From the NCBI GenBank assembly GCA_001874305.1, contig MPCU01000008.1:1-64000 (forward strand): a stretch of DNA of 64,000 nt. The letters are read 5' to 3'. The notes beneath the pieces are model-generated. The model did no database searches. It was not told the origin of the DNA and was given only the letters and a program-made list of their open reading frames with translations. A program made the translations under genes and the position numbers. Source of the DNA: Bacteriovorax sp. MedPE-SWde (GTDB lineage: Bacteria; Bdellovibrionota; Bacteriovoracia; Bacteriovoracales; Bacteriovoracaceae). Below are positions 1 to 64,000 of the stretch, piece by piece (positions within the stretch are counted from its first letter, which is position 1; each line of letters starts with the position of its first letter).

Positions 1-582
1 TTCAAGAATGGCATCTGACTAGATTGACAACAACTGTTAAACAACTGCAACCGATTCATTTACGTCAGATCTTTACAATCTTAATCATCTTTGGATTTTT
101 CTCATCATTTTCGAAACCAGAAGGCTTCAAAACTTTAACTATCTATTTGAATTTTAAAGAGCTGACCGAGACTATAATAGTCGACAAAGAAAGTAAACAT
201 TTATTTTCAAATTCTTTTTAAGTTTTTTTAAAAACTTTTCAGAAGAGAAAAAGTAACAATCAATTCGTTTCCGAAGTGTTTGTTTTTGTTTCCGTTTTGT
301 TTGGGTCGAGGGCGATAATACGTATAACCGCCTCACACGTCAATACCTTTTTTTATTATTTATCATTTTTTTTTATAAGAATAATTTTAAACACTTATAT
401 TTGAAAGCTAAAGCTAATTCTTAACATTAGCAGAACTTATTACAACTATTCAGTCCAACATAGTTTCAAGTACTTATATCCATACGAATCAAGTTTAAGA
501 TTATAATCAAAAGTCATGTGCCAGACCCTAACGGATGTAAAAAGGTAATACTTTAGTTTAAATTTGAAATAAAATAAAAAAA
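1..582. other. Left-edge intergenic region, no supported gene
   Basis: No reading frame here has a ribosome binding site and a plausible protein. A short plus-strand frame from a TTG at 24 has no Shine-Dalgarno sequence. On the minus strand a short frame ending near position 70 reads like a protein C-terminus but has an in-frame stop just upstream, so at most it is a remnant. The stretch 220-420 is very AT-rich with T-runs around 349-375 and could hold promoters. Confidence 0.5.
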
Positions 583-602
583 AGCAGCTTTTTCAAGCTG
601 CT
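583..602 (-). terminator. Rho-independent terminator of the L,D-transpeptidase gene
   Basis: An 8-bp perfect stem (AGCAGCTT/AAGCTGCT) with a 4-nt loop is followed on the minus strand by a run of about eight T and further AT-rich sequence (571-582). It lies about 36 bases past the stop codon of the minus-strand gene ending at 639. Confidence 0.85.
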
Positions 603-638
603 CTATACTTATAACTTCTATTACAATTAGGTTTTATA

Positions 639-1358
639 TTACATGCATTGAGGCACATAAGAATAAAAGAGTGATCCACCTTTAATCTTATCTATAATAT
701 GAGGCATTCTTCCTTGAGGAACTGAAGGGCAACCTAAGCTCCTTCCCTGCTTAACTCTCTTATCTTTAACGTACCAAGCTTCATGAATCACAACGGCATT
801 TCTTCTTACATCTGAAGAGGACCTTTCTAGCCCTGTTAATAAGAGTGCATTTGGTGCTTTTGTTTTCTTATACTCTCCATATGCAAACTTCTTTGAGTGA
901 TAGGTTCCATCTACTCTTATAAAGCCAGGTCTCGTCATTCCCCATATTCTATGTGGAACTAGTCTTAATCTACGAGAAAACCTTGAATGGCGACATCTCT
1001 TAGGCTTTCCTCTGTGACCAATGTCTGCAACTGGAAAACCAAGTCTGTTTCGGCCACTACCATGACTAACATACTCTCTTTGAAGCAGACCTGTTTCCAT
1101 ATCCATGATGTACCAACGTTTATTCTTAGAATGTTGTGAATAGTCAGCTATTGAGACATACCTCTTATTATAGATGATTTTGTCATTCTTTTCGTAGAAC
1201 TTAAAAGTGTGCGTTAGTGGTCTCCTTGGGACGCCAAGGGAAGCGAAGTGCTCATACTTTTCATCTAAAGATAGCTCCGAGAACTCATCCAATGATTCAG
1301 CAAGGGTTAAGGGTGAATAAATAAATACACTGAGTAGTAATAATATAATTTTTTTCAT
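639..1358 (-). CDS. Secreted murein L,D-transpeptidase catalytic domain protein (YkuD_2 type)
   Basis: Predicted 239-residue exported enzyme of the YkuD_2 branch of L,D-transpeptidases, which act on peptidoglycan tetrapeptide stems in the periplasm. Seen in the sequence: a signal peptide (residues 1-20, MKK, hydrophobic core, LTLA), HGSGRN at 99-104, IHEAWYV with His192, and the catalytic-cysteine motif SLGCPSVP with Cys210. The middle (115-140) is unusually rich in Arg and His. The gene is monocistronic with its own terminator. The YkuD_2 assignment rests on the His/SxGC pattern. Whether it makes 3-3 cross-links, attaches proteins or cleaves stems cannot be told from sequence. Confidence 0.85.
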   Translation of the reverse strand: MKKIILLLLSVFIYSPLTLAESLDEFSELSLDEKYEHFASLGVPRRPLTHTFKFYEKNDKIIYNKRYVSIADYSQHSKNKRWYIMDMETGLLQREYVSHGSGRNRLGFPVADIGHRGKPKRCRHSRFSRRLRLVPHRIWGMTRPGFIRVDGTYHSKKFAYGEYKKTKAPNALLLTGLERSSSDVRRNAVVIHEAWYVKDKRVKQGRSLGCPSVPQGRMPHIIDKIKGGSLFYSYVPQCM

Positions 1359-1556
1359 AAATTAATTATGTCGCATTGCACAACATTTTCAATCTACGGT
1401 AAAAAATGCTTTTGAGAACTGTATAAAATCAATCACTTACTCGGAAGTCATTTTAATATTAATGTTAAATCTCATTAAAGATTTCTATTGATCCACCGAC
1501 CAGTATGTGCAACAATACTAATGTTTGAAGAGTCAAACAAGCCGATGGAGACTAAT

Positions 1557-1715
1557 ATGATACTACAAAACTGCTATGAACTACTTTGTGAATTAGGTCA
1601 AATTGAATCATATATTCAAGAACTAAAAGGCCAACTAAATGAAAATGGGATTGAATGTAATGATGAAGTTCTTCTTAGGAAGTTAGTTGAGGCAAAATTG
1701 AATAAGGCCGGATAA
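1557..1715 (+). CDS. Small cytoplasmic protein of unknown function (52 aa)
   Basis: I do not recognise it. The frame is open from 1488, but the ATG at 1557 is preceded by GGAG (1547-1550) with a 6-base gap, so I start there: MILQNCYELL to KLNKAG, 52 residues. It is predicted mostly helical with an acidic middle (IESYIQELKG) and a basic end. The stop codon sits inside the loop of a GGCCGG/CCGGCC hairpin. It could be a small regulatory or structural protein; no function is claimed. Confidence 0.5.
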   Translation: MILQNCYELLCELGQIESYIQELKGQLNENGIECNDEVLLRKLVEAKLNKAG

Positions 1716-1721
1716 CCGGCC
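1706..1721. terminator. GC hairpin between convergent genes
   Basis: GGCCGG, loop ATAA, CCGGCC. It is followed on the plus strand by CTATCTGCACTTTT and on the minus strand by TTATTCAATTTT. Neither side has a clean U-tract, so termination is probable rather than certain. It separates the small gene from hemF. Confidence 0.5.
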
Positions 1722-1733
1722 CTATCTGCACTT

Positions 1734-2624
1734 TTACCACTCTCTAGGGTAGTAATATTTCATCATTTCTTCGTGGGGACTACCCTCTTTAGGACTATAG
1801 CAATATGTAAAATTGCATCTGGCCGGTAAAGAGATCAAAATAGAATCTGTTCTTCCGTTACTTTTGAGTCCAAAATGTGTTCCCCTATCATGCAATAAGT
1901 TAAATTCTACATAACGGCCTCTTCTATGTAGCTGAAAGTCCTCATCTTCTTTAGTAAATTCCTCATTAATTCTCTTTTTTACGATAGGAAAATACGATCT
2001 AATAAACTGGTTTGAAATGTCTTTGAACATCTCTAGGTCTTTTTCCATATCACCTGAAAAGAAATGATCGTAGAAGATCCCACCTACTCCACGCATTTCA
2101 TTATCTCTGTGCTTATTTACAAAATACTCGTCACATTGTTTCTTCCAATCTTGGTAGAAACCATAAGGTGTACATGTCTCTTTCCAAACGTCGTGAAAAA
2201 ATTGAAAATCTTCAACATTTGGATAAAAAGGCGTAAGGTCTGCACCACCTCCAAACCATACTTTATCACCACCACAGATCATTCTGAAGTTTGCGTGACA
2301 TGTCGGAATTCGAGGGTTGCGAGGATGAATAATAAGAGAAACTCCAGTCGCCCACATCTCCGCTTTCGTAGCTCCAATCTGCTTTGCAAATTGCTCACTT
2401 GTTGCACCATAAACAAGAGAAGTATTGACCCCTGCATTTTCAATGGCATTTCCAGAGAAGGCCCTCGTTCTTCCTCCGCCACCAGGATTCCCCAATGTAT
2501 CCTTTCTTTGCCAGTTATCTTCTGTAATTTCGATATCTGCATCAATCTCTTTTAAAGCGTCCGTTATTTGATCTTGTAGTAAACGAACGTGTGCAGCGAA
2601 CTCTTCTTTGATTTTTTCAATCAT
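1734..2624 (-). CDS. hemF: Oxygen-dependent coproporphyrinogen-III oxidase
   Basis: Catalyses oxidative decarboxylation of coproporphyrinogen III to protoporphyrinogen IX, a late step of heme synthesis, using O2. Length 296 aa fits HemF (E. coli about 299). Family signatures are clear: GNPGGGGRTRAFSG near residue 46, HPRNPRIPTCHANFR, GGGADLTPFYP, DEYFVNKHR, RGVGGIFYDHF, RGRYVEFNLLHDRGTHFGL and a C-terminal PREW. The start is supported by AAGGA about 8 bases upstream of the ATG. The gene stands alone and is divergent from the DUF3943 gene. Use of the oxygen-dependent enzyme suggests an aerobic lifestyle. Confidence 0.97.
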   Translation of the reverse strand: MIEKIKEEFAAHVRLLQDQITDALKEIDADIEITEDNWQRKDTLGNPGGGGRTRAFSGNAIENAGVNTSLVYGATSEQFAKQIGATKAEMWATGVSLIIHPRNPRIPTCHANFRMICGGDKVWFGGGADLTPFYPNVEDFQFFHDVWKETCTPYGFYQDWKKQCDEYFVNKHRDNEMRGVGGIFYDHFFSGDMEKDLEMFKDISNQFIRSYFPIVKKRINEEFTKEDEDFQLHRRGRYVEFNLLHDRGTHFGLKSNGRTDSILISLPARCNFTYCYSPKEGSPHEEMMKYYYPREW

Positions 2625-2691
2625 TTAAACTATCCTTATTTTCTCTTTGTTGTCGCTATGGTATCAAAGACGAAAAAACTTGTGAAATTAT

Positions 2692-3396
2692 ATGTCTAAA
2701 CTATTACTACTTTTATTTCTTTACTCTGGAACTCAGCTAGCAATTGCAGATGAGCAGGTTGCGGTACTCGACAAAGTTAAGTCTCCAGTAAGAGAACTTC
2801 CTGCACTTCCAAACAAGAATAAGTATCAACGAAAATCTAATTACTACTACACTTACATTGATAGAGACCACACGCAGGAAGAAAATATTAACAATATTGC
2901 TGCGATCTATGGAGTTACTTGGGTTATATACCCACTCACGCAACTAGATGTTGTAAGAGAAAAAGGCTCCCTGGAGAACTATCGAAATAATTTTGGCAAG
3001 CTCGTCTTTGATCAGGACGAACCTTTTTGGAATTGGTTTGTTCACCCTATCTCGGGATCACAACTCTTTCTCTTTTATAGAGCAAGGGGATATTCAAGAT
3101 CTGAATCACTTACTATGTCATTTATTTCCAGTTCTTTATTTGAATTTACTGTTGAAATCTATACCGAGCCAGCAAGTGTTCAAGACCTTTATCAAACACC
3201 TATCCTTGGATCAGTTCTTGGTTTAGGAATTGAAAAGTTATCTCTATATTTATTAAATACTGGAAACGTTCTAGGAAAGTTAATTGGCCATGCAATTAAT
3301 CCATCGACTCTCCTATGGTATTACGAAGGTAAAGTGAGAGTCATTCCTCAAATAGGAAAAGATCAGGCGGGATTAAATGTACACATTGATTGGTAG
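2692..3396 (+). CDS. DUF3943-like exported protein
   Basis: A 234-residue protein with an N-terminal signal peptide (MSKLLLLLFLYSGTQLAIA). The central part, with WNWFVHPISGSQLFLFYRARG, a Ser-rich helix ending SSLFEFTVEIYTEPASVQDL, and TPILGSVLGLGIEKL, has the conserved HP-G-Y-R / E-E-PS-DL-TP-G pattern I associate with DUF3943, a family of outer-membrane or envelope proteins of unknown function. The stop overlaps the next gene by 20 bases, so the two are probably translated together. The Shine-Dalgarno sequence is weak. The family call is from memory of the pattern. Confidence 0.7.
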   Translation: MSKLLLLLFLYSGTQLAIADEQVAVLDKVKSPVRELPALPNKNKYQRKSNYYYTYIDRDHTQEENINNIAAIYGVTWVIYPLTQLDVVREKGSLENYRNNFGKLVFDQDEPFWNWFVHPISGSQLFLFYRARGYSRSESLTMSFISSSLFEFTVEIYTEPASVQDLYQTPILGSVLGLGIEKLSLYLLNTGNVLGKLIGHAINPSTLLWYYEGKVRVIPQIGKDQAGLNVHIDW

Positions 3397-4126
3397 CACT
3401 CTTGTCACATTAATGGTTTTCTTAATTTCGAGCAATGCTCGAGCATATACTAACGACTTCTCTCTTAAGGCAGGACTCTCGTTTTCTCAATCACAATTTA
3501 ACTCACTTGAAGATAAGACTGATCCAAACGGAGAAGAAATCGATAGGAATGACACTAACTCGTATGGAGTTTTAACAACCTATTCCTACAAGTGGACCAG
3601 AGTAACATCTGGTGTGGAGTCAAGAATATTACTTGGTAAGGCAACAGACCTTGCATTTAATTTAGAGAATCAAACTATCAAGGGACAAGGTTCAATCCGT
3701 ACCGTGGATATTACACCTTTTATCCAATACAATTCAAAGACATTTAAGATCCCAGGTAAGGTTCAAGAGTTCTTTACAGGGATTAATATAAGCCCTTGGT
3801 ATGGCTATATAAAGTTTGGGCCATCCTGGATGCTACAAACGATTGAACTCGATGAATTTGATGTCCAATCAAAATTTAAAAGTGGTCATAAGCTAACTTA
3901 CGAGTCAGTTGGTATTAATCTAAGTCTTGGACTAGAAGAAGATACTCCTTACAAAGATATGCATCCTGTATTTATCGAAGTAAGTGGAAGTATGTATGAA
4001 TCATATAAGGTTAGCCTTGTAGATAAAAGTGACAGTAAAGAGATAAATATACTAGGTAGCCGTGAAGCTAAACAAGATATAAAAACCTTTTCACTTGTTG
4101 TTACTTTAGGAATGACATTATTTTAA
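3377..4126 (+). CDS. Outer-membrane beta-barrel protein, unknown function
   Basis: The 249-residue product begins inside the last 20 bases of the DUF3943 gene. It has a signal peptide (VFLISSNARA), then alternating beta-rich segments with aromatic belts (YGVLTTYSYKW, FFTGINISPWYGYIKFG) and ends in a hydrophobic strand with C-terminal Phe (VVTLGMTLF), the usual BamA-recognised terminus of outer-membrane barrels. I do not recognise a family. The overlap with the DUF3943 gene suggests the two proteins work in one envelope function. Confidence 0.75.
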   Translation: MYTLIGSTLVTLMVFLISSNARAYTNDFSLKAGLSFSQSQFNSLEDKTDPNGEEIDRNDTNSYGVLTTYSYKWTRVTSGVESRILLGKATDLAFNLENQTIKGQGSIRTVDITPFIQYNSKTFKIPGKVQEFFTGINISPWYGYIKFGPSWMLQTIELDEFDVQSKFKSGHKLTYESVGINLSLGLEEDTPYKDMHPVFIEVSGSMYESYKVSLVDKSDSKEINILGSREAKQDIKTFSLVVTLGMTLF

Positions 4127-4139
4127 AGAGAGGAAACAT

Positions 4140-4493
4140 ATGACAAAGCAAGTTTATTACCATAATCCGAGATGTTCAAAGAGCCGCCAAGGACTACAAC
4201 TTCTAGAAGAAAATGGCGTTACTCCAACAGTAAAGCTCTATTTAAAAGAAGGACTTTCACAGAGTGAATTTAAAAAGATCGTCAAAATGACAGGGCTAGC
4301 TCCTCTTGAAGGACTAATTAGAACTAAAGAAGCGACTTTTAAAGAGCTTGGTCTTAAAGGTCAGGAGCTATCGGTAGCAGATTGGGCGAAGATCCTATCG
4401 GAAAACCCAGTACTTCTAGAAAGACCAATCTTTGTAAATGGTGATGTTGCCAAAATCGGAAGACCGCCTGAAGATATGCTTCAAATAGTTTAA
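4140..4493 (+). CDS. arsC: ArsC-family thioredoxin-fold reductase (arsenate reductase, glutaredoxin type)
   Basis: 117 residues, the normal length for the ArsC/Spx/YffB superfamily. The N-terminus YYHNPRCSKSRQ carries the single active-site Cys12 followed by a Ser/Arg loop, and the C-terminal part has LLERPIFVNG and IGRPPEDM with the conserved Arg residues. Such enzymes reduce arsenate to arsenite with glutathione/glutaredoxin. There is no arsenite pump, ArsR or other ars gene nearby, so a housekeeping thiol function is possible. Strong RBS GAGG 6 bases before the ATG. It follows the barrel gene by 13 bases and has its own terminator. Confidence 0.9.
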   Translation: MTKQVYYHNPRCSKSRQGLQLLEENGVTPTVKLYLKEGLSQSEFKKIVKMTGLAPLEGLIRTKEATFKELGLKGQELSVADWAKILSENPVLLERPIFVNGDVAKIGRPPEDMLQIV

Positions 4494-4501
4494 ATCTTAT
4501 T

Positions 4502-4527
4502 AATGGGTCATTGCTTGGCCCATTTTC
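4502..4527 (+). terminator. Rho-independent terminator after arsC
   Basis: Stem AATGGGTC/GGCCCATT with one G-T pair and a 7-base loop, followed by TTCTT. It closes the 2692-4493 transcription unit. Confidence 0.7.
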
Positions 4528-4581
4528 TTGCCGTTCAGCTTTACACGACTCCCCTCTCCTCTCCAAATTTCAACAAGTTAA

Positions 4582-4609
4582 TTGAGTATCTAAAGTAACA
4601 ATTTATAAT
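4582..4609 (+). promoter_or_regulatory. Sigma-70-type promoter of the FecR/TPR/cyclase cluster
   Basis: TTGAGT (4582-4587), 16-base spacer, perfect TATAAT (4604-4609). An inverted repeat AATGTC-6-GACATT (4607-4624) overlaps the -10 and expected start, and could be an operator or a 5' hairpin. The FecR start codon follows at 4656 behind a GAGG ribosome site. Confidence 0.65.
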
Positions 4610-4655
4610 GTCGAAAGGGACATTAGGGATATTCCTGTATGTAATGAGGTAGTAA

Positions 4656-5999
4656 ATGCATCGGTTAAAATACTTAGTTATTCTTATTTCAATAAGCTTT
4701 ATGATGAACGCCATGTCAGCATCCAAGGGAGTGGCAAAAGTTATAAAGGCACGTGGTAAGGTTTATGATGTTAAAACTAAGAAGAAGCTAAAAAAGGGTG
4801 ACTGGATTACAGAAGGTGCAAAAATCCTTACTAAGAATAGAAGCTTCGTAAAACTTCTCTTTATAGATAAATCTAAGATGAGTTTAGGACCAAACTCTAA
4901 GATGATAGTTACAAAATTCCCAAAGAAGAAGGCGGGTATTATTACTCTAATGAAGGGACAACTCCGCTCTCAAGTAACAAAGAACTATATGAAAATGACT
5001 GATAAAGAAAAGTCTAAGCTCTTTATTAGAACTAAGACTGCCGCCATGGGAGTTCGTGGAACTGATTTTCAAGTAAACTATAACCCAGAAAATAGAAATA
5101 CATCTCTCATTACCTTTGAAGGTGTTGTTGCGATGGGCTCAATTGGACAGATTAGAAAAGGTCTTAACCAAAGAAGACTTGAAAGAATTGTATCATCCCC
5201 TACTGCGGTAATGGTAACGAGAGGACAATTCTCAGGGGTTATGCCATCTGTAGACACAAAGCCTCTCGCTCCAATCAAGATAAATAAGAAGCAGCTTAAA
5301 GCGCTTGAAAAGAATGATGGCTCTATTACGAAGAAAAAAGGACCTAAGAAAGTTAGAAAGAAACTTGCAGTAAGAAATATCCTACCTCCAGGGGTTCAAG
5401 GTGCGGACTTTGCAGGAACAACTAAGAAGGAGCTTTTAAAAGAGTTTGAAAAAGTTGACTTAAAGACAGCGAGAATCATAGAAAGTGAGTTAGGAAACGT
5501 TTCAGCGATTAATACAGATATCTCTGAAACAGATAACCAGATTGACCTTGCTGATCAAACTTCACTAAAAGAAGGTGGTCTTATCGATACTCAGAATGTT
5601 CTCTACATTCAACCTCCAAAAGATACGGCGATCGACCCTATGACAAATGAATATATAATGCCAGCACAGCTAGGCTCCTTTGACTCTTCAACAGGTTCTT
5701 ACACTAACGAATATTATGAACTGACCGCTACAGGTGACTTTATCGTTAAAGATGATCCTGTACTTGATGGTTCAAGAGCACCTGCTTCTGCTGATGAACC
5801 ACTACCACCTCCTCCAGAAAATGTTGTCGAAACAATGGAAGAAGGTTTAGTAGTTACTGATGGTCAGACTTTAGATGACGGATCATCAACTGCTAATGTC
5901 ATTGACGGTATTGTTGATGATAGAGATCAACAAATTGAAGACCAGCTATCAAATACACAAAATCAAAAAACGAGAGTTAAGTTTATTTTCAATAATTAA
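4656..5999 (+). CDS. Periplasmic FecR-domain protein
   Basis: 447 residues with a signal peptide (to about residue 22). Residues about 28-160 form a FecR domain: GVAKVIKARGKV, KKLKKGDWITEGAKILT, SKMSLGPNSKMIV, then IRTKTAAMGVRGTDFQVNY, the hallmark of the FecR fold. The rest is Lys-rich then Pro/Asp/Glu-rich and looks disordered (PLPPPPENVVETMEEG). There is no FecI sigma factor or TonB receptor near it, so this is not ferric-citrate signalling. The next genes encode a TPR/barrel protein and a CHASE2 adenylate cyclase. FecR domains often sit beside CHASE2 cyclases, so I infer a periplasmic input protein for the cyclase. Confidence 0.88.
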   Translation: MHRLKYLVILISISFMMNAMSASKGVAKVIKARGKVYDVKTKKKLKKGDWITEGAKILTKNRSFVKLLFIDKSKMSLGPNSKMIVTKFPKKKAGIITLMKGQLRSQVTKNYMKMTDKEKSKLFIRTKTAAMGVRGTDFQVNYNPENRNTSLITFEGVVAMGSIGQIRKGLNQRRLERIVSSPTAVMVTRGQFSGVMPSVDTKPLAPIKINKKQLKALEKNDGSITKKKGPKKVRKKLAVRNILPPGVQGADFAGTTKKELLKEFEKVDLKTARIIESELGNVSAINTDISETDNQIDLADQTSLKEGGLIDTQNVLYIQPPKDTAIDPMTNEYIMPAQLGSFDSSTGSYTNEYYELTATGDFIVKDDPVLDGSRAPASADEPLPPPPENVVETMEEGLVVTDGQTLDDGSSTANVIDGIVDDRDQQIEDQLSNTQNQKTRVKFIFNN

Positions 6000-6084
6000 A
6001 CTCGAGTTTTCTTATCAGGAAAAGATGATAAGAAGTTGTAATATCTACGTTCCAAGGCATAATAATACATATGTATAAAGTGAT

Positions 6085-6110
6085 GGCCTCTCATGATGAG
6101 AGGCCTTTTT
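6085..6110 (+). terminator. Terminator between the FecR and TPR/barrel genes
   Basis: GGCCTCTC, 5-base loop, GAGAGGCC, then TTTTT (6106-6110). It ends just before the ribosome site of the next gene, so it probably dampens rather than blocks transcription into the TPR and cyclase genes, giving more FecR protein than cyclase. Confidence 0.8.
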
Positions 6111-6126
6111 ACAAAGGAATGTGACC

Positions 6127-7704
6127 TTGAAGAAGCTTGTGAAATCATCGCTAGTTTTTGGTTGTCTCTACTTATCAACTGTAAACGCATCAGATTTAAC
6201 TTCTGTTTATAATAATTTTAAAAATGGTAATTACGTAAAAGTAATTGAGCTCCTAGATGTCAAAAAACAAAGTGATAAGAAATTCCTTTCTACTAAATAC
6301 TACTTAAAAGGAATAAGTTATTCTCGACTACAAGACTACCAGTCCGCCATTGAGAACTTCACCCTTGCAGTTAGAAATAAGAGTAAATCAGCAGACCTCT
6401 ACTATGAGTTAGGACAGGCATTCTATGCGCAAAATGAGTTAGAACAAGCAAGAAAGTCCTTCTTTAGATCTGCAAAGAATGGCTTTCAAAAGGCGCAATG
6501 TAACTACTATATTGGACACATTTCTCAACTTCTAGACGAGCATAAGAATGCCAAGAAGTTCTTTGCAAAGATTTTAAAAGATAAGACCGCCAGTGAAAGT
6601 ATTTCTCAAATAGCGCGCTTTCAGTTGGCCGAAAGTCTTTTGCATATGGCAAGAGAAAAGAAAGAAGCAATAATCTATGTTAAGAAGTATATTCTTCCTC
6701 AAATGAAGAAAGCATTAAGCATTAACAAGAAAAGCTCAACAGCTAAGGATATTACAAAGAGAATATCCGAGATTGAAAGAGAGTTTGGACTAGACCCAAA
6801 CCTTCTCGTTAATGGAAAGAGAATTCCAGCCAAAAGATTGAGTATTAATTTCTCCCAGTCTGTTGCCTATGACAATAACTTCACATTAACGAATGACCTT
6901 CCAGGTAATCAACAGTCACAAATGGATACATATATTTTTGAAACTTCAGCTTCAACAAGTTACAAATATATATATAAGAGAAGGTATATTATTGAGCCTG
7001 GGCTAGAAATAGACAATACTCTACATAGTGACAGACAAGAGGCCACAATCTATTCGTCTGACCAATACTCGATCACCCCATCTCTTGACACTTCCCTTGC
7101 TCACAAAGCATTTGGAAAACCTGCAAAGCTTATATTTAACATTGACTACGAGTACACAGCAAAAGATCGAGAAAGTACAAAGACTAAAATATTTAACAAT
7201 AGAACTATCTCTTTTGATTTAGGCGATAAATTCAAATACTTCTCAGTTGGAGACACTACTGTAAAATTAGGAAGAGATCTATTTAGATCCTATGATGAGA
7301 GTCTAGATACGGACAAAAACACATTTTCCATCGATCAGCTTATTATTAAAAATAAGAATATATTTGTAGCACTCTATCAAAGAGATGCCACGACTTTTAT
7401 TAATGATGAAACTAATGACACTGTCTCAAACCTAATTAGAGTTGACTATATAAGGCCAGAGATCTTCCCTAAGATCAATTTTAACCTTGGTATTTCTAAT
7501 ACATGGTTAACCTATGAAGACCCTACAAAAACAGAAACGAGGGGTACAGAGACGACCCTAGCGACAACATTTAAACTCACAAAGACAGTTAGTAGACTTG
7601 TATCTGTTTACCTTGATTATACATATACAAAGAACACATCAGAGCTTGAAGATAATAACTATACAAAGCATGTCACAAAATTTGATTTCAGTATAAATTA
7701 CTAA
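6127..7704 (+). CDS. TPR-repeat protein with C-terminal outer-membrane beta-barrel
   Basis: About 525 residues. After a signal peptide (VFGCLYLSTVNA), residues 25-215 hold TPR-like helical repeats (YYLKGISYSRLQDYQSAIENF, LYYELGQAFYAQNELEQARKSF when read in pieces). From about 235 to the end the sequence is beta-rich with aromatic strands and ends FDFSINY, a barrel terminus. A GTG at 6121 is in frame, but AAGGA (6114-6118) lies only 2 bases before it and 8 before the TTG at 6127, which gives MKKLVKSS, so I choose 6127. It lies between the FecR and cyclase genes (14 bases to the latter) and may link the outer membrane to the periplasmic sensor. Confidence 0.8.
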   Translation: MKKLVKSSLVFGCLYLSTVNASDLTSVYNNFKNGNYVKVIELLDVKKQSDKKFLSTKYYLKGISYSRLQDYQSAIENFTLAVRNKSKSADLYYELGQAFYAQNELEQARKSFFRSAKNGFQKAQCNYYIGHISQLLDEHKNAKKFFAKILKDKTASESISQIARFQLAESLLHMAREKKEAIIYVKKYILPQMKKALSINKKSSTAKDITKRISEIEREFGLDPNLLVNGKRIPAKRLSINFSQSVAYDNNFTLTNDLPGNQQSQMDTYIFETSASTSYKYIYKRRYIIEPGLEIDNTLHSDRQEATIYSSDQYSITPSLDTSLAHKAFGKPAKLIFNIDYEYTAKDRESTKTKIFNNRTISFDLGDKFKYFSVGDTTVKLGRDLFRSYDESLDTDKNTFSIDQLIIKNKNIFVALYQRDATTFINDETNDTVSNLIRVDYIRPEIFPKINFNLGISNTWLTYEDPTKTETRGTETTLATTFKLTKTVSRLVSVYLDYTYTKNTSELEDNNYTKHVTKFDFSINY

Positions 7705-7718
7705 AAAGGCAATCCATT

Positions 7719-10010
7719 ATGGAAAGATTTATAAAGTACATGGGAATCCTATTTATTGTAGGATTTTCTGTTTTAAGTGTATACCAGTCTCTTGTATTCA
7801 GGAGTCTTCCCGATTGGAGTCCAAGCAAGAAGTACTTTGCTTATTCAACTTTCTTTGAGGATCGTTTCTTCGACTTTAGAATGATGAAGACACTTGATCC
7901 TAATAAAAAAGACGAGAGACTAGTTCTCGCGGATATTGATGACTACTCTATTAAGGCACTAGGCTCATGGCCAATTCAAAGAAACCACTGGGCCTCGCTA
8001 ATTAGAAAGTTAAAGCTATATGGTGCGAAAGTTATTGCATTTGATGTTTTCTTTTCTGAAGAATCGAAAATGTGTAATGGCTTTAATCCTGATGACGACT
8101 TAGCAAAATCAATTGAAGAGTTTCATGAAATCCCAAACAATAGAGTCGTTCTTCCATATAACCTACGTGTCTATGGGACAGAGGACATTCCTCAAACTCC
8201 AGAGGATCTCTACTCATTTGCACTAACAGCAAAAACTGGTGGAGATGACTTTGAGCTCGTTTCAGCAAAGATCTCAAATGCCGTCTACCCTATTCAAAAG
8301 CTGATCGATTCAGAGGCCGCACTTGGCTATATCGAGGCAAAGGCCGATTCAGATGGAATTATGAGACACTATAAGAGTGTTGCTCATATCTACAATGATA
8401 TTTATGTTCCGTCTTATGCACTCACAACCTATCAGCATTATGTAGGAGAAATGGATGAAACAGAAGAAGATTTAAACGATCTTACTGCGGAAAGCAAGGT
8501 GTTTCAGAGTCATGTTGACCTCTCAGTTCTTGGTGAGCCTGCGCTTGTAACAGAAAAAGGAAGAGTCTATCTCAATGATCACGGTGAAACAAAAATACGT
8601 TGGTCAGGTGGAATCAATAATTTTCCCAGAGCATCTATTTACGACATTATCTCTAAAGCAGATGAAGACCCAGCAATGCATAAAATGTTCAAGAACACGA
8701 TTGTCTTCGTTGGCGCATCAGCATTTGGTGCATATGACCTAAGACATACTCCTGTAGACTCGATGCTACCAGGAGTTTACTTTCACATGAACTTCGTAAA
8801 AATGCTCTTAGATGGTACATTCTTAAAAGCATTTGCTGAGTCTGTACAATTATCATGGATTCTTCTTTTTGCATCTGTTGCAATACTTCTACTAGTTCAA
8901 CTAAAAGAAAACCCAATCCTTGATATCGCTGTAGTTCTAGCTATAGTTGGAGGGATTTACTTCTATGACACTTACTTTCTCATCCCTGCAGGTTATGAAA
9001 ACAGACTATTCTTTTGCTTCTTTGCTCTAATCGGTTGTTACTCATGGAATACATTTGTTCACTTCTATATGGCGAATAAAGATAAGGCATTCTTAAAAAA
9101 TGCATTTGGAAACTATATTTCCCCTGAACTAATATCAGACATGTACGAAACAGGAGAGCCTCCAAAACTTGGAGGAGACTGTGGATTAAGAACTGCATTC
9201 TTTACAGATATTCAAGGCTTCTCTACCTTCTCAGAGATTCTATCTGCAACACAGTTAGTTGAACTTTTAAATGAATATCTAACAGCAATGACAGATATCC
9301 TACTAGAAGAAAAAGGTACTCTTGATAAATATGAAGGTGATGCAATTATCGCTTTCTTTGGGGCTCCGATGCCACTTGAAGATCATGCAGCGAGGGCCTG
9401 TCATGTTGCTCACAGAATGCAACTCAAGCTTCTAGAGCTAAGAGAGAAGTGGATTAGCGAGGGTGATAAATGGCCAGAGATAGTTCATCAGATGAGAATG
9501 AGAATTGGTATTAACTCTGGTGATATTGTTACAGGAAATATGGGATCATCTTCGCGTATGAACTATACAATGATTGGGGACTCTGTAAACCTAGCGGCGA
9601 GACTTGAAGAGTCAGCCAAACAATATGGTATTTTTACTCAGGTTTCTAAGACAACAGTTGAGCTTACAGGAAAGCAATTTCTTTGGCGTGAACTTGATAC
9701 GATAAAAGTTGTAGGTAAATCTATTCCAGTAACTACATATGATCTTCTAAGTGAAAAAGAGAATGCTCCAGACCTACTAAATAAATTAGCAGTTCTTTTC
9801 CAAGAAGGAATAAGCTTATATAAAGAGAAAAGATGGGATGAAGCAATTACTGTTTTTACAGAAACGCTTGAACTAGAACATGAAAGATTCCCTCAACTTA
9901 AAGGAGTGAAGACAAATCCATCTGAAATTTACATTGAGAGATGTGAGGCCTTTATGGAGAACCCGCCTCCACATGATTGGGACGGAACATATACCTTAAC
10001 TTCAAAATAA
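7719..10010 (+). CDS. CHASE2-domain class III adenylate cyclase
   Basis: 763 residues. One N-terminal membrane helix (10-27), a periplasmic CHASE2 domain (about 45-365, with LADIDDYSIKALGSWPIQR and GVYFHMNFVKMLLDG), a cluster of membrane segments (about 378-450), then a class III cyclase domain (490-680). Metal-binding Asp497 (FTDIQGF) and Asp541 are present. Lys537 (LDKYEGD) and Thr617 (NYTMIGD) are the adenine-selecting pair of class IIIb enzymes, and Asn624/Arg628 (SVNLAAR) complete the site, so cAMP production is expected. A short helical tail follows (690-763). It would convert a periplasmic signal into cAMP. Confidence 0.93.
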   Translation: MERFIKYMGILFIVGFSVLSVYQSLVFRSLPDWSPSKKYFAYSTFFEDRFFDFRMMKTLDPNKKDERLVLADIDDYSIKALGSWPIQRNHWASLIRKLKLYGAKVIAFDVFFSEESKMCNGFNPDDDLAKSIEEFHEIPNNRVVLPYNLRVYGTEDIPQTPEDLYSFALTAKTGGDDFELVSAKISNAVYPIQKLIDSEAALGYIEAKADSDGIMRHYKSVAHIYNDIYVPSYALTTYQHYVGEMDETEEDLNDLTAESKVFQSHVDLSVLGEPALVTEKGRVYLNDHGETKIRWSGGINNFPRASIYDIISKADEDPAMHKMFKNTIVFVGASAFGAYDLRHTPVDSMLPGVYFHMNFVKMLLDGTFLKAFAESVQLSWILLFASVAILLLVQLKENPILDIAVVLAIVGGIYFYDTYFLIPAGYENRLFFCFFALIGCYSWNTFVHFYMANKDKAFLKNAFGNYISPELISDMYETGEPPKLGGDCGLRTAFFTDIQGFSTFSEILSATQLVELLNEYLTAMTDILLEEKGTLDKYEGDAIIAFFGAPMPLEDHAARACHVAHRMQLKLLELREKWISEGDKWPEIVHQMRMRIGINSGDIVTGNMGSSSRMNYTMIGDSVNLAARLEESAKQYGIFTQVSKTTVELTGKQFLWRELDTIKVVGKSIPVTTYDLLSEKENAPDLLNKLAVLFQEGISLYKEKRWDEAITVFTETLELEHERFPQLKGVKTNPSEIYIERCEAFMENPPPHDWDGTYTLTSK

Positions 10011-10043
10011 TTTTAATAATTGAACTAAGAAAATATAGCATAT

Positions 10044-10063
10044 GGCCGCTTAATTAAGCGGCC
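10044..10063. terminator. 20-bp perfect palindrome acting as bidirectional terminator
   Basis: GGCCGCTTAA/TTAAGCGGCC, followed by TTATTATTT on the plus strand. The minus-strand MCP gene ends inside it: its last two Ala codons and TAA stop (10054-10062) form the right arm. Confidence 0.75.
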
Positions 10064-11643
10064 TTATTATTTCCATTTACTAAGTAGAGAACATCTTCAA
10101 CAACCACGTCTAAATCGTCAGCTTGTTGCTTAAGATTTTCCGCAGAGCTTGATGCTCTATTAGCAGCGTCGTTATTTTGATTTGTTACTTGATCAAGAAG
10201 TCTCATTGCACGAGTAATTTCATCAACCCCCGTTGATTGCTCACCGCAGGCCTCTGCAATCTCATTAACTTTTGTATTAACGTCTTTTACATTTCCAAGA
10301 ATCTCATCGAGAGCTGTCTTACACTCTTGCGCTTTTTGAGTTCCTTCATCAACTGTTGAGCTACCATCTCTAATTACGGACTCAACCATATTAGTCGTTT
10401 GGTCTACGATACCTTCAACTTGCTTAATACTTTGATCTAGAAGTGCTTTAATTTCTTCACTGGCCTTTCCTGACATACTTGCTAAGTTACCAACCTCTTC
10501 TGCAACAACAGCAAAGCCTTTACCACTCTCACCTGCCCTAGCAGCTTCTACAGAAGCGTTGAATGAAAGAAGTTTCGTTTGAAAAACGATATCATTAATT
10601 ACTTTTGTCTTATCATCAATTTCTCGAATAATATTTAAGATATCTCCAACTTGCTTATTACTCTCTTCCATCTTTCTCATAGCATCACTATTATTCTCAG
10701 TGATTTTATGAATAGATTGAAGCATTTCATCTACAGTACCTTTTCCATTTTCAGCAACTTTTTGTGAAACAGTTGATGTTGCACGGGACTCTTGAGCAGA
10801 GTCACTATTTCTCGCAATCATGGCAGATATTTCATCAATTGATGCAACTGTCTCTTGTAGAGAAGATGCCTGATCACTTGTGGCCTGTGATAATATTTTT
10901 GAAGTTTCTAAAGTTTCTTCAGAACCATTAGTAACTGACTCAGAAGTGTTCTTTAGTTGATTTGCAATTGTTAGAAGTGGTTTTACAACCCCTGTTTTAA
11001 TAACAAGAGAGATTATAAATGCAATAACAAATAAAGTCCCTAGTGTAACAACAGCATCTTTTACTAAGAGATTAAATACATAATCATCAACATCATCTAA
11101 ATAGATACCTGTACCAAGGATCCAGCCCCACGGCTTAAATGCTTGTACATAAGATAGCTTTGGCGATGTTTTATTAGCATCTTTCTTACTTACCCAAAGA
11201 TAGTCTATATATCCCTGCCCTTTATCCTTTGCTACTTTAACAATTTCAATAAAGAGAGGTTTTCCTGCCTTATCTTTAAAGGCACTCATAGATTTACCTT
11301 CAAGCTTTTTACTCGGATGTATAATCATATTTGGAGCAAAATCATTAACCCAAATATAATCATTGCCATCTGTTCCATACCTCATTGTACCAAGGTACGA
11401 AGCGGCAAACTTATGTGCTTCCTCTTTTGTAATTTCTTTCTTTTGAATTCTCTTTTCAAGAGTATCAAGAACGGCCATCGAAGCAGTAATAACGTCTTTG
11501 ATTTCATTTTGTTTTTCTTTTATTAGTGCAGACTTTGTTGCATTGAAGTTCATTCCTAACATCACTATATTAAATATAATAAAAGGTGTTAGTGTTAGAA
11601 TTAAAATCTTTGAGTTAAGACCAAGGTTTTTAATAAATTTCAT
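10054..11643 (-). CDS. Methyl-accepting chemotaxis protein with single Cache domain
   Basis: 529-residue transmembrane chemoreceptor. TM1 at about 12-32, a periplasmic single-Cache (sCache_2) sensor at about 35-190 ([21 protein letters not shown] and [18 protein letters not shown] are typical), TM2 at about 195-217, then a long cytoplasmic coiled coil with the signalling tip [34 protein letters not shown]. It would feed the CheA/CheW array and bind a small organic acid-like ligand, judging from the Cache family. GGGA precedes the ATG. There are no che genes next to it. A sigma-28-like promoter lies upstream. Confidence 0.95.
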
Positions 11644-11678
11644 TACTATCCCAATTTAAGAGTATCTATCGTAATTTA

Positions 11679-11705
11679 TTATCGGAGCATCAAATTTCAT
11701 CTATA
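11679..11705 (-). promoter_or_regulatory. Possible sigma-28 (FliA) promoter of the MCP gene
   Basis: Read on the minus strand: TATAGATG (11705-11698), 11-base spacer, TCCGATAA (11686-11679). Against TAAAGTTT-N11-GCCGATAA this matches 5/8 and 7/8. It is placed about 36 bases before the MCP start, and chemoreceptors are commonly class III flagellar genes. Confidence 0.45.
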
Positions 11706-11841
11706 ACTAAAGATTCTTCATAATTAAAAAACGCTTATAATACGGTAGCTTAGACACGTATCCTCAAGATGAACGGAGAGAAAAATTGAACATGATCACG
11801 AAGGTTTAGACAACAATATCGGTATATTAGAGCTTTAAACT

Positions 11842-11867
11842 AAAAAAGGCCGGAACAAAGTCCGGCC
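11842..11867 (-). terminator. Terminator of the E1 dehydrogenase gene
   Basis: GGCCGGA, 6-base loop, TCCGGCC (11848-11867) with a T6 run on the minus strand (11842-11847), about 30 bases after the stop codon. Confidence 0.85.
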
Positions 11868-11897
11868 TCTCAATTATATACTTTAAAATTATGATTC

Positions 11898-13952
11898 TTA
11901 ATAACCTAAAGATTCAAGCATTGCTGCTTCAATCTTTGAAGAATTCGGCAGTGTTGCCTTCTCTAAGATTCGATTAAAACCTACAGGTGTAAAAGTTGAA
12001 CCTACTCTTTTAACTGGAGCATCAAGATCTTCGAATCCTTTTTCGTTAATCATTGCCACAATTTCTCCACCAAAACCACCAAATACCTTATCTTCATGAA
12101 CAACAAGACATCTATTAGTTTTAGAAATTGAGTTAAGAATAGATTCTTCATCTAGTGGAATTAGAGATCTAAGGTCAATAACCTCAACACTCTTTCCTGT
12201 CTCTGATTGAATCTTCTCAGCTGCTTCTAAACAATGGTGAACTGTATTTCCATAAGTAACAACTGTTAACTCACTTCCCTCTTTTCTCACTCTTGCCTTT
12301 CCAAATGGAACTTCAAAGTCTTCAGGAACAACGGCCATTGCTTGTTTTGCATTATAAAGAGCTTTTGGCTCTAGGTATAATGTTGGTCCTTCACTTCTCA
12401 TTGCAGTTCTTAATAATCCTGCTGCATCATCAGCAAATGATGGACAAACAACTCTTACACCAGGAATACCGGCAATATTACCCTCAAGGTTTTGAGAGTG
12501 ATATAGACCACCACCAATATATCCACCAGAAGCAAGTCTGATTACAACATTTGGTGCAAATGCCCCATTAGATCTCCAGTAGTCATGAGAACACTCAATA
12601 TATTGCTCCATTGCTGGCCAGAAATAATCTGCGAACTCTGCGCCTTCAACTACAACTCTAATATCTTTTCTAAATCTTGAGAATCCGTTTGCAGTCCCAA
12701 GAATATAATCTTCAGCAATTGGACCATTGAAAACACGCTCCTTACCAAACTCTTGCTGCATACCTTTAGATACGTTGAAAATACCACCCTTATCTCCGTT
12801 GGCCATATCTTGCCCCCAGATGAATGTATTTTCGTTATATCTAAATTCCTTTTTTAGCTGACCATTAAGAGCATCAATGAACTTCATCGGCTCTCCACTT
12901 TCGTTATGTGTACCATCTGTATACTCAGCAGGAACATATGGATCCGGAATAACGAAGTCATAAATAGATTCAGGAGTTGGATTTGGAGCTTTCATAGCAA
13001 GAGTATGAGCTTCTAGCATTTCAGCTTTCTTATCTGCATCTATTGCATCCATTTCTTTTTGAGAAAGGATTTTATTTTTAATCATTAGTTTCTTAAAAGC
13101 TTCTAATGGATCTTGAGCAAGAGCGTCTGCTCTTTCTTCTTCAGATCTGTAAAGCTCATGCTTATCAGAATTTGAGTGAGATCCCATACGAACACATTTT
13201 GCGTGAACAATAACTGGCTCAGACTTAGTAAGAGCAATTTCTCTAGCTGTTGCCATTGCATTCATAGAGTCCAGAATATCTTTACCATCACAGTGAATGA
13301 TAGTTAGGTTTAAGAAACCTGAAAAATTGTTAGCTGCAAACTCATTTGCTGTTTGGTCACATTTTGGAACAGAGATTCCATAACCATTATCTTGGAAAAC
13401 AAATACAACAGGAAGCTTCTCATTAGTCGCTCCGTTAATTGCTTCGTAAACATAACCTTCAGAAGTTGATGACTCCCCTTGAGAAGTAAATGATACACCT
13501 TTGTGATCATATCTGTTCATTGCTCTCGCAACACCAACAGCATGTAGAGGATGGTTACCTGTACAACTTGATACATTGTGAATATTCCACTCTGGCTTTG
13601 CAAAGTGGTTAGACATATGACGTCCACCAGAAGCTAGGTCAGTTGCTTTTGAAATCCCGTTAAGAATAATTTCTTCAGCAGAAAGACCTGCAGATAGAGA
13701 AGTCAGCATATCTCTGTAATATGGAAAAAGGTGATCTTCACCAAGTGTAAAGGCCTGTCCAATCGCAAGTTGAATACCATCATGTCCAGCATATGGAGCG
13801 TGGTAAGACCAGCCTACCGCTTGCTTTAAGTAATTTGGAGCACGATTATCTAACATTCTCCCAAGAGAGAGAATTTCATACCACATCTTAAAAGTATTCT
13901 TATCCGTGTTTTTAAGTGTGTACTTCTTTTTAGGTTTAATTACCTGTGCCAT
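11898..13952 (-). CDS. Fused alpha/beta E1 component of a 2-oxoacid dehydrogenase (branched-chain type)
   Basis: 684-residue thiamine-diphosphate enzyme with both E1 subunits in one chain. The alpha half (about 1-340) has SGGRHMSNHFAK, the ThDP motif GESSTSEG (159-166) with QDNGYG, and the phosphorylation-loop-like segment MGSHSNSDKHE. The beta half (about 355-684) has GPIAEDYILGTANG, GGYIGGGLYHSQN, VVCPSFADDAAGLL and a transketolase C-terminal domain. It decarboxylates a 2-oxoacid and passes the acyl group to a lipoyl E2. No E2 or E3 gene is nearby. A start four codons upstream exists, but GAGG (13959-13962) is 6 bases before the ATG at 13952. Substrate (isovalerate-type or pyruvate) is not certain. 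Confidence 0.9.
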   Translation of the reverse strand: MAQVIKPKKKYTLKNTDKNTFKMWYEILSLGRMLDNRAPNYLKQAVGWSYHAPYAGHDGIQLAIGQAFTLGEDHLFPYYRDMLTSLSAGLSAEEIILNGISKATDLASGGRHMSNHFAKPEWNIHNVSSCTGNHPLHAVGVARAMNRYDHKGVSFTSQGESSTSEGYVYEAINGATNEKLPVVFVFQDNGYGISVPKCDQTANEFAANNFSGFLNLTIIHCDGKDILDSMNAMATAREIALTKSEPVIVHAKCVRMGSHSNSDKHELYRSEEERADALAQDPLEAFKKLMIKNKILSQKEMDAIDADKKAEMLEAHTLAMKAPNPTPESIYDFVIPDPYVPAEYTDGTHNESGEPMKFIDALNGQLKKEFRYNENTFIWGQDMANGDKGGIFNVSKGMQQEFGKERVFNGPIAEDYILGTANGFSRFRKDIRVVVEGAEFADYFWPAMEQYIECSHDYWRSNGAFAPNVVIRLASGGYIGGGLYHSQNLEGNIAGIPGVRVVCPSFADDAAGLLRTAMRSEGPTLYLEPKALYNAKQAMAVVPEDFEVPFGKARVRKEGSELTVVTYGNTVHHCLEAAEKIQSETGKSVEVIDLRSLIPLDEESILNSISKTNRCLVVHEDKVFGGFGGEIVAMINEKGFEDLDAPVKRVGSTFTPVGFNRILEKATLPNSSKIEAAMLESLGY

Positions 13953-14058
13953 AAGTAACCTCATATATTTTAATTAGTTAGTACAATTTTAAGAAAGAGC
14001 AGTTAATCACATATTCCTTGAATGGTAAATACACAAAGAACACAGGAATCTGCGATGT

Positions 14059-14535
14059 TTAATTAATGCATACCTGCGTCATTAGATCTTTATATTCTGG
14101 GTATTGAGAAGACATCTCTTCTCTCTTAGCTAATTCAAAGCTACTAAACTCAAATCCAGGAGAAACAGTACAGCCAACAAAGCAATACTCACTCCCCTCA
14201 ACAGGCAAAGAGCCAAACCAACGCCCCGCCTTTACCGTATATTGAGAGACCATACCATCTTTATAGTTAGTACCGAGTATCGTCTCAACGAGTTTGCCAT
14301 CCTCATCTATTTCAATGATTTTGAGAGGGTCTCCTGAATAAAAATGCCACATCTCATCACTATCAATTCTATGTAGATGTGAGATATCTCCTCGCCCAAG
14401 TAAGAAGTAGATCCCAGTAGACCAGCTCCTTCCATTATCAGACTTAGTGGCCCTATAGGTCTCACTATAAAATCCTCCCTCTGGGTGGGGTTTAAGCTTA
14501 AATTTTTCAACTAGATAGGCGACATTTTCATTCAT
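14059..14535 (-). CDS. Cupin-fold protein, DUF985 family
   Basis: 158 residues, typical for the DUF985/cupin_5 family. Signature features are LKPHPEGGFYSETYR near the N-terminus, STGIYFLLGRGDISHLHRIDSDEMWHFY (read in parts), and WFGSLPVEGSEYCFVGCTVSPGFEF. The His and Glu residues fit a cupin metal or sugar-binding pocket, but the role of the family is not known to me. GGAG lies 5 bases before the ATG. It appears monocistronic. Confidence 0.88.
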   Translation of the reverse strand: MNENVAYLVEKFKLKPHPEGGFYSETYRATKSDNGRSWSTGIYFLLGRGDISHLHRIDSDEMWHFYSGDPLKIIEIDEDGKLVETILGTNYKDGMVSQYTVKAGRWFGSLPVEGSEYCFVGCTVSPGFEFSSFELAKREEMSSQYPEYKDLMTQVCIN

Positions 14536-14567
14536 TACTTCTCCAAATCCTATAATCTTTTCAAAAT

Positions 14568-14595
14568 TTTACATCATTTTTCATTTAGGTATAGA
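14568..14595 (+). promoter_or_regulatory. Predicted sigma-70 promoter of the 14623 gene
   Basis: TTTACA (14568-14573), 16-base spacer, TATAGA (14590-14595), 28 bases before the start codon; a GAGGA ribosome site follows. Confidence 0.4.
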
Positions 14596-14622
14596 ATCAC
14601 TAAAACCCAGAGGAACTTAACT

Positions 14623-15654
14623 ATGAAGAAAATCTTATTTCTATTATTTATAGCTTTAAACACATTGGCCACAACTAGACCTAATGTTGTTCTTCTGTCC
14701 TCTTTAGATACGCCTAAGATCTGGTATCACAGCAATAAATGGAAAATAGAAAAGACACTAAATAAGATATTCTACAAAAGATTTAAGAAGTCTGGCCTTA
14801 ATATAGTTATCAAAGAAAAAGTAGATCAAGAGACACTTAGAACGGAGTTAATGAATCCTAAGAATATAGCAGTTTTCTGGGTATCTCACGCTAAAGACGA
14901 ACAAGTCCTCTCGGGAGGAATATCTTCAGATGCAGCAATTGTTGACTACTATGGCGTTGATGTTAAATCACACTTTAAAAATATTCACCCTAATATGAAG
15001 TATGTTGGACTTGTTGGATGTAATGCAAAGAACCTCATTCAAAAATATAGAGACGAAGGAAATTACGCTGACAATAAAGACTTAGAGGTCCACTCATACG
15101 ATAAGAAAGTTGATGCAAGAATTGGTCTTAGAAAATCAATTCGTCTTTCAGCCAAACATATTGGAAAGTTAAAGAAGAGACTTCTGGCAACTCCACAAGT
15201 AATAGGGTTTAAAACTGTATTTGAAGAATTTGAAAATAATAAATCATGTAATATTAAGAAGAGTGGCTTTAAAGTAGAAATCACAAGAGAACTAAAAGAA
15301 GATTCACCGGTTGTAGCAGTAAAGTCTAATGACAAGATCCTCCATGTCTTTGCACAAGCAAAGGCAGGAGATATTCAAAAAGCTGAGGTTTTCTTTCAAC
15401 CATCTTCAAAAGAGATCACTAAGAATACTTTTAAACTATCTGTCGATACTAACCTCTATAGCAGCTTAACTAAGCTCTATTTAGGAGACTTCTCATTTGA
15501 TTCTAGTTGGAATGGAAATTGGAAATTATTTGCAAAAAGAGATGGAACACCTCTTGGAGTAACAAAGAACTTATTTAGATATAAGGCCCAACTACCTTCT
15601 AACATAGATAAAGAAGAATTTTCTCCATATGAGTGCTTAAAGCTCTCTAAATAA
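14623..15654 (+). CDS. Secreted protein of unknown function with a caspase-clan-like His/Cys pair
   Basis: 343 residues with a signal peptide (MKKILFLLFIALNTLATT). I do not recognise a named family. Two predicted hydrophobic strands each end in a candidate catalytic residue: IAVFWVSHAKD with His89, and MKYVGLVGCNAKN with Cys133, 44 residues apart. A hydrophobic strand, then His-small, then a second strand ending in Cys is the general pattern of clan CD cysteine peptidases and CHAT proteins. The C-terminal part (220-330) looks beta-rich. Strong RBS GAGGA with an 8-base gap. Assignment as a peptidase is inference only; it may bind or sense instead. Confidence 0.7.
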   Translation: MKKILFLLFIALNTLATTRPNVVLLSSLDTPKIWYHSNKWKIEKTLNKIFYKRFKKSGLNIVIKEKVDQETLRTELMNPKNIAVFWVSHAKDEQVLSGGISSDAAIVDYYGVDVKSHFKNIHPNMKYVGLVGCNAKNLIQKYRDEGNYADNKDLEVHSYDKKVDARIGLRKSIRLSAKHIGKLKKRLLATPQVIGFKTVFEEFENNKSCNIKKSGFKVEITRELKEDSPVVAVKSNDKILHVFAQAKAGDIQKAEVFFQPSSKEITKNTFKLSVDTNLYSSLTKLYLGDFSFDSSWNGNWKLFAKRDGTPLGVTKNLFRYKAQLPSNIDKEEFSPYECLKLSK

Positions 15655-15724
15655 TGCGCTGAGTATCACTTCTTTGTATTCATATTGCTATGATTCTCCT
15701 GTTAAAAAAATAACGGGGGAATAA

Positions 15725-16750
15725 ATGCCAATAGCAACACACGAACAATATTGTAAAATGCTTGATAATGCCAAGGCCAATGGTTACGCCTATCCGGCAA
15801 TCAATGTCACTTCAACTTCTACAGCAAATGCAGCTCTTAAGGCCTTTGCCGATATGAAGTCTGATGGAATTATCCAAGTTTCTACTGGTGGTGGAAAGTT
15901 TGCTTCAGGACAAGCCGTTGGAGACGAAGTTCTCGGTGCAATTTCAATTGCTCAGCATGTTCACCTAATGGCACAGAAATATGATGTATGTATTGCACTT
16001 CATACGGACCATTGTCACCCAGAGAAAGTTGATAGCTTCCTTATCCCTCTTATCGAAGAAACTGAAAAGAGAAGAGCGAATGGACAACCAAATCTATTCC
16101 ATTCACATATGTTTGATGGATCAGTTCTACCTACAGATCAAAATATAAAAATGAGCCAAGAGCTTCTAGAAAGATGTGCAAAGTCAGAAATCATTCTTGA
16201 GATTGAAACTGGTGTTGTTGGTGGTGAAGAAGATGGAGTTAATAACGAAGATACTCCAGCAGATAAGCTTTATACAACTCCAGAGGAAATGGTTGAAGTT
16301 ACTCGCGCTCTTCGTCCTCTAGGTAAATTCATGTACGCAGCTACTTTTGGAAATGTTCATGGTGTTTATAAGCCAGGAAACGTAAAGCTTAGACCAGAAG
16401 TTTTAAAAGAAGGTCAGGATGCTATTACAAAAGAATTAGGTGAAGAAGCTACAAACTGGCTAGTATTTCATGGTGGTTCAGGTTCAGAGCTTTCAGAAAT
16501 TCACGAAACTCTAACATATGGAGTAATCAAGATGAATATTGATACTGATACTCAATATGCTTACTCTAGAGCAGTTGTTGATCATATGTTTAGAAATTAT
16601 GATTCAGTTCTAAAAACTGAAGGTGAAGTAGGAAATAAGAAATTCTACGATCCACGTGCCTGGTCAAAGGCAGCAGAGGAATCGATGACGAAGAGAATTG
16701 CACAAGCGTGTAAAGACCTGAAATCAGATGGTAAATCTATTCTTCTTTAA
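15725..16750 (+). CDS. fbaA: Class II fructose-bisphosphate aldolase
   Basis: Cleaves fructose 1,6-bisphosphate to dihydroxyacetone phosphate and glyceraldehyde 3-phosphate in glycolysis and runs the reverse in gluconeogenesis; zinc dependent. 341 residues. Seen: the zinc-site segment LHTDHCHPEK, LEIETGVVGGEEDGVNNE, ATFGNVHGVYKPGNVKL, the phosphate-binding FHGGSGS, and NIDTDTQYAY. These identify the longer class IIA-like enzyme. GGGGGA ribosome site. It is a single gene followed by an 11-bp stem hairpin. Confidence 0.96.
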   Translation: MPIATHEQYCKMLDNAKANGYAYPAINVTSTSTANAALKAFADMKSDGIIQVSTGGGKFASGQAVGDEVLGAISIAQHVHLMAQKYDVCIALHTDHCHPEKVDSFLIPLIEETEKRRANGQPNLFHSHMFDGSVLPTDQNIKMSQELLERCAKSEIILEIETGVVGGEEDGVNNEDTPADKLYTTPEEMVEVTRALRPLGKFMYAATFGNVHGVYKPGNVKLRPEVLKEGQDAITKELGEEATNWLVFHGGSGSELSEIHETLTYGVIKMNIDTDTQYAYSRAVVDHMFRNYDSVLKTEGEVGNKKFYDPRAWSKAAEESMTKRIAQACKDLKSDGKSILL

Positions 16751-16762
16751 TTTAATCAACTC

Positions 16763-16796
16763 AGGGTGTGTGATCAGAAATTGGTTCACACACCCT
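16763..16796 (+). terminator. Strong hairpin after fbaA
   Basis: Perfect 11-bp stem AGGGTGTGTGA/TCACACACCCT with a 12-base loop, 12 bases after the aldolase stop. There is no U-tract (ATATAAAT follows), so it may stabilise the mRNA 3' end or terminate weakly. Confidence 0.55.
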
Positions 16797-16842
16797 ATAT
16801 AAATCATATTCTAATAGCACCTCTCCCCTTTACAAAAAATTC

Positions 16843-17865
16843 GTGACAACGTATGTTACGCCCATGACAAATAAAAGAGATTACACACTAGTTGAAGGAC
16901 CTAACTGTCACGTTACCCGTAGACGAGAAATCCTTGCCAAGCACCCAGAAGTTAAAGACCTTACAGGTCCTTATCAATTATCTGCCGTATACATAACTCT
17001 CATAGTCCTCGGACAACTAGTTATGGCATATGCTCTAAGAGATCAAGCGTGGTGGGTTATCCTCATTGCTTCTTATGCAATTGGTGCTTTTGCAAATCAC
17101 TCACTCTACGTGATGATTCATGAGTGCACTCATAACGTCGTTTTAAAAACAGCTTTTGGAAATAAGATAATGGGACTCGTTTGTGATATTCCACTAGTTC
17201 TTCCTTCTGCAATGGGTTTTAGAAAGTATCATATGATTCATCACAAGCACCTTGGTGAGTATGCTTATGATCCAGATATTACAAGTTATACAGAATCAAG
17301 ACTTATAGGCAATTCAGCTTTCATGAAAGCGCTTTGGATTGCACTCTTTTCAGTATCTCAAGCTTTGAGACCGCTAAAAGTTCAATATTATAAGCCGCTA
17401 AATATTTGGACAGCTATAAACACTGTTCTTCAAATCATCATCAATATTGCAGTCTATGTTTATATTGGACCGATGGCATTACTCTATCTAGCTCTTTCAA
17501 CTTTATTTGCCCTAGGTCTTCACCCGCTAGGTGGAAGATGGATTCAAGAGCACTATATTACAAAAGAAGGACAAGAGACTTATTCTTACTATGGCCCACT
17601 AAATAAGCTGACTTTCAATATGGGTTATCACAATGAGCATCATGACTTTATGAATGTTGCTTGGATAAACCAACCTAAGATTAGTCAAATGGCCCCTGAG
17701 TTCTATGACTCTTTAAAGTCCTACCAGTCATGGACAAAAGTATTATGGAACTTTATTTTTAATCCAAAGATTGATTCTTTTAGTAGAATCATTCACCCTG
17801 ATCGTCACCCTAAGGCGAGAGATAAAGAGGCCAACCTATATAATAACGTTGACGCCCATTTTTAA
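16843..17865 (+). CDS. Sphingolipid delta-4-desaturase (dihydroceramide desaturase-like)
   Basis: 340-residue membrane di-iron desaturase. Three His boxes are intact: HECTH (93-97), H130xxHH (HMIHH) and HNEHHDF (263-269). Around them are features of eukaryotic DEGS/DES1 proteins: N-terminal LAKHPEVKDLTGP, LGLHPLGGRWIQEHY (225-238), TYSYYGPLN and FNMGYHNEHHDF. DES1 introduces the 4,5-trans double bond of sphingosine. Several membrane segments are visible (50-65, 70-92, 165-175, 195-225). The start is uncertain: the GTG at 16843 has no Shine-Dalgarno sequence and Met8 is possible. Together with the sphingolipid operon 5 kb away this supports true sphingolipid desaturation rather than general fatty-acid desaturation. 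Confidence 0.88.
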   Translation: MTTYVTPMTNKRDYTLVEGPNCHVTRRREILAKHPEVKDLTGPYQLSAVYITLIVLGQLVMAYALRDQAWWVILIASYAIGAFANHSLYVMIHECTHNVVLKTAFGNKIMGLVCDIPLVLPSAMGFRKYHMIHHKHLGEYAYDPDITSYTESRLIGNSAFMKALWIALFSVSQALRPLKVQYYKPLNIWTAINTVLQIIINIAVYVYIGPMALLYLALSTLFALGLHPLGGRWIQEHYITKEGQETYSYYGPLNKLTFNMGYHNEHHDFMNVAWINQPKISQMAPEFYDSLKSYQSWTKVLWNFIFNPKIDSFSRIIHPDRHPKARDKEANLYNNVDAHF

Positions 17866-17867
17866 AA

Positions 17868-17889
17868 AAAGCTCCGATATGGAGCTTTT
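17868..17889. terminator. Bidirectional terminator
   Basis: AAAGCTCC, loop GATAT, GGAGCTTT with a T-run on both strands. It separates the convergent desaturase and DUF1499 genes. Confidence 0.85.
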
Positions 17890-17890
17890 C

Positions 17891-18322
17891 TTATTTCTGC
17901 TTTAAGTATTTCTTAAATTCTTTTATTCGTTTTCGATTCACACCCATATCAGAATACCCGACCCTAGATTCTGATCTAAAGTGAATAGTATTCTTCTTTA
18001 CGAGAAATTCAACGTCATCCTTAAACTTCAACAAACTTGTTGTAAAAACGGCATGGATGTAGCCCTCACGTACAGTGACGACTTCAACATCCGTTCTCTC
18101 TTTCAGCAATATGATTATCTTATCGATGATTTCAGTTTCACTGAGAGTAAGATTCTGTGTAGAGATATAGAATTCATCCCTCTTATCAAAGCTAGAAACA
18201 CAGTTAGGCTTACTCTTACATGGACCTAATTTCCCTTCAGACATTCCCTTGGCAACAATAGTTGAAGAAGAACAGCTCATAGTTAATAAGGCCCAGGCAG
18301 TTAAGAAAAAAATACTTCTCAT
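17891..18322 (-). CDS. DUF1499 lipoprotein
   Basis: 143 residues with a lipobox (LLTMSC, Cys17). The mature part matches DUF1499: LGPCKSKPNCVSSFD, a Tyr-His-Ala strand (GYIHAVFTTSLLKFKDDVEF) and the C-terminal signature RSESRVGYSDMGVNRKRI. The family's function is unknown to me; members are often membrane-anchored. AGGA before the ATG. It lies 17 bases downstream of pepN and is probably cotranscribed. Confidence 0.85.
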   Translation of the reverse strand: MRSIFFLTAWALLTMSCSSSTIVAKGMSEGKLGPCKSKPNCVSSFDKRDEFYISTQNLTLSETEIIDKIIILLKERTDVEVVTVREGYIHAVFTTSLLKFKDDVEFLVKKNTIHFRSESRVGYSDMGVNRKRIKEFKKYLKQK

Positions 18323-18339
18323 GATAATTCCTATTCCAG

Positions 18340-20958
18340 TTAAGCTAAAGTCTTTGAAACTATTTCATAAACATTCTTCGAAAGTCCTTCAATTTTAACG
18401 ATCCCCTCAAGCTCTGCTCTCGCAATATCTTGAAGGTTCTTAGGCATATGCTTAAGATCTCTAAATGCAGAAGCAAGTCTTGAAGCAACTTGAGGGTTAA
18501 TTCCATCAATCTCTTTGATTTGAGCTGATATAAACTTAATACCTCTACCGCTTTCGTGGTTAAATTGAACTTCATTCCTTGCAAATGCACCAATCAAAGA
18601 TCGTACAAGATTAGGTACGTTCTTATCGTAGACATCGCTATCTAATAACTTGATTACATTATCGTATGTCGAGTCATCCTGGCCTGAAGCTTGAGTCATA
18701 AACCACTTTTGCATTACAAGAGTATTATCCTTAAATCTCTTATAGAAGTCTGCGAGCACCTCTTGTGAAGAGTTATGACCGTTAAATACAGATGTTCTCA
18801 TTGAAGACATACGGTCAGTCATATTTGTAGATTCATTATACTGAGTTCTTACTATCTCTTGACCATTATCAAGTGCTCCAATTAATGAAAGAACTCTACC
18901 TTTTAGAGATCTCTTTCCCATACTTGCAGCATCTACTTTAAATTCTTCAACAACATTTAACTCAGAATATACATTCCTTAATTCTGTTTCAAATCTTTCA
19001 GCAAGTGCCTTCTCTAAGAAATCTACAGATCTTTTAAGTCCTGCGTAATTATGAATAGCTTGCTCTTGTGCTAACTCTCCAACACTTGGTAGAGATAAAC
19101 AAACAGACTTAAATGCTTCATCTATTTTAGAATCAGTTAGAACCTTTCCCCAAGCATTAGCAAACTTTTCATCTAGCTCATAATTTTCTGTTGCACACAT
19201 CTTAAGTAGAAGATCTTTTGCATAGACATTACATGATTCAAATCTATTGAACTCATCTGAGTCACTACCCATGAGAAATGCCATATCATCATTAGATAAA
19301 TCTGTTCTGAGTCTAATTGGAGCAGAGAATTGTCTATTTATTGAAGGAACAACTTTTTCAGATACGCCAGTGAAGACAAACTCTTCAGATTCTTTTCTTA
19401 AGTTTAAAACACCTCTAGAGATATCGTCTTGTCCGTTTGCATCTTTTAAGTTTAGTACTAGGTCTGAGCCAGATTCAGTTACAAGACCAATTGCAAGAGG
19501 CATATGAAATGGCTTCTTCGTATCTTGTCCAGGTGTTGCAGGACAAGACTGAGCAACCTTTAAAGTTAATTCTTTTGCATCTTTGTTATAAGAAGACTCA
19601 ACATTAACTACTGGCGTACCTGCTTGATCATACCAAAGCATAAACTGAGAGAAGTCATAGTCGTTATTAGCAACACTCATTGAATGAACGAAATCTTCAG
19701 TAGTAACGGCCTGTCCATCAAATAGCTCAAAGTACTTATCCATTCCCTTTCTAAATCCTTCCTCTCCTAAAAGAGTATGGATCATACGAATAACTTCAGA
19801 ACCTTTTTCATAGATTGTTGAAGTATAGAAGTTATTCATTTCGATATATGACTTAGGTTTAATTGGGTGTGCAGTTGGTCCACCATCTTCAGTAAACTGA
19901 TGTCCTCTTAGCCCATTTACATCATTGATTCGACAAACAGCTCTGGAATTAAGATCAGCAGAAAATTCTTGATCTCTAAATACAGTAAGACCTTCTTTAA
20001 GAGTTAATTGGAACCAGTCTCTACAAGTAACACGGTTTCCAGTCCAGTTATGGAAGTACTCATGTCCAATAACACTTTCGATTCCAAAGAAGTTATCATC
20101 TGTAGCAGTTTCTCTATCTGCAAGGACATAGGCAGAGTTAAAAATATTTAAGCCTTTATTCTCCATTGCACCCATATTGAAAGAGTCAACAGCAACAACC
20201 ATATAAATGTCTAGGTCATATTCAAGGCCAAATCTTTCTTCATCCCATTTCATTGAGTTCTTTAAACTCTCCATAGCATGATTACATTTAGATTCGTTTC
20301 CTTTATCAACATAAATTCGTAAATCAATCTCTCTACCACTTCCCGTTGTATATGAATCTTGAACCATACCAAGGTCTCCAGCAACTAGTGCGTAGAGGTA
20401 AGCTGGCTTAGGGAATGGGTCATTCCAGATCGCAAAGTGTTTCCCATTTTCAAGTTCCCCTGAATCAACAAGGTTTCCATTTGAAAGAAGAATTGGGCAT
20501 TGAGACTTATCAGCAATTACTTTTGTTGTATAAACTGAAAGATTATCCGGTCTATCTATGAAGTAAGTGATTCTTCTAAAACCTTCCGGTTCATTTTGTG
20601 TACAAAAAATTCCGCTAGACATGTAAAGCCCATCAAGAGCTGTATTTGCTTTAGGATCAATTGTATTTTCAATAACGAGATCAAAGTCACTTTCTGGAAG
20701 ATTAATAATCTCTAATGTATTTTCAACAAATTTTAAGTTATCAGTACTTACTAATTCACCATTGACCTTAGCTGAAACAAATGTGAGTTCTTCACCATCT
20801 AGGAGAAGAGATGTTCCACTAAGGTGTTTAACTTTCATCTCATTCTTAACTTTGGTTTGAGTATCATGTAGATCAAAAGTTAAGTATAATTCACTGACAA
20901 GGTGCGTCGGTTCTTTATAGTCTTTTAGAAATTTTGCTTGTGGTGTTTCACCTTTCAT
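18340..20958 (-). CDS. pepN: Aminopeptidase N (M1 family)
   Basis: 872 residues, the usual length for the bacterial alanyl aminopeptidase. Removes N-terminal amino acids from peptides in the cytoplasm. Exopeptidase motif GAMEN at 263-267; zinc site HEYFH (His299, Glu300, His303) with Glu322 in LTLKEG; followed by DRVxNR-like NWTGNRVTCRDWFQ. The full set of M1 and C-terminal helical domains is present. GGAG lies just before the ATG. In a predatory bacterium it would contribute to peptide breakdown. Confidence 0.97.
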   Translation of the reverse strand: MKGETPQAKFLKDYKEPTHLVSELYLTFDLHDTQTKVKNEMKVKHLSGTSLLLDGEELTFVSAKVNGELVSTDNLKFVENTLEIINLPESDFDLVIENTIDPKANTALDGLYMSSGIFCTQNEPEGFRRITYFIDRPDNLSVYTTKVIADKSQCPILLSNGNLVDSGELENGKHFAIWNDPFPKPAYLYALVAGDLGMVQDSYTTGSGREIDLRIYVDKGNESKCNHAMESLKNSMKWDEERFGLEYDLDIYMVVAVDSFNMGAMENKGLNIFNSAYVLADRETATDDNFFGIESVIGHEYFHNWTGNRVTCRDWFQLTLKEGLTVFRDQEFSADLNSRAVCRINDVNGLRGHQFTEDGGPTAHPIKPKSYIEMNNFYTSTIYEKGSEVIRMIHTLLGEEGFRKGMDKYFELFDGQAVTTEDFVHSMSVANNDYDFSQFMLWYDQAGTPVVNVESSYNKDAKELTLKVAQSCPATPGQDTKKPFHMPLAIGLVTESGSDLVLNLKDANGQDDISRGVLNLRKESEEFVFTGVSEKVVPSINRQFSAPIRLRTDLSNDDMAFLMGSDSDEFNRFESCNVYAKDLLLKMCATENYELDEKFANAWGKVLTDSKIDEAFKSVCLSLPSVGELAQEQAIHNYAGLKRSVDFLEKALAERFETELRNVYSELNVVEEFKVDAASMGKRSLKGRVLSLIGALDNGQEIVRTQYNESTNMTDRMSSMRTSVFNGHNSSQEVLADFYKRFKDNTLVMQKWFMTQASGQDDSTYDNVIKLLDSDVYDKNVPNLVRSLIGAFARNEVQFNHESGRGIKFISAQIKEIDGINPQVASRLASAFRDLKHMPKNLQDIARAELEGIVKIEGLSKNVYEIVSKTLA

Positions 20959-21096
20959 ATATTCTCCTACTCTAAAGATCGGGTAATTAGCTTAATTGTG
21001 CTATTTTATACATAAATTAAGCAAATTTGTCACAGCTTGAACCTTAAAAAAAATCGTATATCATTGAAATATAGGAATATTTTAGGATAATTTCAC

Positions 21097-21849
21097 ATGG
21101 CAAACTCTAATCAGAAATATTACTTCTCCACGGCTGAAGAAGATGAAAGAAAGAGCTTCTTTGAAAAGGCCGCAAGTGAAGAACTAATTGTAGAAATTTG
21201 GCAAAAAGGCCAAGAGAAAGATGAGGTTGAGGAATTTGATATTGCAAGCTTTGATGCAGACAATGTCACTCTAAAACTCAAACTTAAAACTGGTCTTCTA
21301 GGAAAGCTAACTGGATCAAAGAATAAAGATAAAGATATCCTTTTAAAAATCTCATTTCACTCTATATATATCTTTACAAGTTCCAGTTTAAAGTATGACA
21401 AAGAGTCAGAGCTCTACTCTCTTGTCGTTGACAAAGAGATATACAAGAGTCAGCAACGTTCAAACTATAGACTCAATGCAAATCGTTTCGTAAAAATTCA
21501 ATTTAAAATAGATAACGAAGTATTTAGTGCACTTGATATTTCCGCCGGTGGAACTAGTTTTACTATTCCTGCAGAGATGAAAGATAGATTCACCAAAGAA
21601 GAAATCCATGAAGGCGCTGTCGTTAGGCTGGCCAATATGAATTATACCATACCGCAGGCCAAGATAGCAGGTACCTGGGAACATGCTTTTAAAGACGAAA
21701 AAGGCAATATTATCGAAGGGTATAAGGTTGGAGTAGCTTTCGTAGACCTACCTAAGAAGATTGAAGAAGACCTCTTTCTATCAATAAACACAGAAGCACG
21801 CGGTGAAGAGCTTAGAAAGAAGGCGCTTGAGAAGAAAAAGAGTTCGTAG
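21097..21849 (+). CDS. PilZ-domain protein (predicted c-di-GMP receptor)
   Basis: 250 residues. The N-terminal half (1-110) is a YcgR-N-like beta domain of uncertain family. The PilZ domain has the c-di-GMP binding motifs QQRSNYR (Arg121xxxArg125) and ALDISAGG (Asp147-x-Ser-x-x-Gly). It has an acidic N-terminus and a Lys-rich C-terminus (KKALEKKKSS), no signal peptide. It may change motility or surface behaviour in response to c-di-GMP; a GGDEF cyclase is encoded at 29806. Its last 38 bases overlap the 3' end of the opposite-strand gene. Confidence 0.88.
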   Translation: MANSNQKYYFSTAEEDERKSFFEKAASEELIVEIWQKGQEKDEVEEFDIASFDADNVTLKLKLKTGLLGKLTGSKNKDKDILLKISFHSIYIFTSSSLKYDKESELYSLVVDKEIYKSQQRSNYRLNANRFVKIQFKIDNEVFSALDISAGGTSFTIPAEMKDRFTKEEIHEGAVVRLANMNYTIPQAKIAGTWEHAFKDEKGNIIEGYKVGVAFVDLPKKIEEDLFLSINTEARGEELRKKALEKKKSS

Positions 21850-22798
21850 AGTTTGTACATTTAGACTCTTCTACAAAATCCTTAACTGTTAAACCCATCA
21901 TCTTAGTCTGCTTAGTCACTTTTCCAAATAGATACTTGGCCTCAAGTTTTGCGAATGACCTTGTGGCACTTGACCAATCACTCCAATAAGAAAATATTAG
22001 ATCTAACTTTTGTGGGCATCCAACTTTCATATTTCTGATAAATGAATCAATATGAGCACCTTCCCTAGACTCAAGAACAGACTTATAACTTCTGTCGTGC
22101 CATCCAGAGTTATATCTTGCCAGGTGATAAGTCACCTTCTCAATATTTCTCTGACCAATAATCTTTAGGTAGTTCCTTTCTATAAATTTCTTAAGCTTAG
22201 GGTGGTTTGGAATATAGTCTATCAATGCGACAGCTTTAGTGAACTCCGCCGACTTACTATAGCTAGTAAGAAGAGCTACTAAATATTTATTCTTCTTTGA
22301 CCAGCTGCCAGGTAACTTTATTTGAAGAGAATTAAACTCTTCAAAATAAATGGTCTTATCCCAAGCGTTAATATTCTTCTTAGAAAAACTTGTACAGGCC
22401 CTATGATGGCAAAGAAAGAGACCTCTTAAAAATGACTTCTGTAGATCTTTATTTAGAAGCTTTACAGAGTTTAGCAAAGAGTTCTCGAGGTCTTCAGTAT
22501 TAATAACTTGAGCTCTCAAATACCATAACTGCTTTAGGTGGGTTTGAGAGATCTCATCCCAATGAGACAAGATATATTTTCTTAGCAAAGGTCTGTTCTC
22601 AGAGTTCTTAAATCGCATTGAATATAGCTCTTCTATTGAACACTTATCGACAGAGAAACAACTAGTTACAACTACTTTCTTGGCCTCTGCCGCTTGTCTT
22701 TCACCGCGCTCTTTTAGCCTATTAAGAGAGGGAACTAAGACCCATCGGCCAAAGACTCCAACGGCAATTATAGTAAGGAGAAATGAGTGTTTCTTCAT
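21812..22798 (-). CDS. Membrane-anchored protein of unknown function
   Basis: 328 residues. A single N-terminal hydrophobic segment (FLLTIIAVGVFGRWVLV) probably anchors it in the inner membrane with a long, mainly helical periplasmic part. Cys pairs (CFSVDKC near 47-53, CHHRAC near 134) suggest disulfides. I recognise no family. Its 3' end overlaps the PilZ gene by 38 bases tail-to-tail. Upstream is divergent from the sphingolipid operon. Confidence 0.65.
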   Translation of the reverse strand: MKKHSFLLTIIAVGVFGRWVLVPSLNRLKERGERQAAEAKKVVVTSCFSVDKCSIEELYSMRFKNSENRPLLRKYILSHWDEISQTHLKQLWYLRAQVINTEDLENSLLNSVKLLNKDLQKSFLRGLFLCHHRACTSFSKKNINAWDKTIYFEEFNSLQIKLPGSWSKKNKYLVALLTSYSKSAEFTKAVALIDYIPNHPKLKKFIERNYLKIIGQRNIEKVTYHLARYNSGWHDRSYKSVLESREGAHIDSFIRNMKVGCPQKLDLIFSYWSDWSSATRSFAKLEAKYLFGKVTKQTKMMGLTVKDFVEESKCTNSTNSFSSQAPSF

Positions 22799-22842
22799 AG
22801 AGAAAAGTACCTAGATAAAAGTTTCACCTAAGGTTTAAAATG

Positions 22843-22871
22843 TTGACTACTTCCTGTCAAATAGGTAGATT
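22843..22871 (+). promoter_or_regulatory. Sigma-70 promoter of the sphingolipid operon
   Basis: TTGACT (22843-22848), exact 17-base spacer, TAGATT (22866-22871), 51 bases before the first start codon. Confidence 0.6.
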
Positions 22872-22922
22872 TGCCGAACTGCCCAAAAACAAGATACTAA
22901 CACAATAAAATCGAGAGTTTAC

Positions 22923-24131
22923 ATGGCCATTGAATTCACAGGCGCTGGTAAGAGAATCATAGAAAAAGCCCAAATGCTTAAAGACAATAACCTCTACCCT
23001 TTCTTCAAAGCAATTGAAGATTCGGAAGGAACAGTTGTTAAAGTTGATGGAAGAGATCAAATTATGGTTGGTTCTAACAACTACCTTGGTCTTACTCACC
23101 ACCCACATGTGAAAGAAGCTGCTATAAAAGCGATCGAAAAATATGGAACAGGTTGTACTGGTTCAAGGTTTCTCAATGGAAACTTAAATATCCATGAAGA
23201 ACTTGAAGAAAAGCTAGCAAATTATCTTGGTCATGAGTCTGCAATAGTTTTCTCAACAGGAATGCAAACTAACCTTGGTGCACTATCAGCAATCTGTGGT
23301 CCAAAAGACTGTATGCTTTTTGATTCAGAAAACCATGCATCTCTAATTGATGCTTCAAGACTAGCTCTTGGAGCAACATTTAAATTCAAGCACAATGATA
23401 TGGAATCGCTAGAAGAGCAAATCGTATCTAATATAAATAGATTTCAAAAAGTTATTATAGTTGTTGATGGAGTATTCTCAATGACTGGTGATATCGCTAA
23501 TCTTCCAAAGATTACTGAGCTAGCACAAAAGTATGGCGCTCATGTTTACGTTGATGATGCCCATGGTATCGGAGTTATGGGAGAGAAAGGAAGAGGAACA
23601 ATGCACCACTTTGGATTAGCTGATAAAGTTGATCTGAATATGGGAACATTTTCTAAATCTTTTGCCTGTATTGGTGGAGTGCTTTCAGGAACTAAGGAAT
23701 CAATTAATTATATCAAGCACGTTGCGAGATCATTTATGTTCTCTGCATCTATGCCACCATCTGCTGTTGCAACAGTAATGGCATGTCTTGATGTTATAAA
23801 CGAAGACAATGACCTTCATGATAGACTTTGGAGAAATGTTGAGTTTATGAGAAATGGATTCAAAGAAATTGGTTTCTACACATATAACTCTCAAACACCT
23901 ATCCTACCAATCTTTATTGGTGACGATATAAAGTCAATGCAAGTAACAAGCTTCTTAGCTGACAAAGGTGTTTTTGCAACTCCAGTTGTTCCACCTGCGG
24001 TACCTAAGGGTGAAGCACTAATCAGAACAAGCTATATGGCCTCTCACAATATTGAAGAGTTAACAAAAGTTCTTGACGTATTTGCTATGGCCAAGAAAGA
24101 ATTTGATATCCCTTCACATATTGGAGAATAA
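22923..24131 (+). CDS. spt: Serine palmitoyltransferase (alpha-oxoamine synthase)
   Basis: 402-residue PLP enzyme predicted to condense serine with an acyl thioester to 3-ketosphinganine, the first step of sphingolipid synthesis. Seen: SNNYLGL, the fold-type I segment FSTGMQTNLGALSA, ring-stacking His138 (SENHAS), DDAHGIGVMG (Asp211/212, His214), PLP-lysine Lys245 in GTFSKSF, and a C-terminal PPAVPKGEALIR. BioF and glycine acetyltransferase share this fold, but the co-operon ceramide synthase and reductase homologues make SPT the best call. No biotin or threonine genes are nearby. Translation of the next gene starts 2 bases after its stop. Confidence 0.92.
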   Translation: MAIEFTGAGKRIIEKAQMLKDNNLYPFFKAIEDSEGTVVKVDGRDQIMVGSNNYLGLTHHPHVKEAAIKAIEKYGTGCTGSRFLNGNLNIHEELEEKLANYLGHESAIVFSTGMQTNLGALSAICGPKDCMLFDSENHASLIDASRLALGATFKFKHNDMESLEEQIVSNINRFQKVIIVVDGVFSMTGDIANLPKITELAQKYGAHVYVDDAHGIGVMGEKGRGTMHHFGLADKVDLNMGTFSKSFACIGGVLSGTKESINYIKHVARSFMFSASMPPSAVATVMACLDVINEDNDLHDRLWRNVEFMRNGFKEIGFYTYNSQTPILPIFIGDDIKSMQVTSFLADKGVFATPVVPPAVPKGEALIRTSYMASHNIEELTKVLDVFAMAKKEFDIPSHIGE

Positions 24132-24132
24132 G

Positions 24133-25260
24133 ATGTCGATAGTAATCGAAAAAGTTAATCTGCTTGAAAGTAAGAAAGATAGAAAGAGATTCATCAACCT
24201 AGCATGGACTCTGTATAAGAATGATCCTTCATGGGTTCCTCATTTAAAAATGGAAATCGAGAAACTCTTTAATAAGAATCACCCTTTCTATGCAACTGCA
24301 GATGTGGCCTTTTGGATTGCAACTAAAGACGGTAAAGACGTTGGCCGTATCATGGCAATCGTTAATCATAACTTTATTAAATTTCATGACGAACAAACTG
24401 GTCATTATGGCTTCTTCGAAGCTCATGATGATCCAACGACATTTAAAGCACTATTTAATATTGCTGAAGAGTGGCTAAAGTCTCAAGGAATGAATAAGAT
24501 GCAAGGGCCTTTCAACCCTTCAACTAACTACGAGTGTGGAAACCTTGTACTTGGTCATGGTGAAAGACCAGTCATGATGATGCCTTATAATCCAGAATTT
24601 TATCAAACACATATTGAAGGTCTAGGTTTTGAAAAGGCCAAAGATCTTGTAGCTTACCACCTCGATTCTAAATTTGAGATGCCTGAGATTATTCAAAAAA
24701 TTTCAGCAAGAGCAGAAAGTAAGAATAATATTACATATAGAACAATTAGTAAGAAAAATTGGATGAAGGAAGTAGATTTGATGTATGAAATCTACAATGA
24801 TGCCTGGGAACATAACTGGGGCTTTATTCCAATGACTAAGGACGAGTTCTATGGAACTGCTGGTGATCTTAAAATGGTTGCTGATGAAAGGCTTATTCTC
24901 TTCGCACTAGTTGACGGAAAGGAAGTTGGATTCATCGTTGCACTTCCAGATCTTAATCAAGTATTTCAACAAATCCCAAGTGGAAAACTTCTTCCTACAG
25001 GAATCTTTAAATTCCTCAATGCGAAGAAATATATGACAGGTGTAAGGGTTCTTACAATGGGTGTTAAGCAGGAGTATCGTAAGTACGGACTTGCTTCTAT
25101 CCTCTATCAAAGATGTCATCAAAATATCCTTAAGTACCCTAAGTATGAAACTATTGAAATGAGTTGGATTCTTGAAGATAACCTCAACATGAATAAGCCA
25201 CTTCTTAGAATGAATGCTAAACCGTATAGAAAATATCGTATATTTGAAAAAGGGATCTAA
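24133..25260 (+). CDS. GNAT-type bacterial ceramide synthase candidate (bCerS)
   Basis: 375 residues. GGAG (24123-24126) inside the end of spt is 6 bases before this ATG, so I start here rather than at earlier in-frame codons. The protein has no membrane helix. Its C-terminal half shows a GNAT fold (VRVLTMGVKQEYRKYGLASILY, the acyl-CoA pyrophosphate loop region), preceded by an N-terminal segment with NDPSWVPHLKMEIEKLFNK and MQGPFNPSTNYECG. This family, next to SPT, contains the ceramide synthase described in Caulobacter, which N-acylates the sphingoid base and is unrelated to eukaryotic CerS. Function is inferred from family and operon position. Confidence 0.82.
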   Translation: MSIVIEKVNLLESKKDRKRFINLAWTLYKNDPSWVPHLKMEIEKLFNKNHPFYATADVAFWIATKDGKDVGRIMAIVNHNFIKFHDEQTGHYGFFEAHDDPTTFKALFNIAEEWLKSQGMNKMQGPFNPSTNYECGNLVLGHGERPVMMMPYNPEFYQTHIEGLGFEKAKDLVAYHLDSKFEMPEIIQKISARAESKNNITYRTISKKNWMKEVDLMYEIYNDAWEHNWGFIPMTKDEFYGTAGDLKMVADERLILFALVDGKEVGFIVALPDLNQVFQQIPSGKLLPTGIFKFLNAKKYMTGVRVLTMGVKQEYRKYGLASILYQRCHQNILKYPKYETIEMSWILEDNLNMNKPLLRMNAKPYRKYRIFEKGI

Positions 25261-26237
25261 TGAAAATTCTCGTAACTGGTGCGACAGGTTTTGTAGGTTC
25301 ACACTTAACTGACAAATTAGTAGCTGACGGTCACGAGATATTCTCTCTCATTAGAAGTGAGACAAAGGCCAAGAGCTTTAATACTAAAGGGCAATATGTA
25401 ATTGGCTCACTTTCCTCTAAGGAAAAACTATCTTGGATAAATGAGCTCCCAGAAGATCTCGACGCTGTTATTCATACAGCAGGAATTGTTCATGCTAGCG
25501 ATATAAAAGTTTTTGAAGAAATTAATTTCTTAGCGACTAAGAATCTGACAGAACAACTTTCAAATAAATACAATAAGCTACATTTTACATTCATCTCATC
25601 TCTTGCGGCCGGAGGACCAAGCTCCCCCTCAAAAATGAGAACAGAGAAAATGCAAGACTCACCAGTTAGTGCTTACGGTGTGTCAAAGAAAGTAACTGAA
25701 GAGTATTTCTCAAAAGAGCTACCAACTAATTGGACATATAATTGTATCAGACCTCCAATGGTAATTGGTCCTAGAGATCCGGCCGTTCTTGACGTCTTCA
25801 AGATGGTTAAATCAGGATTAATTGTTGGGCCTGGCCTTGATTTTAAGACTAAGGAATATAGTTTTGTTTGTGTTCATGACCTAGTTGACGCAATTATATT
25901 ACTCGCTACTAAGAAGTCTTCTGGCACGTACTATGTCGGTCATGATGAAGTCATTACCTTTGAAAAACTCATTAAGACTATTCAAGTTGAATTAAATAAG
26001 AAGTTGGTTTTTAACCTTCCTATTCCTACTCCACTATTAAGTGTCGCTGCAAATGTTGTGGCATTACTACCAATCCCTAATAGACTTACAAAAGACAAAG
26101 TTAACGAGTTAGTTCAAACTGCATGGTCATGTGACAATGAACTACTTAAATCGAATCTAGGTTTCTTACCTAAGTGGGACATTCAAAAAACGGTAGCACT
26201 TACAGCGAAAGACTACCGTGAAAGAAAGTGGTTATAA
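25260..26237 (+). CDS. cerR: Extended SDR, predicted 3-ketosphinganine/ceramide reductase (CerR)
   Basis: 325-residue NAD(P)-dependent epimerase/dehydratase-family protein. Rossmann motif GATGFVG (7-13), Ser113/114 and catalytic Tyr139-xxx-Lys143 (SAYGVSKK), plus IRPPMVIGPRDP. The ATG shares its first base with the TAA of the previous gene (TAATG), a sign of translational coupling. In Caulobacter and Bacteroides an extended SDR in this context reduces the 3-keto group. It converges on the PAP2 gene with 13 bases between stops. By sequence alone it could be another sugar epimerase; the operon is what points to CerR. Confidence 0.82.
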   Translation: MKILVTGATGFVGSHLTDKLVADGHEIFSLIRSETKAKSFNTKGQYVIGSLSSKEKLSWINELPEDLDAVIHTAGIVHASDIKVFEEINFLATKNLTEQLSNKYNKLHFTFISSLAAGGPSSPSKMRTEKMQDSPVSAYGVSKKVTEEYFSKELPTNWTYNCIRPPMVIGPRDPAVLDVFKMVKSGLIVGPGLDFKTKEYSFVCVHDLVDAIILLATKKSSGTYYVGHDEVITFEKLIKTIQVELNKKLVFNLPIPTPLLSVAANVVALLPIPNRLTKDKVNELVQTAWSCDNELLKSNLGFLPKWDIQKTVALTAKDYRERKWL

Positions 26238-26250
26238 CTCTTAGAACTTA

Positions 26251-27036
26251 TTAAAACCTATAAGAAAAAGCTGGCCCGATAACTCCCTTATACTGAATAT
26301 AAGAAAGCTCTAACTGACGCTCAAAGATCATTTTATATAGAGGATGATTTGTTTTATTCTTAGCGATTGCCCTAACACCCTCAGATGCAAATGCAGATAA
26401 CCAAAATGACCCAACAACGTCAGATACATAGTGTCGTCCCTCTCTCACTCTTTGCATTGCAGAAAAGTAAGTTAGAACTCCAGGTATAGTTGCCCAATAC
26501 GGACCATAGTATTGAAGAGTTTTAAAGAAGAGCACACTATAAGGTACGATATGACCACTTGGAAAAGAATTATCTCCTCTAAATCTAGTCTCCCACATAC
26601 TTTGGCCTTCAGTATTTGGTCTAGAGTGACCAGGAATATAACTGATAATACCTGTCTCTATAAGAGTTAAATACATTGCCGCTGTATACTCTTTAGCAAA
26701 CTCAACAGTCTTATTATTAGCTTTCTTCTTTCCTGTGTAATAAAGAGCTAGGGGAACAACTGGAAAACTAAAGACAACTCCCATATCTCCTGTGATATCG
26801 TATATCTTTCTAAGCTTCTTAGATCTTTCATTTCCACTTAATCTCTGATCTTCTTCAAAGCTATAGTAAGTAGTTGCAACGGCAGGAACGGCATAGAATA
26901 AATTATTTACTTCTTTAAACTGCTGAATAGATCCTTTATAGAAGTATTCAAATGTTTCTGCGAGATCTTGTTTAGGTGTATTTTCTGCTCTTACAAATGA
27001 AGAGATTAACAGTAGTAAAACTGATATTTTAAGCAT
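26251..27036 (-). CDS. Periplasmic PAP2-family lipid phosphatase
   Basis: 261 residues with a signal peptide (ISVLLLLISSFVRA). The phosphatase motifs are GHSRPN (Arg139-Pro140), SFPSGH (Ser160-Gly-His162) and RxxxGRHYVSD with His202 and Asp206, the nucleophile. The family removes phosphate from phosphatidate, undecaprenyl pyrophosphate, or sphingoid/ceramide phosphates. Its start overlaps the last base of the FA2H-like gene, so the two form an operon, which together with the opposite sphingolipid operon suggests action on a sphingolipid phosphate. C-terminal Phe and beta-like end (VIGPAFSYRF) are curious for a PAP2 protein and could indicate an outer-membrane link. Confidence 0.85.
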   Translation of the reverse strand: MLKISVLLLLISSFVRAENTPKQDLAETFEYFYKGSIQQFKEVNNLFYAVPAVATTYYSFEEDQRLSGNERSKKLRKIYDITGDMGVVFSFPVVPLALYYTGKKKANNKTVEFAKEYTAAMYLTLIETGIISYIPGHSRPNTEGQSMWETRFRGDNSFPSGHIVPYSVLFFKTLQYYGPYWATIPGVLTYFSAMQRVREGRHYVSDVVGSFWLSAFASEGVRAIAKNKTNHPLYKMIFERQLELSYIQYKGVIGPAFSYRF

Positions 27037-27644
27037 TAATCTTCCTTAGGTCCTGTCACTGTTCTAAAAATATAGTCCCACAGAGGAGAGCTAACTCCAT
27101 ACTTAGCTTTCTCATGTCTAAAGTGGTGTTGAAGGTGAAACTTCTTCAAATACCTTCCAACTTTAGAAGTCATCTTAAAGTGATGAGTTGCATAGTGGAT
27201 ATAGTCATAACAAAGGTAGCCCACGATAAAGAATGCCATAAAAACAAAGATAAACTTCTCAGGAACTAGTAATGAAAAGAATCCATATAAAAGAGCAACG
27301 ATTAGAATTGCTGGAACTGGTGGCATTACAAGTCTAGTTGGGTCATCTGGATCATCGTGATGAAGTCCGTGAAAGAGAAATACGAATCTTTCAGTTAATG
27401 GCCCGATAGTTGGCATATGAAAAACAAAGCGGTGTAAGATATATTCAGTGAATGTCCAAACAACTAAACCAATAACAGCAAATAGACCGCACTCTGCTAG
27501 AGTTATTCCATAGTCTACAAAAGACTTGTATAACCAGTAGCATACAACAGGCACCCAAAGTAGTAATGGTACTACAGGATGAACGTGTGTTAGTGATTCA
27601 AGGAATGGATTTTTAAAAATTCTTATCGACTTATATTCTTTCAT
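27036..27644 (-). CDS. FA2H/Scs7-like sphingolipid fatty-acid 2-hydroxylase
   Basis: 202-residue integral membrane di-iron hydroxylase (FA_hydroxylase superfamily). The His clusters are all present: EYILHRFVFH (His71, His76), HGLHHDDPDDPTRLVMPP (92-109), DYIHYATHH (150-155) and KFHLQHH (170-174), ending KYGVSSPLWDYIF. The RLVMPP and GVSSPLWD segments are what mark FA2H/Scs7, which hydroxylate the N-acyl chain of ceramide at C2. The cytochrome b5 domain of the eukaryotic enzymes is absent. Membrane segments at about 25-40, 50-68, 110-128, 130-147. A longer frame starts 19 codons upstream but lacks a ribosome site; AAGG lies 10 bases before the ATG used here. Confidence 0.86.
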   Translation of the reverse strand: MKEYKSIRIFKNPFLESLTHVHPVVPLLLWVPVVCYWLYKSFVDYGITLAECGLFAVIGLVVWTFTEYILHRFVFHMPTIGPLTERFVFLFHGLHHDDPDDPTRLVMPPVPAILIVALLYGFFSLLVPEKFIFVFMAFFIVGYLCYDYIHYATHHFKMTSKVGRYLKKFHLQHHFRHEKAKYGVSSPLWDYIFRTVTGPKED

Positions 27645-27740
27645 ATTTTTTCTACCTTTGACGCAATCTAATAGAAAAAATATATCTTGTAAATGAGACA
27701 ATTAATAAGTTAAGTTCCTTTAATAATTATGGGATATATC

Positions 27741-28415
27741 ATGAAAATATTATTCATTCTCTTATTTACAACGCTTAGCGTTCAAGCTTCGCCATATCCA
27801 GAACTTAGCAAATCTGAAGTGTCCAAGCTTGAAAATGGTGAATACATACTTGTAACAAAGAGTGTCAAAGATAGGCCATGGCCAGTCGTTATTTTCTACA
27901 AACTCATAGAAGCATCTAGTCTTGAGTCTGTAGCAGTCTTCTATGCCCTAGAGCACCAATCAAATTATATCCCTAACCTATTAAAGTCCAAAGTCGTAGG
28001 ACAACGTGTGGCCACAGAGGCCGACGTAAGATACGAGTTAAAGATGCCCTGGCCACTAAGTAATGGAGACTATATCCATGGCCATAAACTTAGCTATAAG
28101 AAGCAAGAGAGCTATAAAGTAAATTGGTGGTTGGTAAAATCGAATACTGCCAAGGAAGTAAAGGGTTCTGCAATATTCTCGAATTATAAGGGCAACACTC
28201 TACTTAAGTACGAGTCCCTCGTTGTGCCTCAGTCATTTCTAGCATCTTTTGTAGAAGGAAAAATGTTGGAAGACGTAAAATCATCACTAGTCGCCATCAG
28301 AAAAGAGATACTTCGTATAAAAAATGATGATAAATCTATGATGAAAGAGCTTGCTGATAAAATTCATCAAACACTCAACGGTAAGTTTATATATTTTCCC
28401 AAAAAAAATAACTAA
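27741..28415 (+). CDS. Secreted START/SRPBCC-like protein
   Basis: 224 residues. I start at the ATG with GGGA 6 bases before it, giving MKILFILLFTTLSVQA as signal peptide. The mature part (DRPWPVVIFYKLIEASSLESVAVF, then MPWPLSNGDYIHGHKLSY, and a long C-terminal helix) is consistent with the START-like helix-grip fold that binds lipids or other hydrophobic ligands. It is transcribed away from the hydroxylase gene, 97 bases from its start. A role as periplasmic carrier of a sphingolipid or its precursor is only a guess from position. Confidence 0.55.
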   Translation: MKILFILLFTTLSVQASPYPELSKSEVSKLENGEYILVTKSVKDRPWPVVIFYKLIEASSLESVAVFYALEHQSNYIPNLLKSKVVGQRVATEADVRYELKMPWPLSNGDYIHGHKLSYKKQESYKVNWWLVKSNTAKEVKGSAIFSNYKGNTLLKYESLVVPQSFLASFVEGKMLEDVKSSLVAIRKEILRIKNDDKSMMKELADKIHQTLNGKFIYFPKKNN

Positions 28416-28729
28416 ATCTTTCTGATTTAAAAGCTTGAGTAAAGAATTTTTTATACTTTAATTACAGCTAATTACAAATAGCTGATTATTCCACTCTACT
28501 CAGTGAAAGTAGGTGTAAGAAAATAGTTCTTTTATATTATTTAAAGTTCATTTAGAATAATTACATAAAGAGACATAGAGAGACACGTCGGCGTTTGAGG
28601 GAAAGGATTTTTCAAGAACGTCGTTTTTTTTCGCCTTTTTACAGCGCTAAGCCAAAGAAAATCTTAAGAAAATCCACGGCCATTCATAAGAAGATTAAAA
28701 ATATCTACATAGTGTAAGAAATTATAGAT
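28416..28729. other. Intergenic region between convergent genes
   Basis: A 314-base stretch without a credible frame. A small hairpin CAGCTA-8-TAGCTG lies at 28465-28484. T-runs at 28450-28453 and 28623-28632 and a GC-richer block (28585-28625) stand out, but I cannot assign an RNA gene or terminator with confidence. Confidence 0.4.
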
Positions 28730-29809
28730 TTAATTGGTTCCAACCTCTTCTACGAAGGGCTTCCACTTACCTTTCCACTCATTTACAGCTGCGTAAACGA
28801 GAACATTTGTAACTTCGTGTACGTCAATTGAGCAATAAGTTAAATGACGAGTATCTTGATGCATTCCTGCATCGATTGATGGGATTGTATTCCAAGTACC
28901 AGTGTTAAAATAGTACTTACCTTCAGGGAAACGTCTCCATTCCTGTAAGTGAGTGTGACCCATGACAACGGTATGAATACTAGGATCCTTTTTAATAATT
29001 CTTCTCGCCATCTTTTCGTAGCGAGGATAAATCGTGATCTGTTTTAGGATCTTTAACGATGTTTTAAAGTTCTTATTTTGCTTTGTATAGTAATCACCAT
29101 ATGTGGTTAGAACATACTCCACGCATGTTCTAAACAGCTTCCAAAAAAAAGCAGGGTCATGAAAGAGACACCACTTAATATAAGCAGACATAGGTCTTAC
29201 CTTATCTATATAAGGCCTTTCTTTTTTTAGTTTTGGAAGAACATTAATGCAAAACAATGATCCCCATGGAAAATTAAGAATTCTCTTCCCTTGAGGGCCT
29301 CTAAGGAAGTAGCTATCCTTAGGTACTGTATTAATCGCTTCAAACCTATGACCATGTTCTATATGAACACCATGTCGAGAATATGTTTGGCAAAAGTGAA
29401 CATCTCCACCACATAACTCTTGAAACTTTTTTTGCGCTCCAGGAAACTCCATTCCTGCATCGTGATTACCAATAACAAAAACGACTTCTTTATTAGGCGC
29501 CTTGAGAAACTTCTTAATTCCTTTAAAAACTTGAGAGTGTCCACGAGCGATATCTTCAATTTGTTGAATCGTCATTTCCTCATCAACAATATGTGTGAAC
29601 ACACCCTTTGTATCAATTTGAATAAGATTTAAAATATCACCATTTAAAACGAGAGTTGTTTTTTGAAGAAAGTAACGACCAGATGAAAAGTAATCACAGA
29701 ATTCATAGAATCTTTCGTCTTCAAAGAAATCTTCAAGGATATTAAACTGACCATTCTTTAGAAACTTTCCCTTACCTAGGTGAAGGTCGGAAACAACAAG
29801 GTATTTCAT
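28730..29809 (-). CDS. Calcineurin-like metallophosphoesterase
   Basis: 359 residues. All metal motifs are present: VSDLHLGKG (7-15), LNGDILN, GNHDAG, HGH (EHGHRFE) and GHTHLQEW. The protein is cytoplasmic. Size and the DLHLG motif resemble LpxH-like and UDP-diacylglucosamine diphosphatase relatives, but the middle (180-260) is long and does not allow that specific call. Start overlaps the GGDEF stop by 4 bases (ATGA), so it is the last gene of the 32888-28730 operon. Confidence 0.85.
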   Translation of the reverse strand: MKYLVVSDLHLGKGKFLKNGQFNILEDFFEDERFYEFCDYFSSGRYFLQKTTLVLNGDILNLIQIDTKGVFTHIVDEEMTIQQIEDIARGHSQVFKGIKKFLKAPNKEVVFVIGNHDAGMEFPGAQKKFQELCGGDVHFCQTYSRHGVHIEHGHRFEAINTVPKDSYFLRGPQGKRILNFPWGSLFCINVLPKLKKERPYIDKVRPMSAYIKWCLFHDPAFFWKLFRTCVEYVLTTYGDYYTKQNKNFKTSLKILKQITIYPRYEKMARRIIKKDPSIHTVVMGHTHLQEWRRFPEGKYYFNTGTWNTIPSIDAGMHQDTRHLTYCSIDVHEVTNVLVYAAVNEWKGKWKPFVEEVGTN

Positions 29810-30822
29810 TCGTTACTCATTTTCTTATCGTCTTTAAGAAGTTCATCTGCAGAACAGACTTTACCTCTTCCCGATTGTTTCGCTTTATACATCATCTTGT
29901 CGGCCATATTTATAATATCAACTTTTGTTCTCGCATCATTTGGAAAGTTTGCAATACCGATAGAAACGGTAAGTTTAAACTCTGATGCATCACCTATACC
30001 TTCACCTTCTTGAACAGTGAAGGTTTCAGATTTTATATTTTCTAATATTCTATCTGCAACGATTTGAGCTTCTTTATATTCAGAAAAAGGAATTAAGACA
30101 ACAAACTCATCCCCACCATAGCGGTAACAAAGGTCACCATCACGGACAGTGTCTTTAAGTATTTTCGCAACATCTTTTAAAAGAGAAGAACCCACAAGAT
30201 GTCCATGCCCATCATTAACCTTCTTAAAGTGATCAATATCAACGAAAATTAGAGAGAATGACTTTCTCATCTTTTCATATTCATCCATTGCATAATCAAT
30301 ATCAATAACAAATTTACGTTGATTATAAAGACCTGTTACATCATCGATATGAACTAATGACTTGAGATTATCCGCTTCTTTATAACGGCTTATTTTGGTT
30401 AATGTCGCAGACATAAATTGATGAAAATAATCGAGAACATTGTCAGCTATATCTTTCTTTATTTTAAAACAAGTGTAGAAGTGTTGTGTTTTATATATTC
30501 CACAACCAAGAGAGTACACCCAATAATCACCTATCTCTTTTCCACCATGTTTCGTATCTTCAGAAGAGTTTTCAATTAGCTCTTTCATTAATGATACTTC
30601 TTCTGGTGAATAATATATCTCTTCTTTTCCACGATTCCAAAAATCTCTGATAGCAGCTTTCTTTGAAGCCTTAGAGCGTGAGAACATAAGAACTGGAGAT
30701 GCACCAAATTGCGTTTGCCAAAAGTTATCAAGGTATTCAAAAAGGTGCTTTAGATCATCGACATCTTCAAGACGACAAATGAACTCTAAAATTTTCTGAT
30801 AATCTTCAGTAATATTTTGCAA
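29806..30822 (-). CDS. Diguanylate cyclase (GGDEF) with N-terminal GAF-like region
   Basis: 338 residues. TTG start with AAAGGG 7 bases upstream. Residues 1-150 are not a recognised domain but look like a GAF-type sensory fold. Residues 160-325 form a GGDEF domain with intact active site RYGGDEF (236-240 for GGDEF), FVDIDHFKKVND, and the product-inhibition I-site RDGD (227-230) five residues before it, so it should make c-di-GMP and be feedback inhibited. No membrane segment. It is encoded between the acidic coiled-coil protein and the phosphoesterase. Confidence 0.92.
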   Translation of the reverse strand: MQNITEDYQKILEFICRLEDVDDLKHLFEYLDNFWQTQFGASPVLMFSRSKASKKAAIRDFWNRGKEEIYYSPEEVSLMKELIENSSEDTKHGGKEIGDYWVYSLGCGIYKTQHFYTCFKIKKDIADNVLDYFHQFMSATLTKISRYKEADNLKSLVHIDDVTGLYNQRKFVIDIDYAMDEYEKMRKSFSLIFVDIDHFKKVNDGHGHLVGSSLLKDVAKILKDTVRDGDLCYRYGGDEFVVLIPFSEYKEAQIVADRILENIKSETFTVQEGEGIGDASEFKLTVSIGIANFPNDARTKVDIINMADKMMYKAKQSGRGKVCSADELLKDDKKMSNE

Positions 30823-30833
30823 GCTCTATCCCT

Positions 30834-32888
30834 TTAAAGATCTAAGTCCTTAGTAAGCTCTTCTATATCAATTTCCTCTTCTAAGAAATTAAGAGAGTTC
30901 CTAAGAGTGCCAACAACTTTATTTAACTTGTCTTCTAGCACGGTACGATCTTTTCTGGACTGACGTTCTTTAATAGAGACGTTTTCCATATTAAACTCAA
31001 GTGAGTCTATCTTTCTCTTTAATTCTAGTATTTTTAAATCTCTTCCCTTTACTTTCGAATCAGCGTCCATTGTGACTAACTCAAGCTGACTTTCGAGATC
31101 TTTTTCTCTCTGTTTGATTTGTCCAAAGTCGACTCTAATCTTGTGTCCAAGCCTCTCCATTTCTTTTTGGTAGCTCTTATTCTTTGCATCTAAAATATCT
31201 CGTTTTTCTGTAGCAACATTTAACTGATGCTTCATATCCTCGAGTTCAGCAAGGTGCCTTTTCTTTAAAATAGAAATCTCTATTTTAAGCTCATCTGTAT
31301 CGGCTTTATGATTTAAATTATCTTGTTTAGAGTTTCTATTTTCTTCTTCGAGTCCATTGATTTTTTCAAGTAGAACTGTGCGATCATCTTTGAGCTCTTG
31401 AAGAGTTACTCTTAAATCTAGTAACTCATTACTAGAAAGAGATGTCAGAAGTTGTCCAGGATCAGCTGGTGCTTCTACTGTCTTTTGACTTGCAGTAGCG
31501 GCCGGTGGAACCTCTTGCTCAACTTCGCTAAGTTCATTAGGCATATCAATCGCTTGAGTTTCATCTTCAGAGGCAGCGAGAATATTATCTGTTGTCGATG
31601 TAATTGTTTCTGTCTGATCACCTAACATAATATTTAGCTTAGTTTTGAAAGTTCCTGTCCCAACACTATTAGGCTGATCCTCTTCAAAACTCTCATCCAA
31701 AGAATCGCTTTCACAAATATCAACATCGTCTGCATCAAGATCAAGAGATGTATTAGTTAGAGTGGCCACAACAGTCTTTCCTGTATCCTCTCCAATACTT
31801 TCATCATCTAATGAATCTGCATCGAGATCATCTAAACTATTTAAGTCATCATCTAAATCATCAAGACCATCGAGATCTCCCATCTCATCACTCATATCTG
31901 AATCAAGATCGTCAGCAGAAAGTGAAAGATCGTCATCTGCAAGTTCATCGTCCAAAGAGTCATCAAGACTATCAGACTCTTCAGTAGTCGCCGTAGTAGC
32001 ATCGAGATCTAAATCACCTGCACTAGGTGCTTCAGGATCAGCATTTTCAATTTCATCGCCTTCTTCACTTAATGAAAGGTCAGAGCTTTCACCCATTGAA
32101 AGGTCCAGGTCGTTTGCATTACCTTCTTCAGAAGTAGAGTTTTGTATTTCATCATCTTCAGCAGATAGAGAGAGGTCATTGTCGTCAAGTCCACCAAGGT
32201 CAAGACCTTCATCTGCAGGAGCAGACTCTCCATTATCTAAATCATCATCTGACTCACTTAGAGAGATATTTGAAGATGACATCTCCCCTAAATCAAGGGC
32301 ACCGTCATCTACGTCCTGTGACGAGTCTTCAGAGTCTAATGAATCTTCATCATCACTATCTCCCAACTCTAAACTAATGTCATGCTTAGTGGCCTCTGCC
32401 TCTTCTTCCGGCATATTAAAATTAAGTCCACTGTCGTCATCATCATTACTATTAGTCATGGAAAATTCCTTAAGCTTATAAACATTATCTACTGCTTCTT
32501 GTAGTTTCTTATTTTCTGGTATGTCGTAATTGGCCTCAGTTGAAAGGTCAACGCCACGACTTCTTAAAGCAGTCTCATCTGACTGCCCTTGAATAACAGA
32601 CACTTCTTCTAAGTTAGAGAAGTATTCAATAACGACATCTTCTCCAAATGTGTCTTCACAGGAAGAGCTTTTAAAATCTTCATGTAAAAAGAGTTTCCAC
32701 AAGGTATCTTTAAAGCGAGAAGCAATACTCTTTAAGGACTCTTCGTCCAAAAGAGTTAATAAGATTAGCGAGTCTTGCTCGACAGAATCTGCACCCGTAA
32801 GAGAATCTAGTTCAGTAACAATCTGAACGTGTCCTTCGAAATCTGTATCACTGAGTTGCTTTTCTTTATCAAAAATTACTACTTTCAT
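30834..32888 (-). CDS. Large acidic low-complexity protein with C-terminal coiled coil
   Basis: 684 residues; family not recognised. I use the ATG at 32888, which has GAGG 8 bases upstream. Residues about 1-140 form a folded domain (MKVVIFDKEKQ, an FEGHVQIV strand, later FKDTLWKLFLHEDF) that loosely recalls response-regulator-like topology. About 150-400 is extremely rich in Asp, Glu, Ser and Leu with repeated DLSLS/DLDL units such as DLSLSAEDD and NISLSESDD. Residues about 490-684 form a long coiled coil (ELLDLRVTLQELKDDRT, KKRHLAELEDMKHQL). It is the first gene of an operon with a GGDEF cyclase, so it may be a scaffold in c-di-GMP signalling. Confidence 0.75.
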   Translation of the reverse strand: MKVVIFDKEKQLSDTDFEGHVQIVTELDSLTGADSVEQDSLILLTLLDEESLKSIASRFKDTLWKLFLHEDFKSSSCEDTFGEDVVIEYFSNLEEVSVIQGQSDETALRSRGVDLSTEANYDIPENKKLQEAVDNVYKLKEFSMTNSNDDDDSGLNFNMPEEEAEATKHDISLELGDSDDEDSLDSEDSSQDVDDGALDLGEMSSSNISLSESDDDLDNGESAPADEGLDLGGLDDNDLSLSAEDDEIQNSTSEEGNANDLDLSMGESSDLSLSEEGDEIENADPEAPSAGDLDLDATTATTEESDSLDDSLDDELADDDLSLSADDLDSDMSDEMGDLDGLDDLDDDLNSLDDLDADSLDDESIGEDTGKTVVATLTNTSLDLDADDVDICESDSLDESFEEDQPNSVGTGTFKTKLNIMLGDQTETITSTTDNILAASEDETQAIDMPNELSEVEQEVPPAATASQKTVEAPADPGQLLTSLSSNELLDLRVTLQELKDDRTVLLEKINGLEEENRNSKQDNLNHKADTDELKIEISILKKRHLAELEDMKHQLNVATEKRDILDAKNKSYQKEMERLGHKIRVDFGQIKQREKDLESQLELVTMDADSKVKGRDLKILELKRKIDSLEFNMENVSIKERQSRKDRTVLEDKLNKVVGTLRNSLNFLEEEIDIEELTKDLDL

Positions 32889-32973
32889 TGAATTTTCCTC
32901 ATAAATAATCATAACTCACCAAGGCATTTACTCCAACTATGGGAAATCATGTCTATTTTATTCATCCTTTGAC

Positions 32974-33003
32974 TTGATGATATGAACTAATCTGGTCTAG
33001 AAT
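32974..33003 (+). promoter_or_regulatory. Predicted promoter of the cell-shape module
   Basis: TTGATG (32974-32979), 18-base spacer, TAGAAT (32998-33003), 37 bases before the ATG at 33041. Confidence 0.4.
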
Positions 33004-33040
33004 ATGAGTATTGTTAAATATTTAGAGTTCAAGGAAATAT

Positions 33041-34090
33041 ATGAAAACCTTAGTATTACTATCAAGTTTTTTACTAAATTTTGCCATAGCAGCTGAAGAC
33101 TACCTTCCAGCACCATTACTTCTTTTAAATGACTATTTTTCACATCATGTGATTGTTGCAGAAAAGTCGACTCATATGCTTTACTTATATAAGAATGAGG
33201 GCGGACTACCAGTCCTCAAACAAAAGTACCAAATGGCCACAGGTAAAAAGGCCGGAGACAAGATATTCCAAGGTGACCACAGAACACCAGAAGGGATTTA
33301 CCACTTCTCAGAATTCTTAACTCACCAGGACCTGTTAAAGAGACATGGAAAGTCTGGGGAAATCTATGGTGTCGGTGCGTTCGTAATGAACTACCCTAAT
33401 CCAATCGATAGATACACGGGTAAGACAGGTGGAGGAATCTGGCTTCACTCAACAAATGATGAAACGCGAATTGATAAGGGCCTTGATTCTCGTGGATGTA
33501 TCGTTGCTCACAATCAAAATCTTATTAAAATTTCACAATATATAGAGCTTAATAAAACACCTATTGTTGTCGTTCACAATCTAGACCATCTTAATAAGAA
33601 AGCTTGGCAAGGAAACAGAGATAAAATCATGTCTACTGTAGAAAGCTGGGTTGAGGCATGGAGATCAGAGGACTTCAAAACATATATTTCTCATTATAGT
33701 AAATCTAAATTTAAAGACCCTAGTAGAGGTTCATACAAGACTTTTAGAAATTATAAAAGAGCTGTATTTGCAAATCCAGGAGCTCCAGAAATTGGTCTTA
33801 GTAATTTAACAATTTTAAAAACACAAGACTATGCCGTAGTAACTTTTAAACAAGACTATACATCAAACACTATCCAAGATGCTGGAAAGAAAATCTTATA
33901 CCTTCAACAAGATGCTTATTATAACTGGAAAATTGTAGCAGAAAGATGGACTAAGCACGGGATAGACGAAGAGCAATCAACTGACACTGTTGCTTTTGAA
34001 CCGAAGATGCGCTTCTTTGACTCACAAGATCCAAGGCAAATCTTTACAAAGAATATTAACCTTACACAATCTACACAGAGCAATAACTAA
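33041..34090 (+). CDS. Periplasmic YkuD + NTF2-like L,D-carboxypeptidase-type protein (Csd6/Pgp2/Bd1075 architecture)
   Basis: 349 residues with a signal peptide (LLSSFLLNFAIA). The L,D-transpeptidase fold (about 35-185) has HRTPEGIYHF, IWLHSTND with His136 and SRGCIVAHN with Cys153. After it lies an NTF2-like domain (about 195-320, MSTVESWVEAWRSEDFKTYISHYS). This two-domain layout is known from Helicobacter Csd6, Campylobacter Pgp2 and Bdellovibrio Bd1075, which trim peptidoglycan tetrapeptides to tripeptides and set helical or vibrioid cell shape. The next genes encode a membrane protein and a bactofilin. The last base of its stop overlaps the next ATG. Confidence 0.9.
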   Translation: MKTLVLLSSFLLNFAIAAEDYLPAPLLLLNDYFSHHVIVAEKSTHMLYLYKNEGGLPVLKQKYQMATGKKAGDKIFQGDHRTPEGIYHFSEFLTHQDLLKRHGKSGEIYGVGAFVMNYPNPIDRYTGKTGGGIWLHSTNDETRIDKGLDSRGCIVAHNQNLIKISQYIELNKTPIVVVHNLDHLNKKAWQGNRDKIMSTVESWVEAWRSEDFKTYISHYSKSKFKDPSRGSYKTFRNYKRAVFANPGAPEIGLSNLTILKTQDYAVVTFKQDYTSNTIQDAGKKILYLQQDAYYNWKIVAERWTKHGIDEEQSTDTVAFEPKMRFFDSQDPRQIFTKNINLTQSTQSNN

Positions 34091-34815
34091 TGAATACTAA
34101 AGCGGCCAAGGATAAGGTTTCTTTCATACTTTACGAAGATAACAAAATTCCAAGATACCACCAGTTTAAACCACAGGTTTATAAGTTTCTCATCTATGGT
34201 CCAACAATCCTAACTATGTTTAGTGTACTAGTTCTTGTTGGAACTTACTTTTATACTAAGAATGTAGAAAAGCATGTTAGATCTAAAGAACCTGAAATGA
34301 TAAAACTTCTAAGAACTGAGAATGCTCTTGTTAAAGAAAGATCTTCAGAATTAACAATTTTAAACAAGAGGCTAACTCAGAAGCTATCAGCAGAGGTTCC
34401 TAAGACTCCCCTTGCTGCTCTTAACTTCATCTCTCCAGTTAGTGGTCAAAAAGATTTAACAAACCCTGCAAGAATAAATATTCAAGACATCAAAGTTGAA
34501 ACGGTAGATAAAAAGCTTCACGTCAGATTTAATATCGTTAATGTGACACCTGAAAATACAAAGTTGTCTGGATATATTCATCTATTTGTTACTGATGGTA
34601 ACTCGATTCAAAGGTACCCATCAGAGGTTGAAGAAATTGATACTTTTAACCTATCCTACAACTCAGGGGAATCGTTCGCGACATCAAGGTTTAGACCAGT
34701 TGAAGCAGTCTTCCCTACACTACCTAAGAAGTCTAACGTCTTTAAGATTATTATATTCAATAGGCTCGGAGATCTTATTCACCAACAGCAGTTTAAACAG
34801 CAAGTGAATAGGTAG
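34090..34815 (+). CDS. Single-pass membrane protein with periplasmic domain, bactofilin-linked
   Basis: 241 residues. A short cytoplasmic tail, one membrane helix (about 33-53, FLIYGPTILTMFSVLVLVG), a coiled coil (about 60-95) and a periplasmic domain (about 105-238) rich in beta strands (LHVRFNIVNVTPENTKLSGYIHLF in pieces). The family is not recognised. Its position between the Csd6-like hydrolase and bactofilin genes, overlapping the first by one base and 9 bases from the second, suggests that it joins the cytoplasmic bactofilin to the periplasmic wall enzyme. This is an inference from context. Confidence 0.7.
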   Translation: MNTKAAKDKVSFILYEDNKIPRYHQFKPQVYKFLIYGPTILTMFSVLVLVGTYFYTKNVEKHVRSKEPEMIKLLRTENALVKERSSELTILNKRLTQKLSAEVPKTPLAALNFISPVSGQKDLTNPARINIQDIKVETVDKKLHVRFNIVNVTPENTKLSGYIHLFVTDGNSIQRYPSEVEEIDTFNLSYNSGESFATSRFRPVEAVFPTLPKKSNVFKIIIFNRLGDLIHQQQFKQQVNR

Positions 34816-34824
34816 GGAGTCATA

Positions 34825-35160
34825 ATGGAGTTAGATAATCAGTCATTTTGTTTTTTCGGTAAGAATACAAAAATCAATGGAGACCTTTTTCTAGAGGGAC
34901 CTTCACATATCTCTAGTACTATTGAAGGAAGTATTACAGTAAAAGAGAATCACAAACTATCCATTGAACCCACAGGTCTAGTGAAAGGTCGACTTAATGC
35001 CTATGATATAGATGTCTATGGAAAAGTTGATGGAGAGATCGTTTGTCATGGAACTTTACGTATATTCCCATCTGCCACAGTTTCTGGAAAAATCACTGCA
35101 AAAGGCCTAGTAATTCAACCTGGTGCTTCTGTAAATATGATTGGACACACTAACGATTAA
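34825..35160 (+). CDS. Bactofilin (polymer-forming cytoskeletal protein)
   Basis: 111 residues, a compact bactofilin domain: FFGKNTKINGDLFLEG near the N-terminus, then regular short beta-helix repeats (ISSTIEGSITV, GRLNAYDIDVYGKVDGEI, GTLRIFPSATVSGKITAKGLVI). Bactofilins assemble without nucleotide into filaments at the membrane and guide local peptidoglycan editing. The ribosome site GGGAG lies 6 bases before the ATG. It completes the shape module with the Csd6-type enzyme. Confidence 0.9.
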   Translation: MELDNQSFCFFGKNTKINGDLFLEGPSHISSTIEGSITVKENHKLSIEPTGLVKGRLNAYDIDVYGKVDGEIVCHGTLRIFPSATVSGKITAKGLVIQPGASVNMIGHTND

Positions 35161-35208
35161 TTCACTATTTAAGTTTAATTTATTGAGAGTCGTGACGATA
35201 AGTTACTG

Positions 35209-38200
35209 ATGACCAATTACAATTTAAAGAATATCCAAAATTCTCAGCGCAAAGAATTTGCCATCTCTACTTTGGTGATCGCTGGCGTAATTATCACATC
35301 TATATTAACCCATTCATGGTTTCAAAAAAACTTACGACTTAAGAATAAAAGCCTACTTGCAAAGAATGTCGAGCATTTATCAAATATAGTCTATCAAAGA
35401 CTTGAAAGGCGTCTTCATAGGCTAGACCACCTTGCTAAGAGATATAACCACAGAAGTGTTGAAGGCTGGATTGAGGAAGTTAAAATAAGCCATAAAGAGT
35501 TTAATGACTTACAAGCAATTGAATGGGCCGACAGATCGACAAAAGTTAAAATAATCTATCCACTAAGTGGTAATGAAGTAGCTCTAGGACTTATTCTCAA
35601 CAAAGAAAAAGAAAGACGCCTTGCAATTGAATCAGCAGTAATTGATGAAGAATATCTTATAACGAATCCAATTAACCTTAAACAAGGTGGCAAGGGATTT
35701 CTATCAATTCATCCGACTTATAAGAAAGCTGTACACAATGGATTTGTTGTAGGAGTTTTCAAAGCAGATAAGATTTTCTCGGCAATTGTTGACAAGAAGT
35801 ACCATGTTCAAATTAAGATTGGTGATAAATTGGTATTTACCCAGGGAAAATTCTCAAACAAAGACTCATCTAATACAAGTCATCGAAATAGTTTTCAAAT
35901 TAATATCGGAAAGAAGCTATTTAAAGTTTCTCTATATAAGGTAGTTCATAAAGACTTTCTTAATATAAATGAGTCAAAGCTCTATACATTCTTTATCACC
36001 ATATTTGATATTCTATTCTGTCTCTTTATAGTATTCAATTATAGAAATCGTGCAAAGTTAGCAAAATCAAAAGAAAGATACAAAGATGTTTCGATGGAAC
36101 TGGATATGGCGCTAGAAGGCGCAGGTCTTGGAGTCTGGGATTGGGATTTATTAGATAACTCCGTTCGCTTTGATAGGCGCTGGTGTGAAATGTTAGGTCT
36201 AAAGTATGAAATAACAGAAATGAACTTAAGCACATGGGAAGGAAGAGTCCACCTTGATGACATAAAACAGTGCTATCTCGATATAGAAAACTATATTTCA
36301 GGAAACTCAGATCTGTATGAAAATACCCATAGAATGAGACATGCTGATGGCAGATGGATCTATATTCTAGACAAAGGAAGAATTTCCGCAAGAGACTCAA
36401 ATGGAAAACCAATAAGGTTTACTGGTACCCACTTAGATATTACCCTTATAAAAGAACAAGAAGCTAAAATATCTGAGTTATATAAGACTCTTAATGAAAC
36501 AACTCTTATCTCTGAAACAGACTCTTCAGGGAAAATAACTCATACTAATGAGAGTTTTCAAAGAATTTCAAAGTATAGTGCTGAAGAACTGTTAGGGAAT
36601 GATCATAGAATTGTTAATTCCGGACACCATAGTAAAGAATTCATTAAAAACTTATGGGACACCATTCAAAGAGGCGATGTTTGGCGAGGGGAAATAAAGA
36701 ATAAGGCTAAAGATGGAAGCTTCTATTGGGTATACTCCTCTATCTACCCATCTAAAAATTCAAATGGTGATATCGAGAAGTTTGTATCAATTAGATACGA
36801 CATAACTGATAAGAAATTAAATGAAGAAAATAAATTATTTGAAACTCGATGCCTAAGATATAGTGACAAGCTATCTAAGATTCTTCACGGCTTAAGGAGA
36901 AGCTCTTCAGAGCAAAAAGATATCTTAGACCTATACAAGATAATTTTAACATCAATATGTAATGAACTTAACTGGTCTGTGGCGCATATATATACAGTTA
37001 ATCAAGACGACCGAAATGAGCTAGTTCCTTCTAAAGTCTGGTACGAGTCCTCACCATATAAATTTACGAAATTTATAGAAGTTACAGAGGCCACAAATTT
37101 TAGAAAGGGTAAGGGCCTTCCTGGACGAGTCCTACAAAGTCAGGATATCGCCTTCATTAAAGATGTAAATAAAGACAAGAATTACCCAAGAAATAAGAAG
37201 ATTACAAATATAAATCTACACAGTGCTATCGGGATACCTGTCATTTACAATACCGAAGTCATTGCTGTAATCGAGATGTATTCAGAAGAAACGAGACAAA
37301 GAGATGAAGCTTTGATGCAAGTACTTCACGATAAAATTCCACAGATTGGTAATATAATTGAGCAATTTAAATACGAAGAGAGTCTTAGAGATGCGAGAAA
37401 CTTAGCAGAGAAATCATCCAAGGCTAAATCAGACTTTCTTGCAAATATGAGTCATGAAATTAGGACTCCAATGAATGGAATGCTTGGCATGGTAAGCTTA
37501 CTTAAAGATACCAAGTTAAATGATAACCAAAGAGAAATTGTTAATACTCTTGATTTAAGTGGTAGCGGACTTTTATCTATACTTAATGACATTCTCGATT
37601 TTAGTAAAATTGAATCAAATAAAGTAGAAATTGAAAGAATCAGCTTTAATATCAACGACAGTTTAAGTGAAATAACTAACCTACTGTCTTTTTCAGCTAA
37701 GGCAAAAGGCACTGATCTAAACTACAATATATCAAAAGAAGTCCCAAAGTTTGCAATTGCAGATATCACAAAAATAAGACAAGTTCTCATAAACTTAATC
37801 TCGAATTCAATTAAGTTTACAGCGTCAGGAAAGATTGATGTTATTGTCACAATGAAAGATGATCTTTTAAAGTTTCAAGTAGTTGATACCGGGCTAGGAA
37901 TGAATGAAGAGAGTTTATCTAAACTATTCACACCTTTTACTCAAGCCGACAACAGTACAACTAGAAAATTTGGAGGTACAGGGCTTGGTCTTTCCATATC
38001 AAAGAACCTAATTAAACTAATGGGTGGAGATATTGATGTCGAAAGTCAATTGGGTCAGGGATCAACCTTCACATTCACTATTCCTATAGAAGAAAATAAC
38101 GAACTAGAGAAAATAACAAATCACTTAGAACAAGAAAAGACCCTACATCTAAAAGGACCAATTAGCATCCTTATTACTGAAGACAATAAAATAAATCAAA

Positions 38201-38520
38201 AGCTGGCAGTAGCATATTTATCAAAAATTGGCCTTTCTGCGGATATTGCTAATGATGGTGTTGAGGCCATAAAGAAAGTATCAAAGAAAGATTATGATAT
38301 TGTCTTTATGGATCTCCAAATGCCAAATATGGGTGGAATTGAAGCAACAATTGAGATAAAAAAGCAATTAGAAGAAGCTAGTCCAATTATTGTCGCTATG
38401 ACAGCAAATGCTTTTGAAGAAGATAAAAGGGCATGTAAAGATGCTGGTATGTCTGATTTCATCTCAAAACCAGTGAAAATTGAAAAGGTCATAGATATTT
38501 TAAATAAATTCTTTGCATAA
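35209..38520 (+). CDS. Membrane hybrid sensor histidine kinase (PAS-PAS-GAF-HisKA-HATPase-REC)
   Basis: 1103 residues. TM1 near 20-38 and TM2 near 262-283 enclose a periplasmic sensor (CHASE-like, not assigned). Cytoplasmic parts in order: PAS (about 300-415, GAGLGVWDWDLLDN), PAS (about 425-540), GAF (about 560-715), HisKA with His749 in NMSHEIRTPMNG, HATPase with GTGLGLSISKNLI, and a C-terminal receiver with phospho-acceptor Asp1035 (VFMDLQMPNMGG) and Lys in SKPVKIEK. No response regulator is adjacent, so phosphate may pass to a separate HPt. Start Shine-Dalgarno sequence is weak. It follows the bactofilin gene by 48 bases. Confidence 0.94.
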   Translation: MTNYNLKNIQNSQRKEFAISTLVIAGVIITSILTHSWFQKNLRLKNKSLLAKNVEHLSNIVYQRLERRLHRLDHLAKRYNHRSVEGWIEEVKISHKEFNDLQAIEWADRSTKVKIIYPLSGNEVALGLILNKEKERRLAIESAVIDEEYLITNPINLKQGGKGFLSIHPTYKKAVHNGFVVGVFKADKIFSAIVDKKYHVQIKIGDKLVFTQGKFSNKDSSNTSHRNSFQINIGKKLFKVSLYKVVHKDFLNINESKLYTFFITIFDILFCLFIVFNYRNRAKLAKSKERYKDVSMELDMALEGAGLGVWDWDLLDNSVRFDRRWCEMLGLKYEITEMNLSTWEGRVHLDDIKQCYLDIENYISGNSDLYENTHRMRHADGRWIYILDKGRISARDSNGKPIRFTGTHLDITLIKEQEAKISELYKTLNETTLISETDSSGKITHTNESFQRISKYSAEELLGNDHRIVNSGHHSKEFIKNLWDTIQRGDVWRGEIKNKAKDGSFYWVYSSIYPSKNSNGDIEKFVSIRYDITDKKLNEENKLFETRCLRYSDKLSKILHGLRRSSSEQKDILDLYKIILTSICNELNWSVAHIYTVNQDDRNELVPSKVWYESSPYKFTKFIEVTEATNFRKGKGLPGRVLQSQDIAFIKDVNKDKNYPRNKKITNINLHSAIGIPVIYNTEVIAVIEMYSEETRQRDEALMQVLHDKIPQIGNIIEQFKYEESLRDARNLAEKSSKAKSDFLANMSHEIRTPMNGMLGMVSLLKDTKLNDNQREIVNTLDLSGSGLLSILNDILDFSKIESNKVEIERISFNINDSLSEITNLLSFSAKAKGTDLNYNISKEVPKFAIADITKIRQVLINLISNSIKFTASGKIDVIVTMKDDLLKFQVVDTGLGMNEESLSKLFTPFTQADNSTTRKFGGTGLGLSISKNLIKLMGGDIDVESQLGQGSTFTFTIPIEENNELEKITNHLEQEKTLHLKGPISILITEDNKINQKLAVAYLSKIGLSADIANDGVEAIKKVSKKDYDIVFMDLQMPNMGGIEATIEIKKQLEEASPIIVAMTANAFEEDKRACKDAGMSDFISKPVKIEKVIDILNKFFA

Positions 38521-38524
38521 AAAA

Positions 38525-38541
38525 GCCCCTACTTGAGGGGC
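38525..38541. terminator. Bidirectional terminator
   Basis: GCCCCT, loop ACTTG, AGGGGC, with a T6 run on the minus strand (A-run 38519-38524). It serves the M16 operon and the kinase gene. Confidence 0.75.
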
Positions 38542-38548
38542 CTTAGCA

Positions 38549-39898
38549 TTATAGAAACTTCTTATATGAGTGAACTTTAACAGGGCCAAGTTTTTTTAAC
38601 CTCTTTAAAAGATTCTTTTGCCCCAACACAACAATATCAACTCCATTCCATGGAAATGTTTGCTTTATTAACTTTGCCACTTCAGCGGCAGATGTTGAAT
38701 CCAAAGTCTTATTATAGTCAAAGAATCTCTTATAACTGTGACCAACATGATCTAGAAACATTAGCTCTTTTATAAAGCGAGATGAGCTTTCAAACTGAAA
38801 TGGAAAGCCACCTTTCAAGCTCATCTTTACAGTTTTAATTTCTTCTTGGGTAATCTTTCCTTCACCCTTTTCTTTAAGAACATTCTTTGTAACATTGAGA
38901 AGTTCTTCAATTGATTTTACTTTAGTAAAAGTATTAATGACTGCACGTCCATAATTCTTCTGTCCACCGGCATAAGCATATGCTGAATACGTTAGACCTC
39001 TTTTAACTCTTAATTCAGACATAAGAACTGAAGTAAATCCACCACCAAGGTAGTGGCCCATTAGACCTAATTTTTCGAATTCATCAAACTCTCCAGGAGC
39101 TAGGAACTTCCCCATAACCACTTGAGCTTGATTGGCCTTTGGAACAGTAATTAAGTGTATCTTGGCCTTCTTCTTCTTATACTTATAAGTTACTTCTCTC
39201 TCAAACTTAGCGTTTGTATTCCACCCACATTCATTTAAAACAATATTCTTGATATTTAATGCAGACTTAGGACCCGAGATATAAACTTTCTTTTTTACCT
39301 TCTGATTGAAGTATCTTAGCTTATTTCTTAAGTGCTTAGACTTAATCTTACTGATCGTTTTAATTTTTCCACTTACTGGATTAGAAAAAGGTGAACCTCC
39401 AAGACTAATCTCTCTAAATGCCATTGAGGCAAGTTTTCCATGAGAGTTAACCATATTCTTTCTAGAACTGATCGTTGATCTCTTAAACTTTGCAAGTTCT
39501 TTAGAAGGAAAAATTGTGTCCTTAAACATATGACAAACTTTCTTCATCGTTGGAATGATATCTTTAGAAAGACCCGAAACAGTATACGTTGAGTATTCAT
39601 GTACAGATTTACCTCCAACACTAACTCCATAGAAATCTAGGTTATCGGCGATCTCTTTTAAAGAAAACCTATTCGTCCCTGTTTCTAAAAGGTTAAACAT
39701 TGTATTGGTTTCACCTTTTCGACTACCGTCTGAAAGACTTCCATCAGCAAAGTAGAAAATGACATCGTAGGTTGGAAATCTATCATCTTCTAACCAAGTA
39801 ACTTCGATATCGTCCCACATCATCTTATGAATTTTATCTGCAATATCGTTTGCTTGAATACTTATTGTCAGTAATAAACTTAAAAATATCTTCTTCAT
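38549..39898 (-). CDS. M16 peptidase-like protein lacking the zinc motif
   Basis: 449 residues, signal peptide (MKKIFLSLLLTISIQA). The M16 fold is clear from the C-terminal half: LGGGFTSVLMSELRVKRGLTYSAYAY carries the Arg/Tyr substrate-binding motif. The N-terminal half has no HxxEH (position is occupied by sequence around FNLLETGTNRF), so it cannot bind the catalytic zinc. It is the downstream partner of an M16 protein with an intact site, 14 bases away. Such active/inactive pairs work as heterodimers. The substrate is unknown. Confidence 0.88.
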   Translation of the reverse strand: MKKIFLSLLLTISIQANDIADKIHKMMWDDIEVTWLEDDRFPTYDVIFYFADGSLSDGSRKGETNTMFNLLETGTNRFSLKEIADNLDFYGVSVGGKSVHEYSTYTVSGLSKDIIPTMKKVCHMFKDTIFPSKELAKFKRSTISSRKNMVNSHGKLASMAFREISLGGSPFSNPVSGKIKTISKIKSKHLRNKLRYFNQKVKKKVYISGPKSALNIKNIVLNECGWNTNAKFEREVTYKYKKKKAKIHLITVPKANQAQVVMGKFLAPGEFDEFEKLGLMGHYLGGGFTSVLMSELRVKRGLTYSAYAYAGGQKNYGRAVINTFTKVKSIEELLNVTKNVLKEKGEGKITQEEIKTVKMSLKGGFPFQFESSSRFIKELMFLDHVGHSYKRFFDYNKTLDSTSAAEVAKLIKQTFPWNGVDIVVLGQKNLLKRLKKLGPVKVHSYKKFL

Positions 39899-39912
39899 TA
39901 TATTATCCTAAA

Positions 39913-41316
39913 TTATTTTCTATGTTTCTTAGAGTGCTTCTTCCATACAGAAATGAATGCTGACTTCTTAGGGTTTAAATACTTATTACAAGCGGCCTTA
40001 ACTTTTTCAACTGTCATAGAGTTGTAAATAGCTAACTCCTCTTCGTACTTCTTATAATCTCCATAGAAGAATTCATTTGAACCAAGAAAGCTTGCTAGTC
40101 CTGCATTTGTCTGTATTCCACTATAGTAACCTACAAGAAGGATATTCTTTGTTTTTTGAACATTCCTTGGAGTTACTGCTATATGACAGGCCTTCTTTAA
40201 ACTCTTCATTAATGATCTTCTAAACTTAGTAAGACTCACCTTATCTAGTAGTTGTCCTTGAATAAAGAAAACTCCACTATTTTTTAGTGTATAGTTTGCA
40301 GCATAGATACTTGTTAGCTTAGGCTTTCTATTCATTACGAAAGTTTGAGTAAGATAAGAGCTTGTTCCCGTACCTAGAATACTTGAAAGAAAGTCCAGAG
40401 CATAACCATCCTCAGTCCCTACTCCAATTGAAGGAAAACTTAGTGTAAACATTGGCGTTGCACTTTGTCCGTGTACCTTTTTAACGACAGGAAGCTTTGC
40501 CTTAGAGATATATCTCTCTTTTCTATCAAGCTTTTTCTTTAGGGCGTCAAGATTTTCATTTGCAGGAATTTTACCAAGCTTTGCTTCAAGGTAATCCACT
40601 ACAGCATCGGCCTTAACATCTCCAACGATAACCATGATTGCATTGTTAGGTGCATAGAAGTCTTTATAGAAGTCCATCATCTTTTCTCTGGAGAGATTTT
40701 GAACATCTTTTTCTTCACCAATGACAGAACCTCCATAAGGAGTTCCTTTGAACATTGTTTTCATCATTGATTGATAAATTTGACCACGAGGACTATTCTC
40801 GTATCTCATTTTTCTCTCTTCAAGAACAACCTTTCTTTCTTTTTCAAAGGCCTCAGGTTCCAATTCAAGATTGGCCATTCTTTCTGCCTCTAAATTAATA
40901 ATTTTCTCAATTGTATAACTTGGAACATTTTCATAATAAACAGTATTATCAAATGTCGTATAAGCGTTTGAGTTTCCACCGTTACTTTCAATAAACTTTG
41001 AAAAAGTTCCAGCAGGATTATTCTTAGTCTTCTTAAAGAGCATATGTTCTAGAAAGTGAGTCGAACCAGTTGTGCCCTCATACTCATATCTTCCACCTAC
41101 ATCATAGTACGTATAGAGAGAGAATATTGGCAGTTTATGGTTTTCAGAGATAAGAACTTTCATACCGTTTGATAGAGTTCTCTTTTCAACATCTAACTTA
41201 AGGTTTAGTTCACTTAAACTTCCAGCGAACTTGTTTTTCTTCGAGCTTGTCTTAGTAATGTTCCCGCAAGAACTTAAGAGCAATCCGAATAAACAGATAT
41301 AGACACTTCGTGACAT
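39913..41316 (-). CDS. M16 zinc protease lipoprotein (active subunit)
   Basis: 467 residues with lipobox LLLSSC (Cys17). Zinc motif HFLEH (His87, Glu90, His91) in the typical STHFLEHMLFKKT context, with the third ligand Glu in the downstream helix (IINLEAERMANLELE). It degrades peptides or processes envelope proteins in the periplasm, probably together with the inactive partner encoded next. For a predator this may be a hydrolase for prey periplasmic proteins, but that is not shown by the sequence. Confidence 0.92.
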   Translation of the reverse strand: MSRSVYICLFGLLLSSCGNITKTSSKKNKFAGSLSELNLKLDVEKRTLSNGMKVLISENHKLPIFSLYTYYDVGGRYEYEGTTGSTHFLEHMLFKKTKNNPAGTFSKFIESNGGNSNAYTTFDNTVYYENVPSYTIEKIINLEAERMANLELEPEAFEKERKVVLEERKMRYENSPRGQIYQSMMKTMFKGTPYGGSVIGEEKDVQNLSREKMMDFYKDFYAPNNAIMVIVGDVKADAVVDYLEAKLGKIPANENLDALKKKLDRKERYISKAKLPVVKKVHGQSATPMFTLSFPSIGVGTEDGYALDFLSSILGTGTSSYLTQTFVMNRKPKLTSIYAANYTLKNSGVFFIQGQLLDKVSLTKFRRSLMKSLKKACHIAVTPRNVQKTKNILLVGYYSGIQTNAGLASFLGSNEFFYGDYKKYEEELAIYNSMTVEKVKAACNKYLNPKKSAFISVWKKHSKKHRK

Positions 41317-41384
41317 GGTATAAAACTCCTATTTTATTATATAATTAACTTAAAAAGTTATCATTTTCTTGGCAATATAAACTT

Positions 41385-42212
41385 ATGAAGACAAAAATTA
41401 CGATATTAGGCTCAGGAACAAGTACCGGTGTTCCACTTCTTGGATGCTCTTGTGCTGTATGCACATCGGACAATCCAAAGAATAAGAGATTGAGAACAAG
41501 TTTTTTCTTACAAACGAAAAAAGGAAATCACATTCTCATTGATGCAACTCCCGACTTAAGGACTCAGTTACTTAGGGCCAATATCAAAAATGTCGACCAG
41601 ACAATCATAACACATGATCATGCCGATCATGTACACGGAATAGATGATCTTAGACCTTTTTGCTTTGGGCCTCCTCCAAGGTCACTACCTGTCTACACTC
41701 ACAAGGAATGTCACAAGGCATTAATTGAAAGATTTCCCTATATATTTGAAAAAGATTACTTCAATGAAAATAGGCCGGTATTAGGAGGAGGTATTCCTCG
41801 CCTACATATAAATGAAGTAAATAGTGATGGAGAAGATGTTGATATAAACGGCGACAACTTTCAATTTCACCTGCTTCCCCATGGGCATCATAAATCAATG
41901 GGGATTATTCATGGAAGAATTGGAATCTTTATCGATTGCAGCACCATCCCTACTCCAGTAGTTAAAAAGCTTAATGGATTGAGCCTAGACCTTCTCATCA
42001 TTGACTGTGTCAACAACGGTAAACACAAGACACACCTAACGACAGAGACGGCTTTTGAACTCATTAAAAGGATTTCTCCTAAAAAGGCACTACTCATTCA
42101 CATGGGACACCGACTCGAACACAACCAACTTGAAGAACTATGCCGCGACGAATTTAAAGACTCCAGCATTGACGTCTCTGTCACTTACGACACTATGCAT
42201 ATAGAAGTGTAA
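41385..42212 (+). CDS. PhnP-like metallo-beta-lactamase-fold hydrolase
   Basis: 275 residues, cytoplasmic. N-terminal GSGTSTGVPLLGCSCAVC matches the zinc-binding Cys cluster of PhnP-like phosphodiesterases, followed by DATPDLRTQLL, the metal site THDHADHVHGIDDLRP, and LPHGHH with a C-terminal LIHMGHRLEH. PhnP hydrolyses 5-phosphoribosyl 1,2-cyclic phosphate; other relatives work on different cyclic phosphates. No phn genes are nearby, so the substrate stays open. Confidence 0.88.
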   Translation: MKTKITILGSGTSTGVPLLGCSCAVCTSDNPKNKRLRTSFFLQTKKGNHILIDATPDLRTQLLRANIKNVDQTIITHDHADHVHGIDDLRPFCFGPPPRSLPVYTHKECHKALIERFPYIFEKDYFNENRPVLGGGIPRLHINEVNSDGEDVDINGDNFQFHLLPHGHHKSMGIIHGRIGIFIDCSTIPTPVVKKLNGLSLDLLIIDCVNNGKHKTHLTTETAFELIKRISPKKALLIHMGHRLEHNQLEELCRDEFKDSSIDVSVTYDTMHIEV

Positions 42213-42220
42213 ATTTCCGC

Positions 42221-42248
42221 TTGATATTTGGCGTAAAACATTTATATT
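42221..42248 (+). promoter_or_regulatory. Promoter of alanine dehydrogenase
   Basis: TTGATA (42221-42226), 16-base spacer, TATATT (42243-42248), 30 bases before the start codon. Confidence 0.5.
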
Positions 42249-42278
42249 GGGCGGATATTGTAATAACAGGAGATGAGT

Positions 42279-43385
42279 ATGAAAATCGGTATTCCTAAGG
42301 AAATCAAAAATAATGAAAACCGTGTTGGCCTAGTTCCAGGTGGAGTTAGACAACTTATTCATGATGGAAATGAAGTATATGTAGAAACTAATGCCGGTGT
42401 AGGTATTGGTATCTCAGATGAACAATATATTAATGCTGGAGCTAAAATTCTTCCAAGTCTTGAAGATGTATTTGCAACCGCAGAAATGATTATAAAAGTA
42501 AAAGAGCCTCAAGCAAGAGAGATCGCTCTATTAAGACCACATCATATTCTTTATACATACCTTCACCTTGCGGCGGATATGCCACAAACGACAGGTTTAA
42601 TGGACTCTGGTTCAACTTGTATTGCGTACGAAACAATTCAACCAGAAGATAACTCTCTTCCACTTTTAACACCAATGTCTGAAGTGGCCGGAAGAATGTC
42701 TACTCAAATTGGAGCATCATATCTTCAACTAGATAATGGTGGAAAAGGTATCCTACTAGGTGGTGTACCAGGGACAAGAAGAGCAAAAGTTACAGTTATT
42801 GGTTGTGGAATTGCAGGAACAAATGCAATCAAAATGGCAATGGGAATGGGAGCTGACGTAACAGCAATTGACCTTTCTACAAAGAGACTAGCTGAGCTAG
42901 ATGATCTTTTTGACAATAGAATAACTACTCTATTTTCAAATATAGAAAATATTGAAAATTCAGTAATTAACTCAGATTTAGTTATTGGTGCAGTTCTAAT
43001 ACCTGGAGCAAAAGCTCCAAAGCTTGTGACAAGAGAGATGATCTCTAAAATGGAAAATGGTTCTGTTGTAGTAGATATCGCTGTTGATCAAGGTGGATGT
43101 ATTGAGACTTGTAAGCCTACAACACATGAAAACCCAACTTTCTTAGTAGATGGTGTTGTTCATTACTGTGTTGCAAATATGCCTGGTGCTGTTGCACAAA
43201 CATCAACTTATGCCCTTACAAATGTAACTTTAAAGTATGCAAGAATGATTGCTAAGTTTGGTGTTGCTGAAGCGGCACAAATGGATGAAGCATTTAAAAA
43301 AGGTATCAATATTTACAAAGGTGACCTAGTTTACGAACAGGTTGCAAAAGATCTCGATCTTAAATACACTGAATTAAATATTTAA
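42279..43385 (+). CDS. ald: Alanine dehydrogenase
   Basis: 368 residues, NAD-dependent interconversion of L-alanine and pyruvate plus ammonia. Family features: MKIGIPKEIKNNENRVGL, KVKEPQ with catalytic Lys, YLHLAAD with His, the NAD fold GCGIAGTNAIKMAMGMGADV and DIAVDQGGC. I choose the ATG at 42279: the GGAG ribosome site abuts the earlier in-frame ATG at 42273 but stands 6 bases before this one. In a peptide-eating organism it would channel amino acids into pyruvate. Confidence 0.96.
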   Translation: MKIGIPKEIKNNENRVGLVPGGVRQLIHDGNEVYVETNAGVGIGISDEQYINAGAKILPSLEDVFATAEMIIKVKEPQAREIALLRPHHILYTYLHLAADMPQTTGLMDSGSTCIAYETIQPEDNSLPLLTPMSEVAGRMSTQIGASYLQLDNGGKGILLGGVPGTRRAKVTVIGCGIAGTNAIKMAMGMGADVTAIDLSTKRLAELDDLFDNRITTLFSNIENIENSVINSDLVIGAVLIPGAKAPKLVTREMISKMENGSVVVDIAVDQGGCIETCKPTTHENPTFLVDGVVHYCVANMPGAVAQTSTYALTNVTLKYARMIAKFGVAEAAQMDEAFKKGINIYKGDLVYEQVAKDLDLKYTELNI

Positions 43386-43393
43386 AAAAGTTT

Positions 43394-43420
43394 AAGGGCC
43401 TTTTTTAGGGCCCTTTTTTT
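43394..43420 (+). terminator. Terminator after ald
   Basis: AAGGGCC (43394-43400), 8-base T-rich loop, GGCCCTT (43409-43415), then a T-run to 43420, directly followed by a possible ATG of the next gene. Confidence 0.85.
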
Positions 43421-44434
43421 ATGGGTTTAATTTCTATGTTATATAAGTTTCTTCTTACTCTTCTTATATTCTCAATTACAATAAGCTGTTCACTTACAAA
43501 GAAAGACCTTCTCACTCATGAAGTTCTTTTACCAGAGAACTGGCAAGCTCAAATAGCGCTACCTCTTGAAGATAGAGTTATCAAAGAAAGTAAATTAAAT
43601 ATTCAAGACTTTATTAAACAGTGGAAGCAAGTAAACACTATTGACTATAAAGGGATCGAATCAGAATCAGAGCTACAAATAAAGCTAATCAAAAAATATA
43701 TTAGGGTTCTTCCTAAATCAGTCTACGACTTCTTAAACAATAAAGTCGCTGGAATCATCCTTGTTGAAGATCTTAACATTCCTCTTGTTATACAATCAGT
43801 GAGCTCAGAGAGCGGCCACTTTCTGATATTCCTAGACAGCAAGATAAACTCACTAGGACTCAATGATTGGTACACTTGGCGAGAGTTTTCAGCATTTGGT
43901 CAAGAAGATAGTAACTTTGTAATTGAAGCATTCTTAAGTCATAAGAATTCTCAAAAAGACACTTTCAACTACGTAATCTCCCAAGCAGTTGCATTAATCC
44001 TTAGTGCTGATACTAAGTTATTTCCAAAGGACTTATCCAAGCAACCACTAAAGAACCTCAACTTTATTAAGCGCAGCTGGATCAATAATAAAGGAATTAT
44101 ACAGTCTCACCATGATAACCTTCTAGATGAAATGAGGTATTTATCGTTCTATGGTGGATCCACGAGAACATTCACACGAGATAAGATCTACAGCTTTTAT
44201 CAAAGACTAGAGAAAACTAATTTTGTAAATCTCTATTCAACAACAGGTGCTCTTAGAGACTTTGTTGAATCTATTGCTGTATATATGCACGTCTATATTT
44301 TTGGAAAGCCATTTCAAATTGATTTCTATGAAAGTGAAACTCTACTTGAAAGTTACTCTCACTGTCTTAATCTTCCAAGGTGTCTTGGAAAGAAGAAAGA
44401 TCTGACTAAAATACTCAATCAACATATTAACTAA
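43421..44434 (+). CDS. Lipoprotein of unknown function
   Basis: 337 residues with a lipobox-like ITISC (Cys23) after a hydrophobic N-terminus. No family recognised. The rest is helical with a histidine-rich part (SHHDNLLDEMRYLSFYGG) and a possible metal-like set (ESGHF, DEMRYL, ESIAVYMHVY), faintly like a zinc-metallopeptidase without a clear HExxH. The first ATG (43421) abuts the T-run of the ald terminator and has no Shine-Dalgarno sequence; Met6 at 43436 is equally possible. Transcription probably depends on read-through. Confidence 0.65.
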   Translation: MGLISMLYKFLLTLLIFSITISCSLTKKDLLTHEVLLPENWQAQIALPLEDRVIKESKLNIQDFIKQWKQVNTIDYKGIESESELQIKLIKKYIRVLPKSVYDFLNNKVAGIILVEDLNIPLVIQSVSSESGHFLIFLDSKINSLGLNDWYTWREFSAFGQEDSNFVIEAFLSHKNSQKDTFNYVISQAVALILSADTKLFPKDLSKQPLKNLNFIKRSWINNKGIIQSHHDNLLDEMRYLSFYGGSTRTFTRDKIYSFYQRLEKTNFVNLYSTTGALRDFVESIAVYMHVYIFGKPFQIDFYESETLLESYSHCLNLPRCLGKKKDLTKILNQHIN

Positions 44435-44499
44435 TAGTATACAATTATCCTCCCTTGTTATAACTCTCCCATCGGTTTAAAATTGATAGTGGAGATTTT

Positions 44500-44970
44500 A
44501 TGACTGGAAACAAAACGATTGATAAAGTACTCATCCTTCTACTCATCCTTGCAACAGGAGGAGCTCTTGGAACGTTTATTTTCACAGAAAAAATCTTTAA
44601 GAAACCTCTACCAAATAATGAAGTCGAGTTGAGTAAGCTTAAAAATGACACAAAAGGTATCTCTACTCCAGACTCATATAAGCTTGATAAAATTACAGTT
44701 AATATTACATCAAAGAATAGAAGACTAAGGTTTTTAGATGTTCAAATTCACCTCGTCGTTTTTAAGAAAGATCAAATTTCACTACTTGAAGAGAATAAGC
44801 CAATCCTAAATGATATTATAATTGATGTTGCTTCCGGTATGGAGCCAGATGAGCTAAATTCAATTGCAGGAAAGTTAATTTTTGAAAATAGAGTTAAGAA
44901 GAACGTTAATAATCATCTAAAGAAAGTCGTGGTTAAAGAGCTCTTTTATACTAAGTTCGTAGTTCAGTAA
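44500..44970 (+). CDS. fliL: FliL-like flagellar basal-body protein
   Basis: 156 residues. A membrane helix (about 10-30, VLILLLILATGGALGTFIF) followed by a periplasmic FliL domain: YKLDKITVNITSKNRRLRFLDVQIHL, then LEENKPILNDIIIDVASGMEPDEL. FliL sits around the stator (MotAB) and affects torque. No other flagellar genes are adjacent. Its last 20 bases overlap the opposite-strand kinase gene tail-to-tail. Confidence 0.78.
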   Translation: MTGNKTIDKVLILLLILATGGALGTFIFTEKIFKKPLPNNEVELSKLKNDTKGISTPDSYKLDKITVNITSKNRRLRFLDVQIHLVVFKKDQISLLEENKPILNDIIIDVASGMEPDELNSIAGKLIFENRVKKNVNNHLKKVVVKELFYTKFVVQ

Positions 44971-46624
44971 CAGGTAGAGCTAACTTAAATGTAGTCACAC
45001 CATCTTCACTTTGCGCTTCAATTTTTCCATTATATGAATGAGCTATTTTTTGAGAAAGGCTCAAGCCTAGGCCGACACCTTTCCCTGGAGACTTTGAGCT
45101 ATAGAATGGAACAAAGATCTTCTTAGTATCTTTAATTCCTCCTCCAGTATCTGAAACACATATTTTTAAATTAGAATCAGAATTTTCAGTATAAATTTTT
45201 ATTTCTTTTTTAAGATCATCTGAATTTTTAGAAACTGAATCAAATGAATTATTTAAAAAACTTAGTAAGACTTGGCTTACATCTTGTTTTTTACAGCTGT
45301 AGGAAACAGAGTTATCAACGCGACTTGTATCTAGTACTATCCCATGGTCTTTAAACTTTTCACTGCATAGAACTAAAGTAGATTTTATTATATCAGCAAG
45401 TAGAATATTCTTTCTATCTTCGGAGACTTCGCTTTTACTAAAGGACTTCATCCCCTTAATAACATCAGTCACTCTTTCGTGAGACTCAATCATCTTATCA
45501 AGTTTTTTAAGTATAACTTCACTATCAAATTCATTCTTTTCTATTTTGTGCTTAAGTACTGTCGCTGTTCCCTGAGCTATTGCTATTGGGTTATTTATTT
45601 CATGGGCAATACCAGAGGCCATCTCTCCCAAATTGACAAGATTTGCAGCTTGCTCATTTAACGTTCTCTGTTTAGCAACCTGCTCTTTAATCATCTTATC
45701 TTCATGGATATCTACACATGCGACAAAGACTTCATTTCCACTTCCAAAGTCATACTTAGAAAAACTACACATAAACCATCTCTCTCCTTCGGATGTAGAG
45801 ATAAGCAGTTCAACCATCTCTTGATCTTGCTTAGAAACGAAGAATGAATGTATTTCACTTGATATTACTTTGTTTAGATTTGTATCAAATAATGATTTAT
45901 TAAGGATGTCTTTTCTTTCACCAATGAGACGCTCCATTTTTTTATTTAAACCTCTAAAGAGAAAGTTAGAGTCGATCCACAAAATATGAGACGGGAGCAT
46001 ATCGATAAATATTTGAAGTTGGTTTTCTCTTTCTTGAGTTAATTGAAGCAAGTCCACTGTTTGGTTCTTAAGCTTAGTAAGCTCACTTACACGATTTAGC
46101 ATTATAGGACAGTAAACTAAGATAATAGCTGAAATTACATAGGACGTTGTCGTTCCGACGTTTAATAGCCATATGAAACTAGGAAACAGTAGCGCCATAA
46201 ATGTTACAAAGAAAAATTTCGGAATATGAAAGAGATACGATGCACATGCCTCTAAAGTTGCCATTATAAATACCCAAGTGGCAAGGTGCGCGGTTGATAG
46301 AAAACCAAAATGCCACCCTTGAAAAACAAGGAAGAATCCTAAAGATCCGGTTAGAAGACATGTTAAATAGAAATATGACTTTTCAAATATGGCCTGTGTA
46401 TTTTCAGAACTATCAGAACTAAACTTCGCCCCCAGTGTAATAATAGCGACACTTAAAAGACTTATAAATATCGCAAAAGGAATGAATACCGTTACGAACA
46501 TCTCATCATGAGGCGAGACAAACCATAGACCCAACAAGGTAAGAAAATTACCTGGTGTATTGGTCTTGGCCGCTTGAAAAATAGCGCTTCGTCTAAATTT
46601 TTGTGCGTACTCTCTTCTCTCCAT
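44951..46624 (-). CDS. Polytopic membrane histidine kinase with PAS domain
   Basis: About 557 residues. Six membrane segments (about 35-190 of the frame), a PAS-like domain (about 215-320), HisKA with the acceptor His in ASGIAHEINNPIAIAQG, and HATPase with GGGIKDTKKIFVPFYSS and GVGLGLSLS. No receiver domain. The start is uncertain: the ATG at 46624 and a TTG at 46651 are both without a Shine-Dalgarno sequence. No response regulator neighbours it. The HEINNP type of H-box is that of NtrB-like kinases. Confidence 0.88.
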   Translation of the reverse strand: MERREYAQKFRRSAIFQAAKTNTPGNFLTLLGLWFVSPHDEMFVTVFIPFAIFISLLSVAIITLGAKFSSDSSENTQAIFEKSYFYLTCLLTGSLGFFLVFQGWHFGFLSTAHLATWVFIMATLEACASYLFHIPKFFFVTFMALLFPSFIWLLNVGTTTSYVISAIILVYCPIMLNRVSELTKLKNQTVDLLQLTQERENQLQIFIDMLPSHILWIDSNFLFRGLNKKMERLIGERKDILNKSLFDTNLNKVISSEIHSFFVSKQDQEMVELLISTSEGERWFMCSFSKYDFGSGNEVFVACVDIHEDKMIKEQVAKQRTLNEQAANLVNLGEMASGIAHEINNPIAIAQGTATVLKHKIEKNEFDSEVILKKLDKMIESHERVTDVIKGMKSFSKSEVSEDRKNILLADIIKSTLVLCSEKFKDHGIVLDTSRVDNSVSYSCKKQDVSQVLLSFLNNSFDSVSKNSDDLKKEIKIYTENSDSNLKICVSDTGGGIKDTKKIFVPFYSSKSPGKGVGLGLSLSQKIAHSYNGKIEAQSEDGVTTFKLALPVTELRT

Positions 46625-46766
46625 GCATAAGTTATCGGCTAGCAATCTCAACTAGTTTAATTGGCAAGATATCTTCAATATATATAATTTACAAAAATCA
46701 TCGGGATACTTTGTCATACATGAAATAGTTCGCTATAAATCCAAAAAAAATCACAACGGAGAGAAT

Positions 46767-47234
46767 ATGAAACTATTTAAAGCAGCTTTAATAACAGGTC
46801 TTCTTGGACTTGGAACAGTACAAACATCACAAGCAGCTATTGCATCTATCGCCTTTATGGGTGGTGCCTTTGGTGTTGCAGCTCAATATGGTCTAGTCGG
46901 ACTAGGATGGGCCTATGTAGGGAATAAAATTCAAGGGAGAAATGAAACTCTTGGTTATATTGCACTAGTATCAGGACTTATTATTCTTGATGAAAACAAT
47001 GGAAAAGTAGAGTTTTCAAAGGTTTCTAAGGAACAAGCAATCCTTAAAGGTTTAACTCATTCTGAGCTTGAGTCTTATAATGCGGAGATTGAAGAAGTTA
47101 ATATCGTATTCTCTGAAGTAACATCACAAGTAAACCAAGATATGGACAAAAGTGATCTAGAAGCTCTTTGGCAAGATCACTCTGACTTTCTTTCTTTAGA
47201 GACTTTTACAGCTCTTAAAAAGATTGTTAAATAG
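46767..47234 (+). CDS. Small exported or membrane protein of unknown function
   Basis: 155 residues. Signal peptide (LITGLLGLGTVQTSQA), then a Gly/Ala-rich hydrophobic stretch (AFMGGAFGVAAQYGLVGLGWAYVG) that may be a membrane hairpin, another hydrophobic segment (GYIALVSGLIIL), and a polar helical C-terminus. No family recognised. GGAGAG ribosome site. A weak hairpin follows the gene. Confidence 0.65.
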   Translation: MKLFKAALITGLLGLGTVQTSQAAIASIAFMGGAFGVAAQYGLVGLGWAYVGNKIQGRNETLGYIALVSGLIILDENNGKVEFSKVSKEQAILKGLTHSELESYNAEIEEVNIVFSEVTSQVNQDMDKSDLEALWQDHSDFLSLETFTALKKIVK

Positions 47235-47263
47235 TTTTCAAACACAAGTACCTTAAATTACTA

Positions 47264-47292
47264 ACCTGAGGTTTAGCTCTTAAGCCTCAGGT
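47264..47292 (+). terminator. Hairpin after the 46767 gene
   Basis: ACCTGAGG, 13-base loop, CCTCAGGT, then ATATTTCT. The stem is good, the U-tract weak. Confidence 0.5.
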
Positions 47293-47336
47293 ATATTTCT
47301 AGCTACCTAAAATCACTCATAAATTCAAATTAGCCC

Positions 47337-47365
47337 TTGCTTAAAAAATAACACAGTTGTACTAT
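47337..47365 (+). promoter_or_regulatory. Promoter of the hydrolase/TetR operon
   Basis: TTGCTT (47337-47342), exact 17-base spacer, TACTAT (47360-47365). The predicted operator overlaps the -10. Confidence 0.55.
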
Positions 47366-47393
47366 TTAGAAATAAGTACACTTGTACTATTTA
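47357..47393 (+). promoter_or_regulatory. Predicted TetR operator with repeated TTGTACTATTTA sites
   Basis: TTGTACTATTTA occurs twice (47357-47368 and 47382-47393), 25 bases apart. Between them AGTACA (47375-47380) forms an inverted repeat with the second copy (AGTAC-4-GTACT) and a wider one with the first. Three half-sites cover the -10 and start region of an operon whose second gene is a TetR-family regulator, fitting autorepression. Confidence 0.55.
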
Positions 47394-47406
47394 ATAAGGA
47401 CTGAAT

Positions 47407-48267
47407 ATGAAGGCCATTTACTTTAAAGAAAATAATACAAACCCAATGATGAAGATGTCACATTTAACAACGTCAACAGTAGCGACGCTCTTTCCGTTCA
47501 TTAGTAACTATATTGGTCTGAAGGTTCTATGCAACCCTTTCAGTAAGAGGACTTATTCCTTCGATACGAAGCTTGCGCCAGAGACATTTAATATTGATTC
47601 TCAATATGGGCCTATAAAGCTATATAACTTCAAAGGTACTGGTGAGACGGTCCTGCTCACACATGGATGGAGTGATAATTCATCTTCATTTAGTGAGCTT
47701 ATAAATGAACTTATTGAACAAGGTCTTAACGTGTGGACTTTTGATCATATTGGACACGGACAATCTCAAGGTAGCACTGCTCACCTTTTTGCATTTATCA
47801 ATGGTCTAAAGAAAGTTAGAGACTTCATCCAAAATACTCAACAACAAAGAATTGACCACCTTATCGGACACTCAATGGGCTCTGTAGCGATTATGAATCT
47901 CGAAAAGGATTTTTTAAATGAGAGAAAGACTATATTTATTTCTACTCCTGTTAAGTTCTTTGAGATAATGTTCGCAAAAATAGCTAGTGCAGGTTTTTCG
48001 CATATATTCTTAAAGACGCTTCTTGAAAATGTATCGAAGAAGAATAATGGAGACTGGCAGCGCCTACGTCCCTACCATCAGTTTCCAAAACTAAATGCTA
48101 ACTCTCTCTTTATTCATGATGTAAAAGATAAATATGCCCCTTTCTATGACATACAAGTGGCGCAAGAAAGTAGTAAGTTTAATCTCATATCGACTTCGGG
48201 TCTTGGACACGTTAGAATTCTAAAGTCAGACGAGTTGAAGAAGATCATCATGGAGCATCTTAGCTAA
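47407..48267 (+). CDS. Alpha/beta hydrolase
   Basis: 286 residues, no signal peptide. Nucleophile elbow GHSMGS (Ser156), oxyanion LTHGWSDNSSSF, acid candidate in IHDVKDKYAP and catalytic His in GLGHVRIL. The substrate (lipid ester or other) is unknown. Its stop overlaps the TetR start by one base (TAATG). Regulated, by inference, by that TetR protein at the operator upstream. Confidence 0.9.
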   Translation: MKAIYFKENNTNPMMKMSHLTTSTVATLFPFISNYIGLKVLCNPFSKRTYSFDTKLAPETFNIDSQYGPIKLYNFKGTGETVLLTHGWSDNSSSFSELINELIEQGLNVWTFDHIGHGQSQGSTAHLFAFINGLKKVRDFIQNTQQQRIDHLIGHSMGSVAIMNLEKDFLNERKTIFISTPVKFFEIMFAKIASAGFSHIFLKTLLENVSKKNNGDWQRLRPYHQFPKLNANSLFIHDVKDKYAPFYDIQVAQESSKFNLISTSGLGHVRILKSDELKKIIMEHLS

Positions 48268-48863
48268 TGAAAAAGAGTGAAAAGACAAAAGAAAAGATTT
48301 TAAAAATGGGAATGGACCTTGTCAGCTTCAAGGGTCTCATAGATCTTTCTATTGGCGATATGGCCAAAGCATGTGGTCTTTCTCGCTCTGGTTTAATTGC
48401 TCACTTTAAAAATAGAGAGGAAATGCAAATCGAAATCCTTAAGTTCTCTGAGAGTGAGTTTTTGGATCACGTTATAAAGAAATCCTATACAAAAGATCCA
48501 ATGGATAATCTCAAGGCCCTTTCAAAGAACTGGCTAAATTGGACTAAGAAACATGAAATTCATCTCAAAGGTGGCTGCCCCTTTATAAAAGCGGCCATTG
48601 AGTTTAAGGATACAACAGACTCTCCAGTGAGAAGTTTTATGGAAGACCAACAAAGGCGTCTCCTCCTCTACATTGCAGATATTGCAAATCGCTTAAAGAC
48701 AGACGGCTACTTCGACACAACGAGAGCGAGTGATCAATTTGCTTACGAGATATACAGTATCTATCTTGGTCATACGATAATGAAGGGTCTATTAAAAGAA
48801 GAAGATGCTGACGAGAAGTTTCAAGTAACCTTGAGAGAGCTCATTCAAAAGTTTAAGAAATAA
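48267..48863 (+). CDS. TetR-family transcriptional regulator
   Basis: 198 residues. The N-terminal helix-turn-helix (about 8-55) reads TKEKILKMGMDLVSFKG, then MAKACGLSRSGLIAHFKNREEM, the canonical TetR pattern. The C-terminal ligand domain has Cys in GGCPFIKAAIEF. It is translationally coupled to the hydrolase gene and probably represses the operon. The ligand is unknown, perhaps a lipophilic substrate of the hydrolase. Confidence 0.92.
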   Translation: MKKSEKTKEKILKMGMDLVSFKGLIDLSIGDMAKACGLSRSGLIAHFKNREEMQIEILKFSESEFLDHVIKKSYTKDPMDNLKALSKNWLNWTKKHEIHLKGGCPFIKAAIEFKDTTDSPVRSFMEDQQRRLLLYIADIANRLKTDGYFDTTRASDQFAYEIYSIYLGHTIMKGLLKEEDADEKFQVTLRELIQKFKK

Positions 48864-48866
48864 AAA

Positions 48867-48888
48867 AAGGCCCTCGGGGAAGGGCCTT
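48867..48888. terminator. Bidirectional terminator
   Basis: AAGGCCCT, loop CGGGGA, AGGGCCTT, with an A-run before and TATTATA after. It lies 4 bases past the TetR stop. Confidence 0.85.
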
Positions 48889-48948
48889 ATTATACACAAC
48901 ATCACAATACAAAACTTGGACAAAGAGTTGTATTAGGGATTCATTTTT

Positions 48949-49401
48949 TTATTGGCAAGAACCATTCTTTAGGAAAACAGCTTTTGCTCTATAGAGTTCA
49001 CAAGTGTTTGAGAAAGTTCTGATTTCTGGAAGAGATTTTCCACAAAGACCACCTTCACATTCAGCTTCAACAACTTCTCCACAAACAGGTAGAAAGTTTT
49101 CTGGACAACCTTGAACTTCAGCAGTCTCATCTACCCATTGCTCACAACTGATAACACCTTTTAATTCAAATAATCCACGAGCTACTTTTTCAACTTTAAA
49201 TTCACCCTTTTCACAACTTTCAGACTCTACATACTCATTAACAAGTTTGATTTCTGTCTTAGTGTCTGTGAAGATCATTTTATTAATTCTTCCTTCAAGA
49301 TTGATATTATCTAAAAGCTTTCCTGTAACAACAATATTGTTAGCGTTTGCAAGTTGAGAAACTGCGAAAAGACATACTAGAGTTAAAATTACTTTTTTCA
49401 T
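48949..49401 (-). CDS. Secreted Cys-rich protein with Kazal-like domain
   Basis: 150 residues with a signal peptide (VCLFAVSQLANA). Residues 22-95 are a novel beta-rich part with Cys63 and Cys86. The C-terminal 52 residues (99-149) contain six Cys in a Kazal-like order: CPENFLPVCG (Cys99, Cys107), Cys115, Cys120, then RTFSNTC (Cys134) and NGSC (Cys149). The PVCG and FSNTC segments are the Kazal core seen in serine protease inhibitors. Function as an inhibitor is inferred; a bacterial protein with this domain is unusual. Confidence 0.72.
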   Translation of the reverse strand: MKKVILTLVCLFAVSQLANANNIVVTGKLLDNINLEGRINKMIFTDTKTEIKLVNEYVESESCEKGEFKVEKVARGLFELKGVISCEQWVDETAEVQGCPENFLPVCGEVVEAECEGGLCGKSLPEIRTFSNTCELYRAKAVFLKNGSCQ

Positions 49402-49541
49402 ATCGACCTCAAATGGTGTTCAATTTTTAATTCCTGATGTTTATATATTAATTATTGAATCAGTAAAAATTATAAAATATGATATATTTGCATAAGTTTA
49501 GCTTATAATGGTTATATAAACTAACCTAAGGTACTGAAATT

Positions 49542-50462
49542 ATGATTATTGACCAAGTCAGCCTCACAGCTCTAAGAGTTTTTACTACTGTCTATCGTTT
49601 AAAAAGTATGTCTTTGGCGGCAACAGAGCTCTTTATGACCCAACCAGGGGTCTCTCAACACATAAAAGCAATGGAAGAGACCTTGGACATTAAGCTATTT
49701 GATAGGCTCAACAGAAGGCTTGTACCAACAAGTGAGGCCAATACAATATTTAATGAAATCACCCCTATCTTAAGAAGTCTCGAATCATCTCTATCTTCAA
49801 TAAATAAATCGGAACAGCAACTAACAGGACAAATCAGTTTTGGAATGCCTATCGAATTCGGAAATAACGTCATCCTTCCCCAACTTTCAAACTGGGCAAA
49901 AGAAAACCGTGAAGTTCAATTTCATATAAACTACGATCACGCAGCAAGACAAGTAAACCAACTCCTTGATGGCACACTCGATTTTGCAATCACCGATTCA
50001 TTCACATTTCCAGCTCAGGTAGAAGTTAAAAACCTTGCACGAGAAGAATGGCTCCTGTGCGCTAGTGTTGAGTACGCTAAGAAGTACAAACTTACACCCA
50101 ACTCAAGCTATAAGAAATTGAAAGACCTTGCCTATATAAGTTATCTAGAAAACTCACCAGTTATCCATCAGTGGTTTAAGCATCATAAAAATAAAACTTT
50201 CGAATTAAAGAATAGGGCCAGGCTCATGGATGTCCAGGGAGTTGCAAGGTTAATTATAGAGGGTGTCGGGCTAGGAATTCTTTCAAGACATATGGTGAGA
50301 GAAAATAACTTAGAGGATAAAATAATCGTATTCGAAGGCTCAGGAACTCCACTCTACAATGAGATTAACCTTGTGAAGCTAAAGGGAAAAACAATGGGAC
50401 TCACATGCCTTAACTTCATGGATTATCTGGTGAACAAAATGAAAGAGAGAAAGATAGGATAA
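49542..50462 (+). CDS. LysR-family transcriptional regulator
   Basis: 306 residues. N-terminal winged helix (LTALRVFTTVYRLKSMSLAATELFMTQPGVSQHIKAME in pieces), then a LysR substrate-binding domain with ISFGMPIEFGNNVILPQLSNW and a C-terminal GVGLGILSRHMV. No target is obvious; the neighbours are a Kazal-like gene upstream on the opposite strand and a small gene downstream. Effector unknown. Confidence 0.93.
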   Translation: MIIDQVSLTALRVFTTVYRLKSMSLAATELFMTQPGVSQHIKAMEETLDIKLFDRLNRRLVPTSEANTIFNEITPILRSLESSLSSINKSEQQLTGQISFGMPIEFGNNVILPQLSNWAKENREVQFHINYDHAARQVNQLLDGTLDFAITDSFTFPAQVEVKNLAREEWLLCASVEYAKKYKLTPNSSYKKLKDLAYISYLENSPVIHQWFKHHKNKTFELKNRARLMDVQGVARLIIEGVGLGILSRHMVRENNLEDKIIVFEGSGTPLYNEINLVKLKGKTMGLTCLNFMDYLVNKMKERKIG

Positions 50463-50469
50463 AATAAAA

Positions 50470-50494
50470 AAGGCCCACTTAAAAAGCAGGCCTT
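50470..50494 (+). terminator. Terminator after the LysR gene
   Basis: AAGGCC, 13-base loop, GGCCTT followed by ATTTATAG; weak stem of 6 bp. An A-run precedes it, so it can also act on the minus strand. Confidence 0.5.
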
Positions 50495-50520
50495 ATTTAT
50501 AGAATTGTCTAATTTTTTAA

Positions 50521-50673
50521 TTAGTCTTCTGTGTGCTCAACATTGTCAGCTGAGTCTTTTAGAGAATTTAAGTACTCATCAAGTTGAGCTTGAGTTACTT
50601 TTCCTTCTGTAAGAAGTTTATCTCTAAGTCTAAGATCATGAAGTTTATCTTCTAAAGCTCTTTCAAGTCTCAT
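50521..50673 (-). CDS. Small coiled-coil protein (50 aa)
   Basis: A 50-residue frame that is easily overlooked. It has AAAGGA exactly 6 bases before its ATG and a sensible sequence: MRLERALEDKLHDLRLRDK, then LLTEGKVTQAQ and an acidic end (SADNVEHTED). Helical throughout with a heptad-like pattern. I do not recognise a family; similar short acidic proteins are often present in this group. The reading frame, ribosome site and codon use make it a likely real gene. Confidence 0.65.
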   Translation of the reverse strand: MRLERALEDKLHDLRLRDKLLTEGKVTQAQLDEYLNSLKDSADNVEHTED

Positions 50674-50773
50674 ATTACATCCTTTAAATAAGTTTAATTA
50701 AATTTACTAGCAAGAAGTTATAACATGCTAAGTCCAGAAAGAAAAGCCCCGTACTTTCAAGTACTTACTCTTA

Positions 50774-51502
50774 TTAGTGCCAGTACTTAGGCCCGTCATC
50801 TTCCTTGTCGTCTTTAACAATTCTAAGGTTCGCCTTACTTTTAGGTTTTTTCTTCTTAGCAGATTTAAGCGTCGAAAGCCCCATGAGCTTAATAAAAGAA
50901 GAATGCATACTAAGTCTTATAAAAACGAAACCAAAGGCCATGGCAGACAGCTGCCCCCAAGCCTGTGCGCCACCAGGAGTAAAGACCCCTTGCCATAGCG
51001 CCATACCTGCAAGAATCATACAAAAGTACTTTCCTTTAATCGGGATGAGCATAAAGAATTGAAATTGCCTGTCAGGATATAGAACAGCATAAGAGACACA
51101 CATCGCCGAACTAAATGCCGCCATTCCATGAAAGGGATACGAAGCAACAGCTCCACCCATCACCATGCTAATAGCAATATAAATAACACCCGTTAAAAGT
51201 GTTGTAAGAAGAAGATAAGCAATATACTTCTTCTCTCCCCAAAGTCTTTCAAGCTCGCTACCAAGAAACCAAAAAAGTATTCCAGAGAACACAGCTTCAA
51301 AGAGCCCAACATTTGCCAAAGGGTACGTTATGAATTGAAAAATTAGACCGCTTTTTATACCGGCCAAACTTAGCCCTAAGAAGCTAGCAGCGGGAATTTT
51401 TGCAATATTAATAAGTATTGAGTTAACAATAAATGAAGCACCCATAGCAATAATGAGATACTTATTAATCTTTGTTAAATGCGGTAACTGAACTTGTTGC
51501 AC
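50774..51502 (-). CDS. Rhomboid-fold membrane protein, predicted pseudoprotease
   Basis: 242 residues with six membrane segments and the rhomboid L1 signature (SELERLWGEKKYIAYLL). The GxSG position of TM4 reads FHGMAAFSSA, so the catalytic Ser is Ala128, and the TM6 segment reads WGQLSAMAFGF, with Gln184 in place of the catalytic His. It cannot be a serine protease by the usual dyad. GTG start at 51502, overlapping the TAG of the VOC gene by one base. C-terminal tail is basic (AKKKKPKSKANLR). Confidence 0.85.
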   Translation of the reverse strand: MQQVQLPHLTKINKYLIIAMGASFIVNSILINIAKIPAASFLGLSLAGIKSGLIFQFITYPLANVGLFEAVFSGILFWFLGSELERLWGEKKYIAYLLLTTLLTGVIYIAISMVMGGAVASYPFHGMAAFSSAMCVSYAVLYPDRQFQFFMLIPIKGKYFCMILAGMALWQGVFTPGGAQAWGQLSAMAFGFVFIRLSMHSSFIKLMGLSTLKSAKKKKPKSKANLRIVKDDKEDDGPKYWH

Positions 51503-51918
51503 TACGACTCCATTTTTTGAGCAATCTCGATAAGAACACCACCTGTTGATTTTGGGTGAATGAAATTAACAAGAGTATTGTTTGCTCCACTTTTCGGTTC
51601 ATCGTAGAGAAGAATGTAGCCCTGAGATCGTAATTCGGCAGATTTTTCATGAACATTTGGAACCCTATAACACATGTGGTGAATTCCTGGACCTTTCTTC
51701 TCAAGATACTTTGCAATTGGTCCTTGTCCGTTAATCGGCTGAAGAAGTTCAATATGTGCATTCTCATCAATGTGAGCAAATGATGTTTCTACTTGTTGCT
51801 CTTCTACAGTCTCTCGCATATCAAACTTCAGACCTAGATCTTCATAGATCTTTTCGGCCTTATCTAAATCCTCTACAGCAACTGCAATATGGTCTAGGAA
51901 ACAATCTTTATTAAACAT
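51502..51918 (-). CDS. mce: VOC-family methylmalonyl-CoA epimerase-like protein
   Basis: 138 residues, normal length for methylmalonyl-CoA epimerase. LDHIAVAVEDLDKAEKIYEDLGL (His10), IELLQPI, GIHHMCYRV (His80/81) and VLIEIAQK with the terminal Glu give the glyoxalase-type metal site. It would connect propionyl-CoA to succinyl-CoA during branched-chain amino acid breakdown; no methylmalonyl-CoA mutase is in the window. It is coupled to the rhomboid-like gene. Confidence 0.85.
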   Translation of the reverse strand: MFNKDCFLDHIAVAVEDLDKAEKIYEDLGLKFDMRETVEEQQVETSFAHIDENAHIELLQPINGQGPIAKYLEKKGPGIHHMCYRVPNVHEKSAELRSQGYILLYDEPKSGANNTLVNFIHPKSTGGVLIEIAQKMES

Positions 51919-51928
51919 ATATACTCCT

Positions 51929-52219
51929 CTATTCTTCTAAGAATTTTTTAAACATTGATTTATATAGATCTTTTCTCTCGAGAGATTCAAAAAACTTTGG
52001 ATCCTTAGTTAACAACTTCTTCTTTAAGAACTCTCTATCTTTCTTTAAAGAGAAATCAAAGAAGGCCCTTCCTTTTACAGAAAGCTCACTCTTATATTTT
52101 TTCAATAAGTACTTATTCGACTTAAGCTTATTTAGTAGCTCAAGCTCTGTTTTAGTAAACAGATTACGCTCACCAGCGAAAGTGAGTATTGAAAAAATTA
52201 AGGGTATGAAAAACTTCAT
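51929..52219 (-). CDS. Small secreted basic protein, unknown function
   Basis: 96 residues with a signal peptide (MKFFIPLIFSILTFAG). The rest is helical, very rich in Lys, Leu, Phe and Glu (ELELLNKLKSNKYLLKKYK). No family recognised. It lies 10 bases before the VOC gene and 35 after the large lipoprotein. Confidence 0.6.
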   Translation of the reverse strand: MKFFIPLIFSILTFAGERNLFTKTELELLNKLKSNKYLLKKYKSELSVKGRAFFDFSLKKDREFLKKKLLTKDPKFFESLERKDLYKSMFKKFLEE

Positions 52220-52254
52220 ACCCTCATATTACAGATAAATTTTATAATTGGAAA

Positions 52255-54129
52255 TTAAAGAACTATAGGTGCAGAATCCAGTGCCCCATTACATCTATTT
52301 GGATCAGAAAGATCAAATGAAGGATCTGAATCCGATGTTGGAGGTTGACATGTTCCATTCACACAATCCCCAAATTTTGGAACACTGAAACATTTCTTTT
52401 CACAAGAAGGGTTTCCATTAGCATCCGTGGTTTTGAGAATATAACACTCTCTGACATTTTCCTGTCTACAGAACTCTCTACTCACACATGATTGACCAGG
52501 AACTTTTGAACATAGAACCTGCTCTAAATCGTTATTAATATGATCTGAACAAACTCTCGTCGTTTGGTTACAACAAAGAGAAGCACAGTCAAAGTCTGTT
52601 CCACAAACTTCCCCAGTTCCTAAGTTTCCAACTGGTGTGAAGTCATCACTACATTGCCCAACAAGGTCACGTGACCAACAACGACTATTAAAACAACACT
52701 CTCCTGATCCACAACTTCTGTTGCTATCACAGGTTTTCATTGCCGAGAATGATTGCCCAGTAGTAACTCCAAGCCCAGACTTTAGTAGTTGTAGTTTAAC
52801 TTCTTTTGACGATGCAAGAACCTCTTCTTTTCCATCAACAGTTGTAATGATCTCAAGAGTCGCAGTAACGTTACAAGACGAAATTGTTTCTCCTGTAAAT
52901 TGATCATAATTCTTTGCTCTAATATTACAGCCGTCCATCCACTTTGTTTCTCCAGCACCTGGTAAAACATTTAATGTTTTTACACCAAACGGATCATCTG
53001 ATCCGTAATACTGAATACCGGCCTGAGAATAATTTATTTTCCCTGCACGAGGAAAGAGGTATGACTTATATCCACTTTCAGGCTGTAAAGGGTCGTATGC
53101 TGATTGAAATAATGAATTAGGTGTAGCAATTGCAGGATTGATAATTGCGTCCCCCGTAATTTGCCAATCGGCCTCAGCAAAAAGTCTAAATGGTCCCTTA
53201 TACACATGTGCTGTACCATCAAGAGTTAAAGCTGATCCAAACGTTAAGTTAATTAGACTTGCACCCATAACACCATTAAAGTTTGAAACATCATTATTAT
53301 CTGGAAGACACTTTCTTAAATTTACAGCGTCAGTTTCATTAACATATCCATTTGCATCTTTATCATATTGTTCATAAAGAGGACGATCTGTGACTTCAGC
53401 AATATTACCATCAGCATCTGTTTCGAACTTATAAAGACCTGAGTCATTTACTTTTGCATAGGCGTAATAACAAGTTTCACCAGCAGCATCACAAGCTGTA
53501 TTAGTAACAGAGCCTTCAAATGTTGGATCATCTTCAATTAGTAATCCACGACAATAAAGACCAGCATTTGTTGGATCCTGAGTTGGATCAGTAACAACAC
53601 CTGTCTCGTTATAGTCATTGTAATCAAAGAGATCATAGAGAAGTCTAAGGTTTCTAAATGGCTTATTATCAATATCAAGAATGATCACATCTATTGAACT
53701 CAAAGGAGAAAGTCCCCCAGGAACACGACCTACAACAGCAGGAATAGTTACAGATGACCTCTCTCTACCAAAATAGAATCGTGCAGAAATAATCTTATCT
53801 TTTAAAGACGAAATATTTAGGCCTGAAAGATACATATACCCTTCAAAGTCTTTAGGTATAGAAACTTTCTTTCTAAATGTTCCAGTATTTGGATCGACAA
53901 TTTGTGTGATCTCAACCTTGGCGGTTGCCTGAGTTATATTATTATCAACGTCACTTCCATCACTTGGTCCGGCATTATTTCCACCGTTATCTCCAGAACC
54001 TCCAGAGTTATCTCCCCCATCAGTCGACACATCATCAGAACCGGCCCTAATTCGACTAGGGTTCTGTGGCGCTACACACGAGGTTAATAGTAAGCATAGT
54101 AATGTCAAAATACTTAAGGCATTCTTCAT
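52255..54129 (-). CDS. Large Cys-rich lipoprotein with EF-hand-like loop
   Basis: 624 residues. I start at the ATG with GGAG 8 bases upstream, giving MKNALSILTLLCLLLTSC with lipobox Cys18. A Gly/Asp/Asn-rich linker (about 30-75) follows. The central domain is beta-rich, with a canonical EF-hand loop DKDANGYVNETD (nt 53328-53363). The C-terminal 150 residues carry repeated knots such as CGSGECCFNSRC and CGTDFDCASLCCNQTTRVC. The family is not recognised. It looks like a surface lipoprotein with Ca2+-binding and disulfide-rich modules; adhesion or prey contact is possible but not shown. Confidence 0.75.
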   Translation of the reverse strand: MKNALSILTLLCLLLTSCVAPQNPSRIRAGSDDVSTDGGDNSGGSGDNGGNNAGPSDGSDVDNNITQATAKVEITQIVDPNTGTFRKKVSIPKDFEGYMYLSGLNISSLKDKIISARFYFGRERSSVTIPAVVGRVPGGLSPLSSIDVIILDIDNKPFRNLRLLYDLFDYNDYNETGVVTDPTQDPTNAGLYCRGLLIEDDPTFEGSVTNTACDAAGETCYYAYAKVNDSGLYKFETDADGNIAEVTDRPLYEQYDKDANGYVNETDAVNLRKCLPDNNDVSNFNGVMGASLINLTFGSALTLDGTAHVYKGPFRLFAEADWQITGDAIINPAIATPNSLFQSAYDPLQPESGYKSYLFPRAGKINYSQAGIQYYGSDDPFGVKTLNVLPGAGETKWMDGCNIRAKNYDQFTGETISSCNVTATLEIITTVDGKEEVLASSKEVKLQLLKSGLGVTTGQSFSAMKTCDSNRSCGSGECCFNSRCWSRDLVGQCSDDFTPVGNLGTGEVCGTDFDCASLCCNQTTRVCSDHINNDLEQVLCSKVPGQSCVSREFCRQENVRECYILKTTDANGNPSCEKKCFSVPKFGDCVNGTCQPPTSDSDPSFDLSDPNRCNGALDSAPIVL

Positions 54130-54324
54130 ATAATCTTCTCCATAAGACTTATCGCCTGTTCTCCAAAGGAGATTGACCAAGTAGTCCTATTTTATGATAA
54201 GTACGGCAACTAATGCCCATAAACAATATGGAGAGCAACGCTAAGTAATTAATATAATTATGAACAGGACGAAAATAGTCCTTACAGAGTAGCTAGAGAA
54301 ATACTGTTCAATTTTTTCAGATGC

Positions 54325-55026
54325 CTAACATCTGTGGCTTTGAGACATTTTTTGAAGAAAAGTCACCACTAAGGCAGTACTAGCAAAGCTAACAAGCGTC
54401 AGAATCAAACTATATGGGATAATAAGAAATAACCCCTTTCCGATAACTCCAACGATTTGCGAAGAAGCAAGATCAAAAGATCCAACAACAATGGCAATAG
54501 CGAAGACACATGCGTAGAGGCCATATTGCTTAGATACTAACTGCTTTGTTTTAGAAAGAATTCCCCTATCATCACTGTCAAAGAGAATTGCAACAATTGG
54601 CGAAAAGCTATAGAAGAAGGCCACAAGCAGACCAGGAATAACGAGGAGAATAGATCCGATTATAAATAATAGAGTAAATCCTAATTTATAAAAGATATAA
54701 GTAGGATAATCCCATAAAGACTTTCTTACTGAAAATTCTATGTCTGTAAGCTTTGAGTAAAAAGAATTAAGAAAGAGTACCTCTATCAACGTACCTATAA
54801 AAACTTCAATGAGAGCAATCGTTATAATTGTAGGGGTGTCCGTAGCTCCAGAGGCCATAAGTGTTAGAGTTTGAATAAAGGCAGCAGCAACGATATATCC
54901 AGAAAAAGAGGATATATTGGTCTTCATCACTTCAATCGTTTCATAGAAAGTTTCAAAGAAAGTTGCATTAGAGTTTACTTCAGTGACTTCGAGCTTTTCT
55001 TCGTCGCCATTTGTTATATCATTCAT
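54325..55026 (-). CDS. Polytopic membrane protein (YciC/UPF0259-like)
   Basis: 233 residues, six membrane segments after an acidic 35-residue N-terminus. LLVIPGLLVAFFYSFSPIVAILFD followed by a Ser-Lys-rich amphipathic segment is characteristic of the YciC-like/GPDPase-membrane-domain superfamily, whose function is unclear. It lies 16 bases after the asparaginase-like gene and is probably in its operon. Confidence 0.7.
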   Translation of the reverse strand: MNDITNGDEEKLEVTEVNSNATFFETFYETIEVMKTNISSFSGYIVAAAFIQTLTLMASGATDTPTIITIALIEVFIGTLIEVLFLNSFYSKLTDIEFSVRKSLWDYPTYIFYKLGFTLLFIIGSILLVIPGLLVAFFYSFSPIVAILFDSDDRGILSKTKQLVSKQYGLYACVFAIAIVVGSFDLASSQIVGVIGKGLFLIIPYSLILTLVSFASTALVVTFLQKMSQSHRC

Positions 55027-55042
55027 CTACTTAGTCCATTAA

Positions 55043-55567
55043 TTAACATTCTTCAAAAGTCTTCTTTTGAATATTCTTTCTTGCACCTGGAACAGAGAAT
55101 AGTCTACCGTGAAAGCTGATATAGATTCCAGGTTCAACAATTTTAGCGGCCATTAGGGCCTCGGTTACATTTTGTAATCCGTCACTATCCATAAAAGCAG
55201 TAGGCTTCATTGCTCCAGTAAATATAATTGGAACATTAACGCTCTTAAATGTCTTATAAATATATTCTGCAGACTTCGCCATTGTATCCGTTCCATGAAG
55301 GACGATAATAGGAATACCTCTCTCGGCCTGTAGAGAAAGAGTTTTTGCCATGAGGCTTCTGTCATAATCAGTAAAGTTAAGAGAGTCTTTATTAATAATA
55401 TTAAAAATTCGAATATCAGTATGGGGAAGACGTAGCTTATCAACAATAAACTTCTTTAAGATTGAGTCTCTATTGGACAGCGCTCCACTCGATTCATCAT
55501 ATGTCTTTTCAATTGTTCCACCAGTTGTGATGAGAACAACCTCTCTTCGATTAACAATGCGTTCCAT
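55043..55567 (-). CDS. Single-domain asparaginase-like protein
   Basis: 174 residues covering only the N-terminal domain of type I/II L-asparaginases. Active-site residues are present: TTGGTIEK (nucleophile Thr18), Ser62 (DSLNF), HGTDTM (Thr93, Asp94) and GAMKP (Lys121). The C-terminal domain (about 120-150 residues), which supplies dimer contacts and part of the pocket, is absent, with a normal stop and no remnant downstream. I start at the ATG at 55567, where AGGTG lies upstream; a longer frame starts at 55606 without a ribosome site. Confidence 0.82.
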   Translation of the reverse strand: MERIVNRREVVLITTGGTIEKTYDESSGALSNRDSILKKFIVDKLRLPHTDIRIFNIINKDSLNFTDYDRSLMAKTLSLQAERGIPIIVLHGTDTMAKSAEYIYKTFKSVNVPIIFTGAMKPTAFMDSDGLQNVTEALMAAKIVEPGIYISFHGRLFSVPGARKNIQKKTFEEC

Positions 55568-55666
55568 CTTTTCACCTATTATTGGGCAGTTATACATTTT
55601 TGCCATCTTATAATAATTAATTCCAGAAAAAACGTAAAAAATAACAACTTGATAGTATTTTCTAAC

Positions 55667-55694
55667 CTTGACGTTAGTATATTGGACTCCATAT
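55667..55694 (+). promoter_or_regulatory. Sigma-32-like heat-shock promoter of htpG
   Basis: CTTGACG (55667-55673), 13-base spacer, CTCCATAT (55687-55694). Against CTTGAAA-N13-CCCCATnT this matches 5/7 and 7/8. It lies 38 bases before the htpG start codon. Confidence 0.6.
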
Positions 55695-55731
55695 TGTTTA
55701 CAAAGATAATAAATTAAAAGGAGTTAACACA

Positions 55732-57669
55732 ATGACAACACGCACAGGACATATCTCAGTATCAACTAAAGATATCTTCCCTATTATCAAGAAGTGGCTA
55801 TATTCAGAGCACGATATTTTCTTAAGAGAACTTATTGCTAACGCTAGTGATGCCATCACAAAGAGAGCGACTCTTTCAAGAACGACAGGTCAAAAACTTC
55901 CTACAGGAAAGATTGATATTCGTGTAAATAACGAAAGTAAAACAATTCAGATCATCGATAACGGTATTGGTATGACTGAACAAGAAGTTGAAAAGTATAT
56001 TGCTCAACTAGCTTTTTCTGGAGCAGAAGAGTTCGTAAAGAATCTTGAAGCTGCCGGTGGTGAATCAGACAAAGATATCATTGGGAAATTTGGACTAGGT
56101 TTCTACTCTGTATTTATGGTTTCTAAGAAAGTTGAAGTTGAAACTCTTTCAATGGTAGAAGGTTCTACTCCTACAAAGTGGTCTTGTGAAGGTGACACGG
56201 ATTACACATTCGAAGAGTCTGAAAAGAAAGAAGTTGGTACAGTTATTACACTTCATATTGATGATGAATCAAAAGAGTTCCTTGGAAAGTGGAAACTTAA
56301 TGAAACTCTTACTAATCACTGTGATTTTATGCCATACCCAATCTCTCTTTTAGACGAGCTCGAAACAGTTAAGCCTAAGAAAGAAGATGGTACAGTAGAT
56401 GAATCAGCAGCAGAAGTTCCAGCTGAGCCAATGGTAGTTAATGAAACAAACCCAATCTGGAAAAGAGACCCTAAAGAGCTTACAGATCAAGACTATAAAG
56501 ATTTCTACAAGAAACTTTACCCAATGGAAGCCGAGCCATTATTTTGGATCCATTTAAAAGTAGATCACCCATTTACACTTGAAGGTGTTCTATTCTTCCC
56601 TAAGTTTAATCCTACGAAGCCATTTACTGAAAAGAATATCAGACTATATTGTCGTCAGGTTTTCGTATCAGATAATGTTAAAAATATTATCCCTGAATTC
56701 CTTGGACTACTTAGAGGAACGATTGACTCTGTGGACATTCCACTAAATGTTTCAAGATCATCACTTCAAGGTGACCCAAATATTAAGAAAATCTCTAACT
56801 ACATTGTTAAGAAAGTTGCTGAAGCTCTTAAGAAACTTAATAAGAGTGACAGAGAAAAGTATCAGTCAATTTGGGATGATATCGGACTATTCGTAAAGTA
56901 TGGTTGTGTATCAGATACTAAATTTGATGAAATCATGAGAGAGAGAACACTTCTAAAAACTAACGATGGAAAGTTCCTTACATTCTCTGAATACTCTGAA
57001 GCTGTACCAGCTGAATACAAAGAGAAAATGGATGGAAAGGTTCTCTACTTTGAAAAAGATAAGGCCAACCCTTCACTACTTTCTCAACTAACAGAAGTTG
57101 GACTATGTGCTGTTGAAACTGATGATCATATTGATCCACATTTTATTCAGCATGCAGAAGCTCAAAAGATTGGTGACAAAGAAATCAAGTTTGTAAGTGT
57201 TGACTCTGAAATAGAAAATATCCTTGGTTCAGAAAATACAACTGAAGACGATATCAAAGTTAAAGAAATGTTCTCGGAATTCTTAGGAATTAAAGTCGAT
57301 GAAACAGAGACACCAGCTACACCTGCGGATAAGGACATCGAGATTGGAAAACTAAAGAATACATCGACACCGGCATACTTTAAAGTTGATGAGCAAATGA
57401 AGAGATTTGCACATATGGCAAAAGGAATGGGACAAAACTCAATGTTCCCAACAAAGAAAACTCTTGTTATCAACTCTCAAAACCCACTTGTTCAAAATGC
57501 TCTTAAGCTTCATAATACTGGTAAGAACGAAGACCTTGCCAAAAAGTTATGTCTCCATGTAGAAGACCTAGCAAGTATTTCAAGTGAAGGTTTAAGTACT
57601 GATGAGAGAGAGCTTTTTGTAAAAAGATCTCAAGATCTTGTTCAAGAATTATCAAATTTAGCACTATAG
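55732..57669 (+). CDS. htpG: Hsp90-family chaperone HtpG
   Basis: 645 residues. ATP site motifs RELIANASDAITK, DNGIGMT, GKFGLGFYSVFMVS; central domain with VDIPLNVSRSSLQGDP; C-terminal dimerisation domain to LVQELSNLAL. AAAGGAG ribosome site. ATP-dependent folding of client proteins. Two short inserts (near 215-235 and 520-535) are rich in Glu and Ala. A heat-shock-like promoter and a strong terminator flank it, so it is monocistronic. Confidence 0.98.
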   Translation: MTTRTGHISVSTKDIFPIIKKWLYSEHDIFLRELIANASDAITKRATLSRTTGQKLPTGKIDIRVNNESKTIQIIDNGIGMTEQEVEKYIAQLAFSGAEEFVKNLEAAGGESDKDIIGKFGLGFYSVFMVSKKVEVETLSMVEGSTPTKWSCEGDTDYTFEESEKKEVGTVITLHIDDESKEFLGKWKLNETLTNHCDFMPYPISLLDELETVKPKKEDGTVDESAAEVPAEPMVVNETNPIWKRDPKELTDQDYKDFYKKLYPMEAEPLFWIHLKVDHPFTLEGVLFFPKFNPTKPFTEKNIRLYCRQVFVSDNVKNIIPEFLGLLRGTIDSVDIPLNVSRSSLQGDPNIKKISNYIVKKVAEALKKLNKSDREKYQSIWDDIGLFVKYGCVSDTKFDEIMRERTLLKTNDGKFLTFSEYSEAVPAEYKEKMDGKVLYFEKDKANPSLLSQLTEVGLCAVETDDHIDPHFIQHAEAQKIGDKEIKFVSVDSEIENILGSENTTEDDIKVKEMFSEFLGIKVDETETPATPADKDIEIGKLKNTSTPAYFKVDEQMKRFAHMAKGMGQNSMFPTKKTLVINSQNPLVQNALKLHNTGKNEDLAKKLCLHVEDLASISSEGLSTDERELFVKRSQDLVQELSNLAL

Positions 57670-57675
57670 TATTAC

Positions 57676-57703
57676 TCCCCTCTGTCTATAAGCGCAGAGG
57701 GGA
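57676..57703 (+). terminator. Terminator after htpG
   Basis: TCCCCTCTG, 10-base loop, CAGAGGGGA (9-bp stem), then ATCTTTA. Confidence 0.75.
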
Positions 57704-57832
57704 ATCTTTAACTAAATAATATCTACTCAAAAAGTCTATTTTAATTATTTAATTGATCAAAAAAGACATGTTCTTTCTCATATTATCAAAAATTAACTTT
57801 GTTCCTTTCTATGAAGCACCGATAATTATGAA

Positions 57833-59653
57833 ATGAAATTAAAGAATCTCTTCTACAGAACTGGACATGACTGGAATATAAAAAAGAAGTACTTCGGTGC
57901 ATTCTTTACCATTCTAGTGCTAACCTTTATTGCTCAAGTTATTAGTCAGGCCTATATTTACAAGCAACAAGATAATGCCAAAGTAATCAATATGGCCGGA
58001 CGTCAGCGAATGCTTTCACAAAAGCTGGCAGTACAGACGGTTATCTTCAATTATCAAAGCGACATTGATCTACATCAAAAGCAAAAAATTACTAATATTT
58101 TAAACGATTTAAAAATAGCACATCAAAGACTTAAAAATGATAGCTCCGTTCATGAGTATCACAAGGCGTTTACAGATAAGATTCAAAGAAAATTAAGTAA
58201 ACTAGATGGTGTTCTACTCGAAATGGAACTTCATATCGAATGTATATTAAATAATTGTTCATCTGAAAAACATGCAAGACAAGATATCGTTGAGCTTTCA
58301 GAGAAGTTTCTCGTTAAAATGAATAAAGTCGCATTATCAATGGAGGCACATTCTACAGAACAAAATAGGAACCTTAGTCTCTTAGAGTTCGTCCTATTTC
58401 TTCTAATTGTATCAACTGTACTCTTTGAGTTTTTTAAAGTCATGCTACCTATCAATCGTACACTAATTGGAAAAATAAATGAGCTCAAAGAGCAAAAGAA
58501 GATTGCTCAACATAGTGCAAAGCTTGCCATTGTTGGAGAGCTTGCTGCCGAAGTTGGTCACGAGATAAATAACCCACTCACGATTATAAAGTCCAACCTT
58601 AAACAACTAGAAAAATATAAAGTTTTAGAAAACAAAGAAAAGAGCTACTCTGACAATATTACAACTATGAACTTTGCCATCTCTCGAATCACAGATATTG
58701 TTAGTGGTCTAAGAACATTCTCAAGAACCGAAACAGATACATCATCGACCTTCTTGATTCATGAAACTATTAGTAATTCAATAAGTATGATGAAAGGTAT
58801 ATTAAAATCAGAAGGTGTCGCTATTTCATATGAGAGTGAAGACAATGCCATTATTCAAAATGTCTATGGAAGCGAAGGAAAGATTCAACAAGTCATAATG
58901 AACTTAATTACAAATGCTAAAGATGCTACTGAGACATGCTCTAATAGAACAATAAAAGTTAAGTCTTATACAGAAAGTGGTGTATTTCATATGTCCATTT
59001 CCGATAATGGAACTGGAATCGATCAAGTAAATATAGATTCTATATTCGAACCGTTTTTTACAACTAAGGAAATAGGTAAAGGAACTGGTATCGGTCTATC
59101 AATATGCTCAAATATTCTAAAGGAGCATAATGGAAGAATCTCTGTTGATAGCGAGCTTAATATAGGTACAACATTTACGATCTCTATCCCATGTGAAGAA
59201 AAAGATATACTCAAAGAACTTCAAACTACGCCTGTACCAGGTCCACCAACGGCACTTAATTGTAAAGTATTACTAGTTGATGATGAAGATGGTGTTAGGG
59301 AGTATCTTGAAGACATTCTTCTTGAAATGGGCGCCGAAGTAAATTCATTCTCGTCAGGAAAAAATGCTCTTACTGAGTTTTTGATTAACCCCAACACTTA
59401 TGACTTTATAATTACTGATATGCGTATGCCTGAGATGGATGGCCCGACACTCATTTCAAATATAAAGAAGAATATTGAGAATAAAATTCCTTACTTTTAT
59501 TTTGTGACTGGAGGAATCAGTCGAAACAGTGAAGATAACAAAAATCACATTGAAACTGTAGATGGTTATTTTTACAAACCTTTCAATGAAGAAGAAATAT
59601 TAAACGAGCTTTATGAAAAGCTTAACTCTGAGAAAGAGGAGAAAATAGCATGA
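57833..59653 (+). CDS. Hybrid histidine kinase with PilJ/NarX-type sensor and receiver
   Basis: 606 residues. TM1 about 20-42, a periplasmic four-helix sensor with the PilJ/NIT signature INMAGRQRMLSQKLAVQ (54-70), TM2 about 180-205, HisKA with His243 in EVGHEINNPLTII, HATPase (NLITNAKDA, GTGIGLSICSNIL), then a receiver (about 475-600) with Asp529 (IITDMRMPEMDG). GRQRMLSQ is the P-box-like motif of nitrate sensors and type IV pilus MCPs. The last 4 bases overlap a 61-residue gene. Output partner unknown. Confidence 0.92.
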   Translation: MKLKNLFYRTGHDWNIKKKYFGAFFTILVLTFIAQVISQAYIYKQQDNAKVINMAGRQRMLSQKLAVQTVIFNYQSDIDLHQKQKITNILNDLKIAHQRLKNDSSVHEYHKAFTDKIQRKLSKLDGVLLEMELHIECILNNCSSEKHARQDIVELSEKFLVKMNKVALSMEAHSTEQNRNLSLLEFVLFLLIVSTVLFEFFKVMLPINRTLIGKINELKEQKKIAQHSAKLAIVGELAAEVGHEINNPLTIIKSNLKQLEKYKVLENKEKSYSDNITTMNFAISRITDIVSGLRTFSRTETDTSSTFLIHETISNSISMMKGILKSEGVAISYESEDNAIIQNVYGSEGKIQQVIMNLITNAKDATETCSNRTIKVKSYTESGVFHMSISDNGTGIDQVNIDSIFEPFFTTKEIGKGTGIGLSICSNILKEHNGRISVDSELNIGTTFTISIPCEEKDILKELQTTPVPGPPTALNCKVLLVDDEDGVREYLEDILLEMGAEVNSFSSGKNALTEFLINPNTYDFIITDMRMPEMDGPTLISNIKKNIENKIPYFYFVTGGISRNSEDNKNHIETVDGYFYKPFNEEEILNELYEKLNSEKEEKIA

Positions 59654-59835
59654 CGGAATTTGAATACGACTTTATTCATGACTTAGTAAATAAACTTACA
59701 ACAATTTCTGGAAAAACGAAGAAGCTCAAAAAGGTTCTCACTAGTGAGGAGCTTGAAATTCTATTGCAAATAGAAGAAGCTAATAAAGAAGCTCAAAAGT
59801 TAGTGCAAGATTATGGAAATAGCCTAGACAAATAG
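59650..59835 (+). CDS. Tiny DHp-like protein coupled to a hybrid kinase
   Basis: 61 residues starting at ATGA, overlapping the kinase stop by 4 bases. It reads MTEFEYDFIHDLVNKL, TTISGKTKKL, then a second helix (EELEILLQIEEANKEAQKLV). The segment FIHDLVNKLTTISG resembles the H-box of histidine kinases (H-D-L-x-N-x-L-x-x-I-x-G) with His10, but there is no ATPase domain. It could be a mini phosphotransfer or dimerisation partner of the kinase. No family is claimed. Confidence 0.6.
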   Translation: MTEFEYDFIHDLVNKLTTISGKTKKLKKVLTSEELEILLQIEEANKEAQKLVQDYGNSLDK

Positions 59836-59961
59836 ATTTAGCAGATATTTCGTTGCAATATTAACAGTATAGAAAACTGTCTCATTTATATACATCACAA
59901 GATATTTTTACAATATAATCAAGTACTCACCTCTTCATGATACTTTGTAAGCTACATAAAC

Positions 59962-61098
59962 ATGGAGAAAGTAATTAATATTTTAGTATCAGCTATTATG
60001 CTTCTTTTAGTAACGTCTTGTGCAAATACAAGTAAGCACCATCAAATAACGAGTGACGATTACTTGCATAACTACCCACATACATTACTGACAAAAGAAC
60101 AAATGAAAGAAGATTTAGACTTTTTAAGTTATTCTCTCAAAAATACATATATTGGATCTTACTTTCCAAAAATGAAAGAGCAAACTAAGAAAGCAATAAT
60201 GGAGTTGAACAGCTACAAAATCGAAAATCCTTTAAAGGCAAAAGATTTTTGTTCAGTACTTAACAAAAAAGCAAAGTCCATAAAAGACTCACACTTTAGA
60301 ATTAGTTACTTAGGAAAAAGCTGTACAAAGAGAGTAAAGGCAAACTTTCTTGGAGAAAGTCTTGCTGGAAAGCGTCCATGGACAGTTGAATTAAAAGGTA
60401 AGAAGTTATTTATTGCGATGAGAACAATGAACACCTCTTTAAGTAATGACTGGACTGGATTTTTAGCTAAAGTTAAACAGACTCACAAAGAGTCTGATCA
60501 TATCTTTTTTGACTTAAGAGGTAACTTGGGAGGGGGAACTGGCGTATCCTCTAAGATGTTAGATATTCTTGCTGAAAAAAGTGTGCCTAGTGCATTCTCT
60601 CAAAAAATGAGTAATCGAGGGGCCATCTCGCTTCAAATGCACCTTAACATGCTTAATTCATCATCAACGAACGGTAAATATAGAAAAAGTCTTATTAGCG
60701 AACTAGAGTTAAATAAGAAAAAGTATAAACTTAACCATATTGTAAATAACTCTGAGACACAAAGAAAGTATCTCCTGTCCAGTATAGACATTGGTAAAAA
60801 GATTACTGTTGTAGTTGATAATCAGTGTGCATCTGCCTGCGAAATGTTTCTAATGCAACTACGATTCTTTAAAAATGTTAAAATCTATGGTGATAGAACA
60901 TCGGGGGCCCTACATACAGGAGAAACCGGCTACTTCTTACTTCCTAAGTCTAATATTCTTATAACTATGCCAATCTCAGCTTTTAGTTATCATTCTGATG
61001 AATACTTTGAAGGTATTGGTATTTCTCCAGATGTACAGTTCGAAAATAGAGAGGAAGTAGAGTACTTAATCAAGATCATAGTTAATAACTTTAAATAG
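59962..61098 (+). CDS. S41-family peptidase lipoprotein
   Basis: 378 residues with lipobox LVTSC (Cys20). S41 features are DLRGNLGGGTGVSSKML, QCASACEMFL with candidate nucleophile Ser291, and a strand-loop DRTSGALHTGETGYFLLP followed by GIGISPDVQ. The Lys of the usual Ser/Lys dyad is not evident in the GERTxGK-like position (SGALHTG), so the mechanism could be tricorn/IRBP-like. No PDZ domain is seen. Exported, probably processing envelope or prey proteins. Confidence 0.85.
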   Translation: MEKVINILVSAIMLLLVTSCANTSKHHQITSDDYLHNYPHTLLTKEQMKEDLDFLSYSLKNTYIGSYFPKMKEQTKKAIMELNSYKIENPLKAKDFCSVLNKKAKSIKDSHFRISYLGKSCTKRVKANFLGESLAGKRPWTVELKGKKLFIAMRTMNTSLSNDWTGFLAKVKQTHKESDHIFFDLRGNLGGGTGVSSKMLDILAEKSVPSAFSQKMSNRGAISLQMHLNMLNSSSTNGKYRKSLISELELNKKKYKLNHIVNNSETQRKYLLSSIDIGKKITVVVDNQCASACEMFLMQLRFFKNVKIYGDRTSGALHTGETGYFLLPKSNILITMPISAFSYHSDEYFEGIGISPDVQFENREEVEYLIKIIVNNFK

Positions 61099-61110
61099 AA
61101 TGTTAAAAAA

Positions 61111-61135
61111 GAAGGGAGACATTCGCCTCCCCTTC
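61111..61135. terminator. Terminator between S41 and DksA-like genes
   Basis: GAAGGGAG, 8-base loop, CTCCCCTTC with a one-base bulge, followed by CTATTTATTTC; a T6 run on the minus strand. Confidence 0.65.
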
Positions 61136-61168
61136 CTATTTATTTCTATTATGCTTGTTCCTTATTTA

Positions 61169-61681
61169 CTAAGAAGATAAAGCGCCCTCCTCAAATTTTC
61201 TAGCAAACTTATTTAAGTTTACAACACTTGCGTTTTTTTCAATCTGAGAGTTATCTCCAGGAAAAGTTACAATATTACCAGAGTTAGCATTTAAGATCCC
61301 CTTACCATTTGTATGAGATCTCTTAGAGTATAAAACTTGTCCTTCTTCTCTTTCTTGTTCTTCTTTACAGTGAATACATTGAGTCGCAATTGGTCTCGCT
61401 AATAAGCGTTTCATTGAAATATCTTCACCACACTCTTCACATTCACCAAAGCTTCCACAAGAGATTTTCTCTAAGGCATGATCGACTTTCTTTAAGAAAA
61501 ATCTATCTCTACCTTGTAACTTTAATGAGATTTGAGCATCTCTTTCATTTGTTGTTTGATCGATGATATCGCCATTCTTTAAAACCTCGAGTTCATCACT
61601 CTCAAGTCTAGCTTTTGTCATTAATTGGTCTTTCATTGTTTCAAATAAAATTTCAAAATGCTTAAGATCTGTAGTGTTCAT
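61169..61681 (-). CDS. dksA: DksA/TraR zinc-finger transcription factor
   Basis: 170 residues: coiled-coil N-terminal part (1-75), C4 zinc finger with Cys81, Cys84, Cys102, Cys105 (GECEECGEDISMKRLLARP then ATQCIHCKEEQER), and an extended basic C-terminus. DksA binds RNA polymerase secondary channel and mediates ppGpp control of rRNA and amino acid promoters. The tip residues of E. coli DksA (DxxDxA) are not clearly present, so it may be a paralogue. AGGAGG ribosome site. Promoter region contains a sigma-54-type element. Confidence 0.88.
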   Translation of the reverse strand: MNTTDLKHFEILFETMKDQLMTKARLESDELEVLKNGDIIDQTTNERDAQISLKLQGRDRFFLKKVDHALEKISCGSFGECEECGEDISMKRLLARPIATQCIHCKEEQEREEGQVLYSKRSHTNGKGILNANSGNIVTFPGDNSQIEKNASVVNLNKFARKFEEGALSS

Positions 61682-61783
61682 CGTGGTCCTCCTTAAAGGT
61701 TATATTATGGATTCCTTCCATTAGTTTCGATCATCCGTGCCTGAGAAGTGAACATCCTGTTTGCCTCTCTTGTCACTGTATAC

Positions 61784-61799
61784 GCAAGGTCTGTGCCAA
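61784..61799 (-). promoter_or_regulatory. Sigma-54-type promoter of the dksA-like gene
   Basis: Read on the minus strand: TTGGCACAGACCTTGC, i.e. TGGCAC-N5-TTGC, an almost exact match to the sigma-54 -24/-12 consensus with correct spacing. It ends about 100 bases before the start codon. Confidence 0.6.
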
Positions 61800-61844
61800 A
61801 GTTTCTAGCTATAATTAAATATTTTTATGGTGGTTTCGGGGTTA

Positions 61845-61877
61845 TTTTGCCACTGAAACTAGCGACATTTTGTCACT
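61845..61877. repeat. Two direct repeats upstream of the sigma-54-type promoter
   Basis: TTTTGCCACT (61845-61854) and TTTTGTCACT (61868-61877) differ in one base and are 23 bases apart. The second is also half of GACA-3-TGTC (61864-61874). They could be binding sites for an enhancer-binding protein. Confidence 0.4.
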
Positions 61878-61911
61878 CGGTGTCAATAAATCGAAAATTA
61901 AGTGCTTAGTA

Positions 61912-62337
61912 TTAGAGCTGCTTATAGGAAATTATGAAATCATTAGACTCATTTAGAAAGACTATTTTACCATCTAAAGAGCTACATTTTTGAATTTTTG
62001 GGATATTTGAAAGAATACTCTCTAAAGAGTTATAGGCCTTGTCAAAGTCAAACTCTTCATCACTATAGTATGACAGGTGATTATCTATTGCTCTTGAGAC
62101 AAAAGAGAGAATCTCTTGAGATGAGGATGGAATACAGTCTTTTGAGTTAAGGGATTTGTCTGACTCAAGGAGAGAAAATTGCTTGAGAGAAATTTCTATT
62201 CCGTTATCATAATCATAACGTGACGAGTGTAAAACTTCTCCCAAGTGATAAAGGTCATCAACTGGCCAAAGTACCGAGGCCTGGGAATTGCCGATTAAGG
62301 CCATTAAGAATGATAAAAGTAGTAACATTCTTTTCAT
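61912..62337 (-). CDS. Small secreted protein of unknown function
   Basis: 141 residues from the ATG at 62337, giving MKRMLLLLSFLMALIGNSQA as signal peptide. An upstream in-frame start would lie inside the previous gene. The mature part is acidic and helical with two Cys (DCIPSSS, IQKCSSL). Start lies 4 bases after the stop of the next gene upstream; the pair is an operon. No family recognised. Confidence 0.6.
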   Translation of the reverse strand: MKRMLLLLSFLMALIGNSQASVLWPVDDLYHLGEVLHSSRYDYDNGIEISLKQFSLLESDKSLNSKDCIPSSSQEILSFVSRAIDNHLSYYSDEEFDFDKAYNSLESILSNIPKIQKCSSLDGKIVFLNESNDFIISYKQL

Positions 62338-62341
62338 TTCT

Positions 62342-62740
62342 TTAGTCCCATCTGTTGAAGACAAGGTTAACATTACCTAGCATGTCTTGGTTTACAAAGA
62401 AGTAACCAAGTTCAGATTCGGCGATACAGCTACTTGAATAAGCTTTCCCCGGGATAAGTTCTCTACACACAACATTGATATCCATTGGGATACTCTTGTT
62501 CTGGTTAGCGCTTACCTTCTCCTGACAACCAGGCGCCTTCTCGATTAAATCAAGAATAGCTTCTTTTACATACGCTATTGGTTCTACTTCAAAGTCAGAT
62601 TTAAGATTCTCATCATGAATTACGAAAGATTTAGAATCCTGAATTTCATTAACTTGAAAAAACGAATCGTGACAGTCTACTGAGGCTGAGGCGATCGATT
62701 GAAGAAAAACCAACAAAATAATAACTTTTAGTGCTTTCAT
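62342..62740 (-). CDS. Small secreted protein of unknown function
   Basis: 132 residues; GGAGG 5 bases before the ATG at 62740. Signal peptide (MKALKVIILLVFLQSIASA), then four Cys (SVDCHDS, GCQEK, VVCREL, SSCIAES), probably two disulfides in the periplasm. It ends in VFNRWD. No family recognised. It is the first gene of a two-gene unit with the 61912 gene. Confidence 0.6.
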   Translation of the reverse strand: MKALKVIILLVFLQSIASASVDCHDSFFQVNEIQDSKSFVIHDENLKSDFEVEPIAYVKEAILDLIEKAPGCQEKVSANQNKSIPMDINVVCRELIPGKAYSSSCIAESELGYFFVNQDMLGNVNLVFNRWD

Positions 62741-62859
62741 TTCTACCTCCACAGTATTTATAACTCTTTAAGCATGGGGATAAAACAATATTATTGGGAT
62801 AGTATCAATACAATAATTAGATAGAAGTTGAACTATTTCGCTAATGAATGATTAATGAT

Positions 62860-63285
62860 TTAGACCATTTTATCGTCTTTAGAGAGGATAATTCTTTCAT
62901 CATCAATCATCTTTCTAAAAACACTAAGTACAAGTGCATTTGCTTCGTCACATTCTGACTGGCGCCGTTTAGGTCCATTGAGAATGTCGTTAATATCAGT
63001 TGCCATTGATTTTGAAACATTGGCAAGTAGGTAGTCTTGAAGATCTTTTGAGTAGAGTTTTAATGCTAATGCTAAATCTGTTAATTTAATCTCGCGAAGA
63101 AATTCAACGAGCATCTTAGGAGATATATCTGTGAGTTGTTCAAGAGTAAAAAGCTTACTCTCTATTGCACTGGCCATTGCTGGATCTTTATTGGCAAGAT
63201 TTTGTAAGAGTGTCTTTCTCTCAGTTGTAGACATAAGCTGTAGGGCCTTGACCATTTCATCAAGGCCGCCTTGAAACTTAGCCAT
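62860..63285 (-). CDS. FliG-like stand-alone domain protein
   Basis: 141 residues. Two helical halves: STTERKTLLQNLANKDPAMASAIESKLFTLEQLTDIS and ISPKMLVEFLREIKLTDLALALKL (in pieces), then YLLANVSKSMATDINDILNGPKRR and a final helix to DDERIIL. This follows the FliG middle/C-terminal pattern (ALK-x-L, N-S-x-x-A-x-D-I-x-x-L-x-GP). Full FliG has about 330 residues, so this is a fragment-length paralogue. Its start overlaps the hldD stop by 8 bases. It may act on the motor or have been recruited elsewhere. Confidence 0.65.
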   Translation of the reverse strand: MAKFQGGLDEMVKALQLMSTTERKTLLQNLANKDPAMASAIESKLFTLEQLTDISPKMLVEFLREIKLTDLALALKLYSKDLQDYLLANVSKSMATDINDILNGPKRRQSECDEANALVLSVFRKMIDDERIILSKDDKMV

Positions 63286-64000
63286 TATAGTTTTGATCTT
63301 CCTTTAAGAGAAAGCTCTTAACATAATCAGTAACTCCTTCTTCTAAGTTTTGAAACTTAAACTCAGGAAAGACTTTATTAAACTTATTCATATCTGCTTC
63401 TGTAAAGTACTGATACTGCTTTCTAAGACGTTCTGGCATATCAAAGAACTCAATATTTGGAGTTTTTCCCATTGCCTTAAAAGTGGCAACAGCGAGATCA
63501 TAGAAGCTACCGGCCTTTCCAGTACCAAGATTAAAGATTCCTGAATGTTCCCCTAGTTTCGAATCCATCATAGGAATCATGGCATTCACAACATCAACAA
63601 CATAGATAAAGTCACGTAGTTGCTTTCCATCTTCAAAACCATCTTTATGAGATTTAAAAAGTCTTACCTTTCCAGAGTCTTCAATCTGACCGAAGGCCTT
63701 ATGAACTAAAGATCTCATATCTTCTTTATGGTACTCATTTGGCCCATAAACATTGAAGAACTTAAGCCCAAACCAAGTAGAAGGTTTATGAACTTGTTTA
63801 AGTACCCACTCATCAAAGAGCTGCTTTGAGTAACCATATGGATTTAAAGGTTTTAATTTCGAGATTCCATCGTGACTATCACTATAACCAAGATCACCAT
63901 CTCCATATGTTGCTGCAGATGAAGCATAGATAAATGGAATATCTAATTCTGTTGCTATGTTGAAGAGATTTTTAGAGTAGAGAACGTTATTCTTCATGAG
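63278..64000 (-). CDS. hldD: ADP-L-glycero-D-manno-heptose 6-epimerase, partial (window edge)
   Basis: The gene runs off the right edge; the visible part (about 240 residues) is the central and C-terminal region. SSAATYGDGDLGYSD, NPYGYSKQLFD (catalytic Tyr and Lys), FFNVYGPNEYHKEDMRS and GKQLRDFIYVVDVV identify HldD of the extended SDR family (usual length about 310-330). It epimerises the heptose for lipopolysaccharide inner core. Visible LPS core synthesis is compatible with a Gram-negative cell that also makes sphingolipids. The missing N-terminus should carry the GGAGFIG motif. Confidence 0.92.
   Translation of the reverse strand, partial: LMKNNVLYSKNLFNIATELDIPFIYASSAATYGDGDLGYSDSHDGISKLKPLNPYGYSKQLFDEWVLKQVHKPSTWFGLKFFNVYGPNEYHKEDMRSLVHKAFGQIEDSGKVRLFKSHKDGFEDGKQLRDFIYVVDVVNAMIPMMDSKLGEHSGIFNLGTGKAGSFYDLAVATFKAMGKTPNIEFFDMPERLRKQYQYFTEADMNKFNKVFPEFKFQNLEEGVTDYVKSFLLKEDQNYNG

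Follow-up and report, generated by a model that had tools for sequence, protein, structure and literature searches.

The question raised by this locus is whether a bacterium puts the 4,5 double bond of sphingosine into its own ceramides, and whether the enzyme that would do so was taken from a eukaryote. The gene, here called des and annotated as a putative dihydroceramide delta-4-desaturase, lies at positions 16843..17865 on the + strand of the window, i.e., the whole 64,000-nt stretch of Bacteriovorax sp. MedPE-SWde that was analysed. It is an intact open frame encoding a predicted membrane desaturase of 340 aa when read from GTG, with the opposite strand of the stretch carrying many stops; an in-frame ATG at 16864 (333 aa) is the likelier start, and the homologues L002 and L003 start near there. 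A Pfam profile search identified the FA_desaturase domain (PF00487, E=2.9e-27) and, at the N-terminus (16876..16971, +), the Lipid_DES domain (PF08557; 37.2-40.9 bits, 1.9e-9, against a curated cut-off of 23), matches far stronger than chance would give; Lipid_DES represents an already known family whose model also recognises predicted bacterial members. Lipid_DES has a single match in the 3.76-Mb window genome, namely des, and none in 14 control genomes, whereas FA_desaturase has nine matches in the window genome (des among them), which sets des apart within a larger group of desaturases.

The motifs follow the same pattern. Three His boxes, HECTH (residues 93-97, 17119..17133), HMIHH (residues 130-134, 17230..17244) and HNEHH (residues 263-267, 17629..17643), all on the + strand, are accompanied by a stretch that motif and conservation mark as DES-typical, HPLGGRWIQEHY (residues 227-238) followed by TYSYYGPLN (246-254; together 17521..17604, +), by LTGP at residues 40-43 and by HNEHHDF from residue 263, so that the DES1-type motifs and His boxes named in the original prediction are all present. 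An AlphaFold2 model of the protein (mean pLDDT 88) gave weak matches to solved structures, and its predicted fold resembled, among others, that of the alkane monooxygenase AlkB (TM 0.5). A sequence search of the PDB yielded no DES, and the bacterial enzymes may be more tractable homologues for structural work.

Eukaryotic DES1/DEGS1 has, like des, PF08557 and PF00487 in the same order and the same His boxes. The comparison was extended to four eukaryotic DES (human DEGS1, human DEGS2, fly DES and Arabidopsis DES), each represented by a provisional sequence, which match Lipid_DES over nearly the whole domain length at 69-78 bits (37 in des); these scores support the provisional sequences at the N-terminus only, so that the figures resting on them are approximate. 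On this basis, des aligns with human DEGS1 over 320 residues, nearly the full protein, at approximately 40% identity (E 2e-79). Its identity to the provisional eukaryotic DES is 36-39%, versus the 20-24% that it shares with other desaturases encoded in the same genome. Among 63 bacterial copies, 49 columns are conserved at 95% or more, 42 of which are identical in the four provisional eukaryotic DES, and 13 of these shared columns are not seen in three further desaturases encoded by the window genome. The residues H23, R26, H227-P228, E245, Y249, G251 and D268 combine all three properties, i.e., conservation of at least 95% in the bacterial copies, identity in the four provisional eukaryotic sequences and absence from the three same-genome desaturases. 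Together with the Lipid_DES N-terminus they are better family markers than LTGP, which had been offered as DES1-specific but is not diagnostic, since just its L and G are invariant. In the tree, as by identity, des groups with the eukaryotic DES and away from the general desaturases, a placement made with provisional sequences and saturated outgroup branches. Membership of des in the sphingolipid delta-4-desaturase (DES1) family is supported over a place among the general acyl-lipid desaturases. The differences from DES1/DEGS1 are that des sits in a bacterial clade of its own, has HPLGGRWIQEHY where DES1/DEGS1 has HPISGHFIAEHY, lies near a bacterial-type SPT-GNAT-SDR pathway, and has a function that is predicted from sequence.

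The surroundings of des point to a possible substrate. The gene stands singly between a perfect 11-bp inverted repeat (16763..16796, read from the sequence), which separates it from fba and may form the end of the fba transcript, and a terminator-like hairpin directly 3′ of it (17867..17889, +), for which the evidence is weak, as the consensus scan found two in the region where 1.3 were expected. Five kb downstream of des lies a cluster that begins with a serine palmitoyltransferase (SPT; 22923..24131, +), whose best NCBIfam family is NF047600 (502.6 bits, below the cut-off of 640) and whose nearest solved structures are those of Sphingobacterium SPT (8guh/3a2b, 1e-115). It is followed by a GNAT acyltransferase that is a candidate bacterial ceramide synthase (24133..25260, +; PF00583), an SDR/epimerase that is a candidate CerR-like 3-keto reductase (25260..26237, +; PF01370), a PAP2-family phosphatase (26251..27036, −; PF01569) and a Scs7/FA2H-like hydroxylase (27036..27701, −; PF04116), a candidate ceramide fatty acid 2-hydroxylase. 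The sole solved-structure matches of the latter are to yeast SCS7 (4zr1/4zr0, 6.5e-30), from which, as from FA2H, it differs in having no cytochrome b5 domain and in that its activity is putative; it is a second eukaryote-like, putative ceramide-modifying enzyme of the same sphingolipid region. The bacterial ceramide pathway of Caulobacter consists of SPT, CerS and CerR (PMC11324152), and the window resembles it in clustering an SPT with an acyltransferase and a dehydrogenase-type reductase; it differs in adding DES and the Scs7-like hydroxylase, and its GNAT and SDR are placed as candidate ceramide pathway genes by Pfam and position only.

The gene order of the window is kept within the genus in L008, and also in L014 up to the end of its contig. 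GNAT adjoins SPT in both and in L110, and the SDR lies downstream of SPT-GNAT in L008 and L014. L110, which belongs to a different genus of the same family, has SPT, GNAT, a Scs7-like gene and DES inside 4 kb, and in L004 a GNAT (52% identical to that of the window) is followed by a CDP-alcohol phosphotransferase and then by DES. In most other relatives, DES is located away from SPT. The two genes were also followed across 129 genomes of the window's order, where Lipid_DES occurs in 41 and SPT in 67. SPT is present in 37 of the 41 genomes with Lipid_DES versus 30 of the 88 without it (Fisher 1e-9), and by genus in 18 of 20 versus 12 of 28 (1e-3), in tests that count genomes or genera singly and do not fully correct for kinship within or above genera. 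The four DES carriers of the order in which no SPT was found have genome completeness of 84-90%, and the same-genus species G048 and G050, which have SPT and lack DES, provide a natural contrast. Neighbourhood, co-occurrence with SPT and the L110 cluster all bear out the link between des and sphingolipid genes that had been proposed, and they support the view that DES is tied to sphingolipid synthesis.

With its His boxes, its family-specific N-terminus, its co-occurrence with SPT and its position near or next to SPT and GNAT in two lineages, des is, with good confidence, to be read as a dihydroceramide delta-4-desaturase that acts after SPT and comes from an old bacterial family, not as a recent eukaryotic gift. 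SPT would condense serine with a fatty acyl group, and N-acylation by the GNAT and reduction of the 3-keto group by the SDR, in either order, would yield dihydroceramide. The predicted membrane di-iron enzyme des, using O2 and an electron donor, would then form a 4,5-unsaturated ceramide by abstracting a hydrogen from C4 and another from C5 of the long-chain base, and the Scs7-like neighbour may hydroxylate the N-acyl chain. If des has this activity, the host would make 4,5-unsaturated sphingoid bases. Since a ceramide-desaturase-like gene is found close to other sphingolipid-making genes, the bacteria that carry des probably make sphingosine-type lipids of the kind usually credited to eukaryotes. 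The literature searched, which lacked most subscription papers, yielded no characterised bacterial dihydroceramide desaturase, and this is weak evidence. Bacteriovorax stolpii, a predator often grouped with the window's family, has a characterised SPT and abundant sphingolipids, with sphingophosphonolipids among them (PMC6148460, PMC5648825). No match to PEP mutase (PF13714) was found in the window genome (99.7% complete), and so a phosphonate head group like that of B. stolpii is not indicated for the window host.

The main functional rival is C4-hydroxylation of the DES2 type, in which the enzyme would act at C4 of dihydroceramide and mainly insert a hydroxyl, leading to a saturated phytosphingosine-type product or to a mixture. 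DEGS2, a close paralogue of DEGS1 and, like des, a member of the same family with the same domains, performs both desaturation and C4-hydroxylation (PMC10140171). Sequence alone does not split the two activities here, and the provisional DEGS1 and DEGS2 sequences cluster with each other in the tree. The third His box of des is nevertheless HNEHH, as in the provisional DEGS1 sequence, and not HVEHH, as in that of DEGS2, although this difference is not known to govern which reaction takes place. The cluster, moreover, already contains a separate hydroxylase, though one that is closer to the acyl-chain hydroxylase Scs7. On balance, a predominantly hydroxylating des is considered unlikely.

A second alternative, that the DES fold was re-used on another lipid, such as a fatty acyl chain or a serine- or cysteate-derived base (e.g., capnine), draws on the carriers outside the window's order. 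Of 18 distant DES carriers, 10 have an SPT with 43% identity or more and the other 8 have none at that level. In Bacteroidota, DES occurs in 8 of 17 strict-SPT genomes versus 32 of 378 others (7e-5), where strict means a match to NF047600 above its cut-off, and the majority of the Bacteroidota DES carriers have no strict SPT, which makes the substrate of DES less sure in this phylum. Below the cut-off, 298 of 395 Bacteroidota genomes match NF047600 at E<=1e-120, many of these matches probably being KBL/BioF; the model does not discriminate there, and only the 17 genomes above the cut-off were therefore used. Against a different substrate for des itself stand the company that DES keeps with SPT in the window's order, its place in the SPT cluster of L110 and the low identity of the same-genome desaturase paralogues (just 20-24%), and this alternative is judged to be quite improbable, dihydroceramide being the substrate that we favour.

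The origin of des was addressed through its distribution. Thirty relatives, mostly full length and with identity down to 35%, were found in GTDB contigs; Lipid_DES is present in 59 of 369 Bdellovibrionota genomes and in 40 of 395 sampled Bacteroidota genomes (the phylum of L026), and relatives also occur in single MAGs that are assigned to Nitrospinota, Myxococcota and Pseudomonadota. In a tree of 70 rows, and again in a second tree, the window des falls inside an all-bacterial clade. The four eukaryotic DES form one group (98/86) within a clade of 12 rows (100/98) that also holds the bacterial L040, L083-L085, L026-L028 and L106; in a tree without the outgroup, the same 12 rows make up one side of a branch (100/98). 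The outgroup branches of the rooted tree are saturated, so that its root is weak. With the window clade all-bacterial and the family broad, des is no recent eukaryotic import, and the data suggest that it descends from an old bacterial family. Of the two origins that the original prediction had entertained, ancient shared ancestry fits; that the window's lineage acquired the gene recently from a eukaryote is very hard to credit, as the high similarity of des to DES1, and the even greater closeness of the bacterial L040 and L083-L085 to eukaryotes, are set against an all-bacterial clade in both trees, a copy in 41 of the 129 genomes of the order, a GC content equal to that of the surroundings and synteny kept in the genus.

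For the branch shared by eukaryotes and bacteria, a bacterial source is more parsimonious, since the tree is mostly bacterial and the sampled eukaryotes (only four) form a single twig of it. A recent review (2026) dates DEGS1 to early eukaryotes (PMC12993136). It can be proposed tentatively, at a little less than even confidence, that delta-4-desaturation arose in bacteria, that Bacteroidota and Bdellovibrionota, which would make sphingosine-type ceramides today, were the groups in which the Lipid_DES family diversified, and that eukaryotic DES1 came from one bacterial branch. A mobile or viral origin of des was also considered and rejected, as no relative was found among plasmids, phages and IMG/VR contigs; by fold, its viral matches were general desaturases from giant viruses, with 12-14% identity.

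These findings are of interest because the bacterial DES family is broad and, in one order, linked to SPT, which predicts unsaturated sphingolipids in environmental bacteria and makes a bacterial origin of the sphingosine double bond testable. They also caution against taking sphingosine-type bases from environmental samples as necessarily eukaryotic.

Several smaller observations were made around the DES genes. Beside the hydroxylase of the window, 27729-28415 (+) encodes a probably secreted protein of 228 aa that looked START-like by eye, an identity that was dropped as it has no Pfam match and no family support. In a Nitrospinaceae MAG (L020), a protein encoded at 8029-8706, 1.3 kb from DES, has a weak START match just below the cut-off; a second, different FA_desaturase is located immediately upstream of DES (8994-9902), and an FA_hydroxylase about 1 kb downstream. 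Proteins that are related to each other and have no Pfam match are encoded closely 3′ of DES in two genera (L113:15699-16412 and L128:11672-12412), in both cases accompanied by a hydrolase-like gene. The desaturase of Bacteriovorax sp. DB6_IX (L014:446-1473) aligns piecewise in different frames, by a draft-assembly error or because the gene is broken. Finally, L040/L112 (genome G120, of the window's family) encode a much more eukaryote-like DES with 70 bits on Lipid_DES and 48% identity to the provisional human DEGS1 sequence, which is placed as sister to the eukaryotic group with modest support.
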